The notes below the pieces were generated by a model that ran no database searches, had not been told where the DNA came from, and saw only the letters and a program-made list of their open reading frames with translations. A DNA stretch of 37,903 bases from Chlorobium sp. (GTDB taxonomy: Bacteria; Bacteroidota; Chlorobiia; Chlorobiales; Chlorobiaceae). Every line of letters starts with the position of its first letter. Position 1 is the stretch's first letter. This document shows positions 1 to 37,903 of this stretch, one piece after another. The stretch covers positions 1-37,903 of the forward strand of contig SZXW01000011.1 of the NCBI GenBank assembly GCA_005862285.1, read 5' to 3'. Both the position numbers and the translations under genes were made by a program.

Positions 1-140
1 CCCTGTTCCCGGCGCTCACGCAACCGGCTACCGATATTCCGCCCCTAACGGGGCTGAAGACCCATTACCCATTCCCCATTACCCACTCAGCACTCAGTCC
101 TAAGGTGGCTTATCGCCACCCACCTCCCATTACCCATTTT
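1..140. repeat. Right end of a composite G/C-array repeat element
   Basis: This stretch has a GCCCC-TAAC-GGGGC hairpin at 41-54, then a C-rich array of CCCATTA, CCCATTC and CCCACT units at 61-100, a perfect GGTGGC/GCCACC hairpin at 104-120, and more CCCATTA units that run into the 3' end of trbI. The same order (small palindrome, then C-rich array) closes the repeat blocks that end near 10082, 10452, 11465 and 35935. The left part of this copy lies outside the window. The 104-120 hairpin is just downstream of the trbI stop and might act on its transcript, but it has no T tract, so terminator function is uncertain. Confidence 0.75.
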
Positions 141-1431
141 CATTATACGGAGACAGGATCATATCCTTGTTGACCAGTACATTGACCTTCTTGCCGGCGA
201 GGATTTTCAGGGTCGGCTGGATATCGAGGTTCTTCCGGGTAATCTGGGCTCCGGCACTGCTTATTTCCTCGCCGACGTTGGCGGCCATGCGCTGCTGGAT
301 CGTCATGCTTGATGCATCGGTATACGCCCCCTGTGAAACATCGGCGCCAACCGACAGCAGGGATGAGAGGATAACCCCACCAGCCAGACGGTCGAAATGA
401 TTGTCCACTTTGTCCTTGTATCCGCTGTTTCCTGCAAGATCGACCCCCGGCATATTATCGAGCAGGATCGAGCTGCCGTCCGGCCTGACAAGCCGGTTCC
501 AGTTGACCTGGACCCTGCTCTGCCCGTAGCTCACCATCGAATCATAACGGCCAAGCACGCGGGTTCCTTTCGGAATGAGAAGAAAATCCCCTGTCCGGGT
601 GTCGTAAACGTTTTCACTCACCATGGCAACGACGTTACCCGGCAGATCGCTGTTGATCGCCGTAATGAGGATGACTGGAATAATGCTGCCTGCCTTGATT
701 TCATAATTGCTCAAAGGGCTATGAACAGTTTTCGACACATACTCCTTCTCCTCCCCTGCACCGTTGGAGAAGAAATCGTTTTTCCGATCCTGCATGTTCT
801 GGCCGCCCTTGCCATAATTGGACGCGTTGTTCTGACCGACCGCTGAAGAAATGGATGCCGCCAGGTTGCCGACCATTCCTGGTTGTTGAGTATTGCCTCC
901 CCCCGTAAAAAACGGGCTTGCCTTGATGGCCGCCTGTTTTTCAACCTCTTCCGGGTCCGTCTGATGATTCTGATTGACTGCTACCGTGCCTCCGGCATTT
1001 CCCCCAGTTCCATGCCCGTATATACCCTGACCACGGTTAACCATAGTCTTGCTGAAGTCGCCCGGCAGAGAATGGCCATGACCTGGAATCGAATCGGACC
1101 GCATTGGTTGCTGCGGAGCAGCAACGATGACAGGGGCATCATTGCCGGGACCTTTTCTGATCTTTTCCGGAATCGTGAGGATCTGGTTGATTGATGGATC
1201 TTCCTTTCTCGCGCCCTTGCGTTTGTCTTTCGGCCACAGGGCAAACGAAACGGCAATCAAAATAATGCTCAGAACAGTTGCACCGATGGCAATGACCGGC
1301 CCTTTTTTCAGGGTTCGGCTTTTCGCGACCGGCAGCCGCAACCTTGGATCATCTGCGGGGATCTTCGATGCATGAACATCTTCCATAGGACCATCCGCTG
1401 GTTCCTGTCTGTCTTTCTTTTCGGTATCCAT
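130..1431 (-). CDS. trbI: TrbI/VirB10-family type IV secretion protein
   Basis: TrbI (VirB10-like) spans the periplasm, linking the inner-membrane complex of the conjugation channel to the outer-membrane core. The 433-residue protein has a short charged cytoplasmic N-terminus, one membrane helix at about residues 44-66, a Gly/Gln/Asn-rich periplasmic linker at about 90-235, and a C-terminal TrbI domain from about residue 245. That domain begins IKAGSIIPVIL and contains the conserved stretches LIPKGTRVLGRYD and VNWNRL. It is the last gene of the minus-strand trb operon, 5 bases after trbG, which leaves no room for trbH between them. Its final Gly codon and TAA stop (GGGTAA) belong to the neighbouring repeat array, so the repeat abuts or has replaced the original 3' end. 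Family assignment is secure; activity is not shown. Confidence 0.93.
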   Translation of the reverse strand: MDTEKKDRQEPADGPMEDVHASKIPADDPRLRLPVAKSRTLKKGPVIAIGATVLSIILIAVSFALWPKDKRKGARKEDPSINQILTIPEKIRKGPGNDAPVIVAAPQQPMRSDSIPGHGHSLPGDFSKTMVNRGQGIYGHGTGGNAGGTVAVNQNHQTDPEEVEKQAAIKASPFFTGGGNTQQPGMVGNLAASISSAVGQNNASNYGKGGQNMQDRKNDFFSNGAGEEKEYVSKTVHSPLSNYEIKAGSIIPVILITAINSDLPGNVVAMVSENVYDTRTGDFLLIPKGTRVLGRYDSMVSYGQSRVQVNWNRLVRPDGSSILLDNMPGVDLAGNSGYKDKVDNHFDRLAGGVILSSLLSVGADVSQGAYTDASSMTIQQRMAANVGEEISSAGAQITRKNLDIQPTLKILAGKKVNVLVNKDMILSPYNENG

Positions 1432-1436
1432 AGGGA

Positions 1437-2240
1437 TTATCTCGATTTGGAGATTCTCACGATAATGTCACCATCCTGACCACCCCGCAATTCCGCACGC
1501 TCAAACAGGCGGTCAACGACGTAGTAATCCTTTTTCACACGGAAGTTGACAAGCTGTGTATCCTTACTGCTTCCCAGGGCGAAGAGAACCGGACATTCAC
1601 GGTTCTGCATTTCAACAGGGAACTGGATGAAGGTTTTCATGCCGTCGTCAAACACTTTCGCCGGCAGCCAGTAGGGTGTGCTCCCTTTTTTCACATCTAT
1701 CCTGTAGTTGAAATTCAGGGCGGAAACATTCACTTTCTGTTCGATGGCATTGTTTTCAATGCGTGAAATCTGGCGCATGTTGTACTGCTCGTAATTCCAG
1801 GAAACCGCCGCCATGTAGGTGGTTTCGTAGCTGGTCAGCTCTATGTGGTAGGTCCTCACGTTGGTATTGAGGCTCAATGTGGTTTTCAGGTCCGGCCTTG
1901 TCGGCTTGACATAGACATGCTCCTGATCGAGCCCGTTCACCCGGCTTTTCGTCCGGGCAAGTATCCAGCGGACCGAATCACCGCCGACAGGCTCGGAGGT
2001 GAGGGTCTCTCCGGGTTCAAGCTGGATATCCGTAATGCGTAACGGAGCGCAGTATACCTGATAGAGCTGGCCTTCCTCGAAATCATATTTCATGATGGCG
2101 TTATGGTATCCGAAGCTGTCAGGGTTCCGCTGTGATTCATGGTTCGCCTTTTCAATGACAGATTGCGGAGTGGCAAGTACAGGCGCCGAGATAAGACAGG
2201 CAGCCAGGACGCCAAAAACAATTCCTTTACCGTTGGACAT
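1437..2240 (-). CDS. trbG: TrbG/VirB9-family type IV secretion protein
   Basis: TrbG (VirB9-like) is a periplasmic subunit of the outer-membrane core complex of P-type conjugation systems and works with TrbI and usually a VirB7-like lipoprotein. The 267-residue product has a Sec signal peptide with likely cleavage after VLA at residue 23. An N-terminal domain precedes a C-terminal beta domain that holds the VirB9-type stretches LNFNYRI and PAKVFDDGMKTFIQFP. The usual partner gene trbH, between trbG and trbI in RP4 and Ti plasmids, is missing. It lies 30 bases after trbF. The ATG at 2240 fits because it directly precedes the signal peptide. Confidence 0.93.
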   Translation of the reverse strand: MSNGKGIVFGVLAACLISAPVLATPQSVIEKANHESQRNPDSFGYHNAIMKYDFEEGQLYQVYCAPLRITDIQLEPGETLTSEPVGGDSVRWILARTKSRVNGLDQEHVYVKPTRPDLKTTLSLNTNVRTYHIELTSYETTYMAAVSWNYEQYNMRQISRIENNAIEQKVNVSALNFNYRIDVKKGSTPYWLPAKVFDDGMKTFIQFPVEMQNRECPVLFALGSSKDTQLVNFRVKKDYYVVDRLFERAELRGGQDGDIIVRISKSR

Positions 2241-2270
2241 GTGTTTTCAAGATTTGAATGGTTAAGTACG

Positions 2271-2960
2271 TTACCTGACGAGCTGCGTGATATTGTACTC
2301 ATCGACAAAAAGGCCAATGGGATTTACCGCAAGATCCTTTTCTGTTGAAGGCTGTTTCAGTACAACTTTGAAAACGCCCTTCCAGAATGTCTCGCCAAGA
2401 GGATCGCCCATAATTCCCCACTGCGATTCTTTCCAGTCAACCTGCCAAGAATCTTCGGTAATACGGACCATCGAAAGAACGTCGACGCTTACCCTTTCCC
2501 TGGCAGCACGAATGAACGGATCATTCTTCTGAACATAGGCCGTGAGGGTATTGGCCGCTTTTTGAGAAACAAGCTTGTAGGCATCGAGCCAGTTTGCCTT
2601 TATGACACCGGCATCACTGCTGATCATTCTGGTATCACGAATGAACCGGCTCAGGTGGTATCTGATTGAAGGATCGGAAGGCTTGTATCTCTCCCACTGC
2701 TGTCCGACAACACCATGATAGGAAGCACTTCCATCCTGGGCAACCTCGACGATGTGGGGAACCATCCTGGGTAACGATCCAAGGTAGATCATCCCGCCAA
2801 CAGCCGGAAAAGCAACGAGAAGCAGGGTTGCGAAAGTAGCAAGCCTCCAGTTCCTCGCCTGGATTGTTGCTGCGCCGATACGCATATCCCATTCCTGGCC
2901 AGCCCGTTTGTAAACGGTGTCAATTCCGCCTTGCGGCGACCATTTTTTACCTGTTTTCAT
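2271..2960 (-). CDS. trbF: TrbF/VirB8-family type IV secretion protein
   Basis: TrbF (VirB8-like) is a bitopic inner-membrane assembly factor that contacts TrbL, TrbG and TrbI during channel building. The 229-residue protein has a cytoplasmic N-terminus of about 38 residues, one membrane helix at about 39-60, and a periplasmic NTF2-like domain. Near the C-terminus it has NPIGLFV, matching the NPxG motif of VirB8 proteins needed for dimer formation. The N-terminal region with WRLATFATLL just before and within the helix is also typical of TrbF. It sits between trbL and trbG, as in Ti-plasmid trb operons. Confidence 0.92.
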   Translation of the reverse strand: MKTGKKWSPQGGIDTVYKRAGQEWDMRIGAATIQARNWRLATFATLLLVAFPAVGGMIYLGSLPRMVPHIVEVAQDGSASYHGVVGQQWERYKPSDPSIRYHLSRFIRDTRMISSDAGVIKANWLDAYKLVSQKAANTLTAYVQKNDPFIRAARERVSVDVLSMVRITEDSWQVDWKESQWGIMGDPLGETFWKGVFKVVLKQPSTEKDLAVNPIGLFVDEYNITQLVR

Positions 2961-2990
2961 GGCATCATGAATACTTGTATGATTGAGGAA

Positions 2991-4310
2991 TTAAACTTCT
3001 GCTTGTGAGCTTTCATCCTTCTGCTGATTACGCTGCATGGCATCAAGGGCATTCACTGCCCAAGCGGACGAATTATCTTTCCCTGACAAGTTTTCAGACC
3101 CGGACGACGCTGTATTTCCGGCACTCTCGACCGTCTTTCCTGCCGCTTCTGCAGTTGTATCGGCAACTTTTCCAGGTGCATCGCCTGCTTTCTCGGCAGC
3201 TTTTCCGGCCGCCTCACCTGCTTTTTCGACACCCTCGCCTGCGGATTGCATACCCTGCCCGGCTGCGGAAACACTTTGCCCGGCTTTCTGCATAGACTGC
3301 CCGGCAACTCTGGACGATTGCTGAATAGCCCCACCTGCCATTTTTCCAGCTGCACCTCCAGCCACTCCGCCGGCACCCCCGCCCGACCCGCCAGACTTCC
3401 CAAACCAGTTTGTTAATGCTGAAGTAGCGGCTTTCACTGCACCAATAGCAGCTCCCCCTGCTTTTATTGCCCCACCGATAGCATGTGACGCCATTCCACC
3501 AGCAGCCATGGCGTTTTGCATCGCAACGGCGGCTGAAAGGTTCGGACTGCCAGACAAAAGGCCTGCGGCCACGCCCGGAGCATTCCAGCAAAGAAAAGCA
3601 AGTGCACCAACGGTGAGAAAGGCACTTAATACTTCAGGAATCGTGAGATCACCAGAGAATTTCAGCGTTTGCAGAACCGGTAAAATGATACTAACAAGAA
3701 AAGCAAGCACCATGAGCTTGATGCCGGAGGAAACAATGGCCCCAATAGATTTTTCGGCAAGGAACTTGGTCGGCTCGAAAAACCCGAAAGGCAGAAAAAG
3801 GCCAACAAGAGCGGAAATAAGGTAGAACTCCAGAACGGAATAGAAGATTTGCCAGGCAATCAGAATGTATGCTATTACCACAAGAATCAGGCAAATACCC
3901 AATACAAGAGCTTCAATAAGCCGCAGGGTTGCACTCATTGCGATTACTTCATTTAAAGCAGGAACAAGATTGGCAAAACCTATTTTCATTACCTGTGAGG
4001 GGTCAAAAAGATTACCACTCCCACCTCCTGCTGCCATTTGTCCTGCATTAACAAGCGACTTGGCAAAAGCGCTGGAAATCTCCGGAAATTTCTTGATTAT
4101 CCAAGCCCAAACGAGTAAATAAAGCAACTTCTTCATGATGCCAACCAGGTTATCGATCCCGCCAAGAGCCATCCAGAGTCCGAACATTAAGATTTCAATA
4201 CCGAGAAATACCTTGATCAGAAAATTGATGGCTGGCTGCAAGTTGACCCACCCATGACTAAAAACCGTCAGAAAATTGTTTAGCGTAGTGGTGAGAATTC
4301 CGGGATCCAT
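2991..4310 (-). CDS. trbL: TrbL/VirB6-family polytopic membrane protein
   Basis: TrbL (VirB6-like) is the multi-pass inner-membrane channel component of P-type type IV secretion systems. The 439-residue product has several hydrophobic helices (about residues 24-50, 61-75, 133-158, 160-178, 196-215 and 228-250). The C-terminal tail from about residue 270 is soluble and very rich in Gly and Ala. Within it, residues 336-384 form a repeat in which Ala recurs every seven residues (units such as AGQSMQK, AGQSVSA, AGQGMQS, AGEGVEK). Long, low-complexity TrbL tails are common; the regular heptad is notable. The gene follows the trbK-like lipoprotein and precedes trbF, as in Ti plasmids. Confidence 0.9.
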   Translation of the reverse strand: MDPGILTTTLNNFLTVFSHGWVNLQPAINFLIKVFLGIEILMFGLWMALGGIDNLVGIMKKLLYLLVWAWIIKKFPEISSAFAKSLVNAGQMAAGGGSGNLFDPSQVMKIGFANLVPALNEVIAMSATLRLIEALVLGICLILVVIAYILIAWQIFYSVLEFYLISALVGLFLPFGFFEPTKFLAEKSIGAIVSSGIKLMVLAFLVSIILPVLQTLKFSGDLTIPEVLSAFLTVGALAFLCWNAPGVAAGLLSGSPNLSAAVAMQNAMAAGGMASHAIGGAIKAGGAAIGAVKAATSALTNWFGKSGGSGGGAGGVAGGAAGKMAGGAIQQSSRVAGQSMQKAGQSVSAAGQGMQSAGEGVEKAGEAAGKAAEKAGDAPGKVADTTAEAAGKTVESAGNTASSGSENLSGKDNSSAWAVNALDAMQRNQQKDESSQAEV

Positions 4311-4329
4311 GCTGGTGTTTTTTTAAAGT

Positions 4330-4581
4330 TCACTGCTTTATCTCTGGCAATTTTACTGGATGAGGTGTTTTGTCCATATACTCTGGAGGTACACGCCAGA
4401 ATTTTTCGTTAAGAGCCTTAGATTTTTCGTACTCTTTTCTCGGGATAGAAATCTCAACATCGCCCTGTCTGATTTTCACTCGATCTTCGCACCCGGAAGT
4501 TATGAGCAACCCAAGGATGCCGATGGAAAGGTATCGGTAATGTCTGAAATCGTGGTTTATGCGGAAGATTGTACAATTCAT
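4330..4581 (-). CDS. trbK: Small lipoprotein in the trbK position
   Basis: This is an 83-residue protein with a basic N-terminus, a hydrophobic stretch and a lipobox-like LLITSGC with the modified Cys at residue 31; the mature part is only about 53 residues. The ATG at 4581 has a good GGAG sequence ten bases upstream, one of the clearest in this operon. It lies between trbJ and trbL, the slot of trbK in IncP and Ti systems, where TrbK is a lipoprotein for entry exclusion. The name rests on position and lipoprotein character, since trbK genes diverge quickly. As trbH is absent, it could instead supply the VirB7-like core lipoprotein. Function is inferred. Confidence 0.7.
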   Translation of the reverse strand: MNCTIFRINHDFRHYRYLSIGILGLLITSGCEDRVKIRQGDVEISIPRKEYEKSKALNEKFWRVPPEYMDKTPHPVKLPEIKQ

Positions 4582-4609
4582 GGTTTCTGATCTCCTTTAA
4601 TGCTTTTCT

Positions 4610-5359
4610 TTATTGTTGAATATCCGGCAAAGCTACTCCGTGATTTGATGTGTCCTGATTATCCATACCTCTCAGCAGCTTCTGTCCATATGCTGTCGCA
4701 GCCTCCTTCCTCTGCGCTTCTTCAGCGGCCATCATTGCTGTAATCCGGGTGCTTGTCGACAGGTTTTCCGTGAGACCTCCGAGCTGGGCTGAAACAATCC
4801 CGAGCATCTGGTTCGTTGACTGGAGTTGCCTTACTTCGCCGTCAGCTCCTGCCGACCGCTTAAGGATCGCTATCGCCTCGTCATTGTAACCCTGCGATCG
4901 TTGAATGACAGACTGCCCCTGCATGGCAATTTTCGCGGCATTGGCAAGTTCCGTGTTCCATTTCCGGACAATGTCCGAATACTGTCCGCTGCTCATGTTG
5001 TTCCATTGTCCCTGTGGGTAAAGCTGGTCGTATTGGGAACTGATCTGGTTGAGGTCGAAGGAAATTCCCTGAACACTGGTCAGGAGAGTGTTCAGTTCTC
5101 TCATATTGCTGTCATATATGCCTTTGACTGCTCCGAATGTCGAACCTGGCAGGGTCGTCAGGGTTTTAACCTGATTGGCGATCTGGGCAAGCTGGTTCTG
5201 AATCTGCTGCGCTGTCCTCGCTGCTGTCAGGGTGTTCTGCTGCAGGTTGGAAAGATCGATAACAGTCAACGCAGCGGCAGCCGGTTTAAAAGAAAACGTA
5301 GTGACGACAGGTACAAGCAACATGCTGGCCAGGAGATACTTCTTGAAAGATATTTTCAT
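4610..5359 (-). CDS. trbJ: TrbJ/VirB5-family minor pilus protein
   Basis: TrbJ (VirB5-like) is a periplasmic protein thought to sit at the pilus tip or help its assembly. The 249-residue product has a Sec signal peptide (basic KKY, hydrophobic core, cleavage near AAAA at about residue 29) followed by VIDLSNLQQNTLTAARTAQQ. This is the Gln-rich helical start usual for TrbJ. The rest is mostly predicted helix, rich in Gln, Asn and Ser with few Cys. It lies between trbE and the trbK-like gene, matching the trbE-J-K-L order of Ti plasmids. Confidence 0.92.
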   Translation of the reverse strand: MKISFKKYLLASMLLVPVVTTFSFKPAAAALTVIDLSNLQQNTLTAARTAQQIQNQLAQIANQVKTLTTLPGSTFGAVKGIYDSNMRELNTLLTSVQGISFDLNQISSQYDQLYPQGQWNNMSSGQYSDIVRKWNTELANAAKIAMQGQSVIQRSQGYNDEAIAILKRSAGADGEVRQLQSTNQMLGIVSAQLGGLTENLSTSTRITAMMAAEEAQRKEAATAYGQKLLRGMDNQDTSNHGVALPDIQQ

Positions 5360-5383
5360 TGAGTTACGGTTTTATGATTATCG

Positions 5384-7837
5384 TCAGGAGTGCAGATTTT
5401 CAGGAACACACCTTTCAAGCATCTGGGCCTCCGCTTCGAGACCTCTGTGCCGGAGCAAAGCCGGCGCCCATTGTTCCGGGGAACGGTTTGCAACAATCCA
5501 GTCCATGATCTTCTGATCGTCCGGTGAAGACATTCCTGCAAACGCCAGGGCAACCGGTCCCAGGTTGAGCGCAAATACCCGATGTCCGATCACCGAGCGG
5601 TAGTAGTAGTCCCGCTTCGCCTGCAGATAGGCAAGCAACTGGATTTCGGCCTCGGACAATCCGAACCTGCTGTAGGTTTCGCTCATTACCGGAGTAAGGG
5701 CCTCTTCATCGGGGAGGTAAATCTTGGTATGGCAGGCCGAGAGGATCGTTGCCATGATCGGGGAGTTTGCGGCATCGGCGACCTCCTGCGTGGCGAAAAC
5801 GACATAGACGTTTTTCTTTCTCAGGGTTTTCAGCCAGTTCTGCAACTGGTGCATGAATACCGGATGCTTGAGAAAAAGCCAGGCTTCGTCGAGGACAAGC
5901 AGGGTCGGCCTGCCGTCGAACCTTTTTTCGACCAGATGAAAAAGGTAGAACAGCGCCGGAATGACCGCTTCCTGGTTCATGCTCATGAGCGCATTCATCT
6001 CAAGCGTTATCCAGCATCCCTTCGGTTCGAGTTCCTCGGAAGCATCGAATATCTGGCCGTAGTTCCCGGCAAGCGTATAGGGCCGCAGAGCATCCCTGAC
6101 TTCCCTCGACTGGACCAGCTCGCAGAAAAGCGTCAACGTCCGGGCGTTTCTCTCATAGGTGACAAGGTTCAACAGAGCTGAATCGATCTCTTTTTTCAGT
6201 GCAGGGTTCTCCTCGATATGCTGTTCCTTGAGCAGCAACAGGATGAATTCTGCAGCCCAGATTCTTTCTGTCTGGTCATCGATTCCGGCAAGTGGCTGGA
6301 AGGCGAGGGCCGATTCTTCCCCTCCAGGTTCGTAGTAATCTCCCTGAACGGCAATCGTGGCCGCTCTTGATGACCGGTCCTTGTCGAAAATGACCACCTG
6401 CGCCTCGGGATAGCGAAGCCATTGCAGCGCCATCATGGAAAGAAGGGTGGATTTGCCGGCACCGGTCGGGCCGATAACAAGCGTATGCCCGACATCGCTG
6501 ACATTGAGGTTGAACCGGAACGGCGTGCTGCCGGTCGTGCTGCACATGATATGGTACATGCCTGTTCCGCAAACCTCTTTCAGGTGGCGGTTCTCCTGCG
6601 CTCCCGCCCAGATCGCCGAAAGGGGCATCATGTGTGCAAGGGAGAGCGTGCTGATGATTGGACGGCGGACATTGGCATAGACATGGCCGGGCAAGCTGCC
6701 GAGCCATGCCTCAAGCGAATTGAGGGATTCTTCCTTGACGGTGAACCCCCTGCTCTGGATGACCTGCCTGACCCTCCGGATTCGCCGGAGCGCCTCCTGG
6801 ATATCCTCGTGCATGACCGTAACCGTACAGGTCATGTAACCAAACGAGAGCAGGTCCTCACCAAGCTCCTGCAAGGCTGCATCGGCATCGGCTGCCTTGT
6901 TTGCCGCATCGGTATCGAGCAGGGCGGATGGTTCCTTGGTTGCTTCCTCTTTCAGCATGGTGAGCAGGTTCTTGCGTTTTCCCCACCACTGCCGCCGGTA
7001 TTTTTCAAGTTCTTTCTGAGCATCCTGCTTGTCCATGCACATGTACCTTGTCATCCATCGGTACTCGATCTCCAGATGGTTCAGGTCGTCAAGAATGCCC
7101 GGGATCGACACTGCAGGGAAACCCGTAAAAGTAACTGTAGGAATGAATCTGTTGCCAAGCATCGGAATATCGGCAAATGTTAGCGCCTGATCCGGTATGA
7201 GGGCATCGAGATACATGGGAATATCCGGAGCGATCACGGGATGACGGTTCGTGGAAATCGTACTGTGCAGGTAAGTCAGCGTCTCGTGGTCATCAAGTTC
7301 AGCTACTTCGTCAAACACTCCTGCCATGAGGTCGGATATTTCCTGGCAGGTTTTCCGGAAATATTCAAGATCACGCATGTTTTCCATGGCCGCATCGAGT
7401 TTACCTTCCGGGTCGTCATAAAAAAACCCGGACAGCTTCTTGCCTTTCTCGGTTGGCATGCCCCACACGAAGGTTATGTAGTAGGCACTCTCGAAATGGG
7501 CCCCATATGTCATGAACTGATGCTTGCGCTCCAGGTCGAGCAGCCATGCTGCAGGATGTTTCCATGCCGTTCCCTGATAATCGGCTGTATGGAACCGCTG
7601 CGCCTCGATGAATAGGCTCCAGCCTGAACCCAGCCGTTTCAGGGAGTTGTTCAGACGGGCAACGGCTGAAAGCAGTTCGGAACGGGAAGAACTGCCAAGA
7701 TCAGGTCCCCGGAATGCATAGGTTTTCTGCAGAATTGCATCTTTCTGCAGGACCACACCTGGTGCAATGATTGCCGCCCAGGGCAGATAGTCCGGAAGCC
7801 GCTTGGTCGGCTCCCGGTATTGTTTAAGGTTGAGCAT
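5384..7837 (-). CDS. trbE: TrbE/VirB4-family conjugation ATPase
   Basis: TrbE (VirB4-like) is the large ATPase on the cytoplasmic face of the channel that powers pilus assembly and transfer. At 817 residues it is full length. The N-terminal CagE/TrbE/VirB domain covers about residues 1-400. The Walker A motif GPTGAGKST is at 456-464, and the Walker B motif LLVLDEAW is at 646-653. A conserved FATQEVADA segment follows. The domain order is complete and no frame disruption is seen. It starts 5 bases after the trbD stop, which suggests translational coupling. Long antisense frames here are codon shadows. Confidence 0.96.
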   Translation of the reverse strand: MLNLKQYREPTKRLPDYLPWAAIIAPGVVLQKDAILQKTYAFRGPDLGSSSRSELLSAVARLNNSLKRLGSGWSLFIEAQRFHTADYQGTAWKHPAAWLLDLERKHQFMTYGAHFESAYYITFVWGMPTEKGKKLSGFFYDDPEGKLDAAMENMRDLEYFRKTCQEISDLMAGVFDEVAELDDHETLTYLHSTISTNRHPVIAPDIPMYLDALIPDQALTFADIPMLGNRFIPTVTFTGFPAVSIPGILDDLNHLEIEYRWMTRYMCMDKQDAQKELEKYRRQWWGKRKNLLTMLKEEATKEPSALLDTDAANKAADADAALQELGEDLLSFGYMTCTVTVMHEDIQEALRRIRRVRQVIQSRGFTVKEESLNSLEAWLGSLPGHVYANVRRPIISTLSLAHMMPLSAIWAGAQENRHLKEVCGTGMYHIMCSTTGSTPFRFNLNVSDVGHTLVIGPTGAGKSTLLSMMALQWLRYPEAQVVIFDKDRSSRAATIAVQGDYYEPGGEESALAFQPLAGIDDQTERIWAAEFILLLLKEQHIEENPALKKEIDSALLNLVTYERNARTLTLFCELVQSREVRDALRPYTLAGNYGQIFDASEELEPKGCWITLEMNALMSMNQEAVIPALFYLFHLVEKRFDGRPTLLVLDEAWLFLKHPVFMHQLQNWLKTLRKKNVYVVFATQEVADAANSPIMATILSACHTKIYLPDEEALTPVMSETYSRFGLSEAEIQLLAYLQAKRDYYYRSVIGHRVFALNLGPVALAFAGMSSPDDQKIMDWIVANRSPEQWAPALLRHRGLEAEAQMLERCVPENLHS

Positions 7838-7842
7838 GGTAT

Positions 7843-8094
7843 TCAGGGATAAAGACGTTTCGGTGTTTTCAGCGCCCGGATGAAAACCTCGAAAAAATAC
7901 GGGTCTTTGCGGGTCATGGCGACAAGGCCGAAATGAAGCGCAAAGGCTGCCGGAAGGACCCAGATCTGCTGCAGTCCAAGTCCGATGGCTGCAGCAATGG
8001 TCCAGAGAAGAAGGGCTGGAGTTCTCGGGACTCCGCCAAGCAGGATCACCTCCGTCAGGGAGCGGTGGACCGGCACTTCATACCCGTCGCTCAT
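7843..8094 (-). CDS. trbD: TrbD/VirB3-family membrane protein
   Basis: TrbD (VirB3-like) is a small inner-membrane protein that associates with the VirB4-type ATPase in pilus biogenesis. I chose the ATG at 8094 rather than longer frames because it overlaps the trbC stop as ATGA, and because the 83-residue product then begins MSDGYEVPVHRSLTE like typical TrbD proteins. Two hydrophobic segments at about residues 27-56 form a hairpin, followed by DPYFFEVFIRAL, which matches the family end. The upstream extension in this frame is a shadow of trbC. Confidence 0.9.
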   Translation of the reverse strand: MSDGYEVPVHRSLTEVILLGGVPRTPALLLWTIAAAIGLGLQQIWVLPAAFALHFGLVAMTRKDPYFFEVFIRALKTPKRLYP

Positions 8095-8474
8095 ACCAGC
8101 AGGCCTCCACCAAAGCCCATGAAGGTAAGGCCCCACGAAAGTGCACTGAAGGCGATGGCAAGGCCCATGACAACCCACAGGGCCTTTCGCATCATGCTGC
8201 TTCCATCTGAAAACGCAATACCTATGCCGAGCCCGATAATGGACACTGCTCCAAGAACTTTTGAAACCGGTCCAGTCAGGGAATCGAGGAGCTTTTTGAG
8301 AGGATCTTCCCACGGCAAACCTGCACCATCGGCGAAGGCATCAGCCGGAAACAGCTGCAGTACAAGGATGCCAAACGCGATACCTGCCGCAATTAATACA
8401 TCTTTATTTATTTCATTTTTCCGCAATTTCCCAATTGAGGGCATCAAAAGTCGAGAATGTTTCATTGGATTCAT
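8091..8474 (-). CDS. trbC: TrbC/VirB2-family pilin precursor
   Basis: TrbC is the major pilin of the P-type conjugative pilus. The 127-residue precursor has an extended N-terminus, a hydrophobic signal segment and a likely leader-peptidase cut after AFA at residue 48. The mature part is about 79 residues with two hydrophobic helices joined by a short polar loop (SDGSSMMRK), as in VirB2/TrbC pilins. In RP4, TrbC is trimmed at its C-terminus and cyclised by TraF; a traF homologue lies upstream here, so cyclisation is plausible but not shown. The start could be a later Met (residue 4 or 11) without changing the mature pilin. Confidence 0.9.
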   Translation of the reverse strand: MNPMKHSRLLMPSIGKLRKNEINKDVLIAAGIAFGILVLQLFPADAFADGAGLPWEDPLKKLLDSLTGPVSKVLGAVSIIGLGIGIAFSDGSSMMRKALWVVMGLAIAFSALSWGLTFMGFGGGLLV

Positions 8475-8515
8475 GGATTAAGGGTTGAATGAAAACAATG
8501 CGATAAGTGGAAACG

Positions 8516-9475
8516 TTAAAAAACCGGTTTTCTCAGAAGCCACTGCCCTTGCGATTCTCCCGTGACTTCCATGATTCCGGTAATGGAACGACCGGCAGGA
8601 TGCCCGGTATCACGTCTCAGGTGAACGCAAATATCTATTGCATCAGCAATGAGGTAGCGAGGCGCATGCGGCATGACCTCTTCACACAGCTGGCAAAGCC
8701 GGTCGAGCATCGAACCGGTACTGTTGGCATGTATTGTTGCGATCCCGCCGGGATGCCCGGTATTCCAGGCCTTCAGCATATCGATGGCAGCACCGTCCCT
8801 GACTTCGCCGACAATAATCCTGTCCGGGCGGAACCGGAGCGCATCCATGATGGCTTTCTGGTGCGTATAGACCGGCGGCTGGACAAAGATTTCCACCTTG
8901 TTTTCGGCATCGCACTGCAGTTCAGGATTGTCTTCAACGATATACACCCGGTCGTTCGTTCCGGCAACCTCCTGCAGCAGGGCATTGACAAAGGTGGTTT
9001 TTCCAGATCCAGTACCACCGCCGACAAGGATGTTTTTCTTTTCCCTTACGGCCTTTTTCAGGAACTCGGCCTCCCGGTCCGTCAGGATGCTGCAATCGAT
9101 ATAATCCTGTATGGGATAGACAAGCTTCGCCGGTTTTCGAAAAGAAAAAACCGGTGCGGCAACAATTGGAGGCACCGATGCCTGAACTCTCGCCCCCCAT
9201 CCGGGAAGCTTTGCGGAAAGGGACGGGCTTCGCTCATTGACCTCAGTATTCATGGCTGCCGCAAGGAGACGGACAATTCTTTCAACTTCATCGGATATCA
9301 TGACAACTCCGGAAAAGCTCATACCTTCTCCGAACCTGTCAATCCATACCTTCCCGTCAGCATTGACCATGATTTCAAGAACCATGGGCTCATCCAGATA
9401 GCTCATGACCGGATTAAGTGCCGTTCTCAGAGCATCATATTTTCTTGTCCGGGATAGTTCTTTTTGAGGCGTCAT
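8516..9475 (-). CDS. trbB: TrbB/VirB11-family secretion ATPase
   Basis: TrbB (VirB11-like) is a hexameric traffic ATPase working with TrbE at the base of the channel. I prefer the ATG at 9475 (319 residues), which gives a start close to other TrbB proteins (SRTRKYDALRTAL). A TTG at 9502 would add nine residues. From the ATG, the Walker A motif GGGTGSGKTT is at residues 152-161, followed by an Asp box (YIVEDNPELQ), Walker B region (IIVGEVRDG) and His box (TGHPGGIATIHAN). All needed motifs are intact. It is the first gene of the trb operon; its last bases lie 41 bases before trbC. Confidence 0.94.
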   Translation of the reverse strand: MTPQKELSRTRKYDALRTALNPVMSYLDEPMVLEIMVNADGKVWIDRFGEGMSFSGVVMISDEVERIVRLLAAAMNTEVNERSPSLSAKLPGWGARVQASVPPIVAAPVFSFRKPAKLVYPIQDYIDCSILTDREAEFLKKAVREKKNILVGGGTGSGKTTFVNALLQEVAGTNDRVYIVEDNPELQCDAENKVEIFVQPPVYTHQKAIMDALRFRPDRIIVGEVRDGAAIDMLKAWNTGHPGGIATIHANSTGSMLDRLCQLCEEVMPHAPRYLIADAIDICVHLRRDTGHPAGRSITGIMEVTGESQGQWLLRKPVF

Positions 9476-9502
9476 AGAGCAAAAGTACTGAAAGAGGTTC
9501 AA

Positions 9503-9702
9503 TCATCGCCCCTCCGCGTCAGCTTCAGGGCACATGTATGCTAAAAAATGAGAAAACCGATGGGAGCACTAATTGGTACAACAAGATAATTTTACATATT
9601 TATTACATCTTTTGCAAGCGAAAAATGTAATTATATCGTAAAAATTATTATTTCAGACCTGTCTTAAGACGCAAAACGCAACCATTCTTCGTTGGTAGTG
9701 AT
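9503..9702 (-). promoter_or_regulatory. AT-rich leader and possible promoter of the trb operon
   Basis: This AT-rich stretch lies upstream of trbB and should hold its promoter. On the minus strand a TATAAT hexamer occupies 9635-9630, but no good -35 hexamer is found at usual spacing. A 7-base inverted repeat, ATTACAT at 9602-9608 and ATGTAAT at 9625-9631, overlaps this possible -10 and could be an operator. The repeat block that begins at 9703 separates this region from traF. Base composition and position support the call, not a strong consensus. Confidence 0.3.
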
Positions 9703-9793
9703 GGGCACTGGGTACTGGGTACTGGGTACTGGGAAAATATGTTCCGGCGATCAAGAGCATCAACTATCTTTTGGAAGATAATCCTTGTTCTTT

Positions 9794-9880
9794 TCATTCT
9801 GAACGGAGTGAAGAAACCATATCTTTTCGTTTTACAGGAAAATGGATCCTTCACTCCGCTGCGCTTTGTTCAGGATGACA
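9794..9880. repeat. Dispersed hairpin repeat, copy 1
   Basis: An imperfect inverted repeat runs from TCATTCTGAACGGAGTGAAG to its partner TTCAC...GTTCAGGATGA. The middle contains ATATCTTTTCGTTTTACAGG. It is highly similar to 11137-11224 and recognisably similar to 35686-35782, so it is a mobile or duplicated hairpin family. It carries no coding potential. Confidence 0.75.
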
Positions 9881-10090
9881 GGAAAAATCCCTGGGCAGGC
9901 ACCCCTCATGGCCAATATGTCACTCCCGACATGTCGGGGCTGAATAAAATAATGGGGTGGTTGCCATCTTCCCCGGCGCTTGCACATCCGGCTACCTATA
10001 TCTCGCCCCTGACGGGGCTCAAACACCTATTACCTATTACCCACTCAGTCCTCAGCACTCCAACATCCCATTCCCCAGTTCCCATATTCA

Positions 10091-10197
10091 ATCCCGCAGG
10101 GATGACATACCGGTAGCGCGAGGGTGTAAGCCCCGGGGTATGCCATTCCCAAATATTTGGGTTCAGCTCCCGACATGTCGGGAGCGACATATTGGTT
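10091..10197. repeat. Dispersed palindromic module, copy 1
   Basis: This module begins ATCCCGCAGGGATGACATA, continues through GGTAGC and TTTGGGTT, includes the perfect 20-base palindrome GCTCCCGACATGTCGGGAGC at 10166-10185, and ends GACATATTGGTT. A second copy lies at 35537-35641 with the same order, where the palindrome is changed to CCCGATATATCGGG with pairing kept. Confidence 0.75.
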
Positions 10198-10265
10198 GAT
10201 TTTTGATCAAAATAAATTATTGGTATTTCAGAACGGCCAATCATAACACAGGATTTCTGCCCTTA

Positions 10266-10372
10266 GATCCCGGGGCTGGCACCCCGCACACCCATATCTC
10301 GCTCCTACGGAGCTGAACCCATTTTTTTTCATTCCTTTTCCAGGGGCTTCACCCCTGGCTACCTATATCTCG
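10266..10372. repeat. Dispersed module, copy 1 of a near-identical pair
   Basis: The segment from ATCCCGGGGCTGGCACCCC through CTCCTACGGAGCTGAACCC and a T-rich run to GGCTACCTATATCTCGC recurs almost base for base at 11231-11337. It contains the small hairpins GGGGCTGGCACCCC and GCTCCTACGGAGC. The two copies flank traF as direct repeats and could recombine to delete it. Confidence 0.75.
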
Positions 10373-10449
10373 CTCCCGACAGGTCGGGACTCTTTACCTC
10401 CTACTCCCCATTACCCATTACCCATTCCCCATTACCCAGTCCTCAGTCC

Positions 10450-10965
10450 TCATCGCTTGGACCGGATATCGAAGAGCCAGAAAGGTGTCGCAACACCTAT
10501 GATGTTTTCACTTCTGATTGGACCATAGTAGCGAGAATCAAAACTGCTGTTCATGCCCTTGATCGCGACGATATACCCTTCTTTCAATCGGCCGCAGAAG
10601 CCGTATCGGGGAAGTGGCTTGCCTTCTCTGTCAACATCTTTGATGCCGCCAAAATTTTCTCCGTTAATAAAAAGCATACCGTTATTAGTGCATACCGAAT
10701 CACCTGGAAATCCGACAATGTGTTTCATAAGAAATTCGCCATTTCCAAGGTACTTCCTTTCCTCGATGATTCTGGCTGCAATGCCGCTCGGCCTGAAGGC
10801 AACGATATCACCTTTTTTGAAAAAGCCGGGATGCACAACGTAAATTCCTCGAGGCAGACTTTCCGTATAGTTGTAGATGAAGATTTTTCGATTCAGGAAG
10901 AGAGATGGTAAGATGATCAGGGCAAGAATTGAAAGGCCGAAAAACAGGGCTCTAAAGCGCTTCAT
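10450..10965 (-). CDS. traF: TraF-type conjugative transfer signal peptidase (S26 family)
   Basis: TraF is a membrane serine peptidase of the S26 family; in RP4 it processes and cyclises the TrbC pilin. The 171-residue protein has one N-terminal membrane helix (about residues 4-24). The catalytic Ser36 lies in ESLPRGIYVV and the general-base Lys81 in MKHIVGFPGD. A late box SFDSRYYGPI at 141-150 matches the S26 C-terminal motif. It is short like TraF, whereas housekeeping LepB is longer. It lies upstream of trbB in the same direction, but a repeat block separates them, so it probably has its own promoter. The TGA stop lies within the adjoining C-rich array. Function in pilin maturation is inferred from family and context. 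Confidence 0.88.
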   Translation of the reverse strand: MKRFRALFFGLSILALIILPSLFLNRKIFIYNYTESLPRGIYVVHPGFFKKGDIVAFRPSGIAARIIEERKYLGNGEFLMKHIVGFPGDSVCTNNGMLFINGENFGGIKDVDREGKPLPRYGFCGRLKEGYIVAIKGMNSSFDSRYYGPIRSENIIGVATPFWLFDIRSKR

Positions 10966-10999
10966 GGATGAAATCGTATGATGAGTTCAGGAAAGTACT

Positions 11000-11072
11000 G
11001 GGTACTGGGTATTGGGTATTGGGTATTGGGTATTGGGTATTGGGTATTGGGTATTGGGTATTGGGTATTGGG
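11000..11072 (+). repeat. GGGTATT tandem array (11 GGG runs, 7-base period)
   Basis: Eleven GGG runs occur at exact 7-base spacing; the first spacer is TACT and the rest are TATT. This fits the pattern for a G-quadruplex (four or more runs of GGG with short loops) on the plus strand. It ends with GGGAAAATATG, as does the array at 9703-9733. It lies 34 bases upstream of the traF start, within or next to its promoter, so copy-number changes would move upstream sites in 7-base steps. Structure formation is predicted, not observed. Confidence 0.85.
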
Positions 11073-11136
11073 AAAATATGTTATTACTCCGGCGATTAAG
11101 AGTATCAACTATCTTTCAGAATAAACTCCTTTTTTT

Positions 11137-11224
11137 GTCATTCTGAACGCAGTGAAGAATCCATATCTTTTCGTTTTACAGGAAGATGGATCCTTCACTG
11201 CGCTATGCTTCGTTCAGGATGACA
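11137..11224. repeat. Dispersed hairpin repeat, copy 2
   Basis: This is the best-paired copy of the hairpin family. GTCATTCTGAACGCAGTGAAG on the left pairs with CTTCACTGCG and CGTTCAGGATGAC on the right, with a small bulge and a central ATATCTTTTCGTTTTACAGG. It is highly similar to 9794-9880. Confidence 0.75.
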
Positions 11225-11230
11225 GGAAAA

Positions 11231-11337
11231 AATCCGGGGCTGGCACCCCGCAGACCCATATCTCGCTCCTACGGAGCTGAACCCAATTTTTTTCATTCCT
11301 TTTCCAGGGGCTTCACCCTTGGCTACCTATATCTCGC
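11231..11337. repeat. Dispersed module, copy 2 of a near-identical pair
   Basis: It is nearly the same as 10266-10372, with only scattered changes (for example CAGACCC for CACACCC). It contains the GCTCC-TAC-GGAGC hairpin at 11265-11277 and leads directly into the GCCCC/GGGGC hairpin and terminal C-rich array. Confidence 0.75.
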
Positions 11338-11559
11338 CCCTGACGGGGCTCATCGCCACCCACTTCCTACCTCTAATAGGATTTAACTTAGTCCTTAGTC
11401 CTCAGCACTCCCCATTCCCCAGTACCCACTCCTCAGCCCTCAGTCCTCAGTACCCAATTCCCAACACTGAAGCAGAACCACCCGTATCCTCCGATAATTC
11501 CCCGTTACAGGTAAAATGTTATATTGACGGGCAATCGTTGAACATATTCTACCAGATAA

Positions 11560-12357
11560 ATGCAAACAACCAGCAAAGAGCTGCAGACCGCCGTCAGAGC
11601 CGCCGAGGCTGCAGGAGCGGTCGCCATGGAAAAATTCGGTGAGCTCGGTCTTCAGGAGATAAAGCCCAAAGATTTCAAGGATTTTGTCACCCATGTCGAT
11701 CAGGCATCTGAAGCGGTAATCGCATCGATCATTGCAGAAAGCTTTCCGGAAGACAGCATGCTCTGTGAAGAAGGGACCCTGACAGACGGAAGTTCCGGCA
11801 GGACATGGATTGTCGATCCTCTCGACGGCACCCTGAACTTCATTCACTCATTTCCGGTCTTTTCCATCAGCATCGCGCTTCAGGATAGTGACAGGGAATT
11901 GCAGACCGGAGTTGTCTATCAGCCTCTCCTGAAGGAGCTGTTTACTGCCGAACGCGGCAAGGGAGCTTATCTGAACGGTGAAAGGATCAGCATATCGGAC
12001 CGTGAAAACAAGGACGGTCTTCTGATAGCAACAGGACTGCCCTTCAAGGAATATTACTATATCGATGCATATGTCGGTATGCTGAAAGAAGTTATTCACG
12101 ATTCCGCCGGAATAAGAAGGGCAGGTTCTGCAGCTATCGACCTCGCCTATACCTCCTGCGGGCGTTTTGACGGTTTCTGGGAATACCGTCTCTTTCCCTG
12201 GGATTTTGCTGCAGGTGTATTGCTTGTCAGGGAGGCCGGCGGTATAGTGACCGATTTTACCGGGGATGTCGATGTTTTCAAACGGCAAAGCATCATCGCC
12301 GGCAGTTCCATAACACACCCGATGCTGCTTGACAAAGCACTCAGGCATTTCAGGTAA
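11560..12357 (+). CDS. suhB: Inositol monophosphatase family protein (SuhB-like)
   Basis: Members of this family are Mg-dependent, lithium-sensitive phosphatases acting on myo-inositol 1-phosphate and related sugar phosphates. The 265-residue product has the metal-binding Glu in LCEEGTL (about residue 70), the family motif WIVDPLDGTLNF (about 87-98), and the second motif PWDFAAGVLLVREAGG (about 213-228). The length is usual for the family. The substrate cannot be told from sequence, so the gene symbol is by similarity. It starts about 95 bases after the end of a repeat block and is followed 122 bases later by lpxC-fabZ in the same direction. Confidence 0.9.
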   Translation: MQTTSKELQTAVRAAEAAGAVAMEKFGELGLQEIKPKDFKDFVTHVDQASEAVIASIIAESFPEDSMLCEEGTLTDGSSGRTWIVDPLDGTLNFIHSFPVFSISIALQDSDRELQTGVVYQPLLKELFTAERGKGAYLNGERISISDRENKDGLLIATGLPFKEYYYIDAYVGMLKEVIHDSAGIRRAGSAAIDLAYTSCGRFDGFWEYRLFPWDFAAGVLLVREAGGIVTDFTGDVDVFKRQSIIAGSSITHPMLLDKALRHFR

Positions 12358-12479
12358 ACAGAGCGGTCGGTCCACAGATTTGAACCGGAAATCAATCTTT
12401 ATTATCTTTGCACCTTTCAGCCTTTTCAATCCGAATTCATTTCCTGCAGGGCAACACCGGCAGGAGCAACGACTACACT

Positions 12480-13886
12480 ATGCTCATTCTTCAGCGCACG
12501 CTTAAAAAAGAAGTTTCCCTCCGGGGCACCGGACTGCATACCGGCAAGGAATGCACCATAACGTTCAAGCCTGCAGAAGCCAACTATGGTTACCGGTTTG
12601 TCCGGACCGATGTTGAAAACAGCCCTGAAATACCGGCGCTGATTGAAAACGTGGTCGATATCCTAAGAGGCACCACCATAGGGATCGGTGATGTGAAAGT
12701 TCATACCACCGAGCATGTCCTTGCGGCTCTGTACGGCCTTCAGATCGACAACTGCCGTATTGAACTGAGCGGACCCGAGCCTCCCGTCATGGATGGCAGT
12801 GCGCACCCTTTTGCGGAAGTCCTTCTCGAATCAGGATTCCAGGAACAGGATGAACCGAAAAACTGGCTGGTCATCGATGAAACCATTGAATACCACGATA
12901 CCGAGAAATCCATCGACATTGTCGCGTTACCGCTCGACGACTTCAGGGTTACCGTCATGGTGGATTACAAAAATCCGGCTCTCGGCTCCCAGCACTCGGG
13001 ACTGTTCGACCTCCAGAATGAATTCGTCAAGGAGTTTTCCCCATCCAGAACATTCTGCTTCCTGAGCGAAGTGGAACACCTGGCAAATCAGGGAATTATC
13101 AAGGGCGGCGATGTAGACAATGCGATTGTCATAATCGACAAGGTTATGACTCAGGAAGAGATTACGGTATTGAGCGATAAACTCGGCATAAAGAGCGGTA
13201 ATCTCGTACTCGGTGATAACGGAATCCTCAACAACCGCGAGCTTCGCTTCAAAAACGAACCGGCCCGCCATAAATTACTCGACCTTCTCGGAGACATCGC
13301 GCTTCTCGGCATGCCGATCAAAGCACAGCTCCTTGCAGCAAGACCGGGCCATGCATCGAATGTGGAATTCGTCAAGCTGCTCAAAAAATACGCTGACCGC
13401 AACAAGCTTGCAAGGCAATTCCAGCATGAGAAAAAAGCCGGAGTTATTTTTGACATCAACGCCATTCAGAACATTCTTCCCCACCGCTACCCGTTTCTCC
13501 TGATCGATAAAATCGTCGAGTTCAAACTGGACGAAAAAATCGTTTCGATCAAGAACGTCACCATGAACGAGCCCTTCTTCCAGGGACATTTCCCCGGAAA
13601 CCCCATCATGCCCGGGGTATTGATCCTCGAAGCAATGGCACAGACAGGTGGAATCATGATGCTCAACGGCAACAGCAACATCAAGGAAAGTGTCGTGCTC
13701 TTCATGGGAATCGACAAGGCTCGTTTCCGCAAACCTGTCATTCCCGGAGATACGCTGGTGATCGAAGCCACGATGACCAACAAGCGCAGAAACGTCTGCC
13801 AGTTCGATGCAAAAGCTTATGTAAGAGGCGAACTGGTATGCGAAGCATCGCTCATGGCTACAGTGGTACCCAAAACATCTGCATAA
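12480..13886 (+). CDS. lpxC-fabZ: Bifunctional UDP-3-O-acyl-N-acetylglucosamine deacetylase / 3-hydroxyacyl-ACP dehydratase
   Basis: This fused protein does the committed deacetylation in lipid A synthesis (LpxC) and the dehydration step of fatty acid elongation (FabZ). The frame extends upstream to 12408, but the ATG at 12480 gives the standard LpxC start MLILQRTLKKEV and a 468-residue protein. LpxC covers about residues 1-305: TTEHVLAALYGL carries a zinc His, HKLLDLLGD the other zinc His and Asp, and GHASN the catalytic His. FabZ begins near residue 320, with ILPHRYPFLLID and the active-site FQGHFPGNPIMPGVLILE. Both halves keep their key residues. The fusion is known in Bacteroidota and Chlorobiota and helps place the organism. 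A GGAG lies 13 bases before the start. Confidence 0.96.
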   Translation: MLILQRTLKKEVSLRGTGLHTGKECTITFKPAEANYGYRFVRTDVENSPEIPALIENVVDILRGTTIGIGDVKVHTTEHVLAALYGLQIDNCRIELSGPEPPVMDGSAHPFAEVLLESGFQEQDEPKNWLVIDETIEYHDTEKSIDIVALPLDDFRVTVMVDYKNPALGSQHSGLFDLQNEFVKEFSPSRTFCFLSEVEHLANQGIIKGGDVDNAIVIIDKVMTQEEITVLSDKLGIKSGNLVLGDNGILNNRELRFKNEPARHKLLDLLGDIALLGMPIKAQLLAARPGHASNVEFVKLLKKYADRNKLARQFQHEKKAGVIFDINAIQNILPHRYPFLLIDKIVEFKLDEKIVSIKNVTMNEPFFQGHFPGNPIMPGVLILEAMAQTGGIMMLNGNSNIKESVVLFMGIDKARFRKPVIPGDTLVIEATMTNKRRNVCQFDAKAYVRGELVCEASLMATVVPKTSA

Positions 13887-13904
13887 GCCATCCCTTTCCG
13901 GTAA

Positions 13905-13937
13905 CCGCCTCATTCTGTTTGAAGCAGAATGAGACGG
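13905..13937 (+). terminator. Hairpin downstream of lpxC-fabZ
   Basis: CTCATTCTG (13909-13917) pairs perfectly with CAGAATGAG (13925-13933) around a 7-base loop; beyond one mismatch, CCG and CGG add three more pairs. It lies 19 bases after the stop. There is no T tract, so it may be a transcript-end stabiliser or a terminator of another type rather than a classical intrinsic terminator. Confidence 0.45.
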
Positions 13938-14129
13938 TAGCCAACAGCATATCAACAAGTTGTCCACATTCCCGCCATACACGGATTAAATGTGTTAATC
14001 TCGCTATATCATTTATTAATAGTAACTTATAAAGCAAAAGTCATCGACCGTCGGTTTTCATTGAAAAGTTATCCATATCCGGAATGACCGTTCCGGTATC
14101 ATATTGCAATGAAAGAAGATGGAAAAACG

Positions 14130-14687
14130 CTACGAGATGTTGCCCTGGTCCTTGTGGATTTTGTAGAATCTGATACAGTAGAGAACGAAGGAATAAAAGA
14201 GAGTTACCGCTGAAAGGTAGAGGAAAAACTCCTTGAAGTGAAATCGTACAAAGAAAGGAAGAGGCCATACCATTGAAATGAACATCATCGAAACAAAACC
14301 GACCGCCCATTTGCCGGGCCAGAGCGAGGTTGTTACAACTGAATGGCGGACCTTCACATAGGCTGCACCTGCAAAAATCAGCGCATCCCTGAGAACGGCA
14401 AATATCACAAACCAGAGAGGAAGCTGACCGATCCAGAAAAAATAAACCGCAACGCTGGCAAGACAAAGTTTGTCGGCAAGAGGATCGAGAATTTTGCCCA
14501 TTTCCGAAACATCATTCGTCCATCTGGCGGCACGTCCGTCAAACCAGTCGCTCAAAACAGCTATGAGCATGATGATGATGGCAACCGTCAGATGGCCGTT
14601 ATGAAAATAATAGAGAAAAAAGGGGATAAGTATTATTCTCAGAAAACTGAGAAAATTCGGCAGATTGAAGATACGGCCTTCCACCAT
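14130..14687 (-). CDS. pgsA: CDP-diacylglycerol--glycerol-3-phosphate 3-phosphatidyltransferase
   Basis: PgsA is an inner-membrane enzyme that makes phosphatidylglycerol phosphate, the first step of phosphatidylglycerol synthesis. The 185-residue protein begins with NLPNFLSFLRI, typical of PgsA. It contains the CDP-alcohol phosphotransferase signature D-G-x2-A-R-x8-G-x3-D-x3-D in DWFDGRAARW...GKILDPLADK (about residues 47-72). Several membrane helices follow. Related enzymes such as cardiolipin or phosphatidylserine synthases share the signature, but the start and length favour PgsA. It is convergent with lpxC-fabZ, with about 240 bases between them, and 65 bases downstream of ruvC. Confidence 0.88.
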   Translation of the reverse strand: MVEGRIFNLPNFLSFLRIILIPFFLYYFHNGHLTVAIIIMLIAVLSDWFDGRAARWTNDVSEMGKILDPLADKLCLASVAVYFFWIGQLPLWFVIFAVLRDALIFAGAAYVKVRHSVVTTSLWPGKWAVGFVSMMFISMVWPLPFFVRFHFKEFFLYLSAVTLFYSFVLYCIRFYKIHKDQGNIS

Positions 14688-14752
14688 AATTAATTTTTTT
14701 CAGTCAGACTGTTAAAAAGTCACCTGTCTTTCTGTAACCCGGGAATGCTGCC

Positions 14753-15316
14753 CTAACGGATAACCATGTGAGGATATTCCCTGACAAACGTAGACCAGTT
14801 GCCTCTTCTTGGCCTTGAAACCCCTTGAGGAATAACTGCTTCTGTTGTTCCGGCACGTAAAAGATCGCACAGGGCAAGACCAAGAGCATCCGTTATATCA
14901 TAAGGGCCGGGTTCTTCCTTAAGACCGAGCATTCTCGATACCATGAACGATACCTGCTCCTTGCGTGCAGCGCCTTTCCCGGTGACGGCAAGCTTCACTT
15001 CCCGCGGAGCATACTCATGCAAACCAAGCCCCTTGTTCATCACAAGGGCTATAACAGCTCCTCTGACCTGGCCGAGTTTGAGAGCAGACTGCGGGTTCCT
15101 GCAGAGAAAAACGGTTTCGATCGCAACCCGCTCAGGCTGGAATATATCGATAACTTTTTCAAGCTCCCTGTATATTCGTCCGATTCTCTCTGCATGGCTG
15201 CGTAAGGAATGCAGGCGGATCACACCGCATGAAAGCATCGAGAAAGCCCCGGAATCAAAACTGATCACACCGTAACCGGTATTCAGGCTTCCGGGATCCA
15301 CCCCGAGAACAACCAT
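14753..15316 (-). CDS. ruvC: Crossover junction endodeoxyribonuclease RuvC
   Basis: RuvC resolves Holliday junctions as a dimer working with RuvAB. The 187-residue product carries the full acidic catalytic set: Asp7 in LGVDPGS, Glu67 in VAIETVF, and Asp140 and Asp143 in [27 protein letters not shown] is also a family hallmark. It is slightly longer than the 173-residue E. coli protein because of a C-terminal extension. It follows yebC by 4 bases in the same direction, a pairing found widely in bacteria, so the two are very likely cotranscribed. Confidence 0.96.
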
Positions 15317-15320
15317 GTCG

Positions 15321-16073
15321 TTAACTGTTTAAGCTGTTCATGGCACTCTCGCTTATCTCCATATTGCTGAAGACGGCCTGAACATCATCATTGCTCTCAA
15401 GCGAGTCAATAAGCTTGATCACCTTCTGTGCATCTTCAACGTCGAGTTCAATATAGTTGTCAGGTATAAAATCGATCCTGGCATTCTCATAGGCGAGACC
15501 CTTCGCTTCAAGCGCTTTTTTCACGCCTTCGAGGTCCTTGATGTCACAAATCACGGTGTAATAGTTCTCGTCGTCGATGTCGAGATCTTCCAGTCCCGCA
15601 TCAAGCAGGATCTCCATCAGCATCTCTTCGTCTGCTGCACTTTTCGGCACATCAACGCTCCCTTTGCGCTGGAACATCCAGCTCACACTTCCGCTTTCAC
15701 CGAGAGAACCGTTGTTGCGGCTCATGATATGGCGCATGTCGGCCACCGTCCTGTTGCGGTTGTCCGTGGCAGTCTCGACGATCAGCGCTATGCCTGCAGG
15801 CCCATAGCCTTCGTAGGTTATCTCATCGTAACTGACACCTTCGAGTTCACCGGTGCCCTTCTTGATCGCTCGCTGGATATTGTCCATAGGCATGGAATTC
15901 GACCTTGCCGTATCGATGGCAAGACGCAAACGGGGATTTCCCGAAGGATCACCACCACCCATTTTTGCCGCTATCGTTATTTCCTTGACCAGTTTCGTGA
16001 ACAGATTGCCCCTTTTCTGGTCGGTTGCCGCCTTTTTGCGTTTAATGGTGGCCCATTTGCTGTGTCCTGACAT
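15321..16073 (-). CDS. yebC: YebC/PmpR-family protein
   Basis: The 250-residue protein starts with the family signature [18 protein letters not shown] and has [18 protein letters not shown] and [12 protein letters not shown] further on. YebC-family proteins have been described as DNA-binding regulators and, more recently, as factors helping ribosomes through difficult sequences; which role applies here cannot be seen. It is the first gene of the yebC-ruvC pair and diverges from pheA across a 113-base gap that should hold both promoters. Confidence 0.95.
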
Positions 16074-16186
16074 GATGAAAAAACCGCTTATTTGTGTATT
16101 GCCGGAAAAGCCCGTTTATGATAATAGATTTATTTTCTTTAAATAAAATCAAACCTGACAGGGAAAGTTAATAACAAGAAAAAATA

Positions 16187-17029
16187 ATGACAAACGTATT
16201 GACTGCATATCAGGGAGAACCTGGAGCTTACAGCGAAATCGCCGCGCTCAGAGTCGGCGAACCGAAACCGTTCGGCTCGTTCGAAGAGGTTTTTGCCGCA
16301 GTGGAAAGCAGGCAGGTCGATTATGCGGTTATTCCGATCGAAAACTCGCTTGGCGGAAGCATCCACCAGAATTACGACCTGCTGCTTCAGCACCCGGTCG
16401 TTATCGTTGCCGAAACCTTCGTGAAAGTCGAGCACTGCCTTCTCGGCGTCCACGGCGCCACGGCTGAAAAAGCCGAAAAGGTGCTCTCGCACCCGCAAGC
16501 TCTTTCACAATGCAGGAATTTCTTTGCAACCCACAGGTGGCTCAAGGCGGAAGCTGCCTATGATACGGCCGGAAGCGCAAAAATGATCGCTGCCGAAGGG
16601 AATTCCCGTCAGCTCGCTATCGCATCGAAACGCGCCGCAGAGCTTTACGGTCTCGAAATCCTGCAGGAAAACCTGGCGGATGAGGAATGGAACATCACCC
16701 GTTTTTTCTGTATCACTCATGATCTCCAGCCTGTTGCACCACCCCTGAAAACATCCCCGGATACCCCCCGGCACAAGACATCGATGGCATTCACGCTGCC
16801 AAACGTACCAGGGTCGCTTTTCAAGGCGCTCGCAACACTTGCCATGCGCGATATCGACCTGACGAAGATCGAATCGAGACCGTTCAGGAAAAAAGCTTTC
16901 GAATACCTTTTCTACGTCGATTTCATCGGTCACCAGAACGACCGCAATATACAGAACGCGCTCGGTCACCTGCGGGAATTCGCAACCATGGTCAAGGTTC
17001 TCGGCAGCTACGGAGTCATTGCGGAATGA
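16187..17029 (+). CDS. pheA: Prephenate dehydratase
   Basis: This enzyme converts prephenate to phenylpyruvate in phenylalanine synthesis. The 280-residue protein is the stand-alone form, without chorismate mutase. It begins LTAYQGEPGAYSE; the catalytic Thr-Arg-Phe motif is in WNITRFFCI (about residues 165-173). A C-terminal ACT domain (about 205-275) has LPNVPGSLFKAL and the ESRP motif in KIESRPFRKKAFEYLFYVD, which binds phenylalanine for feedback inhibition in the family. The stop overlaps the polA start as ATGA, so the two are translationally coupled. Confidence 0.95.
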   Translation: MTNVLTAYQGEPGAYSEIAALRVGEPKPFGSFEEVFAAVESRQVDYAVIPIENSLGGSIHQNYDLLLQHPVVIVAETFVKVEHCLLGVHGATAEKAEKVLSHPQALSQCRNFFATHRWLKAEAAYDTAGSAKMIAAEGNSRQLAIASKRAAELYGLEILQENLADEEWNITRFFCITHDLQPVAPPLKTSPDTPRHKTSMAFTLPNVPGSLFKALATLAMRDIDLTKIESRPFRKKAFEYLFYVDFIGHQNDRNIQNALGHLREFATMVKVLGSYGVIAE

Positions 17030-19863
17030 ATGAAAACCAGCTTGGATTCTTCTCTTCCGCCGACAGCGAAGTAAAGATTGAAAACGCGACCATTCCGCCG
17101 CAGGTAAAACCGGAACTTTTCCTGCTTGACGGCATGGCGCTTGTTTACCGTGCATTTTTCGCACTGCAGCGCGCGGGAATGAGAAGCCGCGACGGGATGC
17201 CTACAGGAGCGGTTTACGGCTTTGCCAGCGCCCTGCTTAAAATCCTCGAAACCTACAGGCCGCACTATCTGGCCTGTGCGTTCGACAGCCGTGAAAAAAC
17301 CTTCCGGCACGACCTCTATGCGGCCTACAAGGCAAACCGGCCCGCACCGCCGGAGGATCTCATCTGCCAGCTCGACGCGGTCTTCGAACTGCTCGATGCG
17401 TTCGACATACCGCTGATCAAGTACCCCGGATTCGAGGCTGACGACCTCATAGGCACCGCTTCGCATAAATTCGAACACGACTGCACCATCTATATCGTCA
17501 CCCCGGACAAAGACCTCTCCCAGCTGGTGCATGACGGGATAAAAATACTCAGACCGGGCAAAAGCCAGAATGAACTCGAGCTGCTCGGCAAAAAGGAGAT
17601 CGAAGAGGTGTTCGGAGTCAAACCGGAGCTCTTCACCGATCTCCTCACACTCTGCGGCGATACTTCGGACAACATACCCGGCGCAAGGGGGATCGGCCCG
17701 AAAACGGCTTCCTCACTGCTTGTCAAATACGGTTCAATCGAGAACATATACCTCCATCTCGATGAAATCTCTCCGAAGAGCAGACAGAGCCTCGTCGATT
17801 TCCAGCCGAACCTGGAACTTGTCAGAAAGCTTGTTACCATCCGCACCGATATCGAAATAGACCTGCCGCTTCAGAAGCTCGCCTGCGGTGACCCTGACCG
17901 CAGCAAGCTCATTCCGCTCCTCGAGAGGCTCGAGCTCAGAAGCATCGCATCCAGAGTAAAGGTCCTCTATCCCGGTCCCGTTGAGGAGGGTTCATACAAA
18001 GGGCCAACCACTCCTGACAATGCTGAAGAACCTCAAGCACAGTCCGATCCTCCCCTGAAGGATCATATCCCTGTCGATTACACCCTGGTCCGCACTGCGG
18101 AGGAACTCGAAAAACTCATTGCTTCGCTCGATGGTCTGGATCGGATCGCGGTGGATACCGAAACCACCAGCCTCGATACCTTCCAGGCCGAACTTGCCGG
18201 TATTTCGATTTCCACCGAAGCAGGCAAGTCAAGTTTCATATACTTCGGCCATGGCGCCCTCGATCCCCTCAAAGCCCTCGAAAAGCTGAGGCTGTTACTG
18301 GAAAACCCGGCGGTGTCAAAAAGCGGGCAGAACCTGAAATACGATATTCTTGTCCTGAAAAAGTACGGCATCGATCTCTCTCCCGTCGGGTTCGACACCA
18401 TGTTGGCAAGCTACGTGTTCGATCCCGAGGAAAGGCACAATCTCGACGATCTTGCAGCACGGTACCTCGGTTACAAGACCATAACCTTTGACGAGCTGGT
18501 CGGGACCGGTAAACAGAAACTGCACATTTTTGAGGTCGATCCTCTGAAACTGCGCGACTACGCATGCCAGGATGCCGATATCGCCCTCAGGCTCGAAGAG
18601 GTCTTTCGTGAAAAATTCGAGAGTGAAAAAGAATTGCTCTGGCTCTGCGAAAACCTCGAATTCCCGCTCGTTTCCGTCCTTGCCGAAATGGAATTCGAAG
18701 GTGTTTCAATCGATACCGGGCACCTTGCAAAGACTTCGGTGACGGTCGGAAAACAGCTCGACCTCCTGAAAGAAAAAATCTACGCCTCGGCCGGAACGGT
18801 TTTCAATATCGATTCGCCGAAGCAGCTTGCCAATATCCTGTTCAACGTCTTGGGACTGCCCGCGAAAAAAGCCACGAAAACAGGTTTTTCCACGAATGTC
18901 GAGGTTCTCGAGGAACTTGCGCCGCTGCATCCGGTGGCAAGCGACCTTCTCGAATACAGAAGCCTCCAGAAGCTGAAAACCACCTACATCGACGCGTTGC
19001 CTCTTATGATCAATCCGGTTACAGGAAAGGTGCACACCTCTTTCAACCAGCAGATCACTGCAACCGGCCGGCTCTCTTCATCGAATCCGAACCTGCAGAA
19101 CATTCCCATCAGGACCGCGCTCGGCAAGGAAATCAGGAGAGCATTCATTCCTTCGGCCCCTGAAAAGTCTCTCCTGTCGGCAGATTATTCACAGATCGAA
19201 CTGAGAATAGCCGCCGAGATTTCCGGAGACCCCAAACTGATCGAAGCGTTCCGCAACCATGAGGATATCCATTCAGCAACGGCAAAAGTGATTTTCGCCA
19301 CCGATGATGTCACGGCAGATATGCGTCGCAAGGCAAAAGAAGTGAATTTCGGCGTCCTTTACGGCATCATGCCGTTCGGGCTCTCGAAAAGGCTCAATAT
19401 TCCCCGTTCAGAAGCGTCGACAATCATCGAAACTTACAAATCGAAATATCCGGGCCTGTTCGAGGCGCTTCAGGATATTATTGAAAGCGGCAGAAAAAAC
19501 GGCTATGTAACGACGCTTCTCGGGAGGCGCCGGTATATCCCTGACCTGAACAGCCGCAACTCGAATGTACAGAAAGCGGCTGAAAGAGTAGCGATGAATA
19601 CACCGATACAGGGTACCGCTGCAGATATCATCAAGTGCGCCATGAATCTCTGCAGTGAAAGAATGAAAAAAAACAGAATGAAATCCGTCATGCTCTTGCA
19701 GGTTCATGACGAGCTCCTGTTTGAAACCGACGATCATGAAAAAAAATCGCTCGAAAGGCTGGTAAAACAGGCAATGCTTGATGCTGCAATAACTTGCGGG
19801 TTAAAAACAGTACCTGTTGAAGTCGATACGGGAATCGGAAAAAACTGGCTGGAAGCCCACTGA
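17026..19863 (+). CDS. polA: DNA polymerase I
   Basis: PolA fills gaps, removes RNA primers and serves in repair. The 945-residue protein has all three domains. The 5'-3' exonuclease covers about residues 25-310, with FEADDLIGT and DTSDNIPGARGIGPKTA. The 3'-5' exonuclease covers about 345-540 and keeps VDTETTSLD, NLKYDILVLKKYG and YACQDAD, so proofreading should be active. The polymerase domain has motif A SADYSQIELR (about 719), the O-helix RRKAKEVNFGVLYG and motif C VHDELLFE (about 892). It begins inside the pheA stop. The M23 peptidase gene follows after 96 bases. Confidence 0.97.
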   Translation: MNENQLGFFSSADSEVKIENATIPPQVKPELFLLDGMALVYRAFFALQRAGMRSRDGMPTGAVYGFASALLKILETYRPHYLACAFDSREKTFRHDLYAAYKANRPAPPEDLICQLDAVFELLDAFDIPLIKYPGFEADDLIGTASHKFEHDCTIYIVTPDKDLSQLVHDGIKILRPGKSQNELELLGKKEIEEVFGVKPELFTDLLTLCGDTSDNIPGARGIGPKTASSLLVKYGSIENIYLHLDEISPKSRQSLVDFQPNLELVRKLVTIRTDIEIDLPLQKLACGDPDRSKLIPLLERLELRSIASRVKVLYPGPVEEGSYKGPTTPDNAEEPQAQSDPPLKDHIPVDYTLVRTAEELEKLIASLDGLDRIAVDTETTSLDTFQAELAGISISTEAGKSSFIYFGHGALDPLKALEKLRLLLENPAVSKSGQNLKYDILVLKKYGIDLSPVGFDTMLASYVFDPEERHNLDDLAARYLGYKTITFDELVGTGKQKLHIFEVDPLKLRDYACQDADIALRLEEVFREKFESEKELLWLCENLEFPLVSVLAEMEFEGVSIDTGHLAKTSVTVGKQLDLLKEKIYASAGTVFNIDSPKQLANILFNVLGLPAKKATKTGFSTNVEVLEELAPLHPVASDLLEYRSLQKLKTTYIDALPLMINPVTGKVHTSFNQQITATGRLSSSNPNLQNIPIRTALGKEIRRAFIPSAPEKSLLSADYSQIELRIAAEISGDPKLIEAFRNHEDIHSATAKVIFATDDVTADMRRKAKEVNFGVLYGIMPFGLSKRLNIPRSEASTIIETYKSKYPGLFEALQDIIESGRKNGYVTTLLGRRRYIPDLNSRNSNVQKAAERVAMNTPIQGTAADIIKCAMNLCSERMKKNRMKSVMLLQVHDELLFETDDHEKKSLERLVKQAMLDAAITCGLKTVPVEVDTGIGKNWLEAH

Positions 19864-19959
19864 ACATTATCTTATAACAAAAAGTTTTTTATATTTTTCC
19901 TATTGTTGGCTGGTTGCGAACTGTCACGATCTCACGATAATAATTCCACATAAAGCCTT

Positions 19960-20721
19960 ATGTCTTCTAAAAAAAGATTGTCACATCTGCCAGGACGCAC
20001 CTTGCAAGGATTGATCTGGAATTTTGCATGCGGGGTTTCCGGTTTACTGATTCTTCTTCTTCCACTTTCAGGTATGACATCCTCAGCTCTTGCAGGGGAA
20101 AAAGAACCGGTAAAAGGCCATGAAGCATCATCATCAAGAACAACTGAAGGGCTTCTGACAACTACTGAAGAAATGATCGAGCAGCTTATTCTTCAGATCG
20201 ATCGTCAGAACGAAAACAGCCAGGAAAAGAAAGAATTTGCTGAATATTCCAATCCGTCCCCCCTCAACGCAAGCATACCAAACATCAAACCGGTCCAGGG
20301 TTCCATCACAAGTGAATTCGGCATGAGAATGCACCCGGTGCACAATTCCGTCCTGTTCCATGCCGGGGTCGACATTTCCGTGTCTACCGGTACTGAAGTC
20401 CATGCAACCGGTGACGGTATCGTTGCATTTGCAGGATATGAGGGAGGATACGGCCAGAAAGTGACCATCAACCACGGTTACGGTTATAAAACGATTTATG
20501 CCCACCTTTCCAAAGCTCTTGTCCGGGAAGGTCAGAGAATCAAGCGGGGTGAAATCATAGCACTCTCCGGAAACACTGGAGTGTCTACCGGTCCGCACCT
20601 GCATTATGAAGTTCAGAAAAACGGAGTGACAGTCAATCCGACAGCCTATTTCGAAGAGGCTGCGGACAAGAAGTTCATGACTCATAAAAATATACCTGAT
20701 AACAGCGACAGCAACTCTTAA
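19960..20721 (+). CDS. M23-family (LytM) murein peptidase
   Basis: The 253-residue product has an N-terminal hydrophobic segment at about residues 22-46 ending in ALA, a signal peptide or anchor. A short linker (rich in Ser, Thr, Glu, Gln) follows, then a LytM domain from about residue 110. Zinc and catalytic residues look intact: HAGVD contains the first His and Asp, and GPHLHYEV carries the later His pair. Typical glycine-rich strands (YEGGYGQKVTINHGYGYKTIYAHLS) lie between. It probably cuts peptidoglycan cross-links in the periplasm or activates such enzymes. It lies 20 bases before the DUF2795 gene. Confidence 0.9.
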   Translation: MSSKKRLSHLPGRTLQGLIWNFACGVSGLLILLLPLSGMTSSALAGEKEPVKGHEASSSRTTEGLLTTTEEMIEQLILQIDRQNENSQEKKEFAEYSNPSPLNASIPNIKPVQGSITSEFGMRMHPVHNSVLFHAGVDISVSTGTEVHATGDGIVAFAGYEGGYGQKVTINHGYGYKTIYAHLSKALVREGQRIKRGEIIALSGNTGVSTGPHLHYEVQKNGVTVNPTAYFEEAADKKFMTHKNIPDNSDSNS

Positions 20722-20740
20722 ACGATACAAACAACGCAGT

Positions 20741-20968
20741 ATGTACTGGAATTTAGATCTCGCACGCTATATAGCGGATGCTCCCTGGCCGTTGACAAAA
20801 GATGAACTGATTAATTATGCAAACAGAACCGGAGCACCTCAACAGGTTATCGACAACCTCGCAGATCTTCCTGACAGTGACGAAATGTACGAAAGCATAG
20901 ATGAGATCTGGCCTGACTACCCTACCGATGAGGATTTCTGTTATGGAGATGAAGAACTGTTGACATAG
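20741..20968 (+). CDS. DUF2795-like small acidic protein
   Basis: This encodes a 75-residue acidic protein. The first half resembles DUF2795 proteins: an ARYIADAPWPLTKDELINYA helix pair followed by GAPQQVIDNLADLPD. The acidic C-terminus is DEIWPDYPTDEDFCYGDEE. No enzyme motif or signal is seen. Function is unknown. It is 20 bases downstream of the M23 gene and 21 bases before the likely ATG of the BamA-like gene, so it appears to be in the same transcript. Confidence 0.8.
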   Translation: MYWNLDLARYIADAPWPLTKDELINYANRTGAPQQVIDNLADLPDSDEMYESIDEIWPDYPTDEDFCYGDEELLT

Positions 20969-20989
20969 GACAATCATAAAACAACCCCG

Positions 20990-23220
20990 ATGTTTTTTTT
21001 TTCAAAAAATACAGGTTTTACCGGATAACAATATCCGTTCTTTGCGCTCTTTTCATTTCTCTCCTGTTCTGTCCTTTTCATTATTCTATAGCCGAACAGA
21101 ATCCTTCATCCGGCCTGCCTTATGTAAGTAAAATCCACTTCAGCGGAAATAAAGCGGTAACGACTGAAGAACTCCGTCAGATCATCAATACAACCGAGCC
21201 GACCTCCTTTATGGGACTGGGACTGTTCGGTTCTGCACGCAAGCCGTTCAATTCGGAAACGTTCCAGAAAGACCTCGCCGTCATAAAAAAGCTTTATGCC
21301 TACAAAGGGTACTTTTTCACTGAAATCGACACATCGATTGTCAGGCAGAACAATGGAAAAAAATTGAAACTGAATATTCTGATACGTGAAAAACAACCCT
21401 CCCGAGTCGATTCCCTGCGTTACGAAGGTATTGAAGAGATTTCACAAGAAATCAAAACCAGATATCTCGGTAAAAAACGGCTGAAGGTCAACGATATTTT
21501 CACGGTCGAACGCCTGATCGAGGAAAGGGACAGGACACTCACATTTTTCAAGGATTACGGATACACCTTTTTCAATGAAGACAGTATCCGCATCAAGGTC
21601 GATACGGCCGGAACACATGCAGGCATTCTTTTTAGGCTCCGTTTACCGAAACAGAACAAATATGGACCTGTCAATGTGGTTGTCCATAACCCTCTGAAAA
21701 AAGATAAATCGAACTTCATAAAAACCTTTTCAAGGGACAATATCGAGGGCAGAATAGAGGGGAAACAGAAAATTTCACCGGTACTGATCACTTCAGCCAT
21801 AAAGTTCCGCCCGGGAGAGCTGACCAATCAGAGTCATGAACAACGTACCGTTGAAAATCTGGGAGGCACCAATGTTTTTGCATCCATTTATATCAATCCC
21901 GATTCTGTAAAAGCAGGAGAAATATATACAACCGTACACCTCGAACCGGCACCGAAACACCAGATAGAACCGAAAATTCTGGTCGACAACCGTTACGGAG
22001 CATTGTTTTTCGGCGGTTCTCTCGCCTATGAAAACAAAAATCTGTTCGGAAGTGCAGAACAGTTGCACACTTCAGTCGAATACGGAACCCAGTCCGGTTA
22101 CAGCAACAGTCTGCTTGGCAACCTGAATGAAAGTCAGTACGAAAAAATCATTCCCTATGAATTCCGGATTAAAAACAGCCTTGTCTTGCCGATACTGAAA
22201 CACCCCGGCAATTTCTACATGGCAACTGCTGAATATGCAAACACAAAACAGCCAATTCTTCTCGCAAGCAAGAGTGCACTGCTTCGCGGCACATACAGCA
22301 CCCGGCTGACCAGTTCGTCCAGGCTCAATTTCGACTTTTTTGAAATTGAATGGATAAAACAGGATTCCCTCAGAGGGTTCAAGCAGTTGTTCAAAACTGA
22401 CCTTGCATCAAACATCGGAATAGATCCAACCAATACAACCAGGGTCAACGCCGCTGTCGACAGTCTTCTCGAAGCACATATCAACCAGACATTCCGGCTC
22501 CGTTACAATTATAACAACCGGATGAAAGTCGCACCTGAAAAAACGGTACTGAATCTTGACCTGCTTTTTGAAAACGCCGGTATCCTGCCATGGATCATCG
22601 ATAAATATATAGACAAAAAATCTTATGCCGGGTTCAGCCAGAGCAACCCTCAAATATTCGGTACAGCCTATTCCCAGTATGTAAAGCTTGAATCGGGAGT
22701 CAGCCTCACAAAAAATATCACTCCGAAAAGCCAGGTTGCCGGAAGGCTTATCACCGGATGGATGGCACCTTACGGTAAAGCGGAATCGACACCCGAAGAA
22801 CGCCGTTTTTACGCAGGAGGTTCAAACAGCATGAGGGGCTGGCTTTTCAATACACTGGGGCCCGGAAGCAGCACAAGCAGGGCGGCTGCGAATTTCGGAG
22901 CAGACATCAAACTCGAGATGAACCTCGAATACAGGGTGAAATTTTTCAAACTGTTCGATCAGCCTTCAGGTATTACCATTTTCAGCGATACCGGCAACGT
23001 CTGGGACAGAGAAGGTCCATATGCCCTTTCACTGTCTTCGCTGAAAAATGATTTCGCATGGGATATGGGCATCGGGCTGCGGCTGGGTTCACCGGTAGGA
23101 CCGTTCCGACTGGATTTCGCATGGAAACTGCATGATCCGACCAGTTCCCAGCCCTGGCAGATTTCAAACTGGAAACCTGGTGACTTCACCTTCAATTTTG
23201 GAATTGGCGAAGCTTTTTGA
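20990..23220 (+). CDS. BamA/TamA-like (Omp85, D15 surface antigen) outer-membrane protein, start out of frame at a T10 tract
   Basis: Omp85 proteins insert or export outer-membrane proteins. The first ordinary in-frame ATG is at 21211, but that would cut through a POTRA domain and lose the signal. The same frame is open from 20980 and encodes a good signal peptide (KKYRFYRITISVLCALFISL) followed by POTRA-like YVSKIHFSGNKAVTTEELRQ. It has no ATG, GTG or TTG there. The ATG at 20990 directly precedes ten T; with eleven or eight T it would join this frame and give about 743 residues. POTRA-like repeats cover about 55-330. The C-terminal barrel ends with NFGIGEAF, an aromatic last residue as in outer-membrane barrels. 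It may be TamA- or BamA-like; which cannot be settled. rpe follows after 59 bases. Confidence 0.85.
20993..21002 (+). repeat. T10 homopolymer directly after the start codon
   Basis: Ten consecutive T follow ATG at 20990-20992 and are followed by C and six A. As read, translation from this ATG stops after 12 codons at TAA 21026-21028. One added T or two removed would put the ATG in frame with the signal peptide and the rest of the BamA-like gene. Confidence 0.95.
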
Positions 23221-23279
23221 TTATTTAGTCACCTCGAACAAAGGCAGAGCATTTTTTTCACCTTCAATTACGTGTCATT

Positions 23280-23945
23280 ATGCCGGCATTTTCCACGCTT
23301 CTTGCTCCATCCATTCTTTCCGCAGACTTCACCCGCCTTGCAGCATCAGTCGAGATCGCTGAAAAAGCCGGTGCCGACTGGATGCACTGTGATATCATGG
23401 ACGGCGCTTTCGTACCCAACATCACCTTCGGGCCTTTCATCGTCCAGGCAATAGCATCATGTACAAAGATGGTCATCGACACACATCTCATGATCGCCGA
23501 TCCGGACCGTTACATAGAGGATTTCGTCAAGGCCGGCTCCCATCAGATCACGGTCCATCAGGAAGCCTGCACGCACCTGCACCGGACCGTACAGTTCATA
23601 AAAAGCCTCGGAGCAAAAGCAGGAGTTTCAATCAATCCGGCAACACCGGTTTCAACGCTCGAAGCGATCCTGCCGGACCTCGATCTTGTGCTGATCATGT
23701 CGGTAAACCCGGGATTCGGGGGGCAGAAATTCATTCCTTCGGCAATCGGAAAAATCCGTCAGCTTCACGACATGCGGCTGGTAATGAATCCTGATATGGT
23801 GATTGCTGTGGACGGAGGAATAACCGAAGATAATGCCGGTTCCGTGGTTTCGGCAGGTGCGGACGCACTTATTGCCGGCACTGCATTTTTCAAATCACAG
23901 GACCCTGCTGGCACTGCAGCAAAAATCAAAGCCCTGACCAGGTAA
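23280..23945 (+). CDS. rpe: Ribulose-phosphate 3-epimerase
   Basis: Rpe interconverts ribulose 5-phosphate and xylulose 5-phosphate in the pentose phosphate pathway. The 221-residue TIM barrel begins [14 protein letters not shown]. The metal and catalytic residues are in [17 protein letters not shown] (His and Asp), [19 protein letters not shown] and the second Asp in VDGGI. Length is normal. Its 3' end overlaps the convergent trpC by 20 bases with no space for a terminator between them. Confidence 0.96.
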
Positions 23946-24702
23946 TTTTTGAAAGTTCGGGATGTGTATGTAGCCCCTCACCAATCAGAACGGCATCGAA
24001 AGATGCATTTCTGATGCGGGCTATGTCATCCAGTGTCTTCATTCCGCTTTCTGAAACGGCGATAACCCCGGATGGAATGAATGGGCGGAGTGCAACAGAT
24101 GTTTCCAGCCTGACGGTAAAATCCCGCAAATCACGATTGTTCACGCCTATGATACCGGCACCGCATGCAACTGCCGTATCGAGCTCACGGCGGTCGTGGA
24201 CTTCGACAAGCGCATGCAGGCCGAGGCTGTGTGCTATCTGCAGGTAATCGGCAAGCTGAATCGCATCGAGCGCAGCCACGATAAGCAGGATGGCATCCGC
24301 ACCGATAATGCGCGAATGGAAAATCTGGGACTCGTCAACGACGAAATCCTTGCGAAGCACCGGCAGTGGAAATGCCTGCCTCACTTTCATGAGGTAGTCG
24401 TCAGAGCCCTGGAAAAACATGCGGTCGGTAAGTACCGAGAAAGCTGAAGCGCCAAGTTCGAAATAGCGGCCGGCGATGGCTACCGGATCGAAATCCTCGA
24501 CGATGACCCCGCGTGACGGGGAAGCTTTTTTCACTTCGGCGATGAGGCGAAGTGTCCCGTTGCCGCCGGTAATGGCTCCTTTGAAATCCCTCACGGGACC
24601 AAGTGATCCCAGAAGTTCTTCATAACGCTGCAGGGGTTTCCCTTTTTTCAGCTCAAGAACTTCCCTCTGTTTCTCCTCGAGTATCCGGGTGAGGTAGGTC
24701 AT
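23926..24702 (-). CDS. trpC: Indole-3-glycerol-phosphate synthase
   Basis: TrpC closes the indole ring in tryptophan synthesis, turning carboxyphenylamino-deoxyribulose phosphate into indole-3-glycerol phosphate. The 258-residue protein has [12 protein letters not shown] (catalytic Lys), [13 protein letters not shown] (second Lys), [12 protein letters not shown] and AVSESGM, all in the expected order of a TIM barrel. It is the stand-alone form, not fused with TrpF. Its ATG overlaps the carB stop as ATGA, so it is coupled to a pyrimidine/arginine pathway gene rather than to other trp genes. Confidence 0.96.
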
Positions 24703-26186
24703 ACCGTTTTTTCAGTGCCGGCGAGCTCCCTCAGCTCGTTTTCTATTTCGACGATCTGCCTTATGTTGTCGAGGAACCAGGGATCAATGCCTGTCGAATT
24801 AAATACTTCATCAACCGTAGCGCCGGCCTGGAAAGCGTAGCGGAGGTAGAACATCCTGTCCGCTTTCGGGACTTTTATCTTTTCAAGGAGATCCTCCTTG
24901 GCGAACTTCTTCTGCTGCGGGGTCATATCGAGCACGTTGATGATATCCTTGCCGTCACAACCAAGACCAGCACGGCCTATTTCAAGCGCGCGCAGCGATT
25001 TCTGGAGCGCCTCGCGGAAGTTCCTGCCGAAAGCCATCACTTCTCCGACCGACTTCATCTGTACGCCGAGCCTCGCATCGACGTTCTTGAACTTCTCGAA
25101 ATCCCAGCGGGGCACCTTGACGACACAGTAGTCGATGGCCGGTTCGAAGCTTGCCGGTGTGCTCTTGGTAATGTCGTTGAGAATTTCGTCCAGCCTGTAC
25201 CCCACCGCAAGCTTTGCCGCGACCTTGGCGATCGGAAAGCCGGTGGCTTTCGACGCGAGCGCCGAGCTGCGGGATACGCGCGGGTTCATTTCTATGACAA
25301 CGATGCGTCCGTTTTCCGGATTGATGGCGAACTGGATATTGCTGCCGCCTGTCTCGACGCCAATCTCACGGATAATCCTGACAGAAGCGTCCCTCAGCTC
25401 CTGGTACTGGCGGTCGGTCAGGGTCTGAGCAGGGGCGACGGTTATGCTGTCGCCGGTATGTACTCCCATCGGATCGACATTCTCGATGGAACAGACGATG
25501 ATCACGTTGTCCGCAAGGTCGCGGATAACTTCGAGCTCGAACTCCTTCCATCCGATCAGGCACTCCTCGACAAGCACTTCGCTGATAGGACTTTCGGCAA
25601 GGCCCCTGCGCACCGCCTCGTAATAATCGGCCTTGGTTTCCGCGAAACCTCCGCCGGTTCCTCCGAGCGTGAACGAAGGACGGATAACGATCGGAAGCCC
25701 GATTTCCTCGAGGGCATCCCTTGCCTCTTTCTCGTTGCGCACGAAAAAGCCCTTGGCCATTTCGAGGCCTATCTTTTTCATGGCATCGCTGAAGAACTCG
25801 CGGTTCTCGGCTTTCCTGATAGCCCGGAGTTTCGCACCGATAAGTTCGACACCGTTGCGCTCGAGTACCCCCGATTCGGCGAGGCTCACGGCCGTGTTCA
25901 GCGCTGTCTGTCCGCCCATGGTTGGCAGAAGCGCGTCAGGTTTCTCCTTTTCTATGATTTTCTGGACATATTCCGGCGTGATCGGCTCGATATAAGTGGC
26001 ATCTGCCAGTTCTATATCAGTCATGATGGTTGCCGGATTGCTGTTCACCAGCACGACACGGTACCCGTCCTCCTTGAGGGCGCGGCACGCCTGCGTACCT
26101 GAATAATCGAATTCACAGGCCTGACCGATGACGATCGGACCCGCACCTATCACTAAAATCGACTTGATATCTTCCCGCTTTGGCAC
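24699..26186 (-). CDS. carB: Carbamoyl-phosphate synthase large subunit, N-terminal half (split CarB)
   Basis: CarB makes carbamoyl phosphate for arginine and pyrimidine synthesis. E. coli CarB is about 1070 residues with two ATP-grasp halves. This 495-residue protein matches only the first half and part of the oligomerisation domain. It starts with [20 protein letters not shown] and has [42 protein letters not shown] and [18 protein letters not shown]. It ends normally after [10 protein letters not shown], overlapping trpC by 4 bases, so it is a true split gene, not a broken one. The carbamate-phosphorylating half must be encoded elsewhere. Split CarB is known in Aquifex and Methanocaldococcus. 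The start codon is GTG. Confidence 0.93.
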
Positions 26187-26276
26187 GTTGTTTTCCGCGT
26201 TTAATACGTTATAAACTTTATCGATGCGTAATGTACAAAATATTCATGGAGTTTCGCCCACCTGTTCATCCGCAAT

Positions 26277-26708
26277 TTATTCGACCACCCGTATCTGCTC
26301 CTGATGAAATCCTCCGGACTCCCGCCTGAACCATGCCGTTACAGCTTTCGGCTCGGAATTCAACAGTGAAATGATCAGCATTGAGTGGCCCGGTTTCGCA
26401 AAATCGATATCATGGCGTGAAGGAACAGCAGGAGAACCGATGTGGGAATGGTAGGAGCCGACAATCACGTAGCCCATGCTTTCAGCTTCCCGTTCTACAG
26501 CGAGGTACTCCTGATGGGATATTTCAAAACCATGCTCCTTACCGTAATAGAGGCAATTGGCGCAAGGCGCTATCTCGCAAACGATATTTTCTATGTTTCC
26601 CCTGTGGTCAACATTCCTTTTTCCTGCAAGCAGTCCGCAGCATTCATAAGGCAGGTCCCGAACGGCATGTTCCTGTATAATCTCGAATGGACGCCGGAAT
26701 AACTTCAT
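26277..26708 (-). CDS. JAMM/MPN+ metalloprotease family protein
   Basis: The 143-residue protein has the complete JAMM zinc motif. The upstream Glu is in YECCGLLAG (about residue 22), and HSHIGSPAVPSRHD gives H-x-H-x7-S-x2-D (about 87-100). These are metalloproteases or isopeptidases. Bacterial members often remove C-terminal residues from ubiquitin-like sulfur carriers (ThiS/MoaD type) used in thiamin, cysteine or cofactor synthesis; no such carrier is in this window, so the substrate is unknown. It starts 21 bases after purD and lies 90 bases before carB in the same direction. Confidence 0.88.
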   Translation of the reverse strand: MKLFRRPFEIIQEHAVRDLPYECCGLLAGKRNVDHRGNIENIVCEIAPCANCLYYGKEHGFEISHQEYLAVEREAESMGYVIVGSYHSHIGSPAVPSRHDIDFAKPGHSMLIISLLNSEPKAVTAWFRRESGGFHQEQIRVVE

Positions 26709-26729
26709 AAACCCGATAAAAGCTGAAAA

Positions 26730-28016
26730 TTAAAGAGCCTTGGCTCCGATATCCTTCCGGTAATAGGATCCTTCAAAATTGATTTTCCCTACGGCCTGAT
26801 ATGCTCGGTCGATGCTCTCCCTGAGGGTATTGCCAAGTGCCGTCACGGAAAAAACCCTGCCTCCCGCCGTCAGCAGACTGCCGTTTTCATACGAAGTGCC
26901 TGCATGAAAGACCATGCACTGTTCCAGGGAATCTATGTCAGAAGCAATGGAGACGACTTTGCCGTTTTCATAATGATCAGGGTAACCGCCTGAAGCGATC
27001 ACGATGGTAGACGCTGATTTACCTTCGTGCATTTCGAACGGAACTTCTGAAAGTGTTCCGTCGAAACACGCTTCGAGCGCCGTAATGAAATCACTTTTCA
27101 GCAGCGGCAGCACCACCTGCGTCTCCGGGTCGCCGAGACGGGCGTTATACTCCACAACTGAAGGCTCACCGTTATCGATCATCAGGCCTACATAAAGAAA
27201 ACCGGTATAAGGTGATCCGTCTTCGGCCATTCCAACGAGAGTCGGGCGGATAATCCGCTCTTCGACTTTACGCATGACATCGGGAGTTACAAGTGGTGCC
27301 GGTGCATAGGCGCCCATGCCCCCGGTATTCTTGCCTGTATCGCCGTCCCCGATCCGCTTGTGGTCCTGGGCAGGAAGAAAAAGCCGGTAACGGGTGCCAT
27401 CGGTCAGCACAAAAACGCTCGCTTCCTGCCCTTTGAGAAAATCTTCAACAATGACCTCATCGGCTGCATCACCGAATATGCGTTCCTCGAACAAGTCTTT
27501 ATTCGCCTGAAGAGCCTCTTTACGGTCAAGAACAATGAAAACACCCTTTCCGGCACAGAGCCCGCTTGCCTTGATGACTTTTGGAAACGTTTCGGCAGGC
27601 GAGTTTTCGATATGGTTGTTTGCAGATAAAACATCATGGAAAACATGATAACCAGCGGTAGGAATACCATAGCGCATCATGAATTCCTTGGCAAAAGCCT
27701 TGCTTGATTCAAGGCGTGCCGCGGCCTTCGCAGGACCTGTTATTTTTTTTCCTGCACTGCGGAAAAGATCGACAATTCCCAGTTCGAGTGGTTGTTCGGG
27801 CCCTACGATGGTAAGTTCAACCCGATGTTCTTCTGCAAATCGAAGGAGTCCTTCAGGATCGGTTGCTTTCAGGGAAACATTGCAAACCTTGCCGCCCATC
27901 AAAGCCGTGCCGCCATTGCCCGGCGCAACAAAAACTTTTTCCACCTTTTCGCTCCGCACTACAGCCTGCACCATGGCATGCTCACGTGCTCCGCTTCCGA
28001 CAACCAGAACATTCAT
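26730..28016 (-). CDS. purD: Phosphoribosylamine--glycine ligase
   Basis: PurD is the ATP-grasp ligase for the second step of purine synthesis, making glycinamide ribonucleotide. I chose the ATG at 28016 because it gives the standard start MNVLVVGSGAREHAM and 428 residues; a TTG at 28034 would add six. Other landmarks are VGPEQPLELGIVD, KASGLCAGKGV, DHKRIGDGDTGKNTGGMGAYAPAP and YNARLGDPETQ. It is the first gene of a purD-JAMM-carB-trpC run on the minus strand. It diverges from the DUF374 gene across a 189-base AT-rich gap; TATAAT on the minus strand at 28116-28111 is a weak promoter candidate. Confidence 0.96.
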   Translation of the reverse strand: MNVLVVGSGAREHAMVQAVVRSEKVEKVFVAPGNGGTALMGGKVCNVSLKATDPEGLLRFAEEHRVELTIVGPEQPLELGIVDLFRSAGKKITGPAKAAARLESSKAFAKEFMMRYGIPTAGYHVFHDVLSANNHIENSPAETFPKVIKASGLCAGKGVFIVLDRKEALQANKDLFEERIFGDAADEVIVEDFLKGQEASVFVLTDGTRYRLFLPAQDHKRIGDGDTGKNTGGMGAYAPAPLVTPDVMRKVEERIIRPTLVGMAEDGSPYTGFLYVGLMIDNGEPSVVEYNARLGDPETQVVLPLLKSDFITALEACFDGTLSEVPFEMHEGKSASTIVIASGGYPDHYENGKVVSIASDIDSLEQCMVFHAGTSYENGSLLTAGGRVFSVTALGNTLRESIDRAYQAVGKINFEGSYYRKDIGAKAL

Positions 28017-28205
28017 ACTTGGGGACCACTTCAATAACCGTATTTCACACTGTGATTAATCGGCTTAGTTTTTTAAATTAGTTTTCGTATGTAATAAAAA
28101 AATGCATGCTATTATACTACAGGCAGGATTAAATAAATAGTTAATTAAAAAAATTATTTTCGTCAACCTAATCATCCTGAAATCGGCAATTATTCTTTAC
28201 CCCAT

Positions 28206-28817
28206 ATGACGCTCTCCCCGGTAATTTCACGCCATATTCTCCCTTTTTCGCTGAAATTGCTCTATGCAAGCCTCAGGATATCGGTAACCCCGCGGGATAT
28301 GTCATTGCCGGACAAAGGAACGATCTTCGCTTTCTGGCATGGCAAAATGGCCGGGGGATGGCTGCTTGCAAAAAAACTTTTTCCGGGCAGGAAAACAACG
28401 GCGGTCGTCAGCCTTTCAAAGGACGGGGAACTCTTGTCAAACACCCTTTCACGGCTCGGCTTCTCCCTTATCCGCGGTTCGAGCTCGAGAGGAGGCGATG
28501 AAGTCAAACGCTCCATGCTCGATGCACTCAGGGAAGGACTGGTCGTCGTTCTGACACCTGACGGGCCGCAGGGCCCGCCGCACCAGTTCAAGTACGGCAC
28601 GATCCGGCTGGCTTCCGCAAACCGTTACCCGCTGATTTTTGCCGATATCAATTTTGCAAAAGCTTGGAAGCTGAAAAGCTGGGACAGGTTCGAAATCCCC
28701 AAACCGTTCACCAGAACGGATGTCAGGCTCCATACTTTTGAATTACCGGAGTTCAGCAGTGAAGAAGATCTGCGCCATTACACCAGTAACCTTTCAGCCC
28801 GGTTTGCTCATGCCTGA
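28206..28817 (+). CDS. DUF374 lysophospholipid acyltransferase-like protein
   Basis: The 203-residue product matches DUF374 membrane-associated acyltransferases, distant relatives of lipid A acyltransferases. Seen motifs are FAFWHGKMAGGWLL, SLSKDGELLS, IRGSSSRGGDE and VVLTPDGPQGPPHQFKYG. The family is often found with Kdo and lipid A genes and is thought to modify lipopolysaccharide, though its exact reaction is not settled. Its stop overlaps lpxK by 8 bases, supporting a lipid A link. The start has no strong Shine-Dalgarno sequence. Confidence 0.88.
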   Translation: MTLSPVISRHILPFSLKLLYASLRISVTPRDMSLPDKGTIFAFWHGKMAGGWLLAKKLFPGRKTTAVVSLSKDGELLSNTLSRLGFSLIRGSSSRGGDEVKRSMLDALREGLVVVLTPDGPQGPPHQFKYGTIRLASANRYPLIFADINFAKAWKLKSWDRFEIPKPFTRTDVRLHTFELPEFSSEEDLRHYTSNLSARFAHA

Positions 28818-29874
28818 TCCCCTCTCATTTCTGCTCCGGCCGCTTTCAATGCTTTTCGGTTCCACGGTTCAGGTCCGCAATTCCCTGTTTGAGCACCGTA
28901 TTTTTAAAAAGTGGAAATCCCCGGTCCCCGTTGTTTCAATCGGAAACCTCACGGCTGGCGGCACAGGGAAAACACCCCTTGTCGACTGGGTGGTGAAATA
29001 TTACCTCTCCATCGGATGCAAGCCTGCAATCGTATCGAGAGGATACCGTCGAGAATCCAAGGGGGTGCAGCTTGTCTCGGACGGCAACAGGGTTCTGCTC
29101 AGCAGCCGGGAATCCGGAGATGAAACCGCAATGCTTGCATGGAACAATCCCGACGCCATCGTCGTTGTGGGTGAAAAGAGAAAAGATGCCGTAAGGTATA
29201 TCCTCAAGCATTTTGCCCGGAGACTGCCCGCCGTCATCGTCCTTGACGACGCGTTTCAGCACCGTCAGATCGACCGGAACCTCGACATCGCCGTCATCAA
29301 TGCCTCGGAACCTCTTCTGAAGGCGAAAATGCTGCCTGCAGGACGACTGAGAGAACCGCTTAAAAACATCGCCAGGGCCGACATGATCCTGCTCAACAAA
29401 ATTTCCGACACGCAGCAGGCGGACCTTATCATTAAAAAACTCGAAGATATCGGACGGCCTCTGGTAAAAGCCCGAATAAAAATCGGTGACCTGATTTGCA
29501 TTTCCGGCAACTTCAGATCACCCGAGGACGTGCCAGCGCCTCATAACCTCAGAGTACTGGCCTTTGCCGGCATCGCATTTCCTGAGAGTTTCGTTGAATG
29601 TCTGATCAAGGAAGGGGTACATGTTGAAGCATACCATTTCTTCCATGACCATGAGCCCTATTCCGCAAAAAAACTGCAGGCCCTGAGTAGAAAAGCCGAA
29701 CAAAAAGACCTCAGCCTCGTCACAACTGAAAAGGACTATTTCCGTATGCTCGGCCAGCCGGAACTGATCAGCATCATTACGACACGCCCCTGTTTCTATC
29801 TGAAAATTGAAACCGAAATTTTCGAAGGCAGGGAAAAGCTGCAGGAAATGCTGAGGATTGCAGTGGGAAAATAG
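28810..29874 (+). CDS. lpxK: Tetraacyldisaccharide 4'-kinase
   Basis: LpxK phosphorylates the 4' position of the tetraacyl disaccharide to make lipid IVA, at the inner face of the cytoplasmic membrane. I chose the ATG at 28810, which gives 354 residues beginning MPDPLSFLLRPLS and overlaps the previous gene by 8 bases. The upstream extension of this frame lies inside DUF374. The P-loop is SIGNLTAGGTGKTPLVDW (about residues 39-56), and SRGYRRESKG and VIVLDDAFQHRQIDRNLDI are hallmark segments. With lpxC-fabZ it is the second lipid A locus in the window. Confidence 0.95.
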   Translation: MPDPLSFLLRPLSMLFGSTVQVRNSLFEHRIFKKWKSPVPVVSIGNLTAGGTGKTPLVDWVVKYYLSIGCKPAIVSRGYRRESKGVQLVSDGNRVLLSSRESGDETAMLAWNNPDAIVVVGEKRKDAVRYILKHFARRLPAVIVLDDAFQHRQIDRNLDIAVINASEPLLKAKMLPAGRLREPLKNIARADMILLNKISDTQQADLIIKKLEDIGRPLVKARIKIGDLICISGNFRSPEDVPAPHNLRVLAFAGIAFPESFVECLIKEGVHVEAYHFFHDHEPYSAKKLQALSRKAEQKDLSLVTTEKDYFRMLGQPELISIITTRPCFYLKIETEIFEGREKLQEMLRIAVGK

Positions 29875-29927
29875 CAGAAGATGCAGGTGTTACGTTCAGC
29901 AGCCCCGGCAACTGTCATTCCGCATGA

Positions 29928-30470
29928 TTATTCCTTAACAATTTTTGAAATCGCCTTGAAACGGTCGCCCTCCGCTACGCGGAGCAGTTCAAAAACAGCC
30001 ATCTCCGTACTGGTCATAGATGCCCCGGCCTTTTCTATACAGCTTATGCCGAGTTTCTTGTTCTCCTCGGTCCTCGAGGAAACCGCATCGGTTACAAGAT
30101 GAACATTGTACCCGAACTCGATAAGTTCCACTGCAGTCTGATAGACACAGACATGTGTTTCCACTCCGGCAACGAGAATATCGTTCCGTTTGAAAGAACG
30201 GAGCTTCTTCATGAAATCATCTGTTCCGCAGCAGCTGAACGAAAGTTTCTCGACAGGTTCGTTACCCGGAAGAAGTTCCATGATCGGCTCAATGGTATGG
30301 CCAAGGCCTTTCGGGTACTGTTCGGTGACAACTACCGGTATTTCAAGTACCTGACAGGCCCTTACCAGTTTACTGATATTTGTTTCAATTACATCTGACT
30401 GAAAAACTGTTTTAGCCAGTTTACCCTGTACGTCGATAATGAGAAAAAGCGTTTGTTTGGGAGTGATCAT
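29928..30470 (-). CDS. Isochorismatase-like cysteine hydrolase (YcaC-type)
   Basis: The 180-residue protein belongs to the isochorismatase-like hydrolases. The expected catalytic triad is visible: Asp in LIIDVQGKLA (residue 13), Lys in EKLSFSCC (about 74), and Cys in GVETHVCVYQTA (about 107), next to the usual cis-peptide region. The length and motifs match YcaC-like hydrolases whose substrates are poorly known. It is convergent with lpxK 53 bases away and stands alone. Confidence 0.88.
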   Translation of the reverse strand: MITPKQTLFLIIDVQGKLAKTVFQSDVIETNISKLVRACQVLEIPVVVTEQYPKGLGHTIEPIMELLPGNEPVEKLSFSCCGTDDFMKKLRSFKRNDILVAGVETHVCVYQTAVELIEFGYNVHLVTDAVSSRTEENKKLGISCIEKAGASMTSTEMAVFELLRVAEGDRFKAISKIVKE

Positions 30471-30773
30471 AATGACTCGTCAGATATTTTACGTTAAAAC
30501 AACTGCGTTCAGGATATTTATAAAATAGCAAAAATTACATTTACGTAGGATCTGCCGGCAAGGGAAAACTTTCAGAAAAAAACATGAACACACAGGGTCT
30601 TTCCTGATGGAAATAAAACATACCGGACTGCCAGATAGTAATTTTGCCGGGAAACGGGATTTTCAATGACTTCCATAACCATATACGTAACAGTACATAA
30701 GGTCCGGAATCAATTTCAAGATAATTATTTCAGGCATAATTACTGAAAGAGTGAAATAATTTCTCCTGTTGAA
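30471..30773. other. Intergenic stretch without a recognised feature
   Basis: This AT-rich region lies between the divergent hydrolase and elbB genes and should contain at least the hydrolase promoter. I see no gene, clear consensus promoter, terminator or RNA here. The repeat element that begins at 30774 occupies the rest of the gap up to near elbB. Confidence 0.6.
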
Positions 30774-30880
30774 TGAGGGGTAATGGAGAGTGGGGTTATT
30801 ATTGATCTGACTGATTGGACGGATCAGTCAGATCGGTCAGATCGGTCCCATTACCCATTACCCACTACCCATTCCCCATT
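30774..30880. repeat. Miniature G/C-array element upstream of elbB
   Basis: G-rich GAGGGGTAATGGAGAGTGGGG (about 30775-30795) and C-rich CCCATTACCCATTACCCACT with following units (30847-30880) form opposite ends of a short element. The core holds a perfect 12-base hairpin, GATCTGACTGAT at 30804-30815 and ATCAGTCAGATC at 30823-30834. Overlapping it are three 9-base repeats of GATCAGTCA/GATCGGTCA type (30822-30848). It resembles the larger blocks in having G-rich left and C-rich right ends but lacks their internal modules. Confidence 0.8.
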
Positions 30881-30956
30881 TGCCTTTTTTCCCGCGAACG
30901 GTTACTTTTTCAGGAGACAGTCGAGTTTGTTCAACAACTGATAAAACGGCGGCATC

Positions 30957-31613
30957 ATGAAAAAAATAGGCGTTATTCTCGCTGGATGCGGATTTATCGA
31001 TGGTGCGGAGATCCAGGAAGCAGTCCTCACCCTTCTTGCAATAGACAGAGCCGGAGCTGAAGCCGTCTGCCTGGCGCCCGACATTCAACAGCATCATGTC
31101 GTCAATCATCTCACCGGTCAACCAGTTCCCGGAGAATCCCGAAATGTGCTGGTAGAATCGGCACGGATAGCAAGGGGCAACATAACCGATGTTAAAAATA
31201 TCGGTAAACTCGATCTCGATGCCCTTGTTCTGGCCGGAGGATACGGCGCGGCTAAGAACCTCTGCGATTACGCCTTCAAGGGTGTCGACTGTGAAGTCAA
31301 TCCGGATGTTGCTGCAGCGGTTCAATCTTTTCAAAAGGCAGGAAAACCTGTCGGGTTCATGTGTATCGCTCCGGTCATAGCCGCAAAATTGCTTGGCGCA
31401 AAACAGGTCGAGCTCACGATCGGTAACGACTCTGAAACCGCAAAGGATATCGAAGCCATGGGAGCTAAGCATATCGAGTGCCCTGTCTGGAACACCGTTG
31501 TCAGCCGGGAGAAAAAAGTGGTCACGACACCGGCCTACATGCTCGGGCCAACGATCGGAGAGGTTTCGAAAGGCATCGAAAAACTTGTAGCAGACCTGAT
31601 CGACTTACTCTGA
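30957..31613 (+). CDS. elbB: ElbB (glyoxalase III-like, DJ-1/PfpI superfamily)
   Basis: The 218-residue protein begins KKIGVILAGCGFIDGAEIQEAV and has ALVLAGGYGAAKNLCDYA, and GKPVGFMCIAPV with the nucleophile-elbow Cys of the DJ-1/PfpI fold. These match E. coli ElbB closely. ElbB has been linked with isoprenoid production and shows weak glyoxalase activity; its natural role is unclear. The gene ends 9 bases inside the convergent permease gene. A miniature repeat element lies about 75 bases upstream. Confidence 0.93.
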   Translation: MKKIGVILAGCGFIDGAEIQEAVLTLLAIDRAGAEAVCLAPDIQQHHVVNHLTGQPVPGESRNVLVESARIARGNITDVKNIGKLDLDALVLAGGYGAAKNLCDYAFKGVDCEVNPDVAAAVQSFQKAGKPVGFMCIAPVIAAKLLGAKQVELTIGNDSETAKDIEAMGAKHIECPVWNTVVSREKKVVTTPAYMLGPTIGEVSKGIEKLVADLIDLL

Positions 31614-32486
31614 CCGCCGTTTCTTGTCAAAGGGAACTCCCACATCCCGCGGTGCTGACGACTTTCCGATAAAACCAGCAAGCACGATGAGGGTAACGAC
31701 ATAAGGAAACGACTGGACAAGCTGCGACGGGATCCATCCTGTCTGCATCCAGATTTCCATGGATTCAGCCGAAGCGAACATCACGCTTGCAAGCGCCGCG
31801 CCAACGGGTGTCCACTTGCCGATGATCATTGCGGCCAGTGCGATATATCCTCTTCCGGCCGACATATTGTCCGTGAAGGTATGCTGCTGGAAAACAAGAA
31901 AAGCCCCTGCAAGCGAAGCGAGCGCGCCTGAAACAAGCACCCCTGAATATCGCATTGCATCCACATTGATACCGGCACTGTCCGCAGTTTCAGCACTTTC
32001 ACCGGTCGCCCGCAGCCGTAACCCGTATGGTGTCCTGAAGAGGATCAGATGACCGGCAAACACCGAAAACAGGGCGGTGAGAAACAGAGGGTCGAGAAAA
32101 ACGAAGGGAACCTCAATACCGGCAATGCGGGCAGAGTTCATGGTACTGCCGAATATGAGGCTGAGACCGAAACGAGTGGCCCCCATGATAAAAATATTTG
32201 TGGCTATCCCCGCGACAATCTGGTCGGCCTTAAGCGAAACCGTAAGAAAGGCAAAAAGCAGAGCCACGCCAAGCCCGCAAAGCAGAGCGAGCAGTATACC
32301 TGCAGCAGCGGAACCGGTGAAGTGCTGTCCGATAGCCGCACCGAACGCACCGGTCAGGATCAGCCCTTCAAGCGCCAGATTGATCACACCTCCCCTTTCG
32401 GAGAACGTCGCGCCTACTGACGTCAGAACATACGGTACGGATATGCGCAGTATCTGCAGAAAGATGATCGAAAGCTCCATTCCCAT
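31605..32486 (-). CDS. ABC transporter permease, BPD_transp_2 family (nucleoside/simple sugar type)
   Basis: The 293-residue polytopic protein has about eight hydrophobic segments and the family signature ERGGVINLALEGLILTGAF near the N-terminus, plus LKADQIVAGIATNIF. It resembles the second permease (NupQ/YufQ type) of BmpA-linked nucleoside importers. The usual partner permease, ATPase and binding lipoprotein are not next to it on either side here, so it is an orphan in this window. A Met at residue 3 is an equally good start. It overlaps elbB by 9 bases at its 3' end and diverges from ppdK. Confidence 0.85.
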   Translation of the reverse strand: MGMELSIIFLQILRISVPYVLTSVGATFSERGGVINLALEGLILTGAFGAAIGQHFTGSAAAGILLALLCGLGVALLFAFLTVSLKADQIVAGIATNIFIMGATRFGLSLIFGSTMNSARIAGIEVPFVFLDPLFLTALFSVFAGHLILFRTPYGLRLRATGESAETADSAGINVDAMRYSGVLVSGALASLAGAFLVFQQHTFTDNMSAGRGYIALAAMIIGKWTPVGAALASVMFASAESMEIWMQTGWIPSQLVQSFPYVVTLIVLAGFIGKSSAPRDVGVPFDKKRRSE

Positions 32487-32647
32487 AATGATTCCGATGA
32501 AATATGTCCAAGTAGTTTTTCCTACCGATTTTTTTCTTAAATTTTGATTCGTTTTAAAGTAATCAAAGTGGTCGATTTCATCAGTTTTTTTTTACTACAC
32601 GGCGATGTCTTTCATACGGTCAAAAACCAAAATCACTCCTGAAAATC

Positions 32648-35398
32648 ATGTCAACATCAGAAATTACCAAAGAAAAGCCTGCAGGTAAACAGTACGTTTA
32701 CAATTTCTCGGGCGGATCCGCCGAAGGTGACGCTTCAATGAAAAACCTTCTTGGAGGAAAAGGGGCAAACCTTGCTGAAATGGCGAACATCGGTTTGCCG
32801 GTCCCTCCAGGATTCACGATATCGACGGAAGTCTGTACCTACTATTATGACCACGAGAAAACCTACCCCCAGGACCTTTTCGAAAAAGACATCCCCGAAG
32901 CCCTGAAAAAAATTGAAGAAGCCCTCGGCAAACAGTTCGGAGACCCTGAAAATCCCCTGCTCGTATCGGTTCGTTCAGGTGCGAGGGCCTCGATGCCCGG
33001 CATGATGGATACTATCCTCAACCTCGGCCTGAATGAAAAAACCGTTGCAGGACTGGCAAAAAAATCAGGTAATCCCCGTTTCGCATGGGACTGCTACCGC
33101 CGTTTCGTACAAATGTACGGCGACGTCGTACTCGACCTGAAACCTGCGAACAAAAAGGAAATCGATCCCTTCGAAAAAATCCTTGAAGCAAAAAAACACA
33201 AGCTCGGCATCAAGCTCGATACCGATTTCAACGTCGATGACCTCCAGGAAATCGTAACCGAATACAAAGCGGCGATTCTTGAAAAAACCGGAAGGACATT
33301 TCCCGAAGATCCTCATGAGCAGTTGAGAGGCGCAATCGGCGCGGTGTTCAACAGCTGGAACAACGAACGTGCCATAGTTTACCGCAAGCTCAACCACATC
33401 CCCGGCTACTGGGGAACGGCCTGCAACGTCCAGGCAATGGTGTTCGGCAACATGGGCAGCGACTGCGGCACCGGCGTGGCATTCACCCGTGACGCCGCAA
33501 CAGGCGATAACATCTTCTACGGCGAGTTCCTCATGAACGCGCAGGGTGAGGACGTGGTTGCCGGTACAAGGACTCCGCTGAAAATCGAACAGCTCAAAAC
33601 CGATAACCCGGAAATTTACCAGCAGCTCGACGACATCCGCTCGATCCTTGAACATCACTACCATGACATGATGGACATCGAGTTCACCATCGAGAACAAC
33701 AAGCTTTTCATGCTGCAGTGCCGTGTCGGAAAAAGAACAGGCCTTGCCGCTGTAAAAATTGCGGTTGACATGTTCAATGAAAAGCTGATCGACGAGAAGG
33801 AAGCTCTCATGCGGATCGAACCCGAGCAGCTCAACCAGCTCCTCAGGCCGGTCTTTGACATGAAAGAGAAACAGGCCGCAATCGATGAAGGAAGATTTCT
33901 CGCTACAGGCCTCAACGCAGGCCCCGGCGCTGCTACCGGAAAAATCTATTTCAATGCGGTCGATGCCTTTGAAGCCGGAAAACGCGGCGAACCGGTTATC
34001 CTCGTCAGGATTGAAACCTCACCTGAAGACATCAAGGGAATGGACGCTTCCGAAGGCATCCTGACCGAACGCGGAGGCATGACCTCGCACGCGGCCCTTG
34101 TTGCACGCCAGATGGGCAAAGTCTGCGTCGCCGGCTGCGGAGCGCTCATGATCGATTACCAGAAAGGCGAACTTCGTGTACAGGGCAGCGATATCGTCCT
34201 GAACGAAGGTGATTACATCTCCATCGACGGCAGCACCGGCGAAGTGATTGCCGGAAAGGTCGCAACGAAAAACTCCGAGATCATCGAGGTCCTTATCGAC
34301 AAGACCCTCAAGCCGGAAGATGCGCCGACCTGGCCGATCTACAAGCAGCTTATGGAGTGGGCCGACAAATACCGCAAGCTCAACATCCGCACCAATGCCG
34401 ACCAGCCCGATCAGGCCGAAATCGCCATTACCTTCGGCGCTGAAGGTATCGGCCTCTGCCGTACCGAGCACATGTTCTTCGGCGGAGAACGGATCGACGC
34501 CATGCGGGAAATGATCCTCGCGGAAGATGTCGAGGGACGGAAAAAAGCGCTCGAAAAGCTGCTCCCCTACCAGCGTGAAGACTTTTACGGCCTGTTCAAG
34601 GCCATGGGTGCACGCCCGGTTACCATCAGGCTCCTCGATCCGCCGCTTCATGAGTTCCTGCCGCACACCGACAGCGAAGTCGAAATCCTTGCCGGCAAAA
34701 TCGGGAAATCGTTTGAAGTTATCAAGGAACGCATCAGTGATCTGCACGAGTTCAACCCGATGCTCGGCCTTCGCGGCTGCAGGCTCGGCATCCTTCATCC
34801 GGAAATCACGGTCATGCAGGTAAGGGCGATTATCGAAGCTGCCTGCCGGATTAAAAAAGAAGGATCGGAAGTCGTTCCTGAAATCATGGTTCCTCTGGTC
34901 TGCACGGTTAAAGAACTTGAAATCACCAGTGAAATAATTCACAAAACAGCCCGCAGCGTCATTGCTGAACAGGGCACCGGCGTAAAATACCTTGTCGGCA
35001 CCATGATCGAGGTACCGCGCGCAGCGATCACTTCCGATCAGATCGCCACCGCTGCCGATTTCTTCAGCTACGGCACCAATGACCTCACCCAGATGGGCCT
35101 CGGCATGAGCCGAGACGACTCCGGACAGTTCCTGCCGATTTACCAGCAGCATGAGATCTTTGCACGCAACCCTTTCGAATCGATCGACGTCGACGGTGTA
35201 GGCAGGCTGATGAGCATTTCTGCAAAAGAGGGCCGCAACGTGAAACCCGATCTCAAGCTCGGCATCTGCGGAGAACATGGCGGCGACCCGGCAACGGTCG
35301 AGTTCTGCCACAAGGTCGGACTGAACTACGTGTCATGCAGCCCATACAGGGTCCCCATCGCACGCCTTGCAGCTGCAAGAGCTTCGCTGAAAAACTGA
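32648..35398 (+). CDS. ppdK: Pyruvate, phosphate dikinase
   Basis: PpdK reversibly converts pyruvate, ATP and phosphate to PEP, AMP and pyrophosphate. In green sulfur bacteria it makes PEP from pyruvate formed by reductive carboxylation. The 916-residue protein has the nucleotide-binding domain first ([31 protein letters not shown]), then the swivelling phosphohistidine domain with [16 protein letters not shown] (about residues 475-490). The C-terminal PEP/pyruvate barrel has [18 protein letters not shown] and [11 protein letters not shown] with the catalytic Cys. An N-terminal extension of about 15 residues precedes the family start. Codons look like those of highly expressed genes, and a strong terminator follows. 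Confidence 0.97.
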
Positions 35399-35416
35399 AC
35401 GTTTCCAGCAAAACAG

Positions 35417-35445
35417 AAAAGGCGGCCAACCGGTCGCCTTTTTTT
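35417..35445 (+). terminator. Intrinsic terminator of ppdK
   Basis: AAAGGCG at 35418-35424 pairs with CGCCTTT at 35435-35441, the inner part GCC/GGT can add pairs, and a run of seven T (35439-35445) follows. It lies 19 bases past the ppdK stop and is the clearest rho-independent terminator in the window. Confidence 0.85.
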
Positions 35446-35536
35446 ATGGGAACCAGGGATTGGGTACTGGGAATTGGGTAATGGGAATTGGGTAATGGGA
35501 AGGATGGGAAGTGCTGAGGACTGAGGGAAGATGGAA

Positions 35537-35641
35537 ATCCCGCAGGGATGACATATTGGTAGCCGGATGCGCCCGTACCGGGGTAAATGCATTATAAAAT
35601 TTGGGTTGAGTCCCGATATATCGGGGGCGATATATTGGTTT
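35537..35641. repeat. Dispersed palindromic module, copy 2
   Basis: It has the same order as 10091-10197: ATCCCGCAGGGATGACATA, GGTAGC, GGGGTA, TTTGGGTT, palindrome, GATATATTGGTT. The palindrome here is CCCGATATATCGGG (35612-35625), differing from copy 1 in paired positions. Confidence 0.75.
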
Positions 35642-35685
35642 ATTACTCCGGCAATCAACGGTATTTATCCGGTTTTGCGCAAATT

Positions 35686-35782
35686 GTCATTCTGAGGCCG
35701 ACGCAGCCGGACGAATAATCCATATCCCTTTTCTGAACAAGAAGATGGATCCTTCACTACGCTATGCTTCGCTCAGGATGAC
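35686..35782. repeat. Dispersed hairpin repeat, copy 3 (diverged)
   Basis: It keeps the left arm GTCATTCTGAGGC and the right arm GATCCTTCACTACGCTATGC...CTCAGGATGAC, with ATCCATATC between. The left arm has changed (GACGCAGCCGGACGAATAATCC), so pairing is weaker than in the copies near traF. Confidence 0.65.
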
Positions 35783-35913
35783 AGGAATAATTTCATATCG
35801 AGGAATCCAGGGGCTTACACCCCTCGTTACCGTTATGCCGCTCCTCCGGAGCTGAACACACCCATCCCCATTACCCACTCAGTCCTCAGTCCTCAGTCCG
35901 CCCTTACCCCCCC

Positions 35914-37737
35914 CTACCCACTCCCCTTCTTAAAATACGTGCCCAAATAGCGCGATGTGACTTTCGCAACGGAACCAAGCACTTCATGGTCGGCAAGAAG
36001 AGAAAAAACCATGCCGGTCAACTTTCCGGGATTGTTCCTGATCCATTCATTCCTGTAAAGCACGCTCATCAGTTTGTCCATCGAGACGGAACAGGCGGTA
36101 TCGACTACCTTTTCCAGACTGATCAGCGGTCCGGTAAAAAGCACGCTGTCATTACCGGCCGTCATGGTGAGCACACGGGTACCGTTGTGGTGATCCAGGC
36201 GGTAATCGATGCATTTTTCCGCTGAATTCCTCAGGCGCAGGGTAACAGGTTTCCTCAGCTCCCTCGATTTTGGAGAAGCCGTCTGCTCGATGCGGCCGCG
36301 TTCCCGCTGCATAATGAGAAGAAGTGCGTTGAAAAGATGATTCCTGATCTGGGTTTTTGAGAGTTCCTTGTTGACACGCAGAAGCAGGCAGAACTGGAAA
36401 AGATCCATCAGGAAAACTAGCAGGACCTCGTTCGTACTGTTCCTTTTCATGACCGAACTGTACCGGTTGAACGACGCATTGCAGTAGGCAAGCATCGCGA
36501 CAAGCTTCTGCCGGTCCATGAAGCGGGTTTCGATAACCGGGCAGTAATTGTTGTAGAGGTCCCAGTCATATGACCGGATCCGACATTCGCTTTTGTATTC
36601 GTTGAAAATAGCGGTACCGGGATAGGGGGTCATGATCATGAAGATCGTTTGCCTCAGGCCGAGCGACCGGGCAAAGTCAGGATAGGCGAGGGTATCCTGT
36701 TCGTTCTCCGTGTAATGTCCGATAATAAAATACCCTTCCGCGCCGATCCTGTATTTGCTGCAGAGATCAATTGCTTTCGAGACATCACCGAGGGTGTTTT
36801 TTTTGTTCATGAGCGCGAGGATCTCCTCGTTCGGGCTTTCAATACCGAGCCCGACCTTGTTGAGCCCGACCCGTTTGAGCTTGTCGAGAATCCGTTCCGC
36901 CCTGACCAGGTCCTTGGCCCTTGTCTCGGTCATGATCCTGAAATTGGTCAGCCCACGCTCGATCATCAAATCGCAGATTCTCTCCGCTCTCTTGATATTG
37001 GTGAGAAAATTCGCATCCCAGATTTTGAGAAGCTTCTTGTTTTTCGGATCATGCAGCAAGGCGATTTCTTCAACGACATTTTCCGCGCTTCTGCCCCTCC
37101 AGGCTTTATGCATCTGGTCGTTTGCGCAGAAAGTGCAGGTCCATGGACACCCTCTCGATGTGTAGATCGTATCGATCGAGTAGTTGTCCCCTTTCTCTCC
37201 ATAACGCTCAGGACGAAGGCTGCGGAGTGGGAACCTTATTGAATCGACATCGGCAATGACTGGCCTCGGGCCGGTAAAGACAATCCCTCCCCCCTCATTG
37301 TAGGCAAGGCCCCGGACATCACGCGAAGGACCTCGCAGGACAAGCTCCCTGAAGGTCTCCTCCCCCTCACCGATCACAACGGCATCGACATGGGGATTTT
37401 TCAGGACCTCTTCCGGCAAAGCCGTGGGATGAAATCCGCCCATGACAACAAACGCACCGGCTTCCTTTGCAATTTTCGCAAGCCTTTCCGCCTGATAATA
37501 AGCTCCGGTCATCGAGGAGATGGCGACAAGATCGACAGGACGTTTCTTCAGCAGGGAGTGCATGCTGTCAAAAATGCCGTCATTGTAGAAATTCTCAGGC
37601 ATAACGAGGCTTTCGACATCTTTCTCGACAGCTGCGGCAAGGTAGCAGACCCCGATGCAGTCGGTGATAAACCGGGGAAAGGGAACAATGACTGTTTGCG
37701 GGGCTTCGACGAGACAGAGGTGTTTGAAATATGCCAT
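35914..37737 (-). CDS. Radical SAM protein with B12-binding-like N-terminal domain
   Basis: I chose the ATG at 37737 (607 residues; [14 protein letters not shown]); an upstream in-frame start adds 21 unlikely residues. Residues about 1-150 resemble a cobalamin-binding domain ([26 protein letters not shown]), but the B12-ligating DxHxxG motif is not seen. The iron-sulfur motif CPWTCTFC is at about 199-206, followed by a radical SAM barrel to about 400 ([34 protein letters not shown]). About 200 C-terminal residues are unrecognised; the last 100 might resemble an SCP2-like lipid-binding fold, a weak guess. Relatives include BchE, BchQ, BchR and BciD, but I cannot assign a substrate. Its stop lies in a repeat array. 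Confidence 0.85.
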
Positions 37738-37863
37738 ATAGAGTCCTGAACGTGAATATGAATCCTGTGAAGACCGGAACCCGTCTGAGACGGCCCGCAA
37801 CAGATGCCTTGATTAATAGTATCCGATACAATCAGCGCTGGTGGATAAAGCTGAAAATCAGTT

Positions 37864-37903
37864 ATGAAAGATACATATTTTTGCAGACTCTTTATTGCAG
37901 TCA
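37864..37903 (+). CDS. Possible start of a gene running off the window
   Basis: An ATG at 37864 opens MKDTYFCRLFIAV up to the window end with no stop, resembling the start of a signal peptide. It diverges from the radical SAM gene. Thirteen codons are too few for confidence. Confidence 0.2.
   Translation, partial: MKDTYFCRLFIAV

Follow-up and report, generated by a model that had tools for sequence, protein, structure and literature searches.

In the window, by which we mean the whole 37,903-nucleotide stretch of Chlorobium DNA analyzed here, a gene for an Omp85 protein begins with a start codon that is out of frame with the protein it precedes, the two being separated by a run of ten T. Of the 84 species whose start region was read, 47 carry a run of nine to eleven T in the corresponding position (T9, n = 4; T10, n = 39; T11, n = 4), and in 46 of those 47, a count in which species are not independent samples, the start codon lies outside the Omp85 frame. 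We regard it as very probable, from this comparison of sequences, that the frame is shifted at the run during expression, by whatever means, and as probable, with less assurance, that slippage of RNA polymerase does the shifting.

The first-pass annotation, made from the window alone, had described an ATG followed at once by T10, which eleven or eight T would bring into the downstream frame; a frame open from 20980; and, in that frame, a signal peptide and the first POTRA strand. Direct reading and translation bear out all three descriptions, the last of them also through the PF07244 match given below. The sequence around the start runs ...CATAAAACAACCCCG, ATG, TTTTTTTTTT, CAAAAAATACAGG..., and the Omp85 frame, whose codons fall at 20980, 20983 and so on, is open from a TAA at 20977 to its stop codon, the TGA at 23218-23220. 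As the annotation had also stated, this frame, from 20980 to 23217, offers no ATG, GTG or TTG before 21211. The start region comprises the following features:

20990-20992, + strand: ATG start codon, one base out of the Omp85 frame (direct reading)
20993-21002, + strand: candidate slippage tract, exactly ten T, then CAAAAAATACAGG (direct reading)
20990-21028, + strand: reading without slippage, a dead-end open reading frame of 12 codons, MFFFSKNTGFTG and a stop (window sequence)
21003-23220, + strand: Omp85 (TamA/TamL-like) frame, entered only after gain of one T, loss of two T or a ribosomal -1 shift (PF01103, PF07244, NCBIfam TamL at 302 bits)
21003-21090, + strand: part coding for the signal peptide, with positive N-region FKKYRFYR and hydrophobic core (translation)
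21022-21037, + strand: small stem-loop CGGATAACAATATCCG, 3' of the T run (window sequence)

Read past the run, the Omp85 frame gives FKKYRFYRITISVLCALFISLLFCPFHYSIAEQ, a typical signal peptide with likely cleavage near SIA/EQ, and a start at 21211 would delete that peptide together with part of the POTRA domain. The unslipped frame from ATG 20990 gives M-F-F-F-S-K-N-T-G-F-T-G-stop, ending on the TAA at 21026-21028.

We place the product in the Omp85 superfamily (BamA/TamA-like), its matches to two Pfam families both lying above their cut-offs:

21118-21390, + strand: POTRA domain (PF07244, residues 43-133, E 4.6e-19)
22660-23217, + strand: C-terminal part of the Omp85 barrel (PF01103, residues 557-742, E 6.3e-34)

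Its best NCBIfam match is lipo_TamL (NF052279, residues 79-741, 302.3 bits), which brings it close to TamL and TamA, the Omp85 partners of TamB, and a TamB gene lies elsewhere in the window genome. TamL proper was dropped as an identification, since the score falls under the cut-off of 400 and the lipobox cysteine pattern, present in a single one of the 84 orthologues, is absent in the other 83; judged by its sequence, the protein is an Omp85 that is TamA/TamL-like, not TamL. The first-pass annotation had thought of a second, dispensable Omp85. The gene is indeed not the only one of its kind, a separate, longer, BamA-like gene being found on contig C2 of the same genome, but its dispensability is doubtful, because it is the single full-length orthologue in every genome of the genus and in 20 of the 21 of the sister genus, and because TamL, its nearest characterized relative, is essential in two Bacteroidota (PMC12045153).

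Two genes precede it in the same direction:

19960-20721, + strand: M23 peptidase gene (PF01551, E 7.3e-35)
20741-20968, + strand: DUF2795 gene (PF11387, E 4.9e-18)

The stop of the DUF2795 gene lies 21 nt ahead of ATG 20990, the + strand shows neither a promoter-like nor a terminator-like site from there to the Omp85 start, and the two genes probably belong to one operon. Strong Shine-Dalgarno sequences (GAGGAG or AGGGAG, -8 to -11.4 kcal/mol) stand before the ATG in several species of the sister genus. Species of the genus Chlorobium are mostly without a good one, the window species has no strong one upstream of ATG 20990, and initiation in this genus may depend on coupling with the gene upstream. 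The downstream neighbor, from the open reading frames, is a ribulose-phosphate 3-epimerase-like gene. Farther off in the window, and judged by eye only, the open reading frames of 130-9502 (minus strand, at one contig end) look like a block of VirB/Trb-type conjugation (type IV secretion) genes, and a CarB-like frame of only 495 codons at 24699-26186 (minus strand) resembles the N-terminal half of the large subunit of carbamoyl-phosphate synthase, possibly one part of a split carB.

A comparison of the run in related genomes had been recommended at the outset, and we made it in 65 genomes of the window's genus and 21 of a sister genus in the same family, one sister-genus genome giving no match. 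Of the 46 out-of-frame starts, 34 would need one T more and 12 one T fewer. The codon ahead of the run is ATG or GTG in the relatives, with TTG in G031 only, and it stands directly 5' of the run or, in a few species, 3-15 nt upstream. The run is also out of frame in each of the family's five single-contig genomes (G004, G065, G066, G080, G084). Among order-level relatives (Chloroherpeton-like and others), no run of T8 or A8 was found upstream of the gene.

Two species call for separate mention. G051 (locus L036) has the only in-frame run, GTG-T11; it is nested among T10 relatives, its genome is 80% complete, and a real on-variant and a homopolymer error are both possible. G077 (L142) is the only sister-genus species read that is without a run of T9 or longer; its ATG stands before T6 and is still out of frame, and its open frame extends back into the DUF2795 gene, where there is an in-frame TTG.

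The first-pass annotation had left phase variation, slippage and error side by side, and of these slippage is now the best supported. Homopolymers are error-prone, and G051 and G077 could be affected, but a sequencing or assembly error is scarcely credible and we reject it, because the out-of-frame run is conserved in all but one of the tract-bearing species; it recurs with differing flanks and in the single-contig genomes too. If replication slippage made the gene phase-variable, the T run would toggle it on (T11 or T8) and off (T10) between cells; this is in keeping with a long homopolymer at a start codon, with a run length that changes at least eight times on the tree, and with the in-frame length of G051. 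Against it, the sole orthologue, which is related to an essential factor, would be off in all the other tract-bearing genomes; a mixture of on and off would be expected between species, and one in 47 is on. Were a third of such runs in frame, the probability of finding at most one among 47 would be about 1e-7, a figure that ignores kinship, and phase variation gives no reason to expect selection for the adjacent stop codons described next. Simple phase variation is disfavored, to the point of being very unlikely, since an in-frame length occurs in a single species.

The run is constrained at the level of single nucleotides. Across the 47 species, Phe codons within it are TTT 107 times and TTC 3 times, the three TTC being cases in which the run ends in C; in the gene body the counts are 486 and 718 (40% TTT). 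Flanking bases are almost random, most columns being near maximal entropy, and no other run of at least nine at a shared position was found in the 5-kb loci beyond three close relatives. In 43 of the 47 species the final T forms TAA, TAG or TGA with the two bases that follow it, against a background of 16.5% for AA, AG or GA behind common T4-T8 runs of these loci. Of the 39 T10 species, 35 have this stop in phase with their start codon, the exceptions being the window species, its nearest relative and two others, and faithful transcripts therefore typically read Met-Phe-Phe-Phe-stop.

On the other side of the run, the next 13 codons of the Omp85 frame are without a stop and carry a net charge of +1 or more in all 47 species, a charge that the N-region of a signal peptide requires, and the frame one base on holds a stop in 45. 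Ten species, the window's included, have no in-frame ATG, GTG or TTG ahead of the mature part. Translation in the Omp85 frame must consequently begin at or before the run, where standard start codons lie only in another frame. It might be argued instead that initiation takes place at an in-frame codon past the run (ATG, GTG, TTG or a rare ATT or CTG), the ATG-T10 being a leader or relic and termination-reinitiation possibly playing a part. Many relatives do have an in-frame ATG, GTG or TTG 4-60 nt past the run, and in five species of the sister genus (G065, G068, G080, G082, G084) an ATG four bases past it leaves a good signal peptide and could serve as the start. We nonetheless judge initiation elsewhere to be improbable, given the ten species that offer no such codon and, in the window, the loss of signal peptide and part of the POTRA domain from the 21211 start. 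Moreover, it is the ATG or GTG with T10 that is conserved, not the position of the downstream starts, most of which would remove the positive N-region that follows the run in every tract-bearing species.

A shift at the run could also be the work of the ribosome. In programmed ribosomal frameshifting of the prfB kind, Phe-tRNA on UUU would slip by -1 (or by +1 where a base is dropped), aided by the stop that follows. U_UUU_UUN is a slippery pattern, the stop directly past the run in most T10 species is what P-site slippage would use, an A-site stop behind a slippery UUU, and the RNA 3' of the run is more stably folded than its shuffled versions (mean z -1.6), with a 5-bp stem in one Chlorobium clade (AGRGC/GCYCU) that covaries weakly, at one pair. 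Yet the direction of the shift differs in close relatives (G066/G067, G004/G005), and the adjacent stop is missing in the T11 species, in three of the four T9 species and in the window. In T9 species that need -1, the shifted pairing would be with UUA or UUG, which Phe-tRNA reads poorly, and seven U would be enough where 9-11 are kept without an internal C. Taking these points together, we consider ribosomal frameshifting unlikely.

RNA structures that stimulate frameshifting usually lie 5-9 nt downstream of the slip site. Here the stem is about 19 nt from the run, stem-loops 15-20 nt past it being common in relatives, and downstream structure is strongest in the GTG species that have no run (mean z -3.1), for which reason we do not read the hairpin as a frameshift stimulator. 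A structured zone some 15-60 nt past the T run is seen in most of the 84 loci, in the window at 21022-21037. The run was also considered as a terminator or attenuator and set aside, there being no hairpin just upstream of it (the preceding 40 nt have a mean z of +0.5); no terminator-like site on the + strand ends at the run.

Transcriptional slippage, which we prefer, accounts for the uninterrupted T, for a length near that of the 9-nt RNA:DNA hybrid, for both directions of shift and for the T9 and T11 cases. Orthologues keep their direction in ribosomal frameshifting and do not necessarily do so in transcriptional realignment (Antonov 2013, PMC3711429); the variation in shift direction and run length between relatives thus favors RNA polymerase over the ribosome. 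Several marks of a slippage gene can be read from the sequences: a homopolymer of at least about 8-9 (T10 in the window), a conserved frame break, a coding frame kept past the run, and a direction that is not fixed. Insertion errors at A/T runs grow exponentially with run length, and E. coli transcripts rarely show forward (-1) slippage at homopolymers (PMC5574713); with E. coli RNA polymerase, poly(T8) deletions in a reporter reached 10% (PMC6260861).

The arrangement is probably a programmed frameshift, conserved in Chlorobiaceae, and we infer the following sequence of events. The ribosome would initiate at the ATG (GTG in relatives) directly before the ten-base run, and faithful transcripts would lead to a dead end, giving Met-Phe-Phe-Phe-stop in most species and, in the window species, a peptide of 12 residues. 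Because the run is as long as the RNA:DNA hybrid, RNA polymerase would slip on it, producing a minority of transcripts with 11 U, or with one U fewer where -1 is needed. Signal peptide and protein would be encoded by these slipped transcripts only, and the gene would for that reason be always on, at an output set by the frequency of slippage.

The history of the run, as read from a protein tree with outgroups and parsimony counts of change, is one of persistence. Runs are found in both genera and on deep branches, among orthologues only about 55% identical, and one large clade starts at TTG. Parsimony requires 5 changes in presence of the run, 7 in frame state and 8 in length, and on these counts the run appears to be ancestral to the family, with about five losses. 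Despite this drift of length and frame, the in-frame state occurs at one tip only. The 36 tract-less species start in frame at TTG (TTG GCA AAA GC...) in 29 cases and at GTG in 7, and an ATG start was found in none of them; in G025, G028, G019, G026 and G027 the run is lost and the equivalent GTG is in frame. Because tract-less species use TTG or GTG and never ATG, we infer that low output has been selected, the slippage gate and the weak starts being two routes to it. More tentatively, the start codon and run may together form an ancestral gate, selectively kept out of frame and provided with a built-in stop, in which slippage frequency determines how much of an outer-membrane assembly factor is made throughout the family; in such a gate, UTP level or polymerase speed could possibly set that amount.

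If this is true, the family's only TamA/TamL-like gene depends entirely on mis-transcribed mRNA (or on slipping ribosomes) for its expression and has been kept so by evolution, a possibly essential gene standing behind a hidden gate of low output. In routine annotation the Omp85 start would be misplaced or the gene called a pseudogene. The locus offers a clean system for measuring slippage by a non-model RNA polymerase, and lets one ask why it should be favorable to make little of an outer-membrane assembly factor. Within the window genome, 29 other sites with ATG or GTG before T8 or longer were listed; among those read, none is an out-of-frame start with T9 or longer on a long start-less frame, and one, C1:483012 (T8), is antisense to an ABC-transporter-like gene. 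Our literature search found no paper linking slippage to green sulfur bacteria beyond dnaX, or to the gene described here.

Among known systems, the autoregulatory ribosomal frameshift of prfB (RF2) is +1, at a CTT-TGA type site, and conserved in direction. The Omp85 gene resembles it in that, close to the 5' end, a slip-prone codon is followed at once by an early stop, and differs in showing all three stops, differing directions and a long U run that is kept. Similar too are mxiE and the spa genes of Shigella type III secretion, where slippage at a run restores the frame of a functional protein, or changes it, in some of the transcripts (PMC5009743); their run lies inside the coding region, whereas that of the Omp85 gene forms codons 2-4, ahead of the signal peptide. 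In Citrobacter rodentium tssM (PMC4256274) and in insect endosymbionts (Wernegreen 2010), a frame broken at a homopolymer is likewise rescued by slippage of RNA polymerase. Those cases are read as the rescue of interrupted or decayed genes, whereas the Omp85 break appears to be ancestral to the family and kept with a selected stop.

A further parallel is dnaX, for which slippage has been described in Thermus thermophilus (A9) and proposed for Chlorobi with A7-A9 (Antonov 2013, PMC3711429). In the dnaX of the window genome (L202, G000:C1:7200-10600, minus strand), a 402-codon frame meets an A10 run at C1:8785-8776 and ends soon past it, the tau-like C-terminal part following in the next frame, to which one added base would lead. 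Both genes have a conserved homopolymer of about the length of the RNA:DNA hybrid, at which part of the mRNA would gain or lose a base, and together they would suggest, if the reading given here is true, that homopolymer slippage is a routine device of expression in green sulfur bacteria. The dnaX slip site, however, lies late in the gene and gives two useful proteins; in the Omp85 gene the unslipped peptide has only 4-12 residues, and slippage would gate the whole protein.
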